From Ardenticatena maritima (lineage in GTDB: Bacteria; Chloroflexota; Anaerolineae; Ardenticatenales; Ardenticatenaceae), in NCBI RefSeq assembly GCF_001306175.1, contig NZ_LGKN01000005.1, positions 124,001-188,000 on the forward strand: a stretch of 64,000 nt of DNA, read 5' to 3'. Made by a program: the position numbers and the translations under genes. This document shows positions 1 through 64,000 of this stretch, piece by piece. Each line of letters starts with the position of its first letter. The stretch's first letter is position 1. Below the pieces are notes generated by a model that had not been told where the DNA came from, did no database searches, and saw only the letters and a program-made list of their open reading frames with translations.

Positions 1-1731
1 GTCGCTGCCCTCACTCTCCCATTCGGGCGTCAAGCCCACAAACACAACGGCGGCGTCGGCTTCACGCGCAAGGGCGACGGCTTCGCCAATGGGGTCGGCG
101 GGTTGCGGCGGCAACACGCCCAGGCGAATGGTGCGCCAGCGCCCACCCGGCACCACTGCAAAATCCACGCGGAAGGGGTATTCCCGCCCCGCTTCCAATT
201 CCAGCGTGACTTCTTCCTGCCGCCAGGGCACGCTCACCATGCCGTCGAAGTTTTGCGGTTGCTCTTCGGGAATGTACTCCCACCAATCCAAAAGCGTTTT
301 GCCGTCGAACTCGAACCGACCACGCCCGACCGTTGCCATGGAGAACGTGTACGTCCCACTCACCGGCGGCGTCCATGTGCCGCTCATGGTGAGCGAGAAA
401 GAACGCAAATCGAATTCGGAAATTTGTTCGCCAAACCAAGCCAGTTGCGTCCCTTCGGCGAGGAACACTTTGGACGGTTCGCCTTCCAATTCGGTGTTAT
501 CATACTGGCGCACCGTCACCTTGCCCGGCGTGCCGTCCTCAGCACGCAACCCGCGCGTGTCGAGCAAGGGGAAATTGCGGTAGAACGCCGGTCCCAGAGC
601 ATACGTCATCTGGAACGCCTCGCCATACCGTTCGCGCATGGCATCGAGCGGTTGCACCACATAATGAGGGTTCACTTCGGAACTCCCGCCCCCCTGGAAC
701 GACACCTCAGTCGCCGGGCGACCAATCACCGCCAGGCGCGGGAAGCGCGACGCATCCAGCGGGAGCACGTTGTCCTCGTTCTTCAACAGCACAATGGCTT
801 CGCGTCCGGCGCGGCGGATAATCTCATGGTGGCGTGGGTTGTCCACCGAACGCTCTTCCTTCGGCGCGGAGTCTTCAAACGCGCCCACACGCTCCAGTGT
901 GCGCAACAGCCGGCGCACTTTGTCGTCAATATCCGCTTCGGTGATTTCGCCCCGCTCCAGGGCGGCGCGCACCTTTTCAGGCGCCATCCAGCGCCCAGGT
1001 CCCGGCATCTCCAAATCGAGCCGCTCCAAGGGAACCCGGTCGCTGTATGTGCCATACCAGTCGGAAAGCGCGAGACCGTCAAACCCCCATTCGTCTTTGA
1101 GAATGTCAAAGAGGTGGCTGTTTTCGCTCGCATATACCCCGTTGACGCGGTTGTACGCCGTCATCAACGTCCAGACACCGGCTTCCTGCACCGCGGCTTT
1201 GAAAGGCGGCAGGTAGATTTCTCGCAACGTGCGCTCATCAACTTCCGCACTGATCGAAAAGCGCTCAAATTCCTGGTCGTTGCACACATAGTGCTTGATA
1301 CACGCCCCAACCCCCTGGCTCTGCACGCCCTGAATGTACGCCACCGCCATGCGCGCCATCAAGTAGGGGTCTTCGGCAAAGCATTCAAAATTGCGCCCCG
1401 CCAGCGGGTGGCGGTGCATGTTGACCGTCGGACCAAGCAAGACGTGGGCGCCCTTTGTCTTGACTTCTTCGGCCAGGGCTTCACCAATTTCACGCACAAG
1501 GTCGGGGTTCCAGGTGGCGCCCATGGCTGTTCCCACGGGGAAACTGGCCGACGTTTGGCTGCGGGTGTCTTTTTGCGTGCCGCGCACGCCATTCGGACCA
1601 TCGGTCACTTTGAGGGCGGGAATGCCCAGGCGAGGAATGGCGTGGGTGTGCCAGGTATCCGCCCCGGCCAACAGTTTGATTTTTTCATCGAGTGTGAGTG
1701 ATTGCAACAAGGTTTCAACTCGGTCTTGCAT
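1..1731 (-). CDS. GH3 beta-glucosidase with PA14 insert (partial, C-terminus beyond window)
   Basis: The gene reads from an ATG at 1731 off the left edge; 577 codons are visible. The N-terminus (MQDRVETLLQSLTLDEKI) and the DGPNGVRG, KHY and ALSDWYG blocks are GH3; the Asp of SDW is the expected catalytic nucleophile. A PA14 fold follows roughly at residues 390-535 (FDGKTLLDWW region), then the start of the GH3 C-terminal domain (AVVFVGLTPEW). PA14-bearing GH3 enzymes usually have about 800-850 residues, so some 250 are missing. No signal peptide is seen, so it probably hydrolyses imported oligosaccharides in the cytoplasm, next to the phosphorylase gene 11 bp upstream. It is the last visible gene of the glucan operon. 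Confidence 0.93.
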   Translation of the reverse strand, partial: MQDRVETLLQSLTLDEKIKLLAGADTWHTHAIPRLGIPALKVTDGPNGVRGTQKDTRSQTSASFPVGTAMGATWNPDLVREIGEALAEEVKTKGAHVLLGPTVNMHRHPLAGRNFECFAEDPYLMARMAVAYIQGVQSQGVGACIKHYVCNDQEFERFSISAEVDERTLREIYLPPFKAAVQEAGVWTLMTAYNRVNGVYASENSHLFDILKDEWGFDGLALSDWYGTYSDRVPLERLDLEMPGPGRWMAPEKVRAALERGEITEADIDDKVRRLLRTLERVGAFEDSAPKEERSVDNPRHHEIIRRAGREAIVLLKNEDNVLPLDASRFPRLAVIGRPATEVSFQGGGSSEVNPHYVVQPLDAMRERYGEAFQMTYALGPAFYRNFPLLDTRGLRAEDGTPGKVTVRQYDNTELEGEPSKVFLAEGTQLAWFGEQISEFDLRSFSLTMSGTWTPPVSGTYTFSMATVGRGRFEFDGKTLLDWWEYIPEEQPQNFDGMVSVPWRQEEVTLELEAGREYPFRVDFAVVPGGRWRTIRLGVLPPQPADPIGEAVALAREADAAVVFVGLTPEWESEGSD

Positions 1732-1742
1732 ACGCGCCCCCT

Positions 1743-4460
1743 TCAAGAAGTCATTTTGGCTGTGTTGCCCACGTCTTCCAACACCACATCAAACAGATGC
1801 ACCTGCTCCGTGGGAAGCATGTGCAAAATGGCTCGTGAGATACGCCCCTGCTCATGGGAAAGCGGCTTCCCGTTGAGCATGACCGACTGCACGCGATACC
1901 GCTCCGGCGGCAGACGTTGCGGGTTGTGATACCGCACGCGCAACCGCCACTGCGAAAAGCGTGTTTCGATTTCCGCGTTCCCCTGCTCATCAAACTGTTC
2001 GGGAAGCAATTGCGGGTCGAACAGCAAATCCCCCCACACGCCCCGCACACCATACGCCCACTGGATGAGCGTCATCACGTACCAACTGGCAGACCCCGTG
2101 AGCCACGGATACATGCCCCGCCCACGCGGGTCCACATACTCCGGTATGCCGGGGTACATGCGGCTGACGGGGAAAGCCTGCGCGTGGCGGTACAGGCGTT
2201 CGAGGACACGCCACGCCGCCGCCGCACGCCGCCGCCGATAGAGGGCGTTGGCGAACATCACCGCCATATGGCTGAACATGGCGCCGTTTTCCTTGTGCCC
2301 AAATGCAAAGCCAAAAGCACGCCCCAAATCGAGTTTGACTTCGTGGAAGTTGGTGTTGAGCCGATAGCCCCCCACCGCTTCATCCCATAAGTAGCGGTCG
2401 GCGGACGCCAGCGCGCCATCCACCTGCGCCTCATCCGCCACGCCCCCCATGAGCGTGAAGACTTGCCCGGTCAACGTCATGCGCACGTGGTCTGGCCAAC
2501 GCCCTTCGACGCGCCGACCGTGGTCGTCGTAGTAGCCGTTGAACCAGCCATCGCCATCCGCTATCCACTCCTGCGTGCGAATACGCTCCGCCAGCGCCGC
2601 ACTCATGGCGCGCAAACGCGCCGCCAGGTCTTCCGCCGCAACAGCGATTTTGCGCCCGCTGACGGTGCGGCTCACGCGGTCAAAATAGGCGGTCAGGCGC
2701 GCCCGTTTGGCGGCCGGGGACTCATCGTCCAGGGGTTGCAGGAGCGGCAACAGTTCTTCCAGCAGGTCGAAATGCGTATGCCCGCGCGCCGCCAGGGCGT
2801 CCACCAGTTCCGCCAATTGGCGCAGGTTCCAGGCATACATCGCCGAAAAGGCAACGCTTTCGCCCCGTTCACGCGCCATATCCAGCCCATCGTTCCAGTC
2901 TGCGCCTTCCAGCAGAATCATGCCATGCTCGCCGACGTGATGCCACGCCGTCAAATGCTGGACGAGCAAATGTTCCAGCACCGAACCACGCACCACATTG
3001 CCCGCCGCATCGCGTTGCAGGGTGCCCTGCTCCGGTTGCCACGTTTCATCCAGACGGCGCGCACGATGGGTGAACGCATCTTTGAAATAGACTTGTTCGC
3101 GCAGGAGAAAATCGAGGTCGCCGCTCTGGTCAATGTAGAGCCGCACGGTCAACAAAGGCCATGCGCCGTGGTCCATCCAGACGCGCGGAATGTTATTGCG
3201 GTCGGCTTTGAATTCGCCCGGCCGATGCCCAATAATCGTGGCATTCGAGCCGTCGAGGCGCACACCGGCAAAGTGCGCCAGCAAGTCGTCGGCCACTTCT
3301 TCCCCTTCCAGCAAGAGGAGCGTCAGCACATCTTGCCAGAGGTCGCGCCAGCCGCGCCCGCCGCGCCCATAGTCGTGATAGGGCAGAAAACTGTTGCCGA
3401 AAAGCCGCCGCAATGTGGGCTGAACCGCCACCCAGCGCACCCAAAGGTTGAACCGTTCCTCAGGGGTATGCAGGCGCAGGGCGTCCACACGCGCCGACCA
3501 ATAGGCGCGCGTGCGTTCCAAGCACTCGGCAACCAGTTGCGGGCGACCAAACCGTTCGATAAGCGCCTGCGGCGTGGTGGTTTCATCATCCCAGACCGCC
3601 AAAATGAACACCCAGGTGCGCGTTTCACCCGGCGCAAGCACCACCGGCGCAAAACGCAGCGCGCCAATGGCTTCGTTGCCTTCGTCAGTGTCGCCCACGG
3701 TGTGCGTCGGCGGCAGGTTTTGCACCACCGCCTGCGGCCAATCGAGCGTGCCGCCTTCGCCGATGAAATCGCTCAACCGGGGGAAGAAGCCTTGCGGCGG
3801 CGCGCCGTTTTCATCAACGCCCAGCACGGCATAGGTGGTTGTGTTGGGCGTATGCCCGCGCTCATCAAAGGACATGGTGGGGCGCACCACCACGCCGTAG
3901 CGGTCGCACACCACACGGTGGAGCAAAGCCGTCACATGGCGATGGTCGCGCAGGTTGTCGGCGGAACGCCCAAAAATGGGCACCGCGCCGGTGGGCGTCA
4001 GCCGCATGGGCGTTTCGCCGCTGTTGGTCAGCGAGACGCGCATCAGTTCAACGCGGTCATCGCCGGCGGGGACGAAGTTGAGAATTTCGGCGCGCAACGG
4101 GAGCCGCCCGCTTTCACGCACCACCTTGTGCCAGAGCAAGCCGGCTTCAACAGTGACGCGGTCGGCGTGCGCCGTCCAGCGGTCGGCAATCTGGCGGGCG
4201 CTGTTCCCCGCCACCGACCAGGGTCCATGCCCTTCAACGAAAAACCAGACATCGCGCGGCGAGCGCGTGTTGTGCAAGTCTTCCACGGAAACGGGCAGGG
4301 TGAGAAAATGGTGCTGGTCAATTTTGCTATCACCGTGCAGGGTCGGCGTGATGGCCGACATCATGCCCGCCTCGTTGACCAGCGGAAAGTAGAGATAGCT
4401 CGTTTGGTCAGCGTTTTCGAGCCGAAATGTGCCGTTTGTATCCACAAAGTGCCACGTCAT
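1743..4460 (-). CDS. GH94-type glycoside phosphorylase
   Basis: A 905-residue protein of the GH94 (former GT36) superfamily, which splits beta-glucosides with phosphate to give glucose 1-phosphate. The N-terminal beta-sandwich carries the GHGPWSVAGNSARQ block. The (alpha/alpha)6 barrel has WRDLWQDVL and, at about residue 521, the EGADWNDGLD motif whose first Asp is the GH94 general acid. No signal peptide is visible, so it is cytoplasmic. It starts 19 bp after a second, longer superfamily member and precedes a GH3 beta-glucosidase by 11 bp. The exact substrate (cellobiose, laminaribiose or longer beta-glucans) cannot be read from sequence; the nearby GH16 enzyme favours beta-1,3 products. Confidence 0.85.
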   Translation of the reverse strand: MTWHFVDTNGTFRLENADQTSYLYFPLVNEAGMMSAITPTLHGDSKIDQHHFLTLPVSVEDLHNTRSPRDVWFFVEGHGPWSVAGNSARQIADRWTAHADRVTVEAGLLWHKVVRESGRLPLRAEILNFVPAGDDRVELMRVSLTNSGETPMRLTPTGAVPIFGRSADNLRDHRHVTALLHRVVCDRYGVVVRPTMSFDERGHTPNTTTYAVLGVDENGAPPQGFFPRLSDFIGEGGTLDWPQAVVQNLPPTHTVGDTDEGNEAIGALRFAPVVLAPGETRTWVFILAVWDDETTTPQALIERFGRPQLVAECLERTRAYWSARVDALRLHTPEERFNLWVRWVAVQPTLRRLFGNSFLPYHDYGRGGRGWRDLWQDVLTLLLLEGEEVADDLLAHFAGVRLDGSNATIIGHRPGEFKADRNNIPRVWMDHGAWPLLTVRLYIDQSGDLDFLLREQVYFKDAFTHRARRLDETWQPEQGTLQRDAAGNVVRGSVLEHLLVQHLTAWHHVGEHGMILLEGADWNDGLDMARERGESVAFSAMYAWNLRQLAELVDALAARGHTHFDLLEELLPLLQPLDDESPAAKRARLTAYFDRVSRTVSGRKIAVAAEDLAARLRAMSAALAERIRTQEWIADGDGWFNGYYDDHGRRVEGRWPDHVRMTLTGQVFTLMGGVADEAQVDGALASADRYLWDEAVGGYRLNTNFHEVKLDLGRAFGFAFGHKENGAMFSHMAVMFANALYRRRRAAAAWRVLERLYRHAQAFPVSRMYPGIPEYVDPRGRGMYPWLTGSASWYVMTLIQWAYGVRGVWGDLLFDPQLLPEQFDEQGNAEIETRFSQWRLRVRYHNPQRLPPERYRVQSVMLNGKPLSHEQGRISRAILHMLPTEQVHLFDVVLEDVGNTAKMTS

Positions 4461-4479
4461 CGAGTGCTATGCTCCTCTC

Positions 4480-7662
<3,183 letters not shown>

Positions 7663-7712
7663 ACACCCCGTTTGTCGGCAGGTTGTTGCGCCCGCCGAAA
7701 TGAGAAGTGAAT

Positions 7713-7748
7713 GCGTCAGCCTGCGCCACGTGGGACACAGGCTGACGC
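7713..7748 (-). other. intercistronic hairpin
   Basis: An 11-bp perfect stem (GCGTCAGCCTG with CAGGCTGACGC) lies between the aldo/keto reductase stop and the large phosphorylase start. No T-run follows, so it is more likely an mRNA-stability or processing element than a terminator. Confidence 0.5.
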
Positions 7749-7759
7749 GCGCCGTTGGG

Positions 7760-8731
7760 TCACGCCGGCCAGATTTTGCGGCCACCCCCCGGCGGGACGA
7801 TGGCGTCAATGGCTTTCAACGTTTCTTCGTCCAGCGGGGGCAGTTCGCCCGCATGAATGTTGGCTTCCACCTGGCGCACATTCTTGATGCCGGGAATCAC
7901 CGTGCTGACCGCGGGATGCGCCAGCACAAATTGCAGCGCCAGTTGCGCCAGGGTGATGCCTTTGGCTTCCGCCAATGGGCGCAGTTTCTCGACAATTTGC
8001 AGGTCGTTCAGGAAAATCTGGTACTCGTCTTCGTTCTCGTGCCAGCGTTTGCGCCAGTCGTTTTCGGGGAAGCGGGTTTCGGGCGTGAATTTGCCGGTGA
8101 GAATGCCCATCGCCAGCGCCCCGCGCACAATCACACCGATGTTGTTTTCCAAACAGTAGGGGAAAATTTCGGCTTCGGGCGTGCGGTTGAGAATGCTGTA
8201 ATCAATCTGCAAAGTGGCGCAGTTGCCGTCGTGGTTGAAGGCTTTCAGATACTCGAAATCGCTGGTGCTGACGCCGTAGGCGCGCACCTTGCCGTCGCGC
8301 TGCAAACGCTGGAAGCCTTCCAGGAAAATCTCCATGGTCGGGTCGCGGAAGTTGATGTGGCTCTGGATGACGTCGATGTAATCGGTTTGCAAGCGGCGCA
8401 GGTTGCTTTCGACGCCTTCAATCAGTTTCTCGACGGTGGTGTAAGCGGAACGCCCGGCCTCGCCGTCGAACCCCCACCAGCCAATTTTGGTGGCGACCAC
8501 AAAGCGGTCGCGGCGTCCCTTCATCGCTTTGCCGAGCAGTTCCTCGCTGTGCCCCCAACCGTACACATCGGCGGTGTCGAAGAAGTTGACACCGTGATCA
8601 AGGGCGTAATCAATGGCGTCAAGGATGGCCTTGTCGTCGGTGGGCCCCCACATGTCGCCACCAGCCGCCCAGAGGCCAAACCCAATTTCGGAGACTTCGA
8701 TACCGCTTTTGCCCAAGATGCGTGTTTTCAT
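7760..8731 (-). CDS. aldo/keto reductase
   Basis: A 323-residue NAD(P)H-dependent oxidoreductase of the AKR superfamily ((beta/alpha)8 barrel). The catalytic tetrad is visible: Asp and Tyr in FFDTADVYGWG, Lys in VVATKIGW and His in VIQSHINF. The C-terminal part has VSTVIPGIKNVRQVEAN, typical of the cofactor site. It begins MKTRILGKSGIEVSEIGFG, the usual family start. It lies between the GH16 glucanase and the phosphorylases, so a sugar or sugar-derived aldehyde substrate is likely, but the substrate is not readable. Confidence 0.88.
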   Translation of the reverse strand: MKTRILGKSGIEVSEIGFGLWAAGGDMWGPTDDKAILDAIDYALDHGVNFFDTADVYGWGHSEELLGKAMKGRRDRFVVATKIGWWGFDGEAGRSAYTTVEKLIEGVESNLRRLQTDYIDVIQSHINFRDPTMEIFLEGFQRLQRDGKVRAYGVSTSDFEYLKAFNHDGNCATLQIDYSILNRTPEAEIFPYCLENNIGVIVRGALAMGILTGKFTPETRFPENDWRKRWHENEDEYQIFLNDLQIVEKLRPLAEAKGITLAQLALQFVLAHPAVSTVIPGIKNVRQVEANIHAGELPPLDEETLKAIDAIVPPGGGRKIWPA

Positions 8732-8756
8732 TGTTTCTTCCCTCCGTTGCGTGTTC

Positions 8757-9635
8757 CTATGGTGAAGGAAGCGTCAACGTTGTATCGCGATAGACACGCA
8801 CATAATCCACCAGCATTTGCTGAGGAAACGGCGTTGTCTCATCGGGATAGCCAGGCCATTCACCACCTACGGCCACATTCAGCAAAATGAAGAACGGATG
8901 GTCGAAGACCCACTCGCCGGGCACATGCTCGCGGAACACCTGGTGATATTGCGTCTCATCCACATACCAGCGAATGTCGTCAGGCGTCCATTCAATAGCG
9001 TAGATGTGAAAATCTTCCGCCAGCGACACATCGCTGACAAAGCGTCCATCAATGCCCCCCGCGCCTGAATAGCCGGGACCATGCACGGTGCCATACACTT
9101 CGCGCGGGTTGCCGATGTTCTCCATGATGTCAATTTCGCCACATTCGGGCCATCCTTTGGTGGCGATATCTTCGCCCAGCATCCAAAAAGCGGGCCAAAT
9201 GCCTTTGCCGCCCGGCGGCAGTTTGATACGGGCTTCAACGCGCCCATACGTCCACGCATGCATATACTGCGTTTTGATGCGGGCGGACGTGTACGACCAG
9301 GCGCTGTATTCCTCGTTGCGTGCTTCCAGAATCAAAACCCCGTCCTCAACACGGGCATTCTCCGGTCGGTCGGTGTAGTATTGCCATTCGCGATTCCCCC
9401 AACCGCTGGCGCCTTTATCGAACAGCCAGTTGTTCGATTCGCGAATATCCTGCGAGAAATCATCTTCCCATTCCAGCACCCACCGTTCAGGGGTAGGCGT
9501 GGGGGGCGGCGTGGTCGCGGTGGGTGATGGTTCAGGGGCACCTCCAACTGCACACCCCACCAGCACACCGAACACCATTCCCCCCACCAGATACGCCCCC
9601 AGGGCGGCGAGAAAGCGCTGTCTCTTGCCCATCAT
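8757..9635 (-). CDS. GH16 endo-beta-glucanase (laminarinase-type) lipoprotein
   Basis: A 292-residue secreted lipoprotein. The N-terminus has a signal peptide ending in lipobox LVGC (Cys near residue 28), then a Pro/Thr-rich linker. The GH16 catalytic core holds EIDIME at about residues 167-172, the nucleophile and acid/base glutamates of beta-1,3(4)-glucanases. Flanking PPGGKGIWPAFWMLG and WTPDDIRWYVD blocks also fit. The start overlaps the stop of the upstream GH3 gene (ATGATGG), so the two are translationally coupled. It probably cuts external beta-1,3-glucan into oligosaccharides for the ABC transporter encoded upstream. Confidence 0.93.
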   Translation of the reverse strand: MMGKRQRFLAALGAYLVGGMVFGVLVGCAVGGAPEPSPTATTPPPTPTPERWVLEWEDDFSQDIRESNNWLFDKGASGWGNREWQYYTDRPENARVEDGVLILEARNEEYSAWSYTSARIKTQYMHAWTYGRVEARIKLPPGGKGIWPAFWMLGEDIATKGWPECGEIDIMENIGNPREVYGTVHGPGYSGAGGIDGRFVSDVSLAEDFHIYAIEWTPDDIRWYVDETQYHQVFREHVPGEWVFDHPFFILLNVAVGGEWPGYPDETTPFPQQMLVDYVRVYRDTTLTLPSP

Positions 9636-11551
9636 TCTCCCTCAGTGGTCAACCCAAAGCCATAAGGGAACAAGGGCGGCTCGTCAGAGCGCCCCAACGG
9701 CACCTGTTCGACACTGCGCGGCCACGTGTAGGGCAAACGTCCCACGAAGGGGCGTTCGCCAAAGAGCACATCAGCCACTCCCGCGCCCTCGCTTCCAGGG
9801 AGCCACGCCGCCACAAAGGCATCCCAGGCGTCAATGTGATCCGTCACAATCAAGGGACGCCCTGAAACCAGCACCACCACCAAGCGAGCGCATGCCTCTT
9901 CCATGCGGTTCAGCGTGCGTATTTCCTTGGTGGGCAAGCGCAAGTCGGCGCTATCCCCGCGCCCTTCCGCATAGGGCGATTCGCCCACCACGGCGATACA
10001 AACCGCATCGTCGGCTGAGGGGTCGCCCTGGAAGTTGCCGAACTTGTTGTATTCGACCACGGTTTGGGGCGAAACAGCGGCTTGAATGCCTTCCAAAATG
10101 GTTGTCCCAGGGATGATGTCGCCCGTTTTGCCCTGCCATTCAATCGTCCAGCCGCCGGCTTGAATCCCCATGTTGTCAGCGGCCAAGCCCCCAACAAACA
10201 GATGCCCAACATCCTTGGACAGCGGGAGCACGTTCCCCTCGTTTTTGAGCAGAACCGCCGATTTGGCGGCAGCCTCGCGCGCCAGTGCATGGTGCGCCGC
10301 ACTGCCAACCTCGGAGAGCAATTCAGCATGCGCCATTGGGTGCTCGAACAAGCCCATGTGGAACTTGACGCGCAAAATGCGCCGCACAGCATCGTCAATG
10401 CGCGCTTCGGGCACATCGCCGGCTTCCACGGCTTGCGTCAACGTTGTGATGAAGCGGCGCGCGTCGTAGGGCACCATGTTCATGTCAATGCCCGCGTTGA
10501 TCGCCGTCACCACAGCCTCGTAATAGTCGGGGGAAATCTGGTCAATAGCGCCCCAATCAGAGACCACGAAGCCATCAAAGCCGAGTTCGCCTTTGAGAAC
10601 GTCGGTGAGCCAATAGAGGCTGGCGTGCAGTTTTTCACCATTCCAACTGGAATACGACGCCATGATGACCTTCGCGCCAGCCTCAATAGCGGCCTGATAG
10701 GGCGGCAGGTGCAGGGCGCGCATCGTGGCCTCATCCACCTGCGTATCGCCCTGGTCAATCTGGTAGCCGCTATCGCCGGTGCCCCACGCCGTCCCGCCAT
10801 CGCCCAGGTAGTGCTTGGGGGTGCTCATGACCAGATTGGGCGGGGCAATATCGGGCGACTGCAAACCGCGCACAAAGGCGCTTGCCAGCGCCGCCACATG
10901 TTCGGGGCGTTCGGCATAGCCTTCATACGTGCGCCCCCAGCGAATATCTTGCGGAACCATCACACCGGGCGCGTAGTTCCAGTAAATGCCCGTGGCCGCC
11001 ATCTCGACCGCGGTCGCCCGTCCAATGCGCGCCACCAACTCGGCGTCGTTTGCCGCGCCCAGCCCCACGTTGTGGGGGAAAATGGTGGCGCCATAGACGT
11101 TGTTATGCCCATGCACAGCATCTACCCCGTAGAGAATGGGGATACCCAAGCGCGTTTCCAGGGCGGCTTGCTGGTACGCTTCCACCATGCGCGCCCACGC
11201 TTCGGGGGAATTTTCATCTTTGGGATACCCGCCGCCACCGCTGAGCACACCACCAATGGCGAGTTCGCGCACCTCGTCCGGCGAGATACTGTTCTTTTCA
11301 ATCAACGTCATCTGCCCGATTTTCTCAGCCAGCGTCATCCGCGAGAGCAGATCGTCCACCCGCGCATCAATATCGGCATCTGGCTGTGTGTAGAGCGGCG
11401 GTGCAGGTGTCGGCGGCATCTCCGTTGGCGACGCCGTGGGCGAGGCAAGCGTCTCCGTGGCGAGAGACTGTTGTGGGGGGCTTGCTTGCCCCCCACATGC
11501 ACCGACGCCCAACGCCACAAGCAGAATGAAGAGTGTGCGCCGAAGCGTCAT
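9632..11551 (-). CDS. GH3 beta-glucosidase/exo-glucanase lipoprotein
   Basis: A 639-residue protein with a lipoprotein signal (lipobox VGAC around residue 19) and a Thr/Pro linker. GH3 blocks are DAVHGHNNVYG, KHYLGDGGTAWG and VVSDWGAI; the Asp at about residue 332 is the expected nucleophile. The C-terminal alpha/beta sandwich ends near VLFGERPFVGRLPYTWPRS. I chose the ATG at 11551, which has an AGGAGG site just upstream and lies 10 bp after the permease stop. It acts outside the cell beside the GH16 enzyme, unlike the PA14-type GH3 at the operon end, which has no signal peptide. Confidence 0.93.
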   Translation of the reverse strand: MTLRRTLFILLVALGVGACGGQASPPQQSLATETLASPTASPTEMPPTPAPPLYTQPDADIDARVDDLLSRMTLAEKIGQMTLIEKNSISPDEVRELAIGGVLSGGGGYPKDENSPEAWARMVEAYQQAALETRLGIPILYGVDAVHGHNNVYGATIFPHNVGLGAANDAELVARIGRATAVEMAATGIYWNYAPGVMVPQDIRWGRTYEGYAERPEHVAALASAFVRGLQSPDIAPPNLVMSTPKHYLGDGGTAWGTGDSGYQIDQGDTQVDEATMRALHLPPYQAAIEAGAKVIMASYSSWNGEKLHASLYWLTDVLKGELGFDGFVVSDWGAIDQISPDYYEAVVTAINAGIDMNMVPYDARRFITTLTQAVEAGDVPEARIDDAVRRILRVKFHMGLFEHPMAHAELLSEVGSAAHHALAREAAAKSAVLLKNEGNVLPLSKDVGHLFVGGLAADNMGIQAGGWTIEWQGKTGDIIPGTTILEGIQAAVSPQTVVEYNKFGNFQGDPSADDAVCIAVVGESPYAEGRGDSADLRLPTKEIRTLNRMEEACARLVVVLVSGRPLIVTDHIDAWDAFVAAWLPGSEGAGVADVLFGERPFVGRLPYTWPRSVEQVPLGRSDEPPLFPYGFGLTTEGE

Positions 11552-11561
11552 CCCCCCTCCT

Positions 11562-12659
11562 CTATTTTTCAACACCGGTAATCACCACACCTTGCATGAA
11601 GATGCGTTGCGCAAAGAAGAAGACCAACAACGGAATCACCGCCGAAATGAGCGACGCCGCTTGAATCAGGTTGGTTGATTGCGAATACAGATTGTTGAAC
11701 TGCGTCAAACCCACCGTAATGGGGAACTTTTCAGGATGACCGGCCAGGTAAATCAACGGGCCAAAGAAGTCGTTCCACGCCCAGAAGAAGTGGAACAGCG
11801 CGACAGCCGTCAATGCCGGTTTGGACATCGGTAAGAGGATCGAGAGGAAAATGCGCAACGGGTTCGCGCCGTCAATCATGGCGGCCTCATCCAAATCACG
11901 CGGGATCGTCAAGAAAAACTGACGCAGCAAGAAGACGTTGGTTCCCCATGAGAAGAAAGCCGGTACGATGAGCGGCAACCAGGTTCCCACCCAGCCAATT
12001 TTCAAGAAAACGTAGTACGTGGGAATCAGTGTCACCGCACCGGGCAAAATCACCGTCGAAAGCATCAGCATGAAGAGAATTTGCTTGCCCGGAATGCGGA
12101 AACGCGCAAACCCATACGCCACCACCGCCGCTGACATCACCGCGCCAAACGTCGTAATCCCAGCATACATCAGCGTGTTGCGGAGCAAGAGCGGGAAATC
12201 AATGGTATCCCAGGCGCGTTTGAAGTTTTGCCACTGGGGGGCAAACTCCCAGTCACGTTCCAACTGGCGCCAGTTTCCTTCCCATTCAATCGGTCCCTGC
12301 TCAGGGTGCTCGATATCAATCAACAAACTTGTTTTGCGCCCTTTCTTGTAAAGCGCCATATGCTTGATTTCGCCATCAATGGGCACCAGATACACTTCAT
12401 ATTCTTCGCCTTCATACTCGAAAGTACGCGCCCGTGCAGGCCACCACGGCGCCCCCGGTTCTGAAAATTGATTGTTGGTTTTCAAAGCCGTGGTCACGCC
12501 ATACGCCATGGGGATGAGAAACGCCACCAGGAGCAAAATTGTCAGCCCAGTAAGCGTGACGTTCAACACCCATTCGCGAACACGCTTTGGCAATAGCGTT
12601 TTCGCATACATCGGCGAGCGTTCTTGCGTCTGTGTGTACGTGCCAGGTTCTGCCGCCAT
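11562..12659 (-). CDS. carbohydrate ABC transporter permease (MalG type) with extra periplasmic insert
   Basis: A 365-residue inner-membrane permease of the MalG family. The EAA loop (EAAMIDGANPLRIF... LPMSKPA) near the C-terminus contacts the ATPase. An insert of about 80 residues rich in charged and aromatic residues (RARTFEYEGEEYEVYLVP onward) sits between TM1 and TM2; ordinary MalG-type permeases lack it. The ATG at 12659 lies 1 bp after the upstream permease stop. No ATPase gene is in this operon; the MalK-like genes at 61.5-63.8 kb could serve it. Confidence 0.9.
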   Translation of the reverse strand: MAAEPGTYTQTQERSPMYAKTLLPKRVREWVLNVTLTGLTILLLVAFLIPMAYGVTTALKTNNQFSEPGAPWWPARARTFEYEGEEYEVYLVPIDGEIKHMALYKKGRKTSLLIDIEHPEQGPIEWEGNWRQLERDWEFAPQWQNFKRAWDTIDFPLLLRNTLMYAGITTFGAVMSAAVVAYGFARFRIPGKQILFMLMLSTVILPGAVTLIPTYYVFLKIGWVGTWLPLIVPAFFSWGTNVFLLRQFFLTIPRDLDEAAMIDGANPLRIFLSILLPMSKPALTAVALFHFFWAWNDFFGPLIYLAGHPEKFPITVGLTQFNNLYSQSTNLIQAASLISAVIPLLVFFFAQRIFMQGVVITGVEK

Positions 12660-12660
12660 T

Positions 12661-13647
<987 letters not shown>

Positions 13648-13683
13648 AGGTGGAACTCCTTTTCAACATTGCCCCTGCCTGTG

Positions 13684-13726
13684 GGTGGGGCTTGTGCCAC
13701 CCACGTATGGGTGACACAAGCCCACC
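13684..13726 (-). other. long stem-loop between binding-protein and permease genes
   Basis: GGTGGG(G)CTTGTG(C)CACCCA pairs with TGGGTG(A)CACAAGCCCACC around a 4-nt loop, about 18 bp with one mismatch and one bulge. No T-run follows in the direction of transcription. Such elements in sugar ABC operons protect the upstream mRNA from 3' decay, which raises binding-protein output over permease output (inference). Confidence 0.6.
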
Positions 13727-13753
13727 AGGAGGAAAAGAGTGTACCCCGCCTGC

Positions 13754-15256
13754 TCACTCGCGATTCGCGTCGAAAATCTTCTGCAAGTCCTGGACCAGGG
13801 CATCAATTTCAGCGTCAACGTCCAGGTCGGGCGTGTTGGACAGCTTATCCCAGAACTGGTTCAAGCGGTCCGATGTTTCCTGATAGCCCGGCACCCAACT
13901 TTCGTGGTTCGGGTTGTCGGCGTAAGCCACGGCTTCACGCACCACGTCCCAGTTGATGTCGGTCTTGTCGGGGAAGTTGGCTTCCTGGTACTGCTGGAAG
14001 AACGAATCCTGCAACGAGAGGCGCGCGGGCATACCACCGTAGATGTTGAGCAGTTCCGGCGCGTGTTCCTTGCTGAGCATGTAGGTGAGCACTTCAAAGG
14101 CTTCGTCCGGCGTCGGGCAGCCCTTCAAGATACCGAAGGTGTCGGCGTGCATCTTCGCCGTAATCTTGCCGTTGTAAGCCGGCGTTGCCGCCAGGTTCCA
14201 GTCGAAGTCGGCTTCACCCAACGCCCACGGCGCCACATACCAGAGGTGAATGTGAATCATCCCCATGTTGCCCGACGAGAAGGGACCACCAGGACCTTGC
14301 AGGAAGTCGGCGCCGCCGTAAGGACCGTTGGGGATGAACCATTCTTTCCACATACCGCCGTAGTACCACTTCCAGGCTTCACGCCAATGTTCCGGCACCT
14401 GGGCGTTGCCGTTTTCATCCACCAACGAACCCGCGCCAAAGAAGGTCCCGATACCGCGGGCGTCGGTCCACTGGTTCATCCACCCAAACTGGACAATGTT
14501 GTCGGGGTCAAAGGCTTCCGACGTCGCGTCTTCACCATTCACATCCACCGTCAATTTCTTGGCCAGTTCGGTGAGCGTTTCAATGTTCCATTCGTGTTCT
14601 TCGCCGTTTTCGTCAATGTAGGGTTCGCCATGGTGCGCCGGCGGATAGGGCAAACCGGCTTCATCGAAGAGGTCTTTGTTATAGATGACAAACGAGGGGT
14701 AAATGGCGAAGGGAATACCCAACTGCCCTTCTTCCTTCACCTGGTAGAACTCGATCATCGCCGGGTCGAAGTCGCTCATGTCGTAGTTGTACTTCTCAAT
14801 GAGCGGCTGCAAGTCCAACCAGGCGCCTTTGAACGAGTCACGCCCGCGAATCCCGACGGGACCGACGATACAGGGCGCGTTCCCCGCGGCAATCTGCGTG
14901 GCCAGCGCGTCATATGCGGCAGCGTTGTCCACGATTTCGAGCACCAGCTCGATTTTGTCCTGGCTTTCGTTGAAGCGCTTGACAAATTCCTCTTGCGGCG
15001 GAATAGCGCCTTCGTCCGTGCCGGCGCCCAGACCCACGAACCAGCGCACTTTCACGCGTTCGCCACCGCTGGATTCTTCCTGCGCCGGTTCTTCCGCCGG
15101 TTCAGCAGTTGGCTCTTCTTGCGCCTGTTCTTCCTGCGCCGGGGCTTCAGCGGCCGGCTCTTCCGTCGCCGGGGTGGATTCCTCACCACCGCCACACGCC
15201 GCTACCCAGAAGAGCATCACAAAGAGCGTCAATGTGAGTAACAGTTTTTTCTTCAT
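13754..15256 (-). CDS. extracellular sugar-binding lipoprotein of ABC transporter
   Basis: A 500-residue family-1 solute-binding protein. The MKKKLLLTLTLFVML signal ends in lipobox VAAC, followed by a Glu/Ala/Pro linker and the family-typical VKVRWFVGLG strand and EFVKRFNESQDKIEL helix. The ATG at 15256 was chosen for its signal peptide and the GGGGGA site upstream. It captures oligosaccharide for the two permeases downstream. A LacI-type operator lies about 125 bp upstream, so it is the first gene of the regulated operon. Confidence 0.92.
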   Translation of the reverse strand: MKKKLLLTLTLFVMLFWVAACGGGEESTPATEEPAAEAPAQEEQAQEEPTAEPAEEPAQEESSGGERVKVRWFVGLGAGTDEGAIPPQEEFVKRFNESQDKIELVLEIVDNAAAYDALATQIAAGNAPCIVGPVGIRGRDSFKGAWLDLQPLIEKYNYDMSDFDPAMIEFYQVKEEGQLGIPFAIYPSFVIYNKDLFDEAGLPYPPAHHGEPYIDENGEEHEWNIETLTELAKKLTVDVNGEDATSEAFDPDNIVQFGWMNQWTDARGIGTFFGAGSLVDENGNAQVPEHWREAWKWYYGGMWKEWFIPNGPYGGADFLQGPGGPFSSGNMGMIHIHLWYVAPWALGEADFDWNLAATPAYNGKITAKMHADTFGILKGCPTPDEAFEVLTYMLSKEHAPELLNIYGGMPARLSLQDSFFQQYQEANFPDKTDINWDVVREAVAYADNPNHESWVPGYQETSDRLNQFWDKLSNTPDLDVDAEIDALVQDLQKIFDANRE

Positions 15257-15379
15257 AAGAACAATCCCCCTTCTTACTTTGCAAGTTGCCAGCAGACAAC
15301 GATTCAACAACGAAATCTTTCCAACAAGCATGCTTCAACACTTTTTGCGTTCCCGTTCTCACCCCCTTTCATGAAAAGA

Positions 15380-15393
15380 TGAAATCGGTTTCA
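15380..15393. promoter_or_regulatory. LacI-family operator before the glucan operon
   Basis: TGAAATCGGTTTCA is a near-palindrome with the central CG step that LacI-family repressors prefer. It lies between the repressor gene and the binding-protein gene and resembles the sites in front of the repressor gene itself. Confidence 0.65.
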
Positions 15394-15443
15394 CTATGAC
15401 CACAAAAAAACTTTCCCTCTTCTTCCACTAACTTCTCTTTCCC

Positions 15444-16466
15444 CTAAATTGTTGCCCCACATGAGGCACGGACAACCAATTCTGTTCCTAACACAACACG
15501 TCGCGGCGGCGAGGAGCCATTTTCGATGATGTCAAGCAGGACCTCAACCGCCCGCGCGCCAAACCGCAAAATCGGCTGGCGAATGGTTGTCAGCGGCGGT
15601 GTTGTAGATTGCGCAATCGGCAAATCGTCGTAACCAACAATGGCGATATCACGCGGCACCTGTTTGCCCACTTCACGAATCGCGCGCAAAGCGCCAACCG
15701 CCATACCATCCGAGGCGACGAAAACGGCGTCCGGTTCGAGGGGAAGCAGTCGGCGCATCGCGTAGTAGCCCCCCATTTCGGTGAAATCGCCTTCCACAAT
15801 CAACTGCTCGTCAACCGGCAAGCCCCGCTCACGCAAGGCTTTGCGATACCCTTCCAGGCGGTCAATCCCCGCCGAGGTGGTCAAAGGCCCTGCAATGGTC
15901 GCGACACGTTTACGCCCTAACTGAAGCAAATGCACCGTCGCTTGATACCCCCCTGCGACGTTATCCACGTCAATGTAGCTCACATTCAAGGGGGCAACCG
16001 GTCGCCCCGCCAGCAAAAAAGGCACTTCGCCATCCATAACCCGCATCAACACTTCATCTTGCAAGTGGGTGGATTGCACGATAATGCCGTCCACTAGGCC
16101 TTTGCGTGTCAGGCGCGGAATCATGCGGCGTTCATCTTCCACGGTGTAAAAGAGGAACAACGAGAGGGTGTAGTCGTGGGCGTTGCATGCCTGCGCAATG
16201 CCTTCGGTCACACGGGCGAAATAGGGATCCGAGAAGAAGGTGTGCACCGTGCGCGGAATCACAAACCCCAAGATACCGGTGCGCTGGGTTGCCAGCGAAC
16301 GCGCGGCAAGGTTGGGCTGATAGCCCGTTTCCTCGATGATTTTCAGCACACGCTGGCGAATCTCGTCGCGCACATAGGGGTGGTTGTTCAAGACGCGCGA
16401 GACGGTTGCAGGTGAGACGCCAGCCTTTTTTGCGATATCCGCAATGCGGAGTGGACGCTTGCTCAT
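15444..16466 (-). CDS. LacI-family transcriptional regulator
   Basis: A 340-residue repressor. Residues 1-55 are the LacI helix-turn-helix and hinge (IADIAKKAGVSPATVSRVLN, then GYQPNLAARSLA). The rest is a periplasmic-binding-protein-like sensor domain (VFVASDGMAVGALRAI; DIAIVGYDDLPIA). The ATG at 16466 gives the normal N-terminus. Its own promoter carries matching operators, so it is probably autorepressed, and it very likely controls the downstream glucan operon with an oligosaccharide or sugar phosphate as inducer. Confidence 0.95.
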   Translation of the reverse strand: MSKRPLRIADIAKKAGVSPATVSRVLNNHPYVRDEIRQRVLKIIEETGYQPNLAARSLATQRTGILGFVIPRTVHTFFSDPYFARVTEGIAQACNAHDYTLSLFLFYTVEDERRMIPRLTRKGLVDGIIVQSTHLQDEVLMRVMDGEVPFLLAGRPVAPLNVSYIDVDNVAGGYQATVHLLQLGRKRVATIAGPLTTSAGIDRLEGYRKALRERGLPVDEQLIVEGDFTEMGGYYAMRRLLPLEPDAVFVASDGMAVGALRAIREVGKQVPRDIAIVGYDDLPIAQSTTPPLTTIRQPILRFGARAVEVLLDIIENGSSPPRRVVLGTELVVRASCGATI

Positions 16467-16501
16467 GAAAGCGTTTCCCTTTATTTGTGAAAGCGTTTTC
16501 A
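16466..16501. promoter_or_regulatory. tandem LacI-type operators over the repressor's transcription start
   Basis: TGAAAGCGTTTTCA at 16488-16501 is a near-perfect palindrome placed just downstream of the -10 box. A weaker copy, TGAAAGCGTTTCCC, overlaps the start codon at 16466-16479. Both match the consensus of the perfect site at 16594. Confidence 0.7.
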
Positions 16502-16513
16502 GCAGGCGCAGCC

Positions 16514-16542
16514 AGTATACAAAATTCACATGCGCTTGTCAA
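16514..16542 (-). promoter_or_regulatory. sigma-70-type promoter of the LacI-family gene
   Basis: Reading leftward, TTGACA (16542-16537), a 17-bp spacer and TATACT (16519-16514) form a near-consensus promoter. Transcription would start near 16507, at the edge of the 16488-16501 operator. Confidence 0.8.
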
Positions 16543-16593
16543 GAGGTTTTTGCCCCAATTTTCAGAAAAATCTCCATTTTGGGGCTGTTTTTG

Positions 16594-16607
16594 CGAAAGC
16601 GCTTTCA
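16594..16607. promoter_or_regulatory. upstream LacI-type operator (perfect palindrome core)
   Basis: CGAAAGCGCTTTCA contains the perfect palindrome GAAAGCGCTTTC. Its centre is 106 bp from the operator at 16488-16501, close to ten helical turns, so DNA looping between the two is possible. Confidence 0.7.
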
Positions 16608-16690
16608 CCACGGGTGTGTGAAAGGAAGACGGTTTGCCTCCATTTGCGCCCTCGCTCTCCCGTGAAGTACAATTCACCAGGGAGGGCGCG

Positions 16691-18067
16691 ATGAAAAACA
16701 TCTCCGAAGAATCAAATCGTGTGTTGTTGCAACGCGCTATTGGCGCCGTGAAAGCAGGCGACCACGAAGAAGCCCAATTCCTGCTGGAATGGCTGCTCAT
16801 GCGCGATATCACCCGCGAGCAACGCGTCCAAACGCTCTATCTCCTTGCCACCATTCAAGCCGACCCCGCACACAAACGTCGCTATCTGCACGAGGCGCTT
16901 GCGCTTGACCCCTGGCACCCCGAAGCACGGCGTGCATTAGCCCAACTGGAAGGGCGGCTCGACCCTGACGATATCATTGACCCGAACCAGCCCACTTCCG
17001 CGGAAAACGCAGCGCCCGCCGCCCACCCTTCGGAAGCGCGGCGGTTCGTCTGTATCCAATGCGGCGGGCAACTGGCGTTCTTGCCCCAAGGCACCAAATT
17101 GCATTGCGCCCACTGCGGTCATACGGTCTCATTGCTCCAAGCCCTGGATGAAGGCGCCGCCGTTGAAGAGCGCGACTTTTTTGTTGACCTTGTCACCCGA
17201 CGCGGACACACATCCGCCACACGCGCCCGCACCTTTACCTGCCACACATGCGGCGCCACCTACCTCTCCGAAACACTCTCGCTCGCCTTCACATGCCCGT
17301 ACTGCCATTCGGCATACGTTGCGGAACAGGAAGAAACGCGCGATATTGTGCCGCCCGAAGGCGTTATCCCCATGCATCTTTCAGCCAACGAGGCCGAGCA
17401 CGCCATTCGCGCCTGGCTGACCGCGCAAAAGATGAAAAGCGTCGCACACGTAGAACCGCCACATGGCGTTTATCTGCCAGTGTGGACGTTCGACATCGGC
17501 GGCGTGCTCATTTACACCTACCGCATCGTGCGCACGCGCAACGATGACGAGATAGGCTTCTGGAATTCAGGATTGGGTGGCCCTACAGAAGAAATTGTGC
17601 GCAGCGAATGGCCTGTTCTGGCGGATGACATTCCCGTCCTTGCGACCCATTCTCTCCCCGCCGACCTCGCCCCCTGTGTCCGCACATTCGATTTTCGCGG
17701 CGTGCAACCGTTCGCATCCGAATATCTGGCGGGTTGGCCGGCTGAAACGTATGCGATTCCACCCGCTGACGCCTCAATTGTCGCACGCAGCGCCACACTC
17801 ACACATGAACGCCAGCGCCTTGAACGCCAGGTGAAAGTTTCCAATACGCTGAGCGCTATCGAAGGCTTCCACGTTGATTCAAGCCGCATGTACGTGGAAG
17901 CCTTCAAACTGGTGCTTGTCCCGTTCTGGCTTTCGCGCTACACCCTGCGCACGCACACGACACCCTTTATGGTGGTGGTCAACGGGCAAAATGGGCGCGT
18001 CTGCGGGCAAACACCGCGCACGTTCGGGAATTGGCGTAAGCGCCTTCGCCGCTGGCTGGGGCTCTAA
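16691..18067 (+). CDS. protein with helical repeats and two zinc ribbons, function unknown
   Basis: A 458-residue soluble protein. Residues 1-95 look like TPR-type helices (AIGAVKAGDHEEAQFLLEWL). Two CxxC...CxxC zinc ribbons follow: C121/C124/C139/C142 and C184/C187/C202/C205. The C-terminal half is mixed alpha/beta with no family I can name. The ATG at 16691 has a GGGAGGG site. It is transcribed away from the LacI-type gene and ends in a clear terminator, so it is a single-gene unit. No enzyme motif is visible. Confidence 0.8.
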   Translation: MKNISEESNRVLLQRAIGAVKAGDHEEAQFLLEWLLMRDITREQRVQTLYLLATIQADPAHKRRYLHEALALDPWHPEARRALAQLEGRLDPDDIIDPNQPTSAENAAPAAHPSEARRFVCIQCGGQLAFLPQGTKLHCAHCGHTVSLLQALDEGAAVEERDFFVDLVTRRGHTSATRARTFTCHTCGATYLSETLSLAFTCPYCHSAYVAEQEETRDIVPPEGVIPMHLSANEAEHAIRAWLTAQKMKSVAHVEPPHGVYLPVWTFDIGGVLIYTYRIVRTRNDDEIGFWNSGLGGPTEEIVRSEWPVLADDIPVLATHSLPADLAPCVRTFDFRGVQPFASEYLAGWPAETYAIPPADASIVARSATLTHERQRLERQVKVSNTLSAIEGFHVDSSRMYVEAFKLVLVPFWLSRYTLRTHTTPFMVVVNGQNGRVCGQTPRTFGNWRKRLRRWLGL

Positions 18068-18087
18068 GAGTACACTCGCCCTTCTCG

Positions 18088-18113
18088 CGCCACCCGCTAC
18101 GGGTGGCGTTTTT
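18088..18113 (+). terminator. rho-independent terminator
   Basis: CGCCACCC and GGGTGGCG form a perfect 8-bp stem around a 5-nt loop followed by TTTTT, 20 bp after the zinc-ribbon gene. Confidence 0.85.
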
Positions 18114-18121
18114 GTGTGCAA

Positions 18122-18161
18122 TGGGTCAGGTGCACTAGTGAAATTGGGTCAGGTGCACCTG
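18122..18161. repeat. direct repeat and palindrome upstream of membrane-protein operon
   Basis: TGGGTCAGGTGCAC occurs at 18122-18135 and again at 18145-18158, 23 bp apart (about two helical turns). The second copy is part of the perfect palindrome CAGGTGCACCTG (18150-18161). It lies about 80-120 bp before the start at 18241 and could be an activator or repressor site. Confidence 0.5.
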
Positions 18162-18240
18162 CACAACAGGGCGTCCACCTGGTATGGTAGAGGCGGATGT
18201 GAGAAAGCAAACACACACGACTCGACACGAGGAGGGTGCC

Positions 18241-18837
18241 ATGTCTACGTTAAGTTCACACAACCCGCTGATTCTCATTCTGGCGCTCGTCACCGCCGCC
18301 GGTGCAGCCGGCGCAGCCTATCTGGCATACGTGGCGATGGGCAAAGAAACGCCCGAAATTCGCAAGCAATTCGGCGCGATTTTCTTCATCACAGGGCTGT
18401 TCTCGCTTGGCGGTTTCGCCCAATTGATTCTGACTGACTGGGCGGGTTTTCCAGCCGGGCACTATTCTGAACTGTTCGGCGTGACGACCGGCTTGTTCTC
18501 GTTCATGCTCATCATCGCCGGCTTCTTGCTCTACAACAACATGTCCCTGACCGCGCTTGCCTGGCCGTCCGCCGTCATTGGTCTCTACCTGCTGCAAGGG
18601 GCGCGCGCCGTCCTCGATTTCGACCTGACGCGCCGTCCCACGGTGACCTTTATCCTCTGGCTGGCGGCTGGTCTTGCCAGTATCGGCATGCTGCCATACG
18701 CTTACGCCAACGAAGAAAACCGCCGCAAACTGGCGTGGCTGGGTGTGATCGTGCTGGTCGTCATGGCTGCGGCTGCCGCCCTGACAGGTGTGCTCGGCTT
18801 CTACGGGCACATTGAAGAAGTGGTCGCCGGACATTAA
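18241..18837 (+). CDS. DUF981-like membrane protein
   Basis: A 198-residue protein with about six predicted transmembrane helices. The pattern of a short Pro/Gly/Tyr motif (GFPAGHYSELFG) after TM2 and the WLAAGLASIGMLPYAYA helix recalls the DUF981 membrane family; this is recognition by eye only. The ATG at 18241 has a GAGGAGG site. It is followed by two further small membrane genes in the same direction. Its role is unknown. Confidence 0.75.
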   Translation: MSTLSSHNPLILILALVTAAGAAGAAYLAYVAMGKETPEIRKQFGAIFFITGLFSLGGFAQLILTDWAGFPAGHYSELFGVTTGLFSFMLIIAGFLLYNNMSLTALAWPSAVIGLYLLQGARAVLDFDLTRRPTVTFILWLAAGLASIGMLPYAYANEENRRKLAWLGVIVLVVMAAAAALTGVLGFYGHIEEVVAGH

Positions 18838-18906
18838 ACGAGAAGGCGTACATCTATGGGGGCGGCTTTCCCACCGCCCCCTTTCTCTGCTGAAAGGGAG
18901 GCCGCC

Positions 18907-19446
18907 ATGGCAACACTCATCAGCGAACGGACGCTCTGGCTCATTGTCCATGGTATCGTGCTGGGGAGCGCGTTCCTACTGGCTTTTTCAGCGGGCTTGT
19001 TAGGGCTGGTCTCCTACGGATGGGATACAACCTGGCTGCACAAAGACCTGCACCGCTTCCTGCACCGTTTACGCCATGGTATCTGGATCACGGCGTTGCT
19101 TTCATGGGTGATTGTCCTGACGGGATCGGGCATTTTGGGACCATGGTATTACGCGGCGCCGCCGCCCGGCGCTGATCTTACGGACTATCCCCGCGCTTAT
19201 CTGCTTTCCTCGCCCGAACTACGCGCCTGGCACACCTTCGGCATGGAATGGAAAGTCAACATTTCCTGGCTCACCCCTGTGCTGACCACCAGCGTGGCTT
19301 TCATCGCGTTTGCCTACGGTCGCCATCTGACGCACGACCGCATATTGCGACGTGTGACGATAGGCTTGTTCACGCTGGCATTTCTGCTGACGGGTATTGC
19401 CGCCATGCTCGGAGTTTTGGTGGCGAAAATCGCACCGTTGAAATAA
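18907..19446 (+). CDS. small integral membrane protein, function unknown
   Basis: A 179-residue protein with four or five transmembrane segments. Several His residues lie near membrane edges (LIVHGIVLG, LHRFLHRLRHGIW, RAWHTFGMEWK), so heme or metal binding is possible but unproven. The ATG at 18907 has a GGGAGG site. It lies between two other small membrane genes. Confidence 0.78.
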   Translation: MATLISERTLWLIVHGIVLGSAFLLAFSAGLLGLVSYGWDTTWLHKDLHRFLHRLRHGIWITALLSWVIVLTGSGILGPWYYAAPPPGADLTDYPRAYLLSSPELRAWHTFGMEWKVNISWLTPVLTTSVAFIAFAYGRHLTHDRILRRVTIGLFTLAFLLTGIAAMLGVLVAKIAPLK

Positions 19447-19456
19447 GGAGGGCGCT

Positions 19457-19795
19457 ATGCCGTCAGAACCATCTTCACGCTACACCAACGGCGGGGCTGC
19501 CGCAGCACTGGTAGCGGCTGCGCTCGCCGTCTGCACATTCGGCGTGCTCACTCTGCTGATGAGCGTTTCCGCCGCATCCTGGCGTGCGTGGCTGAACTGG
19601 CGTATCGGCGCATTTGGCGGCAAGCACATCAGCATGCTTCTGGTGTGGCTCACAGCATGGGGGCTTCTGCATTGGCGCTGGCGGCAACGCACCGTGGCGT
19701 GGCGACCGATTGTGTGGACAATTGCCGCTCTCCTGGCTGGGGCGCTGGCACTGACGTTCCCGCCGCTCCTTCATTTCCTCTCATCAGGCGGCTGA
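19457..19795 (+). CDS. small integral membrane protein, function unknown
   Basis: A 112-residue protein with three transmembrane segments, 10 bp after the previous gene with a GGAGG site. Its last 25 bp overlap the end of the convergent response-regulator gene. No family was recognised. Confidence 0.72.
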   Translation: MPSEPSSRYTNGGAAAALVAAALAVCTFGVLTLLMSVSAASWRAWLNWRIGAFGGKHISMLLVWLTAWGLLHWRWRQRTVAWRPIVWTIAALLAGALALTFPPLLHFLSSGG

Positions 19796-20460
19796 CCGGG
19801 TGAAGGCACCAGTACATCAATGCCATGCCGCACGGCATATGTAGCGGCTTCAATACGATTGGAAAGCCCCAATTTTTGCAAAATGGTGCTCACATGGTTG
19901 CGCACCGTTACCGGGCTGAGCGTCAATATCTCGGCAATCTCGGCGTTACTTTTCCCCTGCGCCACCAACGCCAGCACTTCAAGTTCGCGGTCGCTCAAAT
20001 CACGAAACGCGGCACGCCGCTGCTCTTCTTCGGCTTTCTGCACCTGCGCCACCACCGCCGCCGTCACCTTGGGGTCGAGCACGGCATCACCTTCGGCAAC
20101 AGCACGAATCGCCCGCACCAGATCGTCGGTGTCGAGATGTTTCAGCACATACCCCGCCGCCCCGGCTTTGAGCGCGTCCAACACCAAAGCATCGTCGGCA
20201 TACGAGGTTAGCATGAGCACCTGGCAGGGCATCCCCATGCGCCGAATCTCTGCGCACGCGTCAATCCCCGTTCGGTCAGGCAGGCGAATATCCATGAGCA
20301 CCACATCGGGGCGCAACATGGCACATTGCCGCACGGCATCCGCGGCTGTCGCGGCTTCACCGACCACTTCCATATCGGGCTGGGCGTCCAGCAACGCCCG
20401 CAACCCCACGCGCACGACCGCATGGTCATCCACCAAGAGAATGCGAATCGTCTTGCTCAT
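19771..20460 (-). CDS. NarL/FixJ-family response regulator
   Basis: A 229-residue two-component regulator. The receiver domain has the acidic pair VDDH, the phosphoacceptor Asp in VVLMDIRLP, the Thr in LMLTSYADD and the Lys in YVLKHLD. A LuxR-type helix-turn-helix follows (DLSDRELEVLALVAQGKSNA, then VTVRNHVSTILQKLGL). It shares an ATGA overlap with the upstream histidine kinase gene. Targets are unknown; the convergent membrane operon is a candidate. Confidence 0.95.
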   Translation of the reverse strand: MSKTIRILLVDDHAVVRVGLRALLDAQPDMEVVGEAATAADAVRQCAMLRPDVVLMDIRLPDRTGIDACAEIRRMGMPCQVLMLTSYADDALVLDALKAGAAGYVLKHLDTDDLVRAIRAVAEGDAVLDPKVTAAVVAQVQKAEEEQRRAAFRDLSDRELEVLALVAQGKSNAEIAEILTLSPVTVRNHVSTILQKLGLSNRIEAATYAVRHGIDVLVPSPGQPPDERK

Positions 20461-21881
20461 GAGGCCACCTCGTGTTGCCAGGATTTGGTCTGCTCATGGC
20501 ACAACGGCACGGTCAGCCGCACAGTCGTGCCACGTTGGGGGGCTGTCTCAATCTCCAAATGGCCGCCCAGCAGGCGAGCCCGCTCCTGCATGGTGCGCAA
20601 TCCGTATCCAGGAACCACATCCGCCGGGAACCCCTGACCGTCATCGGCAATTTCAACAAGCACCGTTCCATCTTGTTGGCGCACCTGTACACACACATGG
20701 CGCGCCTCGGCATGGCGTGCGACATTGCTCAACGCCTCATTCACAATCATCAGCAAATGTCCCAATGCCCCGCTTTCCAACACAGCATCGGGCGCAACAT
20801 CAAAAATGGTTTCGACATCCGCCAACGAATGCACGGGAGACTGGCGTACCGCCTCACGCAGCGCCGCCACCAGGTTGCCACCGGTAGGCTGTGGCTTCAG
20901 CAAGCCGATATGGTTGCGAATATCAGTCACAGCGTCATTCAACAAGGTCAAACTCTGCTCCACCAATGCCGCAAGCGAGGCATCATCGTGCACACGTTGC
21001 AAAACAGAACGCAAGAGCAACCCCGCCGCATAAATGGATTGCAACGTGCGGTCGTGCAACTCACGCCCCAAGCGCTCGCGTTCAGCCAACAGCAACTGCT
21101 CTTCTTCCATGCTGGTCAGCCGGCGGTCAAGTTCAATGTTGAACACTTCCACCACGCGATACATGCTGACCAGGAGCACCAATCCCACCAGCGCACGATA
21201 CGCCTCAATAGGAATCGCAGTCCACGCCCACAATTGCTCTTCATTGAAGAAAGGCGTGCGTGGCGCCACCACCCCACCAAACACCGCCAACGCCACAAAC
21301 GCCAAGCCGGCAATGCGCAACATCGCGGAAATTCGCCGCACATCTAATGAAGGCGGAATAAGCATCGCCTGCCGCCGCAAGCCATACGCCGCCAGCAGCG
21401 CACCTGGAACGCCTATGAAAAGCCGTGCGCTCGTTTCGCTCGTGGCAAACCAGGCATCAAAAGTAGCCGCCGCCGCCAAACCGGGCAGAAACACAACCAC
21501 TCCCCAGACGATGACGACGAAGGCGGGCAGAAAACGCAGCCAAAGCCATGGGCGTGCCAGCGGGCGCAAACTTTCAACGCCAAACTGAAACAGCAAGCCA
21601 AAAGCAACGCCCAACACCCCCACATGCACAACTTTCAACAAATCAAGAAATGGTTGCGGCAAATAAGCCGATTGAACCGGCAAGAACACAAAACCCCACT
21701 CGTGCAAACTCAACAGCACACCAAACCCCGCCAACCATCCCAACACACGCGCCAATGCCAGGCGACTGTGTCGGCGCGATTGAATCGCCAGCAAAAGCCC
21801 CAACACAAAAAAGACCTGCCCGGTGATAAAATGCATCAACACCTGGTTAGTGGTGAAGAAGAGCGCCAACGCTTCACGCAT
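20457..21881 (-). CDS. membrane sensor histidine kinase (HisKA_3, NarX/DesK-like)
   Basis: A 474-residue kinase. About seven or eight transmembrane helices fill residues 1-240. A HisKA_3 dimerisation helix follows, with the phosphoaccepting His in RLGRELHDRTLQS, then a HATPase domain (NEALSNVARHAEA; DDGQGFP; GYGLRTMQERA). No large periplasmic domain is present, so sensing is probably within the membrane. It partners the response regulator encoded next, through an ATGA overlap. Confidence 0.93.
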   Translation of the reverse strand: MREALALFFTTNQVLMHFITGQVFFVLGLLLAIQSRRHSRLALARVLGWLAGFGVLLSLHEWGFVFLPVQSAYLPQPFLDLLKVVHVGVLGVAFGLLFQFGVESLRPLARPWLWLRFLPAFVVIVWGVVVFLPGLAAAATFDAWFATSETSARLFIGVPGALLAAYGLRRQAMLIPPSLDVRRISAMLRIAGLAFVALAVFGGVVAPRTPFFNEEQLWAWTAIPIEAYRALVGLVLLVSMYRVVEVFNIELDRRLTSMEEEQLLLAERERLGRELHDRTLQSIYAAGLLLRSVLQRVHDDASLAALVEQSLTLLNDAVTDIRNHIGLLKPQPTGGNLVAALREAVRQSPVHSLADVETIFDVAPDAVLESGALGHLLMIVNEALSNVARHAEARHVCVQVRQQDGTVLVEIADDGQGFPADVVPGYGLRTMQERARLLGGHLEIETAPQRGTTVRLTVPLCHEQTKSWQHEVAS

Positions 21882-21956
21882 ATCCGAACCTCTTTGCGAT
21901 ATTTCGCCTGGCTAAGATAGAGTATGCCCCCAAATCGTCTTTTGCAAAAAAAGAAA

Positions 21957-21983
21957 AAGCGGCACGCTCAGCGTACCGCTTGG
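21957..21983 (-). terminator. terminator after the sugar-transferase gene
   Basis: Leftward, AAGCGGTACGCT pairs with AGCGTGCCGCTT and is followed by TTTTCTTTTTTT. It ends the leftward Nudix/glycosyltransferase gene set. Confidence 0.8.
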
Positions 21984-22006
21984 TCTCATATTCCCGCTCG
22001 TTTTTA

Positions 22007-23440
22007 TCAATACGCCCCGCGCCCCGTGAGCACAGCCGGAATCGTTTTGAGGCAAATAATCGCATCCAGCAAAGGCGACCAGTGTTCAGCGTAGTAAATA
22101 TCCAGCAAACACATCTCATCGAACGAGACATCACTGCGCCCACTGGTTTGCCACAAGCCGGTCAACCCAGGGGGCACTTCCAGCCGCTTGCGGTGCCAGG
22201 GTTCGTATTGCTCCACTTCGCTCGGCAACCCAGGCCGCGGCCCCACCAAACTCATATCGCCTTTGAGCACGTTCCACAACTGCGGCAACTCATCCAGGCT
22301 GAATTTGCGAAGCCAGCGCCCCACACGCGTACGACGCGGGTCATTGCGCATTTTGAACAGTGGGCCGTCGGCTTCGTTATACTGCTTGAGCTTTTCCAGC
22401 ATCTCTTCGGCATTGACGTACATCGTGCGGAACTTGTACATCGTGAACGGTTTGCCAAAGCGCCCCACCCGCGTCTGTTTGAAGAGCACCGGCCCCGGCG
22501 AATCGAGTTTGATGAGCAGAGCTATCAGCGCCATCAACGGGGCTGCAATCACCAGCAACACCGAAGCCAACACCACATCCATCAACCGCTTGACGGTAAA
22601 GCGCCACCCATGTAACGCAGGCTCTTTGATACCAATAATGGGAATGCCCTTGATATCATCAAAGTCCACATGGCTCAAGCTCAATTGGAACATATCGGGC
22701 ACGATACGGCTACGCACGTTCTGGCGCTCACACTGCGCCAAAATGCGCATAATTTTGCGGTGATACTGCCACGGCAACGTAATAATGACCTCATCCACCT
22801 GCAATTCTTCAACCAGCCGCGGCAATTCATCTGTGGTGCCCAAAGGCTTGAACCGCCCGATATGCTGCAAACGTTGCGGGTCGTCATCCACAAAGCCCAC
22901 AATCTCGTACCCCAACTCGGGGTGCGCCATGACATGGCGCATCAGCGTGCGCCCGGTCTCACCCCCACCGACAATCAGCAACCGCGCAACACCAATCCCG
23001 CGCTTGCGCAATTGGTAGAGCACAATGCGCTCCACAATGCGCGCCGCACCTAAAAGCGCCATAGTGAGCAGAGCGGCATACACAAAAATTAAGCGCGAGT
23101 AGAATTGGGGGCGATAGAAGAAGAAAACGGCAATCATCAACACCACAGCGGTAGTCGTACCATTGAAAATGGCATACAACTCTTCGAGCAACGACGCTGT
23201 ACGGCGACGGTGATACAACCCTTCGACGGCAAATGTCAGCAATGCCAGGAGCGTATACACCAAGGCCACCGCCAGATACTGGCGGTATGGCACCTGGAAG
23301 GCAGGGTCAACGGGACGTCCCCATTCCAGGACGTACCGCATGTAGTAGGCGGCAAAAAACGCCACATTGATCAAAATCGCATCCAACGCCATCATTCCCA
23401 AGCGTACCAGCCAGGGATTGATGGTTGGTTTCCTGCTCAT
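22007..23440 (-). CDS. polyprenyl-phosphate sugar phosphotransferase (exopolysaccharide initiation)
   Basis: A 477-residue WcaJ/WbaP-type enzyme that loads the first sugar phosphate onto undecaprenyl phosphate. Four or five N-terminal transmembrane helices precede a CoA-binding-like Rossmann domain (LLIVGGGETGRTLMRHV). A further TM and the catalytic domain follow, with KRLMDVVLAS, FKQTRVGRFGKPFTMYKFRT and VGPRPGLPSEV. The ATG at 23440 overlaps the stop of the glycosyltransferase gene by 4 bp. Confidence 0.93.
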   Translation of the reverse strand: MSRKPTINPWLVRLGMMALDAILINVAFFAAYYMRYVLEWGRPVDPAFQVPYRQYLAVALVYTLLALLTFAVEGLYHRRRTASLLEELYAIFNGTTTAVVLMIAVFFFYRPQFYSRLIFVYAALLTMALLGAARIVERIVLYQLRKRGIGVARLLIVGGGETGRTLMRHVMAHPELGYEIVGFVDDDPQRLQHIGRFKPLGTTDELPRLVEELQVDEVIITLPWQYHRKIMRILAQCERQNVRSRIVPDMFQLSLSHVDFDDIKGIPIIGIKEPALHGWRFTVKRLMDVVLASVLLVIAAPLMALIALLIKLDSPGPVLFKQTRVGRFGKPFTMYKFRTMYVNAEEMLEKLKQYNEADGPLFKMRNDPRRTRVGRWLRKFSLDELPQLWNVLKGDMSLVGPRPGLPSEVEQYEPWHRKRLEVPPGLTGLWQTSGRSDVSFDEMCLLDIYYAEHWSPLLDAIICLKTIPAVLTGRGAY

Positions 23441-24591
23441 AAAGCCCCCTCCTTGGCTCCCGCACATTGCTCATAAATGCGCACCTGTGCTTGCGCCGCT
23501 GCCTGCCATGAAAATTTGGCGGCTTGCCGGCGTCCCGCGGCGCTCAGCGCCTCGCGCACCTCACGGTTTGCCAGAACATGCGCCAGTGTGTCAGCCAGCG
23601 CCACCTCGTCATCAGGCGGCACCAGCAATCCGGCATCCCCCACCACTTCCGGCAAACTCGCCGCTGTGCTGGCAATGACGGGTGTTCCGCATGCCATCGC
23701 TTCCGCCACCGGCATACCAAACCCTTCATAGCGGCTCGGATAGACAAAAACCTCAGCGCCACTATACCAGAGCGCCTGTTCCTCAGCCGGTACATACCCC
23801 GGAAACATCACGCGCTCTTGCAATCCTAACCGTTCCACTTCGGCGAACACATCTTCAAAATACCACCCCTTCGCGCCGGCAAGCACCAGGAGCGGTGTTT
23901 GCGGCTCACGCGCCACCAGGCGCGCATACGCGCGTACCAGCGTTGTCACATTCTTGCGCGGCTCCAACGTGCCCAGGTAGAGCACATACCGCTCCGGCAA
24001 CCCGTGCCGTCGGCGAAACGCCTCCAACGCCTCCGGCGACGCCGGACGAAACCGCTCATCAACACCCGGATACACCACACTGACCGACGATTCAGGCACG
24101 CCCAACGTCTTCACAATATCGCGCCGTGTACTTTCCGAAATAGCACACACATGCGCCGCACGACGTACCGCCAGGCGTGTCATGGTCTGCAAATAGAGCC
24201 GGTTGGGCGCGCGAAACGCCATGGGTACACGCAAAAAGGTCAAATCGTACACGGTCACAAGACCCTTGCCACGATACGCCAACGGCAACACATATGCCAG
24301 ACCGTGAACCAGGTCGGGTTGCAGGCGCTGCAGCGCCAACGGCCAGACGACCTGCTCCCACACAATGCGCACCAACGGGCGTTTCGTGTGCCGCGTCGTG
24401 AGCAAACGTTGCATGCCGTCCAGCACGGCTTTGGCTTCGCCAGTATGCACGTAATATTGAAATCGCTTACTTTGCGCCGGCAAATGGCGTAGCAAGCCGT
24501 AAATGTATTGCGAAATTCCGGCGCTTCGATATGAAGAATCTAAATTCAACAATTGTGCATTGAGTGCAATCCGCAACGTTTGCTCGCTCAT
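23437..24591 (-). CDS. GT4-family glycosyltransferase
   Basis: A 384-residue retaining GT-B enzyme. The opening TLRIALNAQLLN and the donor-site block with VYPSRYEGFGMPVAEAMACG are typical of GT4 mannosyl- or glucosyltransferases. The LYLGTLEPRKN loop is also family-typical. I preferred the ATG at 24591; an in-frame ATG at 24636 would overlap the Nudix gene by 13 bp, and neither has a good ribosome site. It probably extends the polysaccharide started by the neighbouring phosphotransferase. Confidence 0.88.
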   Translation of the reverse strand: MSEQTLRIALNAQLLNLDSSYRSAGISQYIYGLLRHLPAQSKRFQYYVHTGEAKAVLDGMQRLLTTRHTKRPLVRIVWEQVVWPLALQRLQPDLVHGLAYVLPLAYRGKGLVTVYDLTFLRVPMAFRAPNRLYLQTMTRLAVRRAAHVCAISESTRRDIVKTLGVPESSVSVVYPGVDERFRPASPEALEAFRRRHGLPERYVLYLGTLEPRKNVTTLVRAYARLVAREPQTPLLVLAGAKGWYFEDVFAEVERLGLQERVMFPGYVPAEEQALWYSGAEVFVYPSRYEGFGMPVAEAMACGTPVIASTAASLPEVVGDAGLLVPPDDEVALADTLAHVLANREVREALSAAGRRQAAKFSWQAAAQAQVRIYEQCAGAKEGAL

Positions 24592-24623
24592 AGGCAGGCG
24601 ATTATAAACATAGCCAGGCAAAC

Positions 24624-25103
24624 TTACAAACGCCATGGGGGGATCAGCATCCCCCGTTCAATCCACGTCAGCGCCAATTGCACAACACGCGGCACCTGAG
24701 GCGTCAAGGGGTGCACATGTTCGACACGGTCGGCCGCCACCCACATCACATCATCGGCATCATCACTGGGGATCGCCACCGCACCCTCATCCACAAAAGC
24801 CACGATATCTACAATCACGTAATGGTATTGCACTTCCCCATCCGCGTTGCGGTCAATAGCGTCCACCGCGGTAAGCACCGGCCCCACCTGCACCGTCAAG
24901 CCGGTTTCCTCGCGCGCCTCACGTATGGCCGCCTCAGCAAGCGTTTCCCCCAACTCCACCGAACCGCCCGGCAACGACCAATAGCCCCGCATAGGCGGTT
25001 TGCCCCTTCGCACAAGCAAAACATCGGGCAGAGGAGAACTGTTGCGGAGAATGACCAACCCCACGGCAACCCGTGGCGACAAGCGGTTTGCAGGCGCATG
25101 CAT
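24624..25103 (-). CDS. Nudix hydrolase
   Basis: A 159-residue pyrophosphohydrolase. The Nudix box is complete ([20 protein letters not shown] then TGL), matching GX5EX7REUXEEXGU. The preceding [12 protein letters not shown] loop is common in ADP-ribose/NADH-type or MutT-like members. The substrate is unknown. It starts 2 bp after the dCTP deaminase stop, which hints at nucleotide sanitation. Confidence 0.92.
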
Positions 25104-25105
25104 GG

Positions 25106-25660
25106 CTACAACCGGGGAAGCGTAATACCACGTTGCCCTTGGTATTTACCGCGCTTATCGGCATACGTGATTTCAGGGCGCGCGCCGCGCAAAAACAAAA
25201 CCTGCGCAATGCCTTCGTTGGCGTAAATCTTCGCCGGCAAAGGCGTCGCATTGCTGATTTCGATCGTCCAGTGGCCTTCCCACCCCGGCTCGCCCGGTGT
25301 CACATTCACAATAATCCCCGAGCGGGCGTAGGTTGATTTCCCCAACACAATACAAATCACATCTTCGGGAATGCGGAAATACTCAACCGAGCGCCCCAGC
25401 GCGTAGGAATTCGGGGGAATCACACAGACCTCACCCTGAAAACGAGTAAAGGCGCGCTTGTCAATCTCCTTGGGGTCCACCACCGTGTTGTACGGGTTGG
25501 GAGTGAAAATCAAAAACTCATCGGCAATGCGAATATCATATCCAAACGAACTCAATCCATAGCTGATGACCCCTTCACGCACCTGGCGATCCACAAACGG
25601 CTCAATCATGCCATGTTCCAGCGCCATCTTGCGAATCCATGTATCGGGTTGAATGGACAT
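25106..25660 (-). CDS. dcd: dCTP deaminase
   Basis: A 184-residue enzyme that deaminates dCTP to dUTP for dTMP synthesis. Typical blocks are [19 protein letters not shown], the [20 protein letters not shown] segment and [16 protein letters not shown]. The ATG at 25660 is preceded by AAGGAGGAGG. Length matches the family. Confidence 0.95.
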
Positions 25661-25733
25661 GTGCCTCCTCCTTTGACCGAAATCGAATTGCGCGCGGTAG
25701 AGTACCACCATCACGCCCGCACGACAAAAGCAA

Positions 25734-25760
25734 AAAGCCCGAGGAAATCCTCGGGCTTTT
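25734..25760 (-). terminator. terminator of the tRNA/rnpB operon
   Basis: AGCCCGAGGA and TCCTCGGGCT form a 10-bp stem with A-rich and T-rich flanks on both sides. It lies just after tRNA-Pro in the leftward direction. Confidence 0.85.
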
Positions 25761-25762
25761 CG

Positions 25763-25839
<77 letters not shown>

Positions 25840-25846
25840 ACACAAG

Positions 25847-25919
25847 GGCGACCAGTGGGGCTCGAACCCACAACCTCCTGGGCCACAACCAGGTGCTCTG
25901 CCTTTGAGCTATGGCCGCC
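25847..25919 (-). tRNA. tRNA-His (GTG)
   Basis: Anticodon stem CCTGG/CCAGG, loop TTGTGGC (anticodon GTG). The extra G-1 opposite C73, the identity mark of bacterial tRNA-His, is encoded. The T-stem is GTGGG/CCCAC. CCA is not encoded. Confidence 0.95.
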
Positions 25920-25943
25920 ACGCAACACATCTTTCTTTGTCAA

Positions 25944-26016
25944 TGGGCCCTGCTGGATTCGAACCAGCGACCAACCGGTTATGAGCCGGCCGCTCTAACC
26001 GCTGAGCTAAGGGCCC
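25944..26016 (-). tRNA. CAT-anticodon tRNA, probably tRNA-Ile2 (lysidine type)
   Basis: Acceptor GGGCCCT/AGGGCCC and loop CTCATAA (anticodon CAT). The acceptor is fully paired, so it is not initiator tRNA. The body (GGTTAGAGC, then TTGGTCGCTGGTTC) matches bacterial tRNA-Ile(CAU), whose C34 becomes lysidine and reads AUA, better than elongator tRNA-Met. Confidence 0.8.
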
Positions 26017-26038
26017 GCGCCTGCCCTTACCAGCACAA

Positions 26039-26112
26039 TGGGCAAGGAGGGACTCGAACCCCCAACCTCTTGGATGTAAGCCAAGTGCTCTAACCGATTG
26101 AGCTACTTGCCC
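26039..26112 (-). tRNA. tRNA-Val (TAC)
   Basis: Acceptor GGGCAAG/CTTGCCC, anticodon stem CTTGG/CCAAG, loop CTTACAT (anticodon TAC), discriminator A, no encoded CCA. Confidence 0.95.
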
Positions 26113-26138
26113 GCGTTCCAGCAGGAGCCACTCACAGG

Positions 26139-26211
26139 TGGACCCGACAGGACTCGAACCTGCAACCCCTTGGATGCAAACCAAGTGCTCTCCCAATTGA
26201 GCTACGGGCCC
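26139..26211 (-). tRNA. tRNA-Ala (TGC)
   Basis: Acceptor GGGCCCG/CGGGTCC with one G-U pair at the third position, anticodon stem CTTGG/CCAAG, loop TTTGCAT (anticodon TGC). Its 5' leader begins only about 26 nt after the RNase P RNA. Confidence 0.93.
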
Positions 26212-26237
26212 ACGCCATGCCCAACCGCCCTCTGCAC

Positions 26238-26683
26238 AACAAGCAGGTGTACTCCCGATTCTGTTCCACCGCCGAAGCGGTGTGTCCGTCATCTGTCTCT
26301 CCACCGACTGGTGGAGGCGGCTCCTCGCTTGGTGGGTGTTACCCACCCTCGCGGTCGCCGCTGCGGCGGGAGCAAACCCACATACGTGAGCCTGCCCCAC
26401 CCGCCTTGCTCCCCATCAGCCAGCGCAGTCGCCTGGCCGCCAGCATTACTGCTGACGCCGGTGGGCTCTTACCCCACCCTTTCACCCCTTACCTGTGCCG
26501 CACATGTGCGGCCATCGGCGGGACTACTCTCTGTTGCCGTCTTGCGTCACCGCCGCGTTACCACGACGGTGCCCCACCTTACGGTTTCGGTGGGTGGCCT
26601 TCCCAGCCAAGACGGCCGGGGCGGGGAGTCGGGAAGTTCCTCTGCCCTGCATGCGCAGGACAGCGACGGACCCCTTGCTTGTC
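26238..26683 (-). ncRNA. rnpB: RNase P RNA (bacterial type), ends approximate
   Basis: About 446 nt. Conserved blocks in order: GAGGAACTTCCCGACTCC (CR-I, 26642-26625), GGGTGAAAGGGTGGGGTAAG followed by AGCCCACCG, GGAGCAAGG, and ACAGAATCGGGAGTA (CR-V, 26264-26250). P1 pairs GACAAGCAAGG with CCTGCTTGTT, which sets the ends. P4 forms with the usual bulged U although its bases differ from the common sequence. It processes tRNA 5' ends and lies between tRNA-Lys and tRNA-Ala in one transcription unit. Confidence 0.9.
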
Positions 26684-26710
26684 TCCGAGGGCGATTCCCC
26701 TGCGGGCAAG

Positions 26711-26783
26711 TGGGTCGCCAGGGACTCGAACCCTGAACTCCCTGCTTAAAAGGCAGGTACTCTGCCGATTGAGTTAGCGACCC
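26711..26783 (-). tRNA. tRNA-Lys (TTT)
   Basis: Acceptor GGGTCGC/GCGACCC, anticodon stem CCTGC/GCAGG, loop CTTTTAA (anticodon TTT), discriminator A, no encoded CCA. First gene of the stable-RNA operon. Confidence 0.95.
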
Positions 26784-27117
26784 AAATTGTCAATGTGCAC
26801 GGCTGGGGACGAGTCCCCCGCCTGACAAGGCTTTATTATGAACAAAGTATCTTTTTTGTCAAGCGCCTCCAAGCATCTTCACACAAACGCTGTTGTATCG
26901 CATACATGCTCACCCATCATACCCCATTTGGGTACTTGACATGCACCACATGCCCCATTTGTCACGTAAAAATGGTCTTTTCCCCTCGATCGAGTTGGTC
27001 CATCTGCATGACGACAGCCCACTTTCTTTTAGATACACTGCCCAATGCGCGGTCAATGGCGTCCGCCATGGTCTCTGTTCCTTCAAACGCCAACCAACGG
27101 ACGCGAGGAGGTGCGCC
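26784..27117. other. divergent intergenic region, stable-RNA operon versus gltB
   Basis: This 334-bp gap holds the leftward tRNA promoter at 26835-26862. On the gltB side TTGACA occurs at 26936, but no convincing -10 lies at the right distance, so the gltB promoter is unassigned. No coding potential or riboswitch was recognised. An open frame from 26893 into gltB is only upstream read-through; the GTG at 27118 has the ribosome site. Confidence 0.6.
26835..26862 (-). promoter_or_regulatory. strong promoter of the tRNA/rnpB operon
   Basis: Leftward, consensus TTGACA (26862-26857) is followed after 16 bp by CATAAT or after 18 bp by TAATAA. The spacer is AT-rich. The start would fall about 45 bp before tRNA-Lys. 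Confidence 0.8.
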
Positions 27118-30100
27118 GTGATTTCCCAAAACCTCTATCCACTTTACGACCAACGCTTGGACCACGATGCTTGTGGCGTAGCCGTCTTGGCTGAAACACG
27201 CCGTGGCGCCACTCGCGAGTTGGTCGAACGGGCTTTGCGCACGCTTCACAATCTGACCCATCGCGGCGCTGTCAACGCCGATGGCCGTACTGCCGACGGT
27301 GCCGGCATTCTGCTGCAACTGCCCACCGACCTCTTTGCTGCCTGGCTCGCCGAGCACGATAGAGCCGCTGTGCCCGGCACGTTCGCTGTTGCCAACTGTT
27401 TTCTGCCCCACGATGACTTGCGCGCCGACGCCTTGCTGGAAGAAGCCGCGCGCGACGCGGGTCTTGTCATCATCGGGTGGCGCGAGCCCCCCGTCAATCC
27501 CGATGCGTTGGGTGAATTAGCACGCGCAACCTGTCCCCGCTTGCGCCAACTGTTCGTTGCTCGCCCGGACGGGTGGGACGCCGAAACGTTCGAGATGGCT
27601 TGCTACCGAGCCCGCAAAGCCGCTGAAAAACGCTGGCGCACTGCTGGATGCGATGCCTACATCACCTCGTTTTCGTCCCGCACGATTGTGTACAAAGGCA
27701 TGATTCTGCCGAAAGACCTGCCGGCGTTTTATCTCGACCTGAGCAACCCGCTTTGTCGGAGCGCAGTGGCGGTTGTGCATACACGTTTCAGCACGAACAC
27801 ACAACCCGCTTGGGCGCGCGCCCAACCGATGCGCTTGCTCTGCCACAATGGTGAAATCAACACCTTGCAGGGCAACGTCAACTGGATGAAAGCCCGCGAA
27901 GTGGATATTCCCGCCGAGGAAACCCCCGTCATTGATGAAGCGGGAAGCGATTCGGCGATGCTCGACAACGTGGCGGAACTGCTGGTGCGCCATGGTCGCG
28001 ACATCCGCGAAGCCTTGTTGATGATGCTCTCCGATGCGTGGGAAAACCGCCCCCACATGCCCGAACCTGTGCGTGCGTTCTACGCCGCCCACGCCGCCAT
28101 CATGGAACCGTGGGACGGTCCCGCTGCCGTCTGCTTCACCGACGGGCGCATTGCCGGCGCACGGCTCGACCGCAACGGGCTGCGCCCCATGCGCTACGAC
28201 ATCACCCGCGACGGGCTTCTGGTTGTTGCCAGTGAAGCCGGCGCCGCTGAACTCGACCCCGCCGAGATTGTTGAGCATGGGCGCCTGGGACCAGGTGAGA
28301 TGATTGCTGCCGACATCGAACTGGGCATTATCGAACGCAACGACGCCCTGAAAAGCCGCATTGCCGCCGACCTGCACGCAGAAGCGGTTGCGCAGACGCT
28401 GCGGGTGCAGGAAACACCACATCACGCGCCCGCCGTTCCCGACCAGGACACCCTGACGCGCCAGCAAGCCGTTTTCGGCTATACGTCCGAAGAAGTGCAG
28501 GTCATCATCACCCCCATGGTATGGAACGCCAAAGAACCCATCGGCGCAATGGGCGACGACACACCGCACGCCGTGTTGAGCGACCTGCCGCGCCCGCTCT
28601 TCCACTACTTCCGCCAGCGTTTTGCCGAAGTCACGAACCCGCCTATTGACCACCTGCGCGAACGCGCCATGTTCTCGTTGCGCGTGCACCTGGGCGCACT
28701 GCCGTCCATTCTGGAACGTCATACCGACTTGAGCAGCCGCCTGGTGCTGACATCGCCCTTCCTCACGCCGCATGATGTTGAGCAGGTGTTGGCGTTGGGT
28801 GAAACAAACCCCGCGTTCCGCGCCGTGGTACTTGACACCACCTTCCCCACCGCCGACGGCGCGCGCGGCATGCGCGACCATCTGCGCACCCTCTGCGCCC
28901 AGGCTGAAGCGGCGGTACGCAACGGGGCGCGCATTCTCGTGCTGGACGACCGCCACGTATCACCGGCACATGCACCGTTCCCCGCGGCGCTGGCGGTCGG
29001 CGCTGTTCACCACCACCTTTTGCGCGTCGGCTTGCGCGCACGCTGTTCCCTGGTTGTGCTCAGCGGCGAAGCCCGCGACCCCCACCAGGTGGCTGTGCTC
29101 ATCGGCTACGGCGCGAACGCTGTCAGCCCCTGGTTGCTCTTTGAGACGGCGGTTGCAATTGGGGAGCACGGCTTCCGTGGGGAAACGCTCGACGCCGACG
29201 AAGCCGTGGCGCGTGTCATCCACGCCCTGGAAGACGGCTTGCTGAAAATCATGGCGAAAATGGGCATTGCCACGGTGGAAAGTTATTGCGGCGCGCAAAT
29301 TTTCGAGATTCTGGGGCTTGCCGATGAGGTTGTGGACGAATGCTTCCGCGGCACCCCCTCGCGTGTGGGCGGTGTAGGATATGAAGCGCTGGGCGAAATT
29401 GTGCTAGCATGGCACCGCAACGCGTTTGGCGAAGAACGCGCCGTGCCCGAACTGCCCAGCCCCGGCTTCTACAAATTCAAGAAAGACGGCGAATACCACG
29501 CCTTCAACCCCATTGTGGTACGCACGTTGCAACAAGCCGTGCGCACCCCTGGGGCGCTCAATGGGCACTTTGCCGAAGGCTTTGCCATCTACCGCCGCTA
29601 CGCCGCCATGGTGGACGGCGAAAAGCCCTTCGATTTGCGCCACTTCGTCGAATTCGTCGAAAGTACGCCCATTCCCATTGATGAAGTTGAACCGGCTACT
29701 TCTATCGTGCGCCGTTTTTCGACAGCCGCCATGTCATTCGGTTCGCTTTCACCCGAAGCCCATGAAACACTGGCCATTGCCATGAACCGCCTCGGCGGCA
29801 TGAGCAACAGCGGCGAAGGGGGCGAACACCCTGACCGGTATGGCACCGAGCGCAACAGCGCCTGCAAACAAGTGGCAAGTGGGCGCTTTGGCGTCACGCC
29901 CGCCTATCTCATGTCGGCGCGCGAGCTGCAAATCAAGATGGCGCAAGGCTCGAAACCAGGCGAAGGCGGCCACCTGCCGGGGCACAAAGTCACGGTGGAA
30001 ATCGCCGCGATCCGCCACACCGAACCCGGCACCACGCTCATCTCACCGCCGCCGCACCACGACATTTACAGCATTGAAGACCTGGCGCAACTCATTTACG

Positions 30101-31512
30101 ACCTGCGCACCATCAACCCCACCGCCACCATCAGCGTCAAACTGGTGGCGCAAGCCGGTGTCGGCACGATTGCCGCCGGCGTGGTGAAAGCCGGCGCGGA
30201 CGTGGTGCTCATCAGCGGGCACAGCGGCGGCACCGGGGCATCACCGCTCAGCAGCATCAAGCATGCGGGGGTCTCGTGGGAGTTGGGCTTGGCTGAAACG
30301 CAACAAGTCCTCGTCGCCAATGGCTTGCGCGACCGTGTGCGCCTCCGCGTTGACGGCGGCTTGCGTACCGCCCGTGACGTGGTAGTTGCCGCCCTGCTCG
30401 GCGCCGATGAATTCTCGTTTGGGACGGCGGCGTTGATTGCCGAAGGCTGCATCATGGCGCGCGTCTGCCACAAAAACACGTGCCCTGTGGGTATCGCCAC
30501 GCAAAAAGGCATCTTGCGCGAAAAATTCGACGGCACACCGGAACACATCATGGCTTTCTTCCTCTACGTTGCCGAAGACATCCGCAGCATGTTGGCGCAA
30601 TTGGGGGCGCGTAGCCTGGATGAAATCATCGGGCGCACCGACCTTCTGCGTCCCGCCCGCACCTACGACGCGCCCATCAACGTGCAATGCCTGCTTGCGC
30701 CGCCCCAGCAAACGCGCCGCTACGAAGGCGCCATTGTGGACGCCAACCGCCGCCCATCAGACCTGGAACTGACCATCACGCGCGAAGTCTTGCATGACAT
30801 TCGGCTCTATGGACGCGCCCATCGCGCCTACACGCTCCACAACACCAACCGCAGCGTGGGCGCCCGCCTGGCCGGCGAACTCGCCACCCGCTACGGCGAC
30901 GCCGGCTTGCCCAGCGACACCATCACCCTGCGGTTCGACGGCTACGCCGGCCAGAGTTTTGGGGCATTTGCCCTTCCCAGCACAACCATGCACCTGGAAG
31001 GAGTCGCCAACGACTATGTGGGCAAGGGGCTTGCCGGCGGCAAGATCATCATCGCACCGCCACGCAATGCCGCTTGGGAAACCGAAGCCCCGCTCATTGG
31101 CAACGTTGCACTTTACGGCGCAACCGGTGGGCAACTCTACGTTGCCGGGCGCGCCGGCGACCGCTTTGCCGTTCGCAACTCCGGCGCGACAGGCGTTGTC
31201 GAGGGGGTTGGCGCGCATGGATGTGAATACATGACCGGCGGCGTGGTCGTCATTCTGGGGACGGTTGGTCCCAATTTTGCAGCCGGCATGTCGGGCGGCA
31301 TGGCCTACGTGTACGATGAAGACGGCACCTTTGCCGATCATTTCAACGGTGAGTTTGTAGAAGCCACACCATTGAACGAGGAAGACGAGCAACAGGTACG
31401 CGCACTCATCGAATGCCACCGCTTCTACACACACAGCCGCAAAGCCGCCGCACTGTTAGCGGAATGGGAGACAGCGCGCACCAAATTTGTCAAAGTGGCT
31501 CCTCGTCGCTAA
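27118..31512 (+). CDS. gltB: glutamate synthase large subunit
   Basis: A 1464-residue enzyme that transfers glutamine amide nitrogen to 2-oxoglutarate. The GTG at 27118 follows CGAGGAGG. The N-terminal amidotransferase has its nucleophile at about Cys19 (HDACGVAV) after a short propeptide. A central domain, an FMN barrel (EGGHLPGHKVT, ISGHSGGTGASPLSS) and the [3Fe-4S] motif CIMARVCHKNTCPVGIATQ follow, then a GXGXG beta-helix domain (GGVVVILGTVGPNFAAGMSG). No gltD is adjacent, so the electron-donating subunit, or a ferredoxin, must come from elsewhere. Confidence 0.97.
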   Translation: MISQNLYPLYDQRLDHDACGVAVLAETRRGATRELVERALRTLHNLTHRGAVNADGRTADGAGILLQLPTDLFAAWLAEHDRAAVPGTFAVANCFLPHDDLRADALLEEAARDAGLVIIGWREPPVNPDALGELARATCPRLRQLFVARPDGWDAETFEMACYRARKAAEKRWRTAGCDAYITSFSSRTIVYKGMILPKDLPAFYLDLSNPLCRSAVAVVHTRFSTNTQPAWARAQPMRLLCHNGEINTLQGNVNWMKAREVDIPAEETPVIDEAGSDSAMLDNVAELLVRHGRDIREALLMMLSDAWENRPHMPEPVRAFYAAHAAIMEPWDGPAAVCFTDGRIAGARLDRNGLRPMRYDITRDGLLVVASEAGAAELDPAEIVEHGRLGPGEMIAADIELGIIERNDALKSRIAADLHAEAVAQTLRVQETPHHAPAVPDQDTLTRQQAVFGYTSEEVQVIITPMVWNAKEPIGAMGDDTPHAVLSDLPRPLFHYFRQRFAEVTNPPIDHLRERAMFSLRVHLGALPSILERHTDLSSRLVLTSPFLTPHDVEQVLALGETNPAFRAVVLDTTFPTADGARGMRDHLRTLCAQAEAAVRNGARILVLDDRHVSPAHAPFPAALAVGAVHHHLLRVGLRARCSLVVLSGEARDPHQVAVLIGYGANAVSPWLLFETAVAIGEHGFRGETLDADEAVARVIHALEDGLLKIMAKMGIATVESYCGAQIFEILGLADEVVDECFRGTPSRVGGVGYEALGEIVLAWHRNAFGEERAVPELPSPGFYKFKKDGEYHAFNPIVVRTLQQAVRTPGALNGHFAEGFAIYRRYAAMVDGEKPFDLRHFVEFVESTPIPIDEVEPATSIVRRFSTAAMSFGSLSPEAHETLAIAMNRLGGMSNSGEGGEHPDRYGTERNSACKQVASGRFGVTPAYLMSARELQIKMAQGSKPGEGGHLPGHKVTVEIAAIRHTEPGTTLISPPPHHDIYSIEDLAQLIYDLRTINPTATISVKLVAQAGVGTIAAGVVKAGADVVLISGHSGGTGASPLSSIKHAGVSWELGLAETQQVLVANGLRDRVRLRVDGGLRTARDVVVAALLGADEFSFGTAALIAEGCIMARVCHKNTCPVGIATQKGILREKFDGTPEHIMAFFLYVAEDIRSMLAQLGARSLDEIIGRTDLLRPARTYDAPINVQCLLAPPQQTRRYEGAIVDANRRPSDLELTITREVLHDIRLYGRAHRAYTLHNTNRSVGARLAGELATRYGDAGLPSDTITLRFDGYAGQSFGAFALPSTTMHLEGVANDYVGKGLAGGKIIIAPPRNAAWETEAPLIGNVALYGATGGQLYVAGRAGDRFAVRNSGATGVVEGVGAHGCEYMTGGVVVILGTVGPNFAAGMSGGMAYVYDEDGTFADHFNGEFVEATPLNEEDEQQVRALIECHRFYTHSRKAAALLAEWETARTKFVKVAPRR

Positions 31513-31541
31513 CATTTCTTTACCATCAGGCGGAAGCGAGC

Positions 31542-31569
31542 AACGGGCGCTCACACGGGCGCCCGTTTT
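31542..31569 (+). terminator. terminator after gltB
   Basis: AACGGGCGC pairs with GCGCCCGTT (9 bp) around an 8-nt loop, followed by TT. Confidence 0.75.
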
Positions 31570-31795
31570 GCGTCCCTAATTGAGGCGCGTGGGACGTTTT
31601 GTTTGATAGAGCCCTTTCTCACCAATAGGAATGTGGTCATAGCGTTTCAGGACTTTGGCACGTCTATGCAGAGGAACCAAAATGGTTATAGAGATCGTAA
31701 TACAAAACGAGTATGATAGAAACAACGATGACGAAACACCGTTGCCGACACCATGGCCAGGTGAATCGTCAACAGAAAGAAGGGAGCAGGCTCCC

Positions 31796-32443
31796 ATGAC
31801 TGCACCAAAAGTTCGGTTAGCCATTCTCATCTCCGGTTCGGGGGGCGTCATGCAGGCGATTTTAGACGCCTGCCGCCGCGGCGAACTCGACGCCGAAGTC
31901 GTCGGTGTCTTCTCGCATGAGCCCTACGCCTACGGGCTGCTTCGCGCCGAGCGCGAAGGTGTGCCTGCCTTCGCCCATGACTTGTCCGACTATCGCTTTC
32001 GGGGGCTCACGGAGCGCGACTTTGAGCGTGAGTTGGCTGACAAAATTGAGGCGTTAGGTGCAGATATGGTTGTGCTGGCAGAGTGGGCGCTCCCACTGGG
32101 GGAAACGTTCCTGGAACGCTTCCCGAACCGTGTCATCAACTTGCATGAAGGCTTGCCGGGGCAATTTCCGGTGTTCGATCCGTACATGCGCAACCCAGTT
32201 TCGCGCGTGTACGACGCCTTTACCGCCGGCTTGATTCGCGAAACGGGGGTTACCGCGCACATTTTGCGTGATCCCATGCAAACAGGGCCGGTTCTGGCAG
32301 CGGAGCGGGTGCCGATTTATGAATTCGACACATTGGCGGACGTTGAAGAACGGTTCTACCGTGTGAAATGTGAGATGCTGGTCAATGTCTTGCGGCAGAT
32401 GATTGAGGAGCGACAACAAGACCATCAGTCAGAGCAGGCCTGA
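31796..32443 (+). CDS. purN: phosphoribosylglycinamide formyltransferase-like (PurN family)
   Basis: A 215-residue formyltransferase-fold protein. PurN normally transfers a formyl group from 10-formyl-THF to GAR in purine synthesis. The VRLAILISGSGG phosphate loop is followed by VINLHEGLPG, which holds the expected Asn and His, and DPMQTGPVL supplies the catalytic Asp. The loop reads HEGLPG instead of the common HPSLLP, so the call is family-level. The ATG at 31796 was chosen from domain alignment. It stands alone between two terminators. Confidence 0.78.
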   Translation: MTAPKVRLAILISGSGGVMQAILDACRRGELDAEVVGVFSHEPYAYGLLRAEREGVPAFAHDLSDYRFRGLTERDFERELADKIEALGADMVVLAEWALPLGETFLERFPNRVINLHEGLPGQFPVFDPYMRNPVSRVYDAFTAGLIRETGVTAHILRDPMQTGPVLAAERVPIYEFDTLADVEERFYRVKCEMLVNVLRQMIEERQQDHQSEQA

Positions 32444-32461
32444 TCTGACGTGTGTGGGGGT

Positions 32462-32512
32462 GGAAAAGTCCGGTACTCTCTGCGGGGGGAGAGTATCGGG
32501 CTTTTCCTTTTG
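32462..32512 (+). terminator. terminator after the purN-like gene
   Basis: A stem of about 19 bp (GGAAAAGTCCGGTACTCTC with GAGAGTATCGGGCTTTTCC) ends in TTTTG. Confidence 0.85.
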
Positions 32513-32530
32513 TCGGGCATGGATTGCGGT

Positions 32531-33445
32531 TTAGCGCCCCACCCAATCAATGGGCTCACTTCGGATAAGGGCTTGCGCAATGTCTTCTATTTCCTCCATC
32601 CCTTCGCGGCGCGCCAATTCAACTGCACGCTTCCAAAGACGCCGCGCCTCCGTTTCATTGCCCAGTTCGCGTTCGGCGGCGCCTAATGCCAAATAGGTGA
32701 AAATTTGCCCCTCATAGTCGCCACTCATGATTTTCAAATCAAGCGCCTGGTGGTAATAGTCTCGGGCTTGTTGCCAATCTCCACGGTTAGCAGCCAGAAC
32801 GCCTAACCCGTGCGCTGCAAGCGATGCGAGATAGTTGCTCCCGGCTTCTTTGGCGAGGGTGTAGCCTTTCTGGAATAATGCTTCGGCTTCGGCGGGGGTT
32901 TCATTTTGCAGGGCGTTCGCCAATTCAATCACGACACCAGCCGCGCTCAGCATATCCCCAAGCGCCTCAAAAAGGCGCAAACTGCGTTCGTAGTAGGAAC
33001 GCACCAATTCAATTTCGTCTTCTTCAAACGCAATGGCGCCTAACCGCATAAGCGCCATGGCTTGCGCTTCGAGTTCCTGTCCATCGTCCAGGAGTTCGAG
33101 AACACGTTGGTAATGTTTTTGGGCAACGGTGTATTGTTCTTCCCAAAACGCCAATTCGCCCAGTTCCAAACGCACCAGGGCACGCCCAACGGGGTCATCA
33201 AGGTCGCGGTACAAATCGTGGGCAATGGTCAAGTGTTCGCGTGCCTGTTCGATTTCATCCACATCGGCATTGACTTGCCCCAACACGAGGTGCAATGTCG
33301 CCAGAAACGTGCGGTCAGGCTCGGGCGTGTTCTGCATCTCATCGAGAGCGGCATAGAGCAATTCCATTGCTTCTTCGTAGGCATCATCTTGCAAGGCATC
33401 CATCGCCTGGATGAAGAGTGTTTGCGCATCAGTTACATGTTCCAT
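32531..33445 (-). CDS. TPR-repeat protein
   Basis: A 304-residue soluble protein built of TPR helices (AREHLTIAHDLYRDL; AQKHYQRVLELLDDG; ARDYYHQALDLKIMSGD). It has no enzymatic domain or signal peptide and is probably a protein-interaction scaffold. The ATG at 33445 has GAGGAGG. It is a paralogue of the TPR gene 123 bp upstream. Confidence 0.85.
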   Translation of the reverse strand: MEHVTDAQTLFIQAMDALQDDAYEEAMELLYAALDEMQNTPEPDRTFLATLHLVLGQVNADVDEIEQAREHLTIAHDLYRDLDDPVGRALVRLELGELAFWEEQYTVAQKHYQRVLELLDDGQELEAQAMALMRLGAIAFEEDEIELVRSYYERSLRLFEALGDMLSAAGVVIELANALQNETPAEAEALFQKGYTLAKEAGSNYLASLAAHGLGVLAANRGDWQQARDYYHQALDLKIMSGDYEGQIFTYLALGAAERELGNETEARRLWKRAVELARREGMEEIEDIAQALIRSEPIDWVGR

Positions 33446-33568
33446 ACAGCCTCCTCAGAGGGACCAAAACCAATCAACCGGTTGGGGGCGTCGCTGTGTG
33501 TTTGCTTCCTTAAGGTAGGTGCATTCTAGCACACATCACCACGAAAAGCATCTGACATTTGGCATCAA

Positions 33569-34216
33569 TCAGGAGTGGAACGGTAAATCACGCAAGGCTT
33601 GCAACAAGGTTTCATCGCCCCATATCTCGGCGAGCGTGTGCGCCTGTTCGTAAAATTGGCGCGCCTCGGTCATGTTGTCCTCGGCCAGTAAACGCGCCAA
33701 TTCGTAGGCGGCGCGCGCTATCCCGATATCGTGTTCAATGGTCTGGAATATCTCGAATGCTGTGCGGTAGAATGCGATGGCTTCGTCACGTTGTCCAGCG
33801 GCGTCGGCAAGCGCACCAAGGCGCAGGGCGGCTGTCGCACGATCGCCTGCGTTGTCGGCGGTCTGCAAAACGCGCGTATAGATTTCGCGAGCCGTGGTTG
33901 TATCGTGCATGCGTTCAGCCACCGCGCCCACTTCGTACAATGCACGCACGAGGGTTTCCGTGTCTTGTCGCGCTTCGGCGTCTTCCACAACTTGCTGTAA
34001 CACATCGCGGGCGGCGGCATACTTTGCCTGATCGGCATAGACGCGCGCCAATGTCATACGGGCAAATGCGGCGGCTTGTGGTTCTTGTTGCGCTTCGTAA
34101 AGGGCTATGACTTTTTGCAAGGCTTGCTCAGCAGGGTGGTGCAAGCCTGCTTGTACAAACCCCAGCGCTTGCATAAAAAGGGCATTTGCGTTTTGATGAG
34201 ACTGAGAATGAGACAT
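33569..34216 (-). CDS. TPR-repeat protein
   Basis: A 215-residue TPR protein (AEQALQKVIALYEAQ; ARDVLQQVVEDAEARQD; AREIYTRVLQTADNAGD). A longer open frame exists upstream, but it is antisense to the menC-type gene; the ATG at 34216 with AAAGGAT is preferred. It is divergently transcribed from that gene. Function unknown. Confidence 0.83.
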   Translation of the reverse strand: MSHSQSHQNANALFMQALGFVQAGLHHPAEQALQKVIALYEAQQEPQAAAFARMTLARVYADQAKYAAARDVLQQVVEDAEARQDTETLVRALYEVGAVAERMHDTTTAREIYTRVLQTADNAGDRATAALRLGALADAAGQRDEAIAFYRTAFEIFQTIEHDIGIARAAYELARLLAEDNMTEARQFYEQAHTLAEIWGDETLLQALRDLPFHS

Positions 34217-34266
34217 GCCAAAATCCTTTACATTTCCATTCCAATTTGCGCCCAAAGGAGTAAGCG

Positions 34267-35403
34267 ATGGAAAAGATTCATCGCGCGACATTGTATCACA
34301 TTCAGTTGCCGCTCGTCCAAGCCTTCCGCTCCTCGGCTGACGCCTATGCAACCCGCGAAACATTGTTGTTGCGGTTGGAAATTGGGGACATCGAAGTATG
34401 GAGCGAATGTGTTGCCTTGCCGTCGCCGACGTACTGGTACGAAACGGTAACGACGGCCTGGTACATTCTGACGGAGTATCTGCTTCCGCTCGCGGTACAA
34501 GAAGATTTTGAATCGCGTGAAGCATTGATGGCACGTTTGGCGCGCGTGCGCGGCCATCCCATGGCAAAAGCCACCATCGAGATGGCCTTGTGGACGTACG
34601 AAGCCGTCAAAGCGCGTATGCCCCTCGCGCGCTACATTGGGGGAGAGAAAGAGCGTATTCCAGCTGGCGCAGTGGTGGGTCTGGTCTCCGAACCCAAATT
34701 GTTGCTCAAACGTGTCGAAAAATTGGTGGAAGCCGGCTATCGTCGTATCAAACTCAAAATTACGCCTGGGCAAGATGTGGAACTTGTCTCGCTTGTGCGC
34801 AAAGCGTTCCCGGATATTGGGCTTTTGGTGGATGCCAACCAGGCTTACACATCGGAGCACATCCACATCTTGCAATTACTGGATGAATATGAGTTGCTGG
34901 CGATTGAAGAGCCTCTGGCGCCTGGCACGCCGCTGAACGTCTATGCTGACGTTCAACAGCACCTCAACACCCCTATCATGCTGGATGAATCCGTGGGCAC
35001 ACTGGAAAAAGCCCAGCAGGCGATAGAGATGGGGGCATGCCGTGCGCTCAATCTCAAAGCCGGGCGGTTTGGGGGCATTCGCAACATGCTGGATGTGTAC
35101 ACGTTTGCACACGAACATGGCATTGCCTTGATGCACGGCGGCATGCTTGAAAGCGGTATCGGACGCGCCTACAACGTCGCGTTGGCGTCGCTGAGCGGTT
35201 TTACCATTCCCGGTGATATTGCAGCGAACGCCTTTTATTTTCGCGAAGATGTCGTAGAGCCGCCTTTCACACTCGACGACGAGGGGATGATTGCCGTCCC
35301 GTCAGACATCGGCCTGGGTGTTGTGGTAGCAGAAGACCGTATCCAGCGCGCGTTGTTCCGCACGGCGACGTTTACGGCGCAAGGGGAGAGGTATTTGTCG
35401 TGA
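34267..35403 (+). CDS. menC: o-succinylbenzoate synthase / N-acylamino acid racemase (enolase superfamily)
   Basis: A 378-residue MLE-subgroup enzyme. The catalytic set is visible: KLK in RRIKLKITPGQD, metal ligands in LLVDANQAYT, AIEEPLAP and IMLDESVG, and the second Lys in NLKAGRFGG. The GGMLESGIGRAYNVALAS block is typical of the NSAR/OSBS group. OSBS makes the menaquinone precursor o-succinylbenzoate; many close relatives also racemise N-succinylamino acids, and sequence alone does not separate them. The ATG has AAAGGAG. Its last 102 bp overlap the convergent copper ATPase gene. Confidence 0.85.
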   Translation: MEKIHRATLYHIQLPLVQAFRSSADAYATRETLLLRLEIGDIEVWSECVALPSPTYWYETVTTAWYILTEYLLPLAVQEDFESREALMARLARVRGHPMAKATIEMALWTYEAVKARMPLARYIGGEKERIPAGAVVGLVSEPKLLLKRVEKLVEAGYRRIKLKITPGQDVELVSLVRKAFPDIGLLVDANQAYTSEHIHILQLLDEYELLAIEEPLAPGTPLNVYADVQQHLNTPIMLDESVGTLEKAQQAIEMGACRALNLKAGRFGGIRNMLDVYTFAHEHGIALMHGGMLESGIGRAYNVALASLSGFTIPGDIAANAFYFREDVVEPPFTLDDEGMIAVPSDIGLGVVVAEDRIQRALFRTATFTAQGERYLS

Positions 35404-37713
35404 CGGCGTGTTGGCGGCGTGCGGCCAATGCAAGCGCAGGGCGTTCCCAGTGACAATCAGGCTGCTCAGAACCATCGCGAGCGCCGCCCATAGGGGATGA
35501 AGTCGTCCGGTGACGGCGAGCCCTAAACCGAGCGCGTTGTAGAAGAACGCCCACGCCAAATTTTGGCGAATGATGCGCATGGTTTGCCGTGCAAGAAGAA
35601 GCAGCGGCACGATGCTTTCGAGGCGGTTATTGAGCAAGATCACATCAGCGGTAGCGTGCGCCAGGTCTGTTGCTTGCCCCAAGGTTATGCCCACGTCAGC
35701 GGTGGCTAAGGCGGGACCATCATTGACCCCGTCCCCAATCATGACAACGCCGTTGTACTGTTGAAGATAGGATACTTTTTCATCAGGTGTAAGCCCCGCA
35801 TGAAGCGGAACGCCAAGCGTTTCACCCCAGCGTTGGTGCGCTTGCGGGTCGCCGGAGAGAATTTGCATGTGAATACCGAGGGCATGCAAGGCTTGCAAGG
35901 TTGATGGCACATCGGGGCGTAGTTGCTCCGTCAAAGCCACAATCCCCCGCACCAATCCACCCCAGCCGATGAACACAAGCGCCAGCGATGAATCCGCCCA
36001 ACGCGCTGCATATTCAGCCAGGCGAGGCGGATACGCCAGCCCTTGCGACGCCATCAACGCCGCGCTCCCCACCCAGACCATCTCGTCGTTTATGCGACCA
36101 CCAAGCCCTTGTCCAGCCAGCACCTGAATTCCTTCAACCGTCGGGGGCTTTTCGACAATGAAAGCGCGGCAAATAGCGCGAGCAAAAGGATGCGATGCAC
36201 GCGATTCCAGCGCTACCAACCGCTCCTGCACAGTGTGCGGGTCGGCCTGGTCGCACACCATGTCGTAAACGGAAGGCTCTGTTTCGGTCAAAGTGCCAGT
36301 TTTATCGAACAAAACAACTTCGGCATTCGCCAGGCGTTCCAAAACACTCGTCTCCCGAATGAGGACACCATGTTCGGCGGCGGTGGAGATGCCCCGCCAA
36401 AGGGCAAGCGGTGTTGCAATCCCCAGCGCACAGGGGCATGCAATCAGAAGCACAGAAAGGGCATGCATGAGGGCAACTTCTGACGAAGCAATCGTCGTCC
36501 AGTAGAGGAATGTGCCCACCGACAAGAAGACAGCAAATGGAACAAGCAACGCGGCAAAACGGTCGGCAAGCCGCTGAACAGGGGCGCGTGTCCAAAGGGC
36601 TTCGTGAATCAGGCGGGACATTTGCCCCACAGCCGTCGCTCCCCCCGACGCGGTCACAATGATTTCAAAAACACCATCCAAATTGAGCGTGCCGGCATAG
36701 ACCGTATCTCCGCTGGCGTGTGTACGCGGCACAGGTTCACCCGTGAGCAGGCTTTCATCAACAGCGCCCTGCCCTTCTGCAACAATACCATCAGCGGGAA
36801 AACGCTCACCGGGGCGAATCAACAACCGCATGCCGGGTTGTATATCGTCAACTGAAATCTCCTGGACACCGTTGGGTGTGATATGCGCCGCATGGGTAGG
36901 CATATGGCGTTGCAGGTGTTCGATGGCTTCAAGCCCGCTTTCTTGCGTGCGCACTTCTAACCAGCGCCCAATCGTGACCAGGAAAAGCAACATTGCCGCC
37001 GTGTCGAAATAGACATGGGGATTGCCGGTTATCAGGTTGCGCAACGAAAGGATATAGGCGGCGCTTGTTCCCAAGGCAATGAGGGCGTGCATATTGGGCT
37101 GGCGTGAAAGGATGCCGGCAAGCCCGGAACGCAGGACAGGCCACCCCAACAGGGGCAAAACGGGAATACTGGCGACAAAAATCATCAGGCGGAAAAAGTC
37201 TTCAAGCCAGCGGGTTTCCGGGGCATTCCAGCCCATTATCTCCCGCACATAGAGCATACCACTCAGCAACATGATATGCATGACAAAAACGCCAGCAATC
37301 AGCAAACGCTCCAAAAGGGCTTCGGCTTCATCGCGAAGTTCATCGGGCGCCAGCCCCACGCGATACCCCAAGCGGCGAACCCGTTTCACAAGCGATTGAG
37401 GCGAGAGCCGGCGCGGGTCGAAGCGCACGCGGGCTTGGCGGCGGGCAAAACTGATATCGGCCTCGACCACGCCGGGGGTGCGGCGAAGCGTTTCGCCAAT
37501 CAGCCAGGTGCAGGATGTGCACCAAAGCCCACCCAAGTACAGTGTGCTTTCTGCCAGCGGCGTTTCCGCAGACGGAGCGGGTGAGGCGGTAGAGTCGACC
37601 GGTTCAGCAAGAAGGGCGGCCACATCGCGGCATGATGGGCAGCAAAATGTGCGCCCGTGTTCATCATGCAAAGGATGACGCGCCGGCAAGCCGCACAATT
37701 CACACGTTACCAT
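35302..37713 (-). CDS. copper-type P1B ATPase (CcoI/FixI/CopA2-like)
   Basis: An 803-residue pump. The N-terminus has a Cys-rich metal site (CELCGLPA, then CCPSC) and an HMA domain with CTSC. The membrane motif is CPCALGIATP, the phosphorylation site DKTGTLTE and the hinge MIGDGVNDGPAL. The double Cys-rich N-terminus is typical of FixI/CcoI pumps, which feed copper to heme-copper enzymes rather than detoxify. The ATG at 37713 overlaps the SafE-like gene by 7 bp, and the gene ends the heme-copper operon, supporting a role in CuA/CuB (and perhaps NirK) metallation. The C-terminal 100 bp run antisense into menC. Confidence 0.92.
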   Translation of the reverse strand: MVTCELCGLPARHPLHDEHGRTFCCPSCRDVAALLAEPVDSTASPAPSAETPLAESTLYLGGLWCTSCTWLIGETLRRTPGVVEADISFARRQARVRFDPRRLSPQSLVKRVRRLGYRVGLAPDELRDEAEALLERLLIAGVFVMHIMLLSGMLYVREIMGWNAPETRWLEDFFRLMIFVASIPVLPLLGWPVLRSGLAGILSRQPNMHALIALGTSAAYILSLRNLITGNPHVYFDTAAMLLFLVTIGRWLEVRTQESGLEAIEHLQRHMPTHAAHITPNGVQEISVDDIQPGMRLLIRPGERFPADGIVAEGQGAVDESLLTGEPVPRTHASGDTVYAGTLNLDGVFEIIVTASGGATAVGQMSRLIHEALWTRAPVQRLADRFAALLVPFAVFLSVGTFLYWTTIASSEVALMHALSVLLIACPCALGIATPLALWRGISTAAEHGVLIRETSVLERLANAEVVLFDKTGTLTETEPSVYDMVCDQADPHTVQERLVALESRASHPFARAICRAFIVEKPPTVEGIQVLAGQGLGGRINDEMVWVGSAALMASQGLAYPPRLAEYAARWADSSLALVFIGWGGLVRGIVALTEQLRPDVPSTLQALHALGIHMQILSGDPQAHQRWGETLGVPLHAGLTPDEKVSYLQQYNGVVMIGDGVNDGPALATADVGITLGQATDLAHATADVILLNNRLESIVPLLLLARQTMRIIRQNLAWAFFYNALGLGLAVTGRLHPLWAALAMVLSSLIVTGNALRLHWPHAANTPSRQIPLPLRRKRRRAEQRALDTVFCYHNTQADV

Positions 37714-38417
37714 ACCATTATCCCCCCAAGATGGCCGTGTCCAATCACCCCCCACCAGGCAAGCCCACGCAGGATGAGTTGCCCCGCGATGAGCAACAAC
37801 AAAGCAGCCGCCAACACATGTGCGAAACGACGCATGCGCCCCACGCCGTGTGCCATGAGCGCGCGTGTCCCTTCCAGGGCGGGAATGGTGCCAAGCCCAA
37901 AAGCGAGCGCGATCACCCCACCCGACAGCGGGCTTCCACTTGCCGTAGCGGCCAACACCATGCTGTAGACAAATCCGCAAGGGAGCATGCCCCAAATAAG
38001 CCCTATTCCCCAGGCGGCGACAACGCCCCGTTGTGGAGCGTGCAGACGCCGATGCGCAACGCGCCGCCAGAGGGCTGAGAGGGCGGGGAACGCGGTTTCA
38101 GGCGGCGGCGTCATCCCCAACAATGCGAGTGCAGTATACGCCAGGGCAAAACCAAGAAACAGCGCCAAGCCGCTTTGCAATGTGCGGTTTGCCAGCAAGG
38201 CGGTGAGAGTACGCCCCAATGCACCACCTGCAACGCCCAACATGAGATAGGTTGTCAACCGCCCAGCGTGGGTGGCAAGGCGCTCGCGCGGCGTTTGCAC
38301 ACCGGCACGCCCAAGCAGGAGAAGAACGCCACTGCACATGCCAACGCAATGGGCGATGCTTCCCAGCAGCCCAAAGGTGAAGGCTGTCAGTGGTGTGAGC
38401 GTGAGCATGTGATGCAT
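37707..38417 (-). CDS. sulfite exporter TauE/SafE-like membrane protein
   Basis: A 236-residue protein with about six transmembrane helices. The conserved IAHCVGMCSG motif near the N-terminus and LPCGFVYSM in the second half are typical of the SafE-like cytochrome-oxidase biogenesis group found with CcoI/FixI. It lies 3 bp after ctaB and overlaps the copper ATPase gene, so it probably aids copper or heme-protein assembly. Confidence 0.85.
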   Translation of the reverse strand: MHHMLTLTPLTAFTFGLLGSIAHCVGMCSGVLLLLGRAGVQTPRERLATHAGRLTTYLMLGVAGGALGRTLTALLANRTLQSGLALFLGFALAYTALALLGMTPPPETAFPALSALWRRVAHRRLHAPQRGVVAAWGIGLIWGMLPCGFVYSMVLAATASGSPLSGGVIALAFGLGTIPALEGTRALMAHGVGRMRRFAHVLAAALLLLIAGQLILRGLAWWGVIGHGHLGGIMVW

Positions 38418-38420
38418 GGC

Positions 38421-39293
38421 TTATATCCCAAAGAGTGCCAAGGCAAAGATGACGCACAAATACAGATTTGAGACATGATAGAAGCGGCGTGCATGGGCAA
38501 GCGTTGGGCGCAACCACAGGCGAAACGCCAGTGCGAAGAACCACGCCCCCAGCACGAACGCCACAAACGCTTGCCAGCCATGAAACGCCAACCCCGGCAT
38601 CAACACTGTCAGCAAGGTGTGTCCCCAAACATACCCCGCCGTTTCGCGTGGCGTGGCCAGCACCGGCAAAACAGGTACAGCCGCCAGCGTGTAATCATCG
38701 CGGCGCAACAATCCATACGCCCAAAAATGGGCTGGCGTCCAGAAGAAGACAAGCAACGCCAAGACCCAGGGCGTCAGGGGCCAATCCACACGCACAGCCG
38801 CCCAACCGGCAAGAACGGGAAAACAGCCCGCCGCGCCCCCAATCACCACGCCCAGAGGGGTTCGACGTTTGAGCCAGAGCGTGTAAATCAGAATGTACAC
38901 AATCGCGCCCAGAACAATACAGAGCACGCTTTCAAGCGGAAGCCAGACCACGCCTATCGCAACCCCCAAACACATCAACGCCACGCCAAAGAAGAGCGCC
39001 TGCTCCGGGTGAGCAATACGCCCCGACGGCAAAGGGCGGTTGGCTGTACGCGGCATGAGCGCGTCTATATCGCGGTCAAAGTAATGGTTGACGGCGGCAG
39101 CACCGCCCGCCATACAGACGCCGGCAAGAGCGAGTGCCAGCAACGTTGTCCAGGGAAGCCAGGGACGCGCCGCGCCCACCGCCGTGGTGAGTGAAGTCAA
39201 GAGGAGCAACGCTGTCACGCCCGGCTTGGTCAGAATCAGCCAATCTTTCCAGGTTGCACGGTCGAGAACAAGCGATGGTGTTTCACTGCGCAT
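38421..39293 (-). CDS. ctaB: protoheme IX farnesyltransferase (heme O synthase)
   Basis: A 290-residue UbiA-family prenyltransferase with about eight or nine transmembrane helices. It converts heme B to heme O. The first Asp-rich motif is NHYFDRDIDALMPRTANRPL; KPGVTALLLLT is the usual start of TM1. The ATG at 39293 follows GGAGAG. It sits directly after the heme-copper catalytic subunit; no ctaA is in the window, so heme A formation would need a gene elsewhere. Confidence 0.95.
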   Translation of the reverse strand: MRSETPSLVLDRATWKDWLILTKPGVTALLLLTSLTTAVGAARPWLPWTTLLALALAGVCMAGGAAAVNHYFDRDIDALMPRTANRPLPSGRIAHPEQALFFGVALMCLGVAIGVVWLPLESVLCIVLGAIVYILIYTLWLKRRTPLGVVIGGAAGCFPVLAGWAAVRVDWPLTPWVLALLVFFWTPAHFWAYGLLRRDDYTLAAVPVLPVLATPRETAGYVWGHTLLTVLMPGLAFHGWQAFVAFVLGAWFFALAFRLWLRPTLAHARRFYHVSNLYLCVIFALALFGI

Positions 39294-39353
39294 GCCATCT
39301 CTCCTTTGCCGCAACGGGGCAGCCCGACGGTTGGACTGCCCCATTGCCCACCA

Positions 39354-41075
39354 TTACCGGACAATCCAGAGACGCCCCAAAAGCCACCAGTTGCTCAGAT
39401 AGTATGTGGCAAAGAACATCAAGAAGGCGATGACCAGCACCCACGCACCACGGGGTTGCAATTTCGGGTCATGTTCTTCTTTTTCAGACAGATGCGTAAA
39501 AGCGGGCGGGCTATCAATCACGAGCGTGGCTTTGCGTGGTTCGATACGCTGACCGGTCAACACCGAAGCCAACACAATGATGATAAACATAGCGCCCGCC
39601 ACAATAGCAATCAGAGCACCAATACCAAAGACCGCCAGCGCCAGGTTCACCGTTCCCGGAATTGGCGTTTGGAACGGCGCCTGCGCAAACGTTATATCCC
39701 AGTGGCGGCGCGAAACGCCCTGAATACCGGCAGCAATCATCCCCACAGCCACAAGCGTCATTCCCAGCCCATAGAGATACGGTTGCAGCGTTGCCCACTT
39801 CTTCAATTTGAGTTCGCGGCGGAAGATGAGCGGAATGACATAGTAGGTGAAGCCCATGAAAGCGAGCGTTGTCCCGCCGACGACAGTCGCATGGAAGTGG
39901 CCGGGAACGCGCAAGGTGTTATGCACTAACATGTTCAATTGCTCAGTCCCAATCGTGACCCCCGTCACACCGCCGATCCACCCAAAGATGAACATTGAGA
40001 GGACGAGGGCGGCAAAACCGGGTTCGCGCCAGGGGGCTTTGCGGAGCCATTCAAACAAGCCACGTGTATGCCCCTGTCGGCGGAGCGCCACTTCAATGGC
40101 CGCCGGAATCGAGAAGGCGTGAATGAGGCTCCCCAGCACCGCCAGGTACATCGCATACGACGTGTTGACGGCTTTCCAGGCGAAACTCGGACCGGGGTCC
40201 ACCAGCAGGTGGTGCGCTGAACCGAGGTTGATGAACAAAATGTAGAGGATGAAAGCCAAGCGCGAGAGTTTTTCATTCAGCGGCACGGCGCCTACCGTAA
40301 TCGCCGCCAAGCCATACCAGATCGCCACCATCGCCGCCAGGTTGATTTGCTGGGCCGGGTGGCCGAAACTCCAGAAGAGGTTGCGGAAATAAGCCGGATC
40401 GTAGTAGTCAATCAACCCCATTGACCAGAAAAGGGCCGGCACGAACGCCAAAGCACCCGACAGCAAAGTGTAGGTCGCGATAATTGCCGCCGTAATCAAC
40501 CCATAAACGACGAGGGGAACGGAGCCTTCATACCGTTTTTCCGCCTTCGCAACAATCAACGTCGCAAAAAAGACCCCCAATGCGATCAGCGCCCCCACGG
40601 CAAACAGAATGACGCCCAGATAGAAAAGCGGGTGCGCTTTCAGGGGAACATAGGCGGTGAACATGACATCTGCTTTACCGGCTAGCACAATCACGTTCAC
40701 CAACACCGCCCCCGCCACCATGAGAATGTACGCCAACCAGGCGAGGCGCGGCTGAATCAGGCGCGCGTTCAGCATGACAGCGCCCCCAAAGTAAAGCCCG
40801 GCAACCTCAAAAAAGACAATCCAGGCGACAAGCATATCGAAACCGTGGGCGGTCACGAGGCGGTAAAACCAAACGGGTGAGAGCAGGTGAATCGCCTGCC
40901 AGCGCGTGAGGGAAATCAACAATGCCCCAATCCCGCCAATCAGCAGGAAAACGACCGCCGCAACCGCATTTGCGATGATGAGCCGCTCAGCCGCCAAATC
41001 AACTTTGAGGCCGGTGGCTGTACAGGTGCGAAACTCGGCCTGCTCGCCAGACTGAGGAATGGCAGCAACCGTCAT
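39354..41075 (-). CDS. heme-copper catalytic subunit with Tyr-to-Gln active site (eNOR-like NO reductase candidate)
   Basis: A 573-residue, 13- to 14-helix heme-copper superfamily protein nearest B-type (ba3) enzymes. Ligands are present: H77 (TAHGFDM) and H395 for low-spin heme, H393 for the active-site heme (PGHFHA), and H239, H288, H289 for CuB. In oxygen reductases of this type the Tyr that cross-links to the CuB His follows it four residues on (HPxxY); here the segment is HPAQQ, with Gln243 in that place. Loss of this Tyr is a mark of NO reductases derived from oxidases (eNOR, gNOR, sNOR, nNOR); as I recall, eNOR has Gln. The neighbouring nirK supports NO reduction. Confidence 0.85.
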   Translation of the reverse strand: MTVAAIPQSGEQAEFRTCTATGLKVDLAAERLIIANAVAAVVFLLIGGIGALLISLTRWQAIHLLSPVWFYRLVTAHGFDMLVAWIVFFEVAGLYFGGAVMLNARLIQPRLAWLAYILMVAGAVLVNVIVLAGKADVMFTAYVPLKAHPLFYLGVILFAVGALIALGVFFATLIVAKAEKRYEGSVPLVVYGLITAAIIATYTLLSGALAFVPALFWSMGLIDYYDPAYFRNLFWSFGHPAQQINLAAMVAIWYGLAAITVGAVPLNEKLSRLAFILYILFINLGSAHHLLVDPGPSFAWKAVNTSYAMYLAVLGSLIHAFSIPAAIEVALRRQGHTRGLFEWLRKAPWREPGFAALVLSMFIFGWIGGVTGVTIGTEQLNMLVHNTLRVPGHFHATVVGGTTLAFMGFTYYVIPLIFRRELKLKKWATLQPYLYGLGMTLVAVGMIAAGIQGVSRRHWDITFAQAPFQTPIPGTVNLALAVFGIGALIAIVAGAMFIIIVLASVLTGQRIEPRKATLVIDSPPAFTHLSEKEEHDPKLQPRGAWVLVIAFLMFFATYYLSNWWLLGRLWIVR

Positions 41076-41086
41076 GAGAATCCTCC

Positions 41087-41608
41087 TTATTCGCTCACCA
41101 GGATTTTGCCAATCATCACGTGGTGACCAATGCCGCAAAACTCGTTGCACACAATGCTGTATTCACCACTGGTCGTTGGCGTAAGTGTCAAAACGTAGTC
41201 ATAACCGGGGAGAACCATGAAATTCATGTTCAGCGGCTGAATAGAAAAGCCATGCTGAACATCGAGTGAGGAAAGATGGAGTTTGTAAGTCTCACCCTTC
41301 TTGAGTTTCAACACAGGATACCACTGCCACTGCCGCGCTTGAATATAAGCATCTCCACCCGCAGGAGGTTCCACAACAGGAATGCCATTCAAGGTATCCA
41401 CTTGATATTGCTCGGTGAATTCCATGACGCGCGCGTTAAACTCTTGCGGCGTGACACGATAAGTTGTGACAGGCACGTTCTGGCGCCCCAGATAGAACCA
41501 AAGCGGCATCATAGCCGTCAAGAACAGACACCACACGAAAGCAATCAACAGCCAGCGCCGTTCATAGCGTCCAAGCGGTTTCCACCAAATTTTAGGCGGT
41601 GCAATCAT
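41087..41608 (-). CDS. heme-copper enzyme subunit II with CuA site
   Basis: A 173-residue membrane-anchored cupredoxin: one N-terminal transmembrane helix, then a periplasmic beta-barrel. CuA ligands are complete in CNEFCGIGHHVM (C-x3-C-x3-H-x2-M), with the upstream His in DVQHGFS. It accepts electrons from a soluble carrier (cytochrome c or cupredoxin) for the catalytic subunit 11 bp downstream. ATG at 41608 with AGGAGGA. The short, single-TM form matches ba3-type subunit II. Confidence 0.92.
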   Translation of the reverse strand: MIAPPKIWWKPLGRYERRWLLIAFVWCLFLTAMMPLWFYLGRQNVPVTTYRVTPQEFNARVMEFTEQYQVDTLNGIPVVEPPAGGDAYIQARQWQWYPVLKLKKGETYKLHLSSLDVQHGFSIQPLNMNFMVLPGYDYVLTLTPTTSGEYSIVCNEFCGIGHHVMIGKILVSE

Positions 41609-41629
41609 CGCGCTTCCTCCTGTGTGCAC

Positions 41630-41788
41630 TTACTTCAAAAACGGAACATTGAGGAGTTCCAACAACCCCCAGACGTTGTACAGCACAAAACTAATCACCA
41701 GCGAGGCCAGAAACAGGAGAAAAACTTCGTCAAAAACGACTTGCCCAATCGGAACACGGTCAGATGATTTGTTGTGTTGGTCTTGCAT
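41630..41788 (-). CDS. 52-aa single-helix subunit of the heme-copper enzyme (subunit IIa-like)
   Basis: A small gene opening with MQDQHNKSSDRVPIGQVVF, with one hydrophobic helix (FLLFLASLVISFVLYNVWGL) and a short tail. A perfect AAGGAGG site lies 5 bp before the ATG, and the CuA subunit gene starts 21 bp after its stop. Order small-II-I equals cbaDBA of ba3 oxidases, where CbaD is a 30-60-residue single-helix subunit. Sequence similarity to CbaD could not be tested. Confidence 0.85.
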   Translation of the reverse strand: MQDQHNKSSDRVPIGQVVFDEVFLLFLASLVISFVLYNVWGLLELLNVPFLK

Positions 41789-41881
41789 ACATACCTCCTT
41801 TTATCATGTCACTGAGAGGAAACAGCAGGGCAGCGGTTCAATGCGGCTTGCTCATTATATGGCTATGAAAGTGCCAACTCA

Positions 41882-41895
41882 TTGCGCCAACGCAA
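41882..41895. promoter_or_regulatory. FNR-geometry palindrome before the heme-copper operon
   Basis: TTGCGCCAACGCAA (TTGCG-N4-CGCAA) lies about 100 bp upstream of the 52-aa subunit start. Two further copies of the same palindrome control-region type occur at 43540 and 43624. Confidence 0.7.
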
Positions 41896-41900
41896 ATTGT

Positions 41901-41933
41901 GGAAGAGGAGAGGGATATTCCCTCTCCTCTTCC
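41901..41933 (-). terminator. strong hairpin after nirK
   Basis: A 14-bp perfect stem (GGAAGAGGAGAGGG with CCCTCTCCTCTTCC) and a 5-nt loop, 16 bp after the nirK stop. The T-run is weak (ACAATTT). Confidence 0.7.
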
Positions 41934-41948
41934 GAGAGGTAGCCAGGC

Positions 41949-43472
41949 TTACTCGGCGGGACCTTCCTTGAAGATTTCCGGCGCATCAGGGCCGTCGGCG
42001 AACAAGAAGCCAACCAGGCCTTTTTCCAGACGGCTCAATGCGTGGTCCACCAAAATGTAGCGGCCAGGAACTTGGAGTTTGAATTCCACCATCGTCGCAC
42101 CGCCGGGCGGCACCAATGTTGTTTGCACATCGGTCAATGCCGGGCTCGTCAATGACGCTTGGTTGTAAACTCGATCAAAGATTTCGCCGATGACGTGGAA
42201 GCTACTGGTCATGTTGGGGCCACCAACACCGAAGAAGATGCGTACAGTTTCGCCCACATTTGCATGCATGGCATGCGCTTCAGTAGTCAGACCACCAGCA
42301 GCCCCGTTGAAGACGAGATATTCAGGTTCTTCCGCCAGAAGTTTTTCAACACTGAACTCCTGGAACCCTTTTTCACCCGTTTTCCCTTGGGTGTAGATTT
42401 CACCCTGCATCACGTAAAATTCGCGATCAACCGGCGGCAAACCACCTTCAGGCTCAACCAGAATCAAACCATACATCCCGTTGGCAATGTGGTGCGCCAC
42501 CATCGGTGTTGCGCAGTGGTACACATACAAGCCAGGATTGAGCGCCTTGAACGTGAAAACGTTTTCTTCACCCGGAGGTGTTTGCGTATAAACAGCCCCC
42601 CCACCCGGGCCAGTCACAGCGTGCAAGTCAATGGAGTGCGTCATTTTGCTGTTGGGATCATTCTTCAGATGCAATTCCACCGTATCGCCCACACGGACAC
42701 GAATCATAGGGCCGGGGACTTTGCCATTGAACGTCCAATAGGTGTATGTTGTCCCATCGGCAAGTTGCCCAACAATCTCTTTGGTTTCCAGGTCAACACG
42801 CACCACTTGGGGTTCGCGATCGCCAACAGGCGGCGGCAAGTCGGTCGGATCGCGGACGATATCCTCGCCCGTAGCATCTTCTGCACCAGCGCTTGCTTCT
42901 GCACCTTCCTCAACCACCACAATCTTTCCTTCCATGCCTGCCTGGCGGTGGCCGGGAATACTGCAGAAGTATGCAAATTCACCTACCTTGTCAGCCTTGA
43001 AAACGATCGTCGTGGTTGCGCCTTTCTCTACCACATGATCGCTATGCGCATCAAAGTCTGGAACGGTAATGTCGTGTTCCATACCATCGCCATTTACGAG
43101 CGTAATTTGCACCACCGCCCCCTTCGGGACAACCAGGGTGGGATTGAATTCACCATCAATATCGCCCCCAACACCGAGGAAACCCAAACCTTTCTCGCTC
43201 AAAGAGGTTTGCAGTGTAAAGGTAATATCGGGGATGTAATCCACATCTTGCCCTTCTTGGGTGGCCTCGTGTTGGTGTTCCGCCGAGCCAGTTTCAGTCT
43301 CCGCAGCATGTGCGACATTCTCCGTCCCGGCATGCTCTTCAGTTGGCTGGTTCGTTTCTTGAGAAGTATGTTGCGCCTGGTCTTCAGTAGGCCATGGGTT
43401 CGTCTGTGTGGCACTGCACCCAACAACAAAGAGGAGAAAAACGGCCAACGTGAATAGTTTTTTGAGGTACAT
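41949..43472 (-). CDS. nirK: copper nitrite reductase with N-terminal cupredoxin, lipoprotein
   Basis: A 507-residue enzyme reducing nitrite to NO. A lipoprotein signal (VVGC, Cys19) anchors it, then a His/Glu-rich linker (44-74). Residues 78-190 are an extra plastocyanin-like domain with type-1 ligands H133, C170, H175, M180. Residues 205-507 are NirK: H279/C320/H328/M333 for type-1 copper, H284/H319/H426 for type-2 copper, D282 in SIDLHAVTGPGGG and a His near 400-403 for catalysis. The added cupredoxin may act as a built-in electron donor. ATG at 43472 with GGGAGGG. Confidence 0.93.
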   Translation of the reverse strand: MYLKKLFTLAVFLLFVVGCSATQTNPWPTEDQAQHTSQETNQPTEEHAGTENVAHAAETETGSAEHQHEATQEGQDVDYIPDITFTLQTSLSEKGLGFLGVGGDIDGEFNPTLVVPKGAVVQITLVNGDGMEHDITVPDFDAHSDHVVEKGATTTIVFKADKVGEFAYFCSIPGHRQAGMEGKIVVVEEGAEASAGAEDATGEDIVRDPTDLPPPVGDREPQVVRVDLETKEIVGQLADGTTYTYWTFNGKVPGPMIRVRVGDTVELHLKNDPNSKMTHSIDLHAVTGPGGGAVYTQTPPGEENVFTFKALNPGLYVYHCATPMVAHHIANGMYGLILVEPEGGLPPVDREFYVMQGEIYTQGKTGEKGFQEFSVEKLLAEEPEYLVFNGAAGGLTTEAHAMHANVGETVRIFFGVGGPNMTSSFHVIGEIFDRVYNQASLTSPALTDVQTTLVPPGGATMVEFKLQVPGRYILVDHALSRLEKGLVGFLFADGPDAPEIFKEGPAE

Positions 43473-43539
43473 TTTACCCTCCCTCACATTTTCATTTGGA
43501 TTTCACAATTCCATTTTGGCTTTTGAGGTCAAAAACAAG

Positions 43540-43553
43540 TTGCGCTAGCGCAA
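43540..43553. promoter_or_regulatory. FNR-geometry palindrome before nirK
   Basis: TTGCGCTAGCGCAA is a perfect 14-bp palindrome (TTGCG-N4-CGCAA), centred 74 bp upstream of the nirK ATG. Half-site spacing equals FNR/DNR sites but the half-site is TTGCG. Confidence 0.75.
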
Positions 43554-43587
43554 ATAGAAAATTACTTGTGCACTTCGTCATGGCAAT

Positions 43588-43609
43588 GGCATGACACCTG
43601 TCATATGCC
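43588..43609. promoter_or_regulatory. second inverted repeat in the nirK/cytochrome-b divergent region
   Basis: GGCATGACACCTGTCATATGCC is 22 bp, so only its parts are named: TGACA at 43592-43596 and TGTCA at 43599-43603, with GGCAT/ATGCC on the outside. It sits between the two TTGCG palindromes and may bind another regulator. Confidence 0.4.
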
Positions 43610-43623
43610 TGGTAAATCCTCGC

Positions 43624-43637
43624 TTGCGCCAGCGCAA
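43624..43637. promoter_or_regulatory. FNR-geometry palindrome before the cytochrome b fusion gene
   Basis: TTGCGCCAGCGCAA is centred 64 bp upstream of the ATG at 43695 and exactly 84 bp (eight helical turns) from the copy at 43540. Confidence 0.75.
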
Positions 43638-43694
43638 AGAATTCCCCCGCGAAACCACCTAGAGTAAGAGCATCGCTCTTCATTGGAGGTACAT

Positions 43695-45803
43695 ATGCGC
43701 GGAACATGGTACAGCGAACGAAGGCTGCTACGCGGTTTGGAGAAAGTGTGGGCGCGGGCAGAAGGGTTGACCAGCCGATTGACGGGGACGGCGTTCAACC
43801 CGCTTTACCACTTGGGAACGCTTGCCGTGATGTTGCTCATCATCTTGGCGCTCACGGGAGGCTATCTGACGCTCTTTTACCGCCCCGGCGCCGAACGCGC
43901 CTACGAAACAGTGGCGGCTTTGAATGCGTCATGGTTCGGACATCTGATGCGCAGCCTGCACCGCTATGCGGCAAATGCGCTCGTCATCGTCACACTGGCA
44001 CATGCCTTTAAGATGCTCATAGGCGACCGCTTTTGGGGTGCGCGCTGGCTCGCCTGGGTGAGCGGCTGGATTTCTCTCGTGCTGATTTTCATTATTGGTG
44101 TCATGGGCTATTGGCTCGTATGGGACGAAACAGCACAATGGTTGACCGAATTCAGCATTAACCTGCTTGGTGGACGTGTCGCTTTGGCGTTCTATCAGCC
44201 TGGCGCGGTGGAACAAAATTTTGCATTTTTCGTCATCATTCTGTTTTTGCATGTCTTTATGGGCATCCTGTTGCTGGGCTGGTTGCTCATTCACGTCATC
44301 CGCCTCTCACGCCCGGCGCTCCTGGAACCCCGCTGGCTCGGCATTGCCTTGACGCTCTCCTTGACCATCCTGGCGCTCGTGCGCCCCGTTCCCCTAGGCA
44401 ACCCGGCGGACTTTTCCCGCCTTGTCTCAAACGTTCCGATTGACTGGCTGTATCTCGGTTTTCTCCCAGCCGCCCAGCGGACAAGCCCGTCAATGGTCAT
44501 TGGGCTCTCTCTCGTGAGTCTGCTGTTTCTGATTGCCCTTCCTTGGCTATGGCGTGGGCGTATCACAGGGCCAGCGGTGATTACCGAGCACCTCTGCACA
44601 GGATGCGCGTTGTGCGCGCTCAAATGCCCCTATGAAGCCATTGACATGGAACCCCGCAGTGGAGACGCCAGTGGGTTCAAGGCTCTGGCTGTCGTAACCG
44701 AATCACTTTGCACAGGGTGCGGCTTATGCGTGGGGACATGTGCCACGGTCGGCGTTGACTTGCAACCACTCCCCACACGCACAGTGTTGCAAGCCCTCCA
44801 AGAGGCAATCCAAGCGCACGAATCGCCTATCGTTGTGGTCACATGCCAGCGCCAGGCAGTTTTGGGAACAGTGCCACACGAATGGCGTCCCCCTTTGACG
44901 GCACCACCAGATACGCTGTTGCCGCCTCCCGTTCAGGTGAGACCTTTTACACACAACAACACCACAGTCAGCGTCATCACATGCGTCCTGCCCTGCACCG
45001 GCATGTTCAACCCGGATTGGGCACGAACACTTTTTGACCTGGGGATGCAAGCCCTCTTGATTCTGAGTTGCCCCGCCGACGATTGCAATTATCGCGAAGG
45101 GCCCTTCTGGCTTGGCGAAAACCTGCGTTTGCGCAAACGCCTGCTCGAAAACCCCATCTACTGGACAACCACGGCGCCCGGACGCCCGCACACCCTGACC
45201 GAGATGCTGGAACGTATCATCGAAGAACAAGCGGCGCTCCCCGCGCCCGAAAAACGCTTGCCCCGCGTCGTATTGGATCGTGCCACGCGCAACAAACTCT
45301 GGTTGCCGCCTTTCCGTTCATTTGTGCCCGCGCTGGTCATGTTGCTCGTTCTGCTCGCGTTCACTTTTGTGTTTGAACACCCCACAACCGCCGTCGCCCC
45401 CGAAACGGCTACCCTACGCCTTGTTTTGGAACATACACCGCCGCTCAAAGCCAACAACACCACCACAGCGCCTCTTCAAGCAACACTTCCCGCTGGCGTT
45501 TCAGCAGAGCAGATTCTGGGGGGTGAGCGGCACCCTGTGCGCTTGCGCCTGGACATTGACGGGCAAACCATCCTGGACAAGACCTATGCCCCCAGCGGCA
45601 TTCACAAAGATGGCGAAGTCATCGTCGTGGAACAACTTTCCCTGACGCCCGGCGCGCACACCGTCCACATTTGGCTGATGGACGATGAGCAAACATGGCG
45701 CTACGAAGCCGAAAAACGCATTGACATTCAACCGTTGCAGGTGGTAACGCTCACGTTTGACGAGGAAGCCGCGGCATTCGTGTTCACGCTTCCACACCAG
45801 TAA
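43695..45803 (+). CDS. cytochrome b - 2[4Fe-4S] ferredoxin - MvhD-like fusion membrane protein
   Basis: A 702-residue fusion. Residues 40-205 are a four-helix cytochrome b (b6-type) with two His pairs spaced H-x13-H: H89/H103 and H186/H200, for two hemes b. More helices follow to about 285. A ferredoxin domain has two [4Fe-4S] sets (C301, C304, C307, C311; C339, C342, C345, C349). Residues about 375-500 resemble the MvhD hydrogenase delta subunit (VITCVLPCTGMFNPDW, LILSCPADDCNYREGP). A last transmembrane helix (about 560) leads to a beta-rich tail. It could move electrons between quinone, cytoplasmic carriers and the outside. ATG at 43695 with GGAGG. Confidence 0.88.
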   Translation: MRGTWYSERRLLRGLEKVWARAEGLTSRLTGTAFNPLYHLGTLAVMLLIILALTGGYLTLFYRPGAERAYETVAALNASWFGHLMRSLHRYAANALVIVTLAHAFKMLIGDRFWGARWLAWVSGWISLVLIFIIGVMGYWLVWDETAQWLTEFSINLLGGRVALAFYQPGAVEQNFAFFVIILFLHVFMGILLLGWLLIHVIRLSRPALLEPRWLGIALTLSLTILALVRPVPLGNPADFSRLVSNVPIDWLYLGFLPAAQRTSPSMVIGLSLVSLLFLIALPWLWRGRITGPAVITEHLCTGCALCALKCPYEAIDMEPRSGDASGFKALAVVTESLCTGCGLCVGTCATVGVDLQPLPTRTVLQALQEAIQAHESPIVVVTCQRQAVLGTVPHEWRPPLTAPPDTLLPPPVQVRPFTHNNTTVSVITCVLPCTGMFNPDWARTLFDLGMQALLILSCPADDCNYREGPFWLGENLRLRKRLLENPIYWTTTAPGRPHTLTEMLERIIEEQAALPAPEKRLPRVVLDRATRNKLWLPPFRSFVPALVMLLVLLAFTFVFEHPTTAVAPETATLRLVLEHTPPLKANNTTTAPLQATLPAGVSAEQILGGERHPVRLRLDIDGQTILDKTYAPSGIHKDGEVIVVEQLSLTPGAHTVHIWLMDDEQTWRYEAEKRIDIQPLQVVTLTFDEEAAAFVFTLPHQ

Positions 45804-45822
45804 TCAACACCCCCCTTTCGAG

Positions 45823-45858
45823 ACGCCCGCGCTTCACCCAACAGCGCGGGCGTTTTTT
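45823..45858 (+). terminator. terminator after the cytochrome b fusion gene
   Basis: ACGCCCGCGCT pairs with AGCGCGGGCGT (11 bp), followed by TTTTTTT. It separates this gene from the octaheme cytochrome operon. Confidence 0.9.
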
Positions 45859-45876
45859 TCTTCCCTTTTCATGAAT

Positions 45877-45892
45877 AGTGACAAATATCACA
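45877..45892. promoter_or_regulatory. CRP-type palindrome upstream of the octaheme cytochrome gene
   Basis: AGTGACAAATATCACA has GTGA-N6-TCAC, the geometry of CRP-family sites. It lies about 160 bp before the ATG at 46046. It differs from the TTGCG sites next door. Confidence 0.45.
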
Positions 45893-46045
45893 ATTCCTGC
45901 GCTATCTCTTTTCACTTCACCGTTTCCATACAGTTGTCAAAATTCAAAAGAGAGGATAAAGTGCGTTTACGAATACCTACACAAGCACTTCTCTATTCTG
46001 CTGTTCACTTCTGTTGACCCGCAACCAAAACAGGAGGAGCACACA

Positions 46046-47335
46046 ATGAAGCAATCCCTCCCCAAAACCCTCATCCTCGGGTTGACCGCCACCATCATTA
46101 CACTGGCGCTTGCCCTGGTTGTGCTCACCGTCGCCCGAAGCGGTAGCCCCGCCCCCACCCAAGAACGCGTCAACGTGTTAGAGGGGAGCAATGATGACTG
46201 CGTTGCGTGCCACACGGATAGCACCCCCGGTATCGTCGAACAATACGGGCGGAGCACCATGGCGGCCGCCAACGTCACATGCCGCGACTGCCACGAAGTC
46301 AAGGCGGACTACCCTGGGGCAAAGGAACACGAAGGCACTTACGTGCTCGCCCAACCGACAACCGCCATGTGTGAGCGGTGTCACTCGCAAGAAGTCGCGC
46401 AATTTTATCAAAGCCGCCACTCACTCCCCGCTTACGTCGCCTACGCCGGCACAGAAGACCTCAACGAAAAGTTGCTGGCAATGTACGAGGCCATCCCTGA
46501 AGGCGGCTTCAAGCCCGACCGCATGCGCAACGCCCTTTTTGCCAAAGAAGGCGAAGCCGTGACGCGCTTTGCCTGCCGGGGATGCCATGATATTGGCAAA
46601 CCTGCCCAAGACGGCTCGGTGGGAGATTGCACCAAGTGCCACCTGCGCCACGAGTTCAGCCTGGAACAAGCCCGCAAACCCGAAACGTGCAACGCCTGTC
46701 ACATCGGGCCTGACCACCCGCAGTGGGAAATTTACCAGGAATCGCCGCATGGTATCGCCTACATGACGGGCGGCCACACGTGGAATTGGGAAGCCGAACC
46801 CGGCACACTCACCACCAAAGACTTCCCCGCCCCAACATGCGCCACCTGCCACATGAGCGGCTTTGGCGCGAGCGGCACCACCCACGACGTGGGCGACCGT
46901 CTCACCTGGTATTTGTTCGCGCCGATTAGTGAGCGCCGCCCGGCATGGCAAGACAACCGCACCCGCATGCAAAATGTCTGCCGCGAATGCCACAACCAGG
47001 AATTCATCACCGAGTTCTACGAAGCGGCTGACGCCGCCACGGAACAGGTCAATGAATGGGTGCGCCAGAGCAACGAAATCATCGCGCCCCTCAAAGAAGC
47101 CAATCTGCTCACCAGCGAACCGTTCGATGAACCCATTGACTTCACCTACTTTGAGTTGTGGCACCACTGGGGACGCACAGCCAAATTTGGCGTCTGGATG
47201 CAAGGGGCTGACTACGTGCAATGGCACGGGGCGTATGAAATCCTGGCCGACCTTGCCGAACTTGAAGAAATGGTGCAGGACAAACTCCAAGAGGCTGGGT
47301 TGAGCGAAACCGCCACCTCGAAACGTGAAAAATAG
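46046..47335 (+). CDS. octaheme cytochrome c, hydroxylamine oxidoreductase (HAO) family-like
   Basis: A 429-residue exported multiheme protein. An N-terminal hydrophobic segment (7-29) is a signal or anchor. Eight CxxCH motifs are present in order: CVACH, CRDCH, CERCH, CRGCH, CTKCH, CNACH, CATCH, CRECH. The TGGHTWNWE segment and the C-terminal WMQGADYVQWHG block resemble HAO-family octahemes. Such enzymes oxidise hydroxylamine or hydrazine, or reduce nitrite/hydroxylamine; the direction depends on a Tyr cross-link I could not verify. It is co-transcribed with the membrane protein 14 bp downstream. ATG at 46046 with AGGAGGAG. Confidence 0.88.
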   Translation: MKQSLPKTLILGLTATIITLALALVVLTVARSGSPAPTQERVNVLEGSNDDCVACHTDSTPGIVEQYGRSTMAAANVTCRDCHEVKADYPGAKEHEGTYVLAQPTTAMCERCHSQEVAQFYQSRHSLPAYVAYAGTEDLNEKLLAMYEAIPEGGFKPDRMRNALFAKEGEAVTRFACRGCHDIGKPAQDGSVGDCTKCHLRHEFSLEQARKPETCNACHIGPDHPQWEIYQESPHGIAYMTGGHTWNWEAEPGTLTTKDFPAPTCATCHMSGFGASGTTHDVGDRLTWYLFAPISERRPAWQDNRTRMQNVCRECHNQEFITEFYEAADAATEQVNEWVRQSNEIIAPLKEANLLTSEPFDEPIDFTYFELWHHWGRTAKFGVWMQGADYVQWHGAYEILADLAELEEMVQDKLQEAGLSETATSKREK

Positions 47336-47349
47336 GACAGGAGCGGGCT

Positions 47350-48282
47350 ATGACGACCGGCACGCTCGAACTCGACCGTCTGTTCCCGCCCGCTTTGCAG
47401 CGGTTGCGGCGTTTGCCCCTCACGCGGGACCAATTGATGCTCTTGATGATTGCCATCAACGAGTTTTTCCTGGGCGTGGATACGTATGTCTCCCACGCCA
47501 TCAGCGGCACCATCGTTCCGCGTGAATGGATTCCGATTGTCTTCGGATTCAGCGCCTCCGCCCTGCTCCTTCTGGCGGGGCTGATTGCCATCCGCAACCG
47601 TCCACTGGCGACCATCATCGCCAATGTGGTGTTGCTGGCAAGCATGGTGGTAGGCGTTTTGGGGGCGTATTTTCACCTGGTGCGCGCCGCATTGCCCGCC
47701 GGTCCCTGGTGGCAACGCCTGACGCTCGACCTGCTCATTTGGGCGCCGCCGGTGATGGGGCCGCTTGCCTTCACGCTGGTAGGGCTACTGGGTATCAGCG
47801 CCGTCTGGCTGGAAGACCCACCGGATAGCGGCACACTGGTTCTCTTTGGCAATCGGCGTCTCCATCTCCCGTACAGCAAAACGCGCGCCTATTTCTTCAT
47901 CGTCAGCATGGGGATTCTCGCCGCCCTCGTGAGCAGTGTGCTCGACCACGCCCGTACCGGCTTTGAAAACCCCGCCATCTGGGTGGGAACCGCCATCGGC
48001 ATTTTCGGCATGGTGGTCGCCGCGGCAATGGGTGGCACGGAAACACCCTCGCGCGGCGACCTCTACACCTACATTGTCGCCATGCTGTTGCTCATCATCA
48101 TTGGCCCAATCGGCACATACTTCCACGTCCAAGCCAATCTTGTGGGCAAATCCACGGTGGTTATCGAACGGTTTATTCGCGGCGCGCCGTTCCTGGCGCC
48201 CTTGCTCTACTCCAACATGGGCATTCTGGGGCTCATTGCCCTGCTCGACCCACGCGAAAACGTTCCGCACACCACCAACTGA
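47350..48282 (+). CDS. multi-pass membrane partner of the octaheme cytochrome
   Basis: A 310-residue protein with seven or eight transmembrane helices. Several His residues lie in or near helices (TYVSHAISG, GAYFHLVRA, SSVLDHART, IGTYFHVQA), so b-type heme binding is conceivable. I did not recognise the family; it is not clearly NrfD or NrfH. Tight linkage to the octaheme gene suggests it carries electrons between that cytochrome and the quinone pool. Confidence 0.8.
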   Translation: MTTGTLELDRLFPPALQRLRRLPLTRDQLMLLMIAINEFFLGVDTYVSHAISGTIVPREWIPIVFGFSASALLLLAGLIAIRNRPLATIIANVVLLASMVVGVLGAYFHLVRAALPAGPWWQRLTLDLLIWAPPVMGPLAFTLVGLLGISAVWLEDPPDSGTLVLFGNRRLHLPYSKTRAYFFIVSMGILAALVSSVLDHARTGFENPAIWVGTAIGIFGMVVAAAMGGTETPSRGDLYTYIVAMLLLIIIGPIGTYFHVQANLVGKSTVVIERFIRGAPFLAPLLYSNMGILGLIALLDPRENVPHTTN

Positions 48283-48302
48283 CCCGCTCTGTTTCATCCA
48301 CC

Positions 48303-48327
48303 AAGCCCCCAAATTGGGGGCTTTTTT
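48303..48327 (+). terminator. terminator after the octaheme/membrane operon
   Basis: AAGCCCCC and GGGGGCTT around AAATT, followed by a T-run. Confidence 0.88.
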
Positions 48328-48428
48328 GCATTCACCAAAATTTCCTCAAACCTTCACCAAGTTTGGTGATGCGTTTCTGAACAGCCCCCGGTAGCATGGA
48401 CACAAGAAGCCCTGCATCGGAGGCCTGC

Positions 48429-49463
48429 ATGACCAGTCTGTCAACGTTGTACGTTCCCCGCCACACCGCCACACTGTCAGAAGCACTTGAAGCGTGGGGA
48501 ATAGCACGCCTGCTGTGCCACGTTGCACCGCCTCCACATCACATCGTCTTGCATCGCACACCGCACACGTTCACCATCACCATTGCCCCCCCACTCGACA
48601 CTGCAACCCTTGCCAACACGCCCTTTTGGGCGCCGCTACCCTTGCTCACCAATCGCCCGCCCCGAACATCCGCCATTCCAATCCGCCACCCCGCAGATGA
48701 ATGGACACGTGCGCACACCTGGCGTACCACCGGCGAGCGCCCCCCACCCCCAGACTGGCGCACCGTCGCGTTCCTTGCCGCCCCCCGCCTGGCGGTCAGA
48801 CAAGCATACAACCGGCTCGCCCGGAAGTGGGAACAATGCCGCGCCACCTGGCCACACGTGCTTGTATCCCTGTTGCACGCCTACGCCACCGCCGACGCGC
48901 CCACACGTTCGTATGCCCAAAGACTTTCCTGTGCCGCAAAGGGCACAACAACACATACGCGCTTCTTTTTCCTGCACCCTGATGAGCATCCCCCACGTGA
49001 AGAACCTGAGTGGCTGCGCGAATATGTCCGTGCGCTGGGCTTCTTTACAGCGGCAACGCCGCGCATTCATCGCCATCGCCAGGCGTACACGCTCTTTTGG
49101 CTGGAACCCATCCACGTCGAAATGCGACAACACATGCAACTTTTCGACATGTTCAATCAGCAATGCGGCGATTGGCCATACGGAACACTGCCGCTTATCG
49201 CCGCCTTCACGCTGGCACGTCTTTGCACACACGCCCCCGCCCCTTTCCCCCCTCGCTATGCGCTGCACATCGCCACATACAGCGTCCCGCGGCGCGGCGT
49301 CGTCATCCTGCAAAAACACATGACCTCTGCTGTACCGTCGCCCCCTTCACACCACGATGCAGCGGCGCGGCATTTTTGGTCATTGCTGTTGAGCGCCCAC
49401 ATTGCACTACTGAAAACGGGGGGCGTCTCTCCTGCGTTTCTCACCCACTGTTCCCGCTGGTGA
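48429..49463 (+). CDS. unrecognised protein
   Basis: About 344 residues, rich in His, Pro, Thr and Arg, beginning MTSLSTLYVPRHTAT followed by LSEALEAWGIARLL. No signal peptide or transmembrane helix is evident, and no catalytic motif was recognised. The ATG has GGAGG. It is followed, after about 90 bp, by an MFS gene on the same strand. Its composition differs from its neighbours, which may mean recent acquisition. Confidence 0.7.
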   Translation: MTSLSTLYVPRHTATLSEALEAWGIARLLCHVAPPPHHIVLHRTPHTFTITIAPPLDTATLANTPFWAPLPLLTNRPPRTSAIPIRHPADEWTRAHTWRTTGERPPPPDWRTVAFLAAPRLAVRQAYNRLARKWEQCRATWPHVLVSLLHAYATADAPTRSYAQRLSCAAKGTTTHTRFFFLHPDEHPPREEPEWLREYVRALGFFTAATPRIHRHRQAYTLFWLEPIHVEMRQHMQLFDMFNQQCGDWPYGTLPLIAAFTLARLCTHAPAPFPPRYALHIATYSVPRRGVVILQKHMTSAVPSPPSHHDAAARHFWSLLLSAHIALLKTGGVSPAFLTHCSRW

Positions 49464-49550
49464 GAACAAACCGAGCATTTGTTTTTTGAAAAAAGGTGGT
49501 CTATTCTACCGTCACATCCGTCTCACATGGATTCCTTGAAAAGGTGTTTC

Positions 49551-50717
49551 ATGTCCCGCAATATCCGGCTTCTGCTACTTTCCTACTTGATTTGGGGCTT
49601 CGGTGAAGGGCTTTTTGTTTACTTTGAGCCGCTTTTTCTCGAACACACCGGCGCCTCATATCAGCAAATTGGCGTGGCCATGGCAATTTCCGCACTTATC
49701 GTCACTTTTTTGTACGTGCCGGCCGGATGGTTAGGCGACCGCCTCGAACGCCGCCGCTTGATTTTAGGCGGTTATCTTATCGGAGGCATAGCCGCTTTCA
49801 TCATGGCGGTGGCACCCACATGGCAACTCTTCGCCCTCGGCATGGTGGTATATGGGCTCTCGTCCTACTGCATTCCCGTGATCAACGCCTACGTTCTGCA
49901 AGAAACCCCACCCAACCAACATACACGCATTCTCAACCGGTTGGTCGCCGCTTTCTGGCTGGGATTGCTCGGCGCGCCGCTTGTGGGGGGCTGGCTCGCA
50001 GATATCGGGGGACGCGCGGTACTCTTTACCAGCGTAGCGCTGATGTTCTTCATCTCGTCGGGGATCACCTGGGGGATTGCGCCACAGTCTCCCACCGCCG
50101 AGCGGGCAAACGAAGAACGGATTGCGTGGCGTCATCTGCCGGCGCTGTGGCCCATTTTGGGCTTGTTGGTTATTCTGGCGGCGTTTGAATGGGGCACACG
50201 GTTGGGCGATGTGTTGTTGCCCAACTATCTCACACACCGTTTTGCATACGACATACGCACCATTGGAATGCTTGGCACAATGAACTCGCTGGGGGCAATC
50301 CTCTGGCTGCTGCTGTTGAGCGAACTCGACGCCAAAGGTCGCAAAGCCCTGTTCCTCGCAACAGCCAATGTTGCCATCGGACTATGGACGCTGTGGCGCA
50401 TCCCATCGTTTGGCATGCACTTCGTGGCTTTCGTATTGCTTGGCGCGCGCCACACCTTCCGCTCATTGGGAACGGTTCTGCTGGCACGGCTCACGCCCCA
50501 CGCCTATCAGAGCACCATCACCGGCGTGTTCTATGCGCTCAGCGGGCTCGCCATCACACTGGCTGAATTCCTGAGCGGTTTCCTCTATGCAGTGGACCCG
50601 GCGCGCCCCTTGCAGGTGGCGTTTTGGTGGCTGGTTGCGTGGGTGAGCCTCTTTGGCGTGTATGGGCTGGCTTTTCGCCACCTGCGCCGCATCAGCCCCA
50701 TTTTTGCGGAAGCCTGA
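49551..50717 (+). CDS. MFS transporter
   Basis: A 388-residue membrane protein with twelve predicted helices. The loop 2-3 signature is present (GWLGDRLERRRLILGGYLIG). The central loop is charged (TAERANEERIAW). The substrate is not readable. I used the ATG at 49551 (AAAAGG upstream); 49527 is a possible alternative. Confidence 0.87.
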   Translation: MSRNIRLLLLSYLIWGFGEGLFVYFEPLFLEHTGASYQQIGVAMAISALIVTFLYVPAGWLGDRLERRRLILGGYLIGGIAAFIMAVAPTWQLFALGMVVYGLSSYCIPVINAYVLQETPPNQHTRILNRLVAAFWLGLLGAPLVGGWLADIGGRAVLFTSVALMFFISSGITWGIAPQSPTAERANEERIAWRHLPALWPILGLLVILAAFEWGTRLGDVLLPNYLTHRFAYDIRTIGMLGTMNSLGAILWLLLLSELDAKGRKALFLATANVAIGLWTLWRIPSFGMHFVAFVLLGARHTFRSLGTVLLARLTPHAYQSTITGVFYALSGLAITLAEFLSGFLYAVDPARPLQVAFWWLVAWVSLFGVYGLAFRHLRRISPIFAEA

Positions 50718-50755
50718 CGGACGTCACAGCGGCGGTTCTTTCCAAGCCTCTTGTG

Positions 50756-51526
50756 CTAGCGTTGCACCTCGCCAATGCGCTTCACAAAGTTGGTGAGCGC
50801 CTCACAGACCGCCTGCGGCTGTTCCAGCATCACCATGTGCCCCGCATCGGGAATCATCACCAGTTCAGCGCGCCGAATCGCCAACGCCAACTCCTCCGAC
50901 AACGCAGGGGGCGTCATTTTGTCCTGCTCCGCCCCAATCACCAGCGTAGGGCATTGAATATCAAACAGCGACGCCCGACTGTCGAACGCATCACAGGCGG
51001 CAAAATCGCCGTACAAAACCGCTTTCGGGGTAGCAGCCATTTCCTGCACAGCGGTTGTTGTCTCCTGAGGGGTAAGGTCGCGGGCGTACATCCAGCGCAC
51101 CATGCGCCGAATGGTGCCCAGGGGGTCATTCTGCAAGCCTTCCAAAATGGCCGGGTTGACTTTCAAACGTGCGCCTGTTGCCACAAGTCCCAACGCCTGC
51201 ACACGCTCAGGAGCAAGCAAGGCGGTTTGGATGGCAATTGCGCCGCCCATGGAGTGCCCCACCAGCACAGCACGCTGAATGTTCAGCGCATCCAGCAAAG
51301 AGAGCATGAAGTACGCATAGCCCTCAATGCTATAGCGTCCCTTGCCGCCCGAACGGCCATGCCCCGGCAAATCGAACGCAATGCGTTGTCCCACCGGCAT
51401 CTGTTTGAGGCAATACGCCCAATGTTTCCACGTCCCGCCGGCACCATGAATGAACACAATAGCAGGCTCGCCGTTTCCTCGTTTCTGGTAAAAGATGGGT
51501 GTATCGTCAAGGAGCACCGTGGTCAT
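50756..51526 (-). CDS. alpha/beta hydrolase
   Basis: A 256-residue single-domain hydrolase. The oxyanion region is VFIHGAGGTWKHW, the nucleophile elbow GHSMGG, the acid lies in LVIGAEQD and the His in IPDAGHMVMLEQP. This is a complete triad. Substrate unknown. The ATG at 51526 has GGAGGG upstream. Confidence 0.9.
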   Translation of the reverse strand: MTTVLLDDTPIFYQKRGNGEPAIVFIHGAGGTWKHWAYCLKQMPVGQRIAFDLPGHGRSGGKGRYSIEGYAYFMLSLLDALNIQRAVLVGHSMGGAIAIQTALLAPERVQALGLVATGARLKVNPAILEGLQNDPLGTIRRMVRWMYARDLTPQETTTAVQEMAATPKAVLYGDFAACDAFDSRASLFDIQCPTLVIGAEQDKMTPPALSEELALAIRRAELVMIPDAGHMVMLEQPQAVCEALTNFVKRIGEVQR

Positions 51527-51588
51527 TATCCCTCCTTCGAGATGCTTGCTGCGCGCCGCAAGCATACACAATTCCTCACACAACCAAA

Positions 51589-51616
51589 AACGGCGGGGGA
51601 AAAAACCCCCGCCGTT
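51589..51616 (-). terminator. terminator after the leftward thioredoxin reductase gene
   Basis: CGGCGGGGG and CCCCCGCCG form a 9-bp stem around six A/T bases; leftward it ends in TTTTT. Confidence 0.8.
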
Positions 51617-51639
51617 CTGCTTCCGCCGGCTTGGGCACT

Positions 51640-52593
51640 TTAGGCTTCTTCGCCCACCAGTTCGCGCCCACTCTTTTCCGACAAATACCGTTCCACCTGC
51701 ATGGCGGCTTTCACCCCGTCGCCGGCGCTGGTCGCCACCTGGCGATAAATGGGGTCGGCGGCTTCACCCGCGGCAAACACGCCTTCCACGTTGGTACGCA
51801 TAAAGCGATCCACCAGGATGTAGCCGTGGTCGTCCATTTCCAACTGTCCTTTGAAAATATCGGTGTTCGGGTAGTGACCAATGTAGATGAAGACGCCATC
51901 GGTCTCCAATTCGCCTTCCTCACCCGTCACAACATTGCGCGTCTTCACCCGTTCAACCTTGCCGTCCCCTTCAATCGCCGTCACAACCGTGTTCCAGATG
52001 AAGGACATTTTGTCGTTAGCAAAAGCGCGTTTCTGCAAGAAGGGTCCCGCCCGCAACTCATCGCGGCGGTGAATGACACGCACCGAATTGGCAAACTTGG
52101 TGAGGAACAAGCCTTCTTCAAGCGCCGAATCGCCACCCCCGACAACCACCACATCCTTGCCACGGAAGAAGAAGCCGTCGCATGTAGCGCAATAGCTCAC
52201 GCCATACCCAGTCAGTTCCTTTTCACCCGGCACGCCCAGCTTGCGGGGCGACGCCCCCACCGCCACGATGATCGCGTCGGCTTCATATTCGCCGCCATGT
52301 GTGCGCACCAGGTGCGGCGGCTGTTCGCGAAACTCAACCGCCACTGCTTCATCAAATTCCAGGCGCGCGCCGAATTTTTCGGCTTGCTCACGAAAACGCT
52401 CCACCAATTCCGGTCCCGTCAACCCTTCGGGAAAACCGGGGTAGTTTTCAACCTCGTTGGTCGTCGCCACTTGGCCGCCAAGCTCATTCCCCGTAATCAC
52501 CAGCGGCTCAAGCTGGGCGCGGGCTGTGTAAATCGCCGCCGCCAACCCAGCCGGTCCGGACCCCAAAATAATCACCTTTTCACGTTGTGCCAT
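51640..52593 (-). CDS. trxB: thioredoxin reductase
   Basis: A 317-residue FAD/NADPH flavoenzyme that reduces thioredoxin. FAD motif [20 protein letters not shown] at the N-terminus, redox CATC in [15 protein letters not shown] motif [19 protein letters not shown], and [10 protein letters not shown] near the C-terminus (the common form is GVFAAGD). The ATG at 52593 has GGAGG; an in-frame ATG at 52605 lacks one. Confidence 0.95.
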
Positions 52594-52673
52594 TGTCGCC
52601 TCCATTCATCATATTGGGTATTAGCCCCTCATACACGTGGGGAGTATATACGTTTCCTCCCAAAAATCAAACA

Positions 52674-52706
52674 CAACGCCCCCTTTTGATGCGCATGGGG
52701 GCGTTG
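52674..52706 (-). terminator. terminator after the stomatin-like gene
   Basis: CAACGCCCCC and GGGGGCGTTG form a 10-bp stem; leftward it is followed by TGTTTGATTTTT. Confidence 0.75.
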
Positions 52707-52731
52707 GTCTTACATGTGGCCTGTGTTGGTG

Positions 52732-53502
52732 TTAGTGTTGTTGCCGCCCTTCCAAAAAGGCGCTGATCAAATCAACCGGCACCGGGAAGACAATCGTCGA
52801 GTTGTTTTCAACCGCAATTTCGGTGAGCGTTTGCAAGTAGCGCAGTTGCAACGCAGCCGGCTGTTCGCTCATGGTGCGCGCGGCTTCGGCGAGTTGGCGC
52901 GCCGCCTGCAATTCACCTTCCGCGTGAATAATCTTGGCGCGTTTTTCACGTTCGGCTTCCGCCTGGCGTGCCATGGCGCGCTTCATCACATCCGGCAATT
53001 CGACATCTTTCACTTCGACGATGCTGACCTTGATGCCCCACGGCTCGGTCGCTTCGTCAATAATTTGCTGCAAACGGTGGTTGATGGCTTCACGCTCGGC
53101 GAGCAATTCATCCAATTCCACCTGCCCGATGACATTGCGCAAGGTCGTTTGGGCAATCTGGCTGGTGGCTTTCAGGTAGTTCTCCACTTCTACGACGGCT
53201 TTCACGGGGTCCAGCACGCGGAAGTAGGCCACAGCGTTGATGCGCACCGTCACGTTGTCTTTGGTAATGGCTTCCTGCGACGGCACGTCCAACGTGACGA
53301 CACGCAAATCCACCTTGACCATCTTTTCAAGAATAGGGATGATGAAGAACAAACCCGGTCCACGTGCCCCGACGACGCGCCCTAAGCGGAAGATGACGCC
53401 CCGTTCGTATTCCTGCACAATCTTGACCGAGGAGCGGAGAATGGAAAGCAAAAGCCCCACAAGAATCAGAAGAACCGGGAACAAGCCAATCAAGAACTCC
53501 AT
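52732..53502 (-). CDS. SPFH/band-7 protein (slipin/stomatin)
   Basis: A 256-residue membrane-anchored protein. One N-terminal transmembrane helix ([20 protein letters not shown]) precedes the SPFH domain ([33 protein letters not shown]), then a helical region with [20 protein letters not shown]. Slipins organise membrane microdomains. No NfeD-type protease gene is adjacent. ATG at 53502 with GAGGAGG. Confidence 0.93.
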
Positions 53503-53690
53503 AGGTGTTGCCTCCTCTGTGTTGAGTTGAGGGTAAATTGTTGATGGTGCGTGGTGTGGTCTCTTCTGTCCAGTACAGTTGAATTGTACGAAAAGGCGGG
53601 AAATAGACAACCACTCCGCGCACCCTTTGCCTCTACGTCTCTTGAAAAACGAGGGTTGCAGACGTTCCAACGCATCAGCACAAAACAGAT

Positions 53691-53715
53691 ACGGGCGGTC
53701 CTGATGACCGCCCGT
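53691..53715 (-). terminator. terminator after the aldehyde dehydrogenase gene
   Basis: ACGGGCGGTC and GACCGCCCGT, a perfect 10-bp stem with a 5-nt loop; a T-rich tail follows leftward (ATCTGTTTTG). Confidence 0.7.
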
Positions 53716-53735
53716 GCGTCTGCATGGCGCTGTTC

Positions 53736-55307
53736 TTACTTGATTTTCTCGCTGATGCTCTTCGGTTGCAGGAAGAGGAGCAAATAGTCGGGACCACCGG
53801 CTTTGCTGTCGGTGCCGCTCATGTTGAAACCACCAAACGGGTGCACCCCCACCAGCGCGCCGGTGCTCTTCCGGTTGAAGTAGAGGTTGCCCACATGGAA
53901 CTCATCCGCGGCGCGTTCGAGCCGCGCACGGTCGCGGCTGTAGACCGAGCCGGTCAAACCGTATTCGGTGGAGTTGGCAATGCGCAGGGCGTCGTCAAAG
54001 TCTTTGGCTTTGATAATCGCCAGCACGGGACCAAAGATTTCTTCCTGCGCAATGCGTGCATCCCACGGAACATCGGTGAAGATGGTCGGTTCGATGAAGT
54101 AGCCACCGTCCAGGTCCAGACGCTTGCCGCCCAACACCAGGTTGCCTTCATCATGCCCGATTTCAATATAGCTCATGATTTTGTTCACAGCGTCGGTATC
54201 AATCACCGGCCCCAAAAAGACCGTGGGGTCAACCGGGTCGCCAATCTTCAATTGTTTGGTGCGTTCGATAACGCGCTGGACCATCTCGTCGTACACATCT
54301 TCCACAAAAATGGCGCGCGACCCCGCCGAGCACTTCTGCCCCTGGAAGCCAAACGCGCTCACCACCACGCCCTCGGTGGCGGCGTCCAGGTCGGCGGTTT
54401 CATCCACAATGACGGCGTCTTTGCCGCCCATTTCCAGCACCGTGCGCTTCAGCCAGATTTGCCCAGGCTGGATTTCAGCGGCGCGCTGGTTGATGTGAAT
54501 CCCCACCTCTTTGGAGCCGGTAAACGAAATGAAGCGCGTTTTGGGGTGCACCACCAGCGCCTCGCCAGCCACTTCACCGTAGCCGGGCAGGTAGTTCAGC
54601 ACACCGCGCGGAATCCCGGCTTCGTAGAGGAGTTGCACCACATGGTACGCCACCACGGGCGATTGTTCGGCGGGCTTCGCCACCACCGTGTTGCCCGTCA
54701 CCAGCGCCGATGAAACCATGCCCGTGAAAATAGCCACGGGGAAGTTCCACGGCGTGATAATCGCGCCCACACCCAGCGGAATGTAGCGGTAGGTACTGCG
54801 TTCGGTCGGAATCTGATAGACCAGTTTGGGCGCGCGCTCTTCAATGTCGAGCATTTGGCGCGCGTAGTATTCGAGGAAGTCAATCGCTTCGGCGGTGTCC
54901 GCATCGGCTTCGGGCCACGATTTACCGACTTCGTACACCATCCACGCCGAAAATTCATGCTTGCGTTCGCGCATCAATTGCGCCGCCTTCAACAAAATGG
55001 CGGCACGCTCTTCGGCGGGCGTTTTGCGCCAGGTTTGGAACGCCTCATACGCCACTTCGACCGCACGCGCGGCGTGTTCAGCCGTCGCCGCCGAGACACG
55101 CCCCACGACCTGGTCGGGGTGCGAGGGGTTGAGCGAGGCAATAGTCTCATCGAGGTAGATTTCATCCTCGCCGATGATGAGCGGATAGTGGCGGTCGAAT
55201 TGCGCGCGCACCTTTTCCAGCGCGGCTTCCATAGCAGCCCGATTTTCGGGCTTCGAGAAGTCCGTCAACGGCTCATTGCGGAAGGGGGGTAAGTCTTGCA
55301 AACGCAT
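53736..55307 (-). CDS. pruA: L-glutamate gamma-semialdehyde (P5C) dehydrogenase
   Basis: A 523-residue NAD-dependent aldehyde dehydrogenase, last step of proline catabolism. Typical of the RocA/PruA type: [31 protein letters not shown], general base Glu in [11 protein letters not shown] and nucleophile Cys in [13 protein letters not shown]. Length matches monofunctional family members. No proline dehydrogenase is next to it. ATG at 55307 has an AGGAGG-like site. Confidence 0.93.
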
Positions 55308-55343
55308 GGTTCCAACCTCCTTGTTGGTCTATCCGTTGTCAAG

Positions 55344-55366
55344 AAAAAAGCACCCTTGCGAGTGCT
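55344..55366 (-). terminator. terminator overlapping the stop of the small hypothetical gene
   Basis: AGCACTCGCAAGGGTGCT ends in TTTTTT leftward; the stem begins within the TAG stop of the 98-aa gene. Confidence 0.8.
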
Positions 55367-55661
55367 AAAACTGGAAGCGCCCCGTCGCCGGGACAATTTT
55401 GTAGGAAAAGTTGGTCACATATTCCATCAATTTTTCGTACAGTTCCTGCCACTCATCACTTGAAAGAATTTCGCGCATCGTTTCCATGTCGTCGGTAATG
55501 CCCCCCATCAGCACCTGGGGCCCATTGCCGTACACGGTGTACCACCCATCGGTGGGTTCCAGCCCCAGTTCGATGAGGCGCGGCGCAAATTCTGACGTGA
55601 TGAAGTCGAGATACGCGGTTTCTTTTCCTGGCCGAATATCCCAACTCATCAAAAGTTTCAT
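55365..55661 (-). CDS. small conserved-looking protein, function unknown
   Basis: A 98-residue protein beginning MKLLMSWDIRPGKETAYLDF, with a ferredoxin-like (ABM/EthD-style) pattern by eye and no catalytic motif. An in-frame ATG at 55688 exists; the one at 55661 gives the more natural start. It ends in its own terminator. Confidence 0.7.
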   Translation of the reverse strand: MKLLMSWDIRPGKETAYLDFITSEFAPRLIELGLEPTDGWYTVYGNGPQVLMGGITDDMETMREILSSDEWQELYEKLMEYVTNFSYKIVPATGRFQF

Positions 55662-55760
55662 CCGTGCCACAGTCTTCCTGCTCCACAAACCGTTTCATAT
55701 TTTTTGAAATGAGCGCCGACAGCATAGCACATCTACCTTGAGATGACAATACGTCAAAAG

Positions 55761-56690
55761 TCATAAAAAGAGGCACATCAGACTCAGCACACACCACATC
55801 CCCACACCCGCCAACACCCACACGGGGCGCAACAGGCGGTGCGATACCAGCGCGCGCCATCCAGGAAACGCCAAAACCACAAGCACATGCGCCCCCACAC
55901 GTCCCAACTGTGGCTCGAAGAGCACACCCAGCAAGACGAACACCCCCACCGCGCCGACCATCACCGGCCAAATATCGCTTTCGCGAACGGTTGCCCACTG
56001 CATCCGCACGCCCGTGAGCGCCGCCACGCTCCACACCACCATCCAGAGCCAAACAGCACCGCCAAGGCGCACACCGCCCTCCACACTTGGGTGCACCACC
56101 ACCGCCGCTTGCACCATCAGCGCCAGACGGTCGAGCAACCATTGCCCACGCCCCAGACCAACCATCACCATGAGGCCGCCCGCCAGCACAACCCCCAGCC
56201 CCACCACAATGCCGCCCAGCGCCAGCCGTTGCGTGGGGAAACGCGCCTCCTGCCACAGGATGAGAAACACCAGCACTAGCACGCTCCCCAGCCAGAGCAA
56301 CGGCGGCTCGCGTATCACCAGCCAGCCCCACACGCCCACCGCCACCAGCAAGGCGGGCAAGTCCATACCTCGCCGCAGCAAACGCGCTACCGCTGCCAGA
56401 AAGAGGAACACGCCGGCGGTCAGGTCAGGGTAGGCGGGGGAGCACCACCAGAACGGCGCAACGACCGCCAGCACGGCGCTCCATCGCCAGGCGCGGTGTG
56501 CCAGCAAGGTCTGCCCCAACGCACTGCCCCCCGCCGCCACAAGCGGCACACTCCACACCCACAGCAGCCGCTCGCTTGCGCTATGCGCCCCAGGCAACCA
56601 CCAGACCAGCCCCCACCCCAGCATGCATGCCAGCCAGGCGCTCACTACCGTATCGTGGGGCGAGGAGAGGCGCGTCTGCATGGCAAGCAA
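55761..56690 (-). CDS. hydrophobic multi-pass membrane protein, function unknown
   Basis: A 309-residue protein with about eight or nine transmembrane helices and many Trp and Val residues. No conserved motif was recognised. It starts 8 bp after the PaaI thioesterase gene, so it may be the last gene of that operon. The strand choice rests on operon context and hydrophobic periodicity. Confidence 0.7.
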   Translation of the reverse strand: MLAMQTRLSSPHDTVVSAWLACMLGWGLVWWLPGAHSASERLLWVWSVPLVAAGGSALGQTLLAHRAWRWSAVLAVVAPFWWCSPAYPDLTAGVFLFLAAVARLLRRGMDLPALLVAVGVWGWLVIREPPLLWLGSVLVLVFLILWQEARFPTQRLALGGIVVGLGVVLAGGLMVMVGLGRGQWLLDRLALMVQAAVVVHPSVEGGVRLGGAVWLWMVVWSVAALTGVRMQWATVRESDIWPVMVGAVGVFVLLGVLFEPQLGRVGAHVLVVLAFPGWRALVSHRLLRPVWVLAGVGMWCVLSLMCLFL

Positions 56691-56698
56691 CTCCGCCG

Positions 56699-57133
56699 TT
56701 ATGTCAAGGGGGAATCTTCGTCAATCAACTGCTCGCGTGTGCGGTACACCATCGCCAGCAAAGAAGCCACCAACAAGCCTTCCCCATCGCGCACTTCGAT
56801 ATCGTAGGAACAGATACGCCCGCCCTGATGCCGCTCGCGCGCTTCGGCAATCAATCGGTCGCCCGGTCGTGTGGCACGGTGGTAATTGATGCTCAGGTTC
56901 AGCGCCAGATGCACACGGTTGTAGGCGTGCGTCGCCACCGCCAGCGCCACATCCGCCAGGGCGAACACCACCCCGCCATGTGTGACGCCTTGCATGGCTT
57001 GATGATGCGGCTCCAAATCGAGCGCCACACGGGCAAAGCCGGGGCGAACGTCCAGAATCTGCGCCCCCAGGTGGCGCGCAAAGGCGTCGCTTTCCATGCG
57101 GGCGCGCAACGCGGGCGAAATCGTCTCGCTCAT
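56699..57133 (-). CDS. paaI: PaaI-type hotdog acyl-CoA thioesterase
   Basis: A 144-residue hotdog protein. The core THGGVVFALADVALAVA motif holds the usual Asp; LNLSINYHRATRPGDRLIAEA is the next family strand. In phenylacetate degradation PaaI clears stalled aryl-CoA esters. Its ATG overlaps the preceding stop by ATGA. Confidence 0.9.
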   Translation of the reverse strand: MSETISPALRARMESDAFARHLGAQILDVRPGFARVALDLEPHHQAMQGVTHGGVVFALADVALAVATHAYNRVHLALNLSINYHRATRPGDRLIAEARERHQGGRICSYDIEVRDGEGLLVASLLAMVYRTREQLIDEDSPLT

Positions 57134-57885
57134 GCGTCCGCCTCCGCATAGGTGTAGAAGCCGCGCCCGGTGCGCCGCCCCCATTCACCCGCCTGCACCA
57201 TCTGGCGCAATAGCGCCGCCGGACGATAACGGGCGGGGTCGTGGTGGATGCACAAGGCTTCGAGAATGCCCAGCACCTGGTCAAGCCCAATCTGGTCGCC
57301 CCACGCGAGCGGACCATGCGGGTAGTTAGTGCCCAATTGCATGGCGCGGTCAATGTCTTCCGGCGTCGCAACCTGTTCCTGCACCGCAAACGCCGCTTCA
57401 TTGACGAGCGCGGCAACGGTACGCGGCAAAACGCCCCCCGCCGTATCGCCGACGAGCACCATCGTCTTGCCTAGCCGCGCCCACCAGGCGTGCGCCGCCT
57501 CACAGGCAGCATGTGTCGTGCGCCGCCCCGCGTAGCCTTCAACCACCCCACTTGCCAGCGGGGGCAACGCCGCCCACCCAACCGTCCGCTCCGGGCGTCC
57601 ACTCCACATCCCCGCTTCGGTGGCGCTGGCGTTGAGTGTGGCGCTGAGCAAGAGCGTCTCCCCCGTCATTGCACGCCCCAGGTGGCGCAACACGTCGGCT
57701 TTGCGCGCCCGGTCGGCAATCACCGCTTCGACGATGACCAGCGGCTTCGTCGCCGGGTAGGGGGGCATATCGTCGCGCGAAAAGGGCATTTCGTAGCAAA
57801 CATCCACCTCAAAACCAGCCTGGCGCGCCTGCTCGGCTACCGCCACAGCCAGGGGACCATCGCCATACACCCACACATGCTCCAT
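57130..57885 (-). CDS. divergent 3-hydroxyacyl-CoA dehydrogenase-like protein
   Basis: About 251 residues. The C-terminal 3HCDH domain is clear (ALVNEAAFAVQEQVATPEDI, then GRRTGRGFYTY). The N-terminal NAD-binding half is short and altered: VYGDGPLAVAVAEQARQAG replaces the GAGTMG loop. It may bind NAD weakly or serve another substrate. A complete paralogue lies two genes upstream. The ATG at 57885 was chosen because the frame upstream overlaps frnE out of frame. Confidence 0.8.
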   Translation of the reverse strand: MEHVWVYGDGPLAVAVAEQARQAGFEVDVCYEMPFSRDDMPPYPATKPLVIVEAVIADRARKADVLRHLGRAMTGETLLLSATLNASATEAGMWSGRPERTVGWAALPPLASGVVEGYAGRRTTHAACEAAHAWWARLGKTMVLVGDTAGGVLPRTVAALVNEAAFAVQEQVATPEDIDRAMQLGTNYPHGPLAWGDQIGLDQVLGILEALCIHHDPARYRPAALLRQMVQAGEWGRRTGRGFYTYAEADA

Positions 57886-57901
57886 CGTTGCCTTTTCTCC
57901 T

Positions 57902-58534
57902 TCACTCCTGGGTTTCGCGAGCCAGCAAATGCTGCACCTGTTCAATTGCCATGCGCAACTCTTCCGGTGGGCGCACACCCGAAAGCAGATACCGCCCAGC
58001 AAACAAGAACGCCGGCACGCCGTGAATGCCCGCTTGCGCCGCCCACGCTTCATCCGCCAGCACTTCATCCAGGTAGCGGTGCGTCTCCAACGCTTCACGG
58101 AATGCGTCCGCGTCCAGCCCTACCGAGGCGGCAATCTCGGTCAGCACGTCCACATCGCCAATGTCCCGGTCATCCACAAAATAGGCGTGGAACACAGCGC
58201 GGTCGTATGCTTCGCCCTTGCCATGCGCACGGGCAAACTTGCCGCCTTCGTGCGCCGGGCGCGTGTTGATGCCCCAGCGATGCGTGCGCATTTCAACACC
58301 ATACAGGCGTCCCATCTCAATCGTGCGCGGCCAATGATGCTCAATCATCTGGCGGTAGCGGGCTTCCTGTTCCGGCGTCATGCCGCTTTTTCCTTCGGGG
58401 CGCAACTCAAACGCCCGCCATTCGACGGTCAACGGAACGTCCTCTCTTACGCGGTCCAAACTGGACACAGCCATATAGCAAAACGGTCAAACGTAGTCGC
58501 TGAACACGACCACATGCAAAGGCTTGGTGCTCAT
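57902..58534 (-). CDS. FrnE/DsbA-family oxidoreductase, probable selenoprotein (in-frame TGA = Sec16)
   Basis: The 211-codon frame starts at ATG 58534 with a perfect GAGGAGG site and an ATGA overlap with the upstream gene. It begins MSTKPLHVVVFSDYV, then TGA (58489-58487), then PFCYMAVSSL. FrnE-type DsbA relatives have DYVCP(W/F)CY here, so TGA replaces the first Cys of the redox motif: U-P-F-C. A SECIS-like hairpin follows 21 nt on. The rest is a normal DsbA/FrnE fold: ELRPEGKSGMTPE, a helical insert, and the cis-Pro loop GIHGVPAFLFAGRYLLSG. Read without Sec it would be a truncated gene from 58474, lacking the whole redox strand. It is in the middle of a phenylacetate-type operon. Confidence 0.85.
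58452..58469 (-). promoter_or_regulatory. bacterial SECIS-like element after the in-frame TGA
   Basis: In the mRNA, GUCCA and UGGAC form a 5-bp stem around loop GUU (58466-58454). A bulged U and then G-C and U-G pairs extend the base. The loop begins 26 nt after the UGA and its first base is G. This meets the known bacterial SECIS rules (loop 16-37 nt after UGA, G in the first two loop positions). Confidence 0.65.
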
Positions 58535-59400
58535 GCGTCCTCCTCGTAGTCATACCACCCACGCCCGGTTTTGCGCCCCAGGCGGCCACTTTCGACCATG
58601 CGTTGTTGCAGCAGGCTGGGGCGATAGCGCGGCTCGCCAAAATAGGCGTTGTAGACCGACTGCGACGCCGCGAAATTGATATCCAGCCCAATCAAGTCCA
58701 TCAGTTCAAACGGTCCCATCTTGAAACCGCCCCCTTCGCGAATGAGGCGGTCAATGGTGGCATGGTCGGCGACGCCGGTTTCGAGCAAACGCAACCCTTC
58801 CAGGTAGAAGGGGCGTGCAACGCGGTTGACGATGAACCCCGGCACGTCCTTGGCGTGAACCGGCGTTTTGCCCATGCGCTCCGCCAGTGCCGCCAGCGTC
58901 TCGCACACATGCGGCGCGGTCTGCGCGCCGGCGACAATCTCCACCAGGCGCATGAGCGGCGCGGGGTTGAAGAAGTGCATGCCCGCCACGCGGTGCGGTG
59001 TTTGCGTCGCCGCGGCAATCTGCGTGACGCTGAGGGTGCTGGTGTTGGTCGCCAATATCGCGTCAGGCGCAACAATGCTTTCCAAATCGGCGAACAGGCG
59101 TTGCTTCAAGTCGAGCCGCTCCGGCGCGGCTTCGATGACGACCTGGCAATCGGCGAAAGCGTGCAAGTCGGTTGTGGGGTGCAGGCGTTCGGGCACGGTG
59201 CGCGCCAATTCAGGGTCGAGCCGCCCTTTTTGTGCGGCGCGGTTCACAAAATGCAGAATTCGCTCCACCGCACGTTGGAGCACGTCGTCGGCGATGTCGT
59301 AGAGCCGCACGGTGTAGCCCGCCTGCGCCGCCACCTGTGCGATGCCGCTGCCCATGGTGCCGGCGCCGATGACGCCAATGGTGGTGATACTTTCGAGCAT
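58531..59400 (-). CDS. 3-hydroxyacyl-CoA dehydrogenase (Hbd/PaaH type)
   Basis: A 289-residue NAD enzyme oxidising 3-hydroxyacyl-CoA. NAD loop GVIGAGTMGSGIAQVAAQAG at the N-terminus, active-site His in GMHFFNPAPLM, Glu in VEIVAG, and GFIVNRVARPFYLEGL before the C-terminal domain. In this operon it most likely works on the phenylacetate-derived 3-hydroxyadipyl-CoA. The stop overlaps the selenoprotein start. Confidence 0.93.
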   Translation of the reverse strand: MLESITTIGVIGAGTMGSGIAQVAAQAGYTVRLYDIADDVLQRAVERILHFVNRAAQKGRLDPELARTVPERLHPTTDLHAFADCQVVIEAAPERLDLKQRLFADLESIVAPDAILATNTSTLSVTQIAAATQTPHRVAGMHFFNPAPLMRLVEIVAGAQTAPHVCETLAALAERMGKTPVHAKDVPGFIVNRVARPFYLEGLRLLETGVADHATIDRLIREGGGFKMGPFELMDLIGLDINFAASQSVYNAYFGEPRYRPSLLQQRMVESGRLGRKTGRGWYDYEEDA

Positions 59401-59462
59401 AGGGCTTCCTCGCTACAAGTCGTAGGTGTGGCGCACAGCCTGGGCAGGCTGTGCGCCCCCGA

Positions 59463-60257
59463 TCAACGTCCCTGGAAGGTTGGTGCACGTTTTTCCAGAA
59501 AGGCTTGCAACCCTTCGGCGTGGTCGGCGGTGCGCCCCGCCAGTTCCTGCATGTCGGCTTCGTATTCCAGCGTTTCCGCCAGCGTGTGCGTTGCGGCAAA
59601 GTCCGCCAGCCGCTTGATGTAGCCAATCGCTTTGGTCGGCGCCGCCGCCAGTTCCGCCGCGAGGGCGCGCGCTTCGTCCATGAGGCTGTCGGCGGGCACC
59701 ACACGGTTGAGGATGCCGTAGTCCAGCGCTTCCTGGGCGCTGATGCGTGTACCGCGCAACATGAGTTCCATGGCGCGGGTCGGACCGACCAACCGCTGCA
59801 AGAACCAGGTGGAGCCGCTATCGGGCACCAGCCCAATTTTGATGAAGGCTTGCAAGAAGGAAGCCGTATCGGCGGCAAGGCGCAAGTCGCACGCCAGCGC
59901 CAGGCTCATGCCGGCGCCAGCCGCCACGCCGTTGACGGCGGCGATAATCGGCTTGGGGAGTTCGCGCATTTGCAAGATGAGCGGGTTGTAGGTGTGGCGC
60001 AGGTGTTCGCCATACGAAAAGCCGCCCGCCGACGGGTCCCGCTCCTTGACGCTCGCCAAATCCTGCCCGGCGCAAAAACCGCGCCCCGCGCCCGTGAGGA
60101 TGACGGCGCGCACGCTCTCATCACGCTTTGCCTGCTTGAAGGCGTCGCGCAGTTCGTGCAGCATGGTATCGGTGACGGCGTTCAGTTTGTCAGGGCGGTT
60201 GAGCGTGATTGTCAACACACCGCCATCCTGTTCGTACAAAATTGTTTCGTAAGCCAT
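59463..60257 (-). CDS. paaG: enoyl-CoA isomerase/hydratase, PaaG-like
   Basis: A 264-residue crotonase. ILTGAGRGFCAGQDL gives the first oxyanion strand, and NGVAAGAGMSLALACDLRLA the second. The phrases YNPLILQMRELPKPIIAAV and FIKIGLVPDSGSTWFLQRLVG are typical of PaaG, the ring 1,2-epoxyphenylacetyl-CoA isomerase (oxepin-CoA forming). ATG at 60257. Confidence 0.88.
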   Translation of the reverse strand: MAYETILYEQDGGVLTITLNRPDKLNAVTDTMLHELRDAFKQAKRDESVRAVILTGAGRGFCAGQDLASVKERDPSAGGFSYGEHLRHTYNPLILQMRELPKPIIAAVNGVAAGAGMSLALACDLRLAADTASFLQAFIKIGLVPDSGSTWFLQRLVGPTRAMELMLRGTRISAQEALDYGILNRVVPADSLMDEARALAAELAAAPTKAIGYIKRLADFAATHTLAETLEYEADMQELAGRTADHAEGLQAFLEKRAPTFQGR

Positions 60258-60290
60258 GCCAAAACCTCCTCGTTGAGGGATACAGGCGCC

Positions 60291-61064
60291 TTAGCGCCCT
60301 TTCCATTCGGGTTTGCGTTTTTCCAGGAAAGCCGCCACGCCCTCGTCCTTGTCTTCGGATGCAAAGAGCAGGTAGAAGTTGTGGCGTTCGTATTCGAGCC
60401 CTTCCGCCAGGCTCATTTCGTAGGATTTGAGGATCGCTTCCTTCGCCAGTTGAAGCGCCAGCGGCGGCTTTTGCGCAATCTGGCGGGCGAGTTCGAGCGC
60501 TTTTTCAAGGTAGAGTTCGGTCGGCACCACATGGTTGACCAAGCCCCACTGCAAGGCTTCTTGCGCGGTCAAGCGGCGGTCGGCAAGGATGACTTCCATG
60601 GCAATCGCCTTCCCCACGGCGCGGGGCAAGCGCTGCGTGCCGCCTGCGCCCGGCATAATGCCCAGGTTGATTTCGGGCTGCCCAAAGACGGCGCTTTCGC
60701 TCGCCACAATCATGTCGCACATCATCGCCAGTTCGTTGCCGCCCCCCAAGCACCAGCCGCTCACGGCGGCAATCAGCGGTTTGGGGAAGGTGCGCACGGC
60801 TTCCCATTCCTTGAAGCGGTAGGATTTGAGCATGTCCACCGGGTTTTTGCCCTGGAATTCGCCAATGTCAGCGCCGGCGGCAAAGGCGCGTTCGTCGCCC
60901 GTCAAGACCACCACCACAATCTCATCATCCTGGGCGAATTCGTTGAGCGCCTGCGCCAGTTCGCTCATCAACGCGCGGTTGAGCGCGTTCAGGCGCTTGG
61001 GGCGGTTGAGCCGAATCAAGCCGATTTTGGGTTCCGGGCGTTCGACGATGATGTTTTCGTACAT
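60291..61064 (-). CDS. paaF: enoyl-CoA hydratase, PaaF-like
   Basis: A 257-residue crotonase. The oxyanion-hole loops are ALTGDERAFAAGADI-like (VVLTGDERAFAAGADIGEF) and VSGWCLGGGNELAMMCD. The two catalytic glutamates are expected in GQPEINLGIMPGAGG and adjacent positions. It would hydrate 2,3-dehydroadipyl-CoA in the phenylacetate pathway. AAGGAGG precedes the ATG, 2 bp after the EthD-like gene. Confidence 0.88.
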   Translation of the reverse strand: MYENIIVERPEPKIGLIRLNRPKRLNALNRALMSELAQALNEFAQDDEIVVVVLTGDERAFAAGADIGEFQGKNPVDMLKSYRFKEWEAVRTFPKPLIAAVSGWCLGGGNELAMMCDMIVASESAVFGQPEINLGIMPGAGGTQRLPRAVGKAIAMEVILADRRLTAQEALQWGLVNHVVPTELYLEKALELARQIAQKPPLALQLAKEAILKSYEMSLAEGLEYERHNFYLLFASEDKDEGVAAFLEKRKPEWKGR

Positions 61065-61066
61065 GT

Positions 61067-61387
61067 TCAGCCTCCTTGCTCAATCGTTTCGACCACGTCC
61101 ACGGTGAAAACCGACACAATGTCTTTGGCAAACCCCATCAGGTCTTTGCCGGCTTCGGCGTTTTCGGGTGATTTGAGCGCCGCTTTGAGGGCGTCTTTAT
61201 CCTCAAACCACATTTCAAACATGAGATAGACCTGGGGATCGCCAAAGAGGTGGCGCGTCACTTTGCTCACTTCAATGCGTTTGTAGCCCGGCACACGCGC
61301 CATCAGGCGGGCGTGCACGTTGAAGTAGTGGTCGTCGAAGGCGGCTTCATCTTCGGGGGGACGATAGATGGCAACAAGTTTGTACAT
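61067..61387 (-). CDS. EthD-family protein
   Basis: A 106-residue dimeric alpha+beta-barrel protein: MYKLVAIYRPPEDEAAFDDH, then HYFNVHARLMARVPG and FGDPQVYLMFEMWFED. EthD-like proteins accompany aromatic and ether degradation, with unclear chemistry. First gene of the phenylacetate-type operon. Confidence 0.85.
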   Translation of the reverse strand: MYKLVAIYRPPEDEAAFDDHYFNVHARLMARVPGYKRIEVSKVTRHLFGDPQVYLMFEMWFEDKDALKAALKSPENAEAGKDLMGFAKDIVSVFTVDVVETIEQGG

Positions 61388-61470
61388 GGCTGAGCCTCCT
61401 CGCTCGTTTGATTGTTTCCGATGCATGCCGCGGCGATTATAACCGCCAGCCAACAGAGGGGCAATCAAAA

Positions 61471-61495
61471 AGGGGCGACCGGGTCTGGTCGCCCC
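61471..61495 (-). terminator. terminator of the ABC ATPase pair
   Basis: AGGGGCGACC and GGTCGCCCCT form a 10-bp stem, followed leftward by TTTTT. It separates the ATPase genes from the phenylacetate-type operon. Confidence 0.88.
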
Positions 61496-61520
61496 TGGGC
61501 GGACAGAAGGACATCAGCCG

Positions 61521-62711
61521 TCAGGAATAAATCGCGCGGCCGGTCTGTGGGTCGAAGAATTTACACTGGTCAACTTCGACATCCAGCTCGATGGTTTCAC
61601 CCACTGGGTCATCCGCGGCGGCGTCCACCAACGCAAGGAAGGTGTCGCCTTCGGTCATTTCGTAGTACTCGAACCCTTCGCCGAGGATGAGGCTTTGCAC
61701 GTGCGCCCGCACCTTGGAAATCTTGAACCCCTTGCAGTAGTAGAGCTGCTTGTCGCCCAGGAGTTCCTTCAAATCCAATTGTGCACGAATGCGCTTCAGC
61801 GGCGACGTCGTCGTGACGGCTTTCGGCAAGAAGGCGGGGTGGTGAATATGCTCAGGGCGAATACCCAACACCACTTCCTTATCGCGCCACTCCCACAGGT
61901 ATTCAATGGCGCGATCGGGAACGGGCATGCGGAATTGCCCACTGTCGGCAACTAACCCGCCTTCCCCCTGTCGAATAACGACGTCAAAGAAATTCATCAA
62001 GTGCGGGCCAATGAATCCGGCAACGAACCACGTTTTGGGATGATCGTAGAGCTCGTCGGCGGTCCCCACCTGCTCGATTTTGCCTTGATGCATAACCGCC
62101 ACGCGGTGCGCCAGGCGCGACGCCGTTGCCTGGTCGTGCGTCACGTAGATGAACGTGGCGCCCGTGTCGGCGTGGACTTTGAGCAATTCACGCTGAATTT
62201 GCACCCGCAACGGCGGGTCAAGGTGCGCCATCGGTTCATCGAACAGGAAGAGCCGTGGTTCGCGGGTGAGCGCCCGCGCAAGCGCCACACGCTGCATTTG
62301 CCCTGCCGAAAGTTGCGTTGGGCGGCGGTCCAGAAACGCGCCGATGCCCAAATACTCGGCGACACGCTGGACACGCCGCTGAATTTCGTCCTGCGGCAAC
62401 CCGCGGAACTCCAGCCCCATGGCAATGTTTTCGTAGGCGGTGATATGCGGCCAGAGCGCCAGCGATTCAAAGACAAAGGCGAGATTGCGGTCGCGCGGCG
62501 GAATGCGCGTGACATCTTCACCATCGAAAAGAACGGCGCCACGGTCAGGCACTTCGAGCCCGGCAATGATACGCAAAAGCGTCGTCTTGCCCGTGCCCGA
62601 AGGCCCAAGCAATACCAGACGTTCGCCTTCCTGAACGTCCAAATCAATGCCGCGCAAGACTTCCTGGCGGCCAAATTTTTTGGTGACGCCTTGAATCTGA
62701 ACGCGTGTCAT
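61521..62711 (-). CDS. ABC transporter ATPase (MalK/UgpC family)
   Basis: A 396-residue nucleotide-binding subunit with a C-terminal TOBE/OB domain. Walker A GPSGTGKTT, signature LSAGQMQRVALARAL (Gly to Ala change from the usual LSGGQ), Walker B LFLFDEPMAHLDPPLR and switch His in YVTHDQATA. It starts 5 bp after a second ATPase gene. No permease is adjacent, so the pair may energise orphan permeases such as those of the glucan operon. Confidence 0.92.
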   Translation of the reverse strand: MTRVQIQGVTKKFGRQEVLRGIDLDVQEGERLVLLGPSGTGKTTLLRIIAGLEVPDRGAVLFDGEDVTRIPPRDRNLAFVFESLALWPHITAYENIAMGLEFRGLPQDEIQRRVQRVAEYLGIGAFLDRRPTQLSAGQMQRVALARALTREPRLFLFDEPMAHLDPPLRVQIQRELLKVHADTGATFIYVTHDQATASRLAHRVAVMHQGKIEQVGTADELYDHPKTWFVAGFIGPHLMNFFDVVIRQGEGGLVADSGQFRMPVPDRAIEYLWEWRDKEVVLGIRPEHIHHPAFLPKAVTTTSPLKRIRAQLDLKELLGDKQLYYCKGFKISKVRAHVQSLILGEGFEYYEMTEGDTFLALVDAAADDPVGETIELDVEVDQCKFFDPQTGRAIYS

Positions 62712-62716
62712 GGTGG

Positions 62717-63820
62717 TTAGGAGTAAATCGCCTGCTCATCCGCCGGGTTGAAAAGTTTGATTTGGTCCACGTCCACAACCAGTTCGACGGTTTCGCCCGC
62801 AACAACGTCCACACGTGCATCCACCCGCGCCACAAACTGCTGTCCGTTGGCGTCGAGGTAGAGCAGCTCTTCGTTGCCCAGCAATTCCTTCACGTCCAGT
62901 TTGGCTTTGATGGGTTGCGGGTTGATGCCGGGCATGGCAAAGGCTTTGTGGAAGAGGTGTTCGGGACGAATGCCCAAAATGACCTCTTTGCCCAGCCAGT
63001 CGCTCACTTCACGTGCAATGTGTTCGGGCAAGCGCAGGCGGAAGCCGCCCGTATCCACGTACATTTCCTCTTTGGTGCCGGTCAGCGTGGCGTTGAAGAA
63101 GTTCATCGCCGGGCTGCCGATGAAGCCCGCCACGAAAACGTTTTGCGGGTGGTTGTAGAGGTTTTGCGGCGTGTCCAACTGCTGCAACACCCCATCACGC
63201 ATGACGGCGATGCGGTCGGCCATGGTCATCGCTTCGACCTGGTCGTGCGTCACGTAGATGAAGGTGGTTTGCAGGCGCTTGTGCAAGCGAATCAACTCGG
63301 CGCGCGTTTGCACACGCAATTTGGCGTCCAGGTTGGAGAGCGGCTCGTCCATGAGGAAGACCGCCGGCTCGCGCACGATGGCGCGCCCCAACGCCACACG
63401 CTGGCGCTGACCACCGGAGAGCGCTTTAGGCTTGCGGTCGAGCAGGTGGTCAATGCCCAGAATCTGCGCGGCTTCCTTCACGCGGCGGTCAATTTCATCT
63501 TTGGGCATTTTGCGCAGTTTCAAGCCAAACGCCATGTTGTCGTAAACGCTCATGTGCGGATAGAGCGCGTAGGACTGAAACACCATGGCGATGTTGCGGT
63601 CTTTGGGCGGCACGTCGTTGACAATGCGGTCGCCAATCCAGATGTTGCCTTCGGTGACTTCTTCCAGACCAGCCAGCATACGGAGGGCGGTACTCTTCCC
63701 ACAACCAGAAGGACCGACCAAAACGAGGAATTCCTTGTCCTTGACTTCGAGGTGCAGGTCTTTGATAACGACGTTGTCGCCAAAGGCTTTCCATACGTGC
63801 TCGTAGGTCACGCTTGCCAT
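62717..63820 (-). CDS. ABC transporter ATPase (MsmK/UgpC family)
   Basis: A 367-residue ATPase with Walker [10 protein letters not shown], signature [19 protein letters not shown], Walker [16 protein letters not shown] and switch His in [11 protein letters not shown], then the TOBE/OB regulatory domain. Multitask MsmK-type ATPases commonly serve several sugar importers. The ATG at 63820 has AAAGGAG; the palindrome TTTCAATTGAAA (63833-63844) lies across that site. Confidence 0.94.
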
Positions 63821-64000
63821 TGTAAAAACTCCTTTCAATTGAAATTGGTTGATGCTGTGCGGGCAGCCACAACCGAGGCGTGAGTGGCACCTGGTTGCGC
63901 CGACACCGCGGGTTGGAGGAGACAGAACTTTTCGGTCGCAGGCGCGGTTGCGTGTGACCCACCACGCACCGCCGGGCACTCCCCTCTGCGGGCCATTCGG

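Follow-up and report, generated by a model that had tools for sequence, protein, structure and literature searches.

The closest described relatives of the gene considered here are selenocysteine (Sec)-containing DsbA-like proteins, among them members of COG2761, which we take to be the FrnE-type group. DsbA-like members of COG2761 with Sec in a UxxC motif were first reported in 2005, from the Sargasso Sea selenoproteome (PMC1088965), and the proteins named 'DsbA 1-3' were obtained from GOS data, where 'DsbA 1' corresponds to pfam01323 and also carries UxxC (PMC2398784). A survey of sequenced bacteria counted 41 organisms with DsbA-like proteins, the tenth-highest organism count (PMC5029168), and an inventory published in 2026 distinguishes a DsbA-like form 1 (UxxC) and a form 2 (DxxUP) (PMC13188914). 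Form 2 is annotated as 'crotonase/enoyl-CoA hydratase family protein' (PMC13188914, citing PMC5029168). The original prediction for this locus appealed to Sec in thioredoxin-fold CxxC motifs as an established pattern of bacterial selenoproteins; the UxxC DsbA-like proteins of COG2761 are a known selenoprotein family (PMC1088965; PMC2398784; PMC13188914).

The window analysed here, i.e., a 64,000-nucleotide stretch of the Ardenticatena maritima genome, contains an intact gene (57902..58534, (-)) that, with a probability of about 0.96, encodes a thiol-disulfide oxidoreductase of DsbA fold and FrnE subfamily, whose attacking residue is Sec (U16-P-F-C19) inserted at a UGA codon decoded by the bacterial route. 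This protein shares with the COG2761, DsbA 1, and form 1 proteins (PMC1088965, PMC2398784, PMC13188914) a DsbA/FrnE domain, U as the first residue of UxxC, and a SECIS element just downstream, whereas those proteins come from marine metagenomes and the window gene belongs to Ardenticatena and its class. The likeness to the published representative, NIP15863.1, is judged from its description. The window protein also resembles form 2 by description, since it reads D13-Y-V-U16-P17 and has crotonase genes as neighbours, although it is separate from the crotonases and not fused to them. FrnE of Deinococcus radiodurans (DR_0659; PDB 5cnw, 5co3, 5xwh; PMC8945050) has the same CP(W/F)C-type active site, but with Cys where the window protein has a Sec codon, and possesses an extra C-terminal CxxxxC pair, thought to regenerate the active site (PMC8945050), that the window protein lacks. 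Among the NCBIfam models, none matched the window protein at its cut-off. The thioredoxin-like (seleno)lipoprotein family Rcas_1661 (NF041057), likewise of thioredoxin fold, matches over the C-terminal part; membership in this family was rejected, since the score is 38 bits and the cut-off 190, and no lipoprotein signal is visible in the window protein.

The frame starts at an ATG at 58534, which forms a four-base overlap (ATGA) with the stop codon TGA of the upstream gene and is preceded by a Shine-Dalgarno sequence, GAGGAGG, read directly from the DNA (58539..58545, (-)); the next gene downstream starts at 57885. Both the good ribosome site and the operon-like borders of the original prediction are present. 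On the (-) strand, the frame runs through MSTKPLHVVVFSDYV, an internal TGA (58487..58489, (-)), PFCYMAVSSLDR, and the final stop TGA (57904-57902), giving 210 residues including U16. The internal TGA is the candidate Sec codon, U16 of U-P-F-C, both from the reading of the frame and from the TGA in homologues; the residues that follow it begin PFCYMAVSS, and the peptide around U16 is HVVVFSDYV-U-PFCYMAVSSLDR. When the window was scanned without bias for coding frames bridged by a TGA, ten candidates emerged, and only this gene has a recognisable redox motif at its TGA. The standard ORF list holds for the locus just 57902-58474 (190 aa), in which the initial 20 residues are missing, as expected by the original prediction, which had gene callers starting at 58474. 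This ORF is open, and a shorter protein made from the internal ATG at 58474 (MAVSSLDR...), the upstream part being a leader, has to be weighed. Such a product is highly improbable, since, judged by the AlphaFold model, strand E6-12, U-P-F-C, and the opening turn of the active-site helix would all be missing from it, confirming the anticipated loss of the catalytic strand; moreover, conservation across the class extends to the residues ahead of the TGA (VFSDxVU), and the good Shine-Dalgarno sequence sits at the upstream start instead.

The assignment of the protein to the FrnE type, proposed from the sequence at the outset, was corroborated at several levels. Residues 8-197 match Pfam DSBA (E 7.8e-32, with U read as C), the nearest solved structure by sequence is FrnE of D. 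radiodurans (E 7.6e-25), and the AlphaFold model of the protein (pLDDT 95.6) has FrnE 5co3 as its best fold match in the PDB (E 1.4e-15, TM 0.83, 31% identity). The active site UPFC corresponds to the FrnE-type CP(W/F)C with a Sec codon in place of the first Cys. The original prediction had placed the TGA on the resolving redox Cys of CPFC; the position is correct, but the term 'resolving' is not, since DsbA/FrnE enzymes attack with the first Cys of CxxC. The resolving residue of U-P-F-C is Cys19 (58478..58480, (-)), which is an invariant column of the alignment and the only Cys codon of the gene. Pro174 of the Gly-Val-Pro loop (58013..58015, (-)), where V173 and P174 are invariant in the alignment, is expected to be the cis-Pro of the thioredoxin fold, with its cis geometry assumed from the family. 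There is no Cys beyond C19 in the translated gene and, hence, no C-terminal CxxxxC. This motif is present in many FrnE members, though not in all, and does not strictly define them; since the FrnE proteins of D. maricopensis and S. roseofulvus are likewise devoid of it (PMC8945050), its absence is not decisive for FrnE membership. The window protein shows no signal sequence, consistent with the cytoplasmic location of the FrnE subfamily (PMC8945050), and the protein is probably soluble and cytoplasmic.

Homologues at E<=1e-20 occur in 80 of the 396 genomes sampled from the host class, and about 65 of these 80 genomes, counted from the homologue table, have the TGA form. These figures come from whole-genome searches, which replaced a pattern scan of contigs with Cys codons at U16 that was biased against Sec forms. 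In all 37 distinct TGA forms checked base by base, the TGA coincides with the U of U-P-[FWY]-C, and an alignment of FrnE homologues, which had been suggested as a check, places Cys (codon TGC or TGT) opposite the TGA in the Cys homologues. In one more TGA-bearing match (L038 of G036), the active-site codon is TGC and the TGA lies at another place. The sister species (Ardenticatena MAG, WFOS01000027) retains the TGA in a gene whose product is 87% identical, and the codons after the TGA give a dN of 0.065 and a dS of 1.43 between both species, i.e., a dN/dS of about 0.05. It could be thought that a nonsense mutation or a miscall turned TGC or TGT into TGA, leaving a pseudogene or a sequencing error, as the TGA is one base from either codon and the standard ORF begins downstream of it. 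However, the sister species and dozens of genera share the TGA at this codon, dN/dS remains low past it, a covarying SECIS element follows, and the genome has the full Sec machinery (these last two are described below). On such comparative grounds, pseudogene, sequencing error, and chance can be regarded as ruled out for practical purposes, in line with the earlier judgement that decay was unlikely, which the kept TGA and the low dN/dS support. The claim of a selenoprotein itself was upheld, as dozens of species conserve the TGA at this one codon and a covarying SECIS element follows it.

Other DsbA-type genes of the class (L048, L050, and L052) also have a TGA opening UP[FY]C, e.g., EFGDFQUPFCGR and EYSDFQUPYCGR, and probably represent further selenoproteins. 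In addition, a more distant DsbA-fold gene (L041, L042) has a TGA in UVWC, with a strong hairpin of the GCCTC-GGC-GAGGC type about 20 nt downstream.

The putative SECIS element of the window gene has an upper stem-loop GUCCA-GUU-UGGAC with five pairs and the loop GUU (58454..58466, (-)), whose apical loop lies 24-25 nt past the UGA, and its lower pairs reach 58451-58471. Alternatively, the hairpin can be read as GUCC-AGUUU-GGAC, with 4 bp and at 24 nt after the UGA, a distance that becomes 25 nt when the A-U pair is closed. The hairpin fits the loop, stem, and distance of the published bacterial SECIS model (PMC13188914); its local energy of -7.2 kcal/mol falls just short of the published limit of -7.5 kcal/mol, and the corresponding hairpin in the sister species has -11.9 to -12.7 kcal/mol. 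The folding energy of the whole region around the hairpin is not unusual (z -0.22). Thirty sequences aligned in one register have 97.3% of their cells paired, and four of the five pairs show changes on both sides. The covariation amounts to 0.412 versus 0.145 in shuffles (0/500), and sliding the partners gives no more than 0.126, where the shuffle counts are not probabilities because the homologues are related and not independent. Since the hairpin lies within coding sequence, a control with synonymous codons drawn from each gene's own usage was run: five pairs and a G[U/G] loop are found in 31 of the 37 sequences, with about 0.4 expected under this recoding. A comparable hairpin follows just 10 of the 1946 TGA triplets of the window, and the hairpin was not found in the Cys homologues.

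Two further features of the hairpin were observed across the class. In family f29 of Sec-FrnE (L034, L035, and L037), a different hairpin, GGCC-AGGGTGT-GGTC, is located 19-20 nt after the UGA, which suggests that the SECIS element was re-made in this lineage. Moreover, the residues S-S-L-[ED] past U-P-x-C are common in the SECIS-bearing L023-L033 and L063-L087 and unseen in the Cys forms L031, L036, L057, and L058; the RNA element seems to dictate the amino acids at these positions.

Inspection of the genome for selA, selB, selC, and selD, as recommended in the original prediction, revealed all four. The tRNA-Sec gene selC scores 70.2 bits, above its curated cut-off, and is called by ARAGORN as tRNA-SeC with anticodon tca, and the matches of selB (355 bits, curated cut-off 242), selA (561 bits, curated cut-off 268), and selD (367 bits, curated cut-off 125) exceed their cut-offs. 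The SelD gene of the genome has a TGA of its own (MADIRLTQLVACAGUASKV; L018, G000:C5:535771-536703), presumably at the active-site Cys/Sec position of the SelD family, and is an internal positive control for Sec decoding in this genome. The organism, judged by its gene content, should be able to insert selenocysteine. Across the class, selA is present in 318 of the 396 genomes and in 55 of the 63 TGA-form genomes tested (Fisher p 0.17), and since around 80% of the class has selA, its presence does not discriminate and its co-occurrence with the Sec form is uninformative by itself. Readthrough of the UGA with a standard amino acid, where a near-cognate tRNA would bring Trp or Cys, or a genome-wide reassignment of UGA has a negligible likelihood, for although UGA readthrough is generally known to occur in bacteria, the Sec gene itself and its neighbour end in TGA, tRNA-Sec, selA, selB, and selD are present, a conserved hairpin lies at SECIS distance, and the homologues have Cys, not Trp, opposite the TGA.

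By the standard bacterial route, SelA and SelD would make Sec-tRNA(Sec), SelB would bind the hairpin that closely follows the UGA, and the ribosome would read this codon as Sec. By analogy with the family, the U16 selenolate would most likely attack a substrate at its disulfides, or at other oxidised sulfur, with C19 resolving the intermediate via a U16-C19 selenenylsulfide. Since the protein has neither a C-terminal CxxxxC nor any Cys other than C19, it would have to be re-reduced by an external reductant, e.g., thioredoxin or a thiol of low molecular weight. The case for Sec decoding is built on comparative sequence evidence, and we infer the direction of the reaction, the reductant, and the substrate.

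In Ardenticatena, the Sec gene belongs to an operon of the phenylacetate/beta-oxidation type, where it is located between two genes matching the halves of a PaaH-like dehydrogenase. The upstream gene (58531..59400, (-)) is a 3-hydroxyacyl-CoA dehydrogenase that matches the N-terminal half of PaaH (PaaH 1-288), and the downstream gene (57130..57885, (-); start taken at ATG 57885) is of the 3HCDH family and matches its C-terminal half (385-494), with a degenerate NAD-binding part. The same operon includes genes for a PaaI/PaaD-like hotdog thioesterase (56699..57184, (-)), identified by profile/sequence match, and for PaaG-like (59463..60257, (-)) and PaaF-like (60291..61064, (-)) enoyl-CoA hydratases/isomerases, both identified by sequence match. 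This layout is common to the sister species only, and no recurrent partner gene was found among the clusters of flanking ORFs in other genera. Because the flanks differ in those genera, the operon says little about the general role of the family. A tentative and rather doubtful scenario would combine a class-wide Sec-FrnE subfamily, with a protein shaped by its SECIS element (the hairpin having left Ser-Ser-Leu-[Glu/Asp] as its footprint in the codons), and the recruitment of one Ardenticatena copy into the operon between the split PaaH halves; there, this copy may maintain CoA-thiol chemistry or an enzyme of the operon in the reduced state.

This gene appears to be a well-supported, probably mis-annotated addition to the Sec DsbA-like proteins already described, and it leaves the general picture of selenoproteins unchanged. 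Standard annotation drops the catalytic residue together with the first 20 residues of the enzyme and, since this loss coincides with the lack of an NCBIfam model above its cut-off, the copies of the gene across the host class are probably mis-called as well. The alignment obtained here provides a clean example of a covarying bacterial SECIS element in a redox enzyme, and could support a model for the correct annotation of these proteins.
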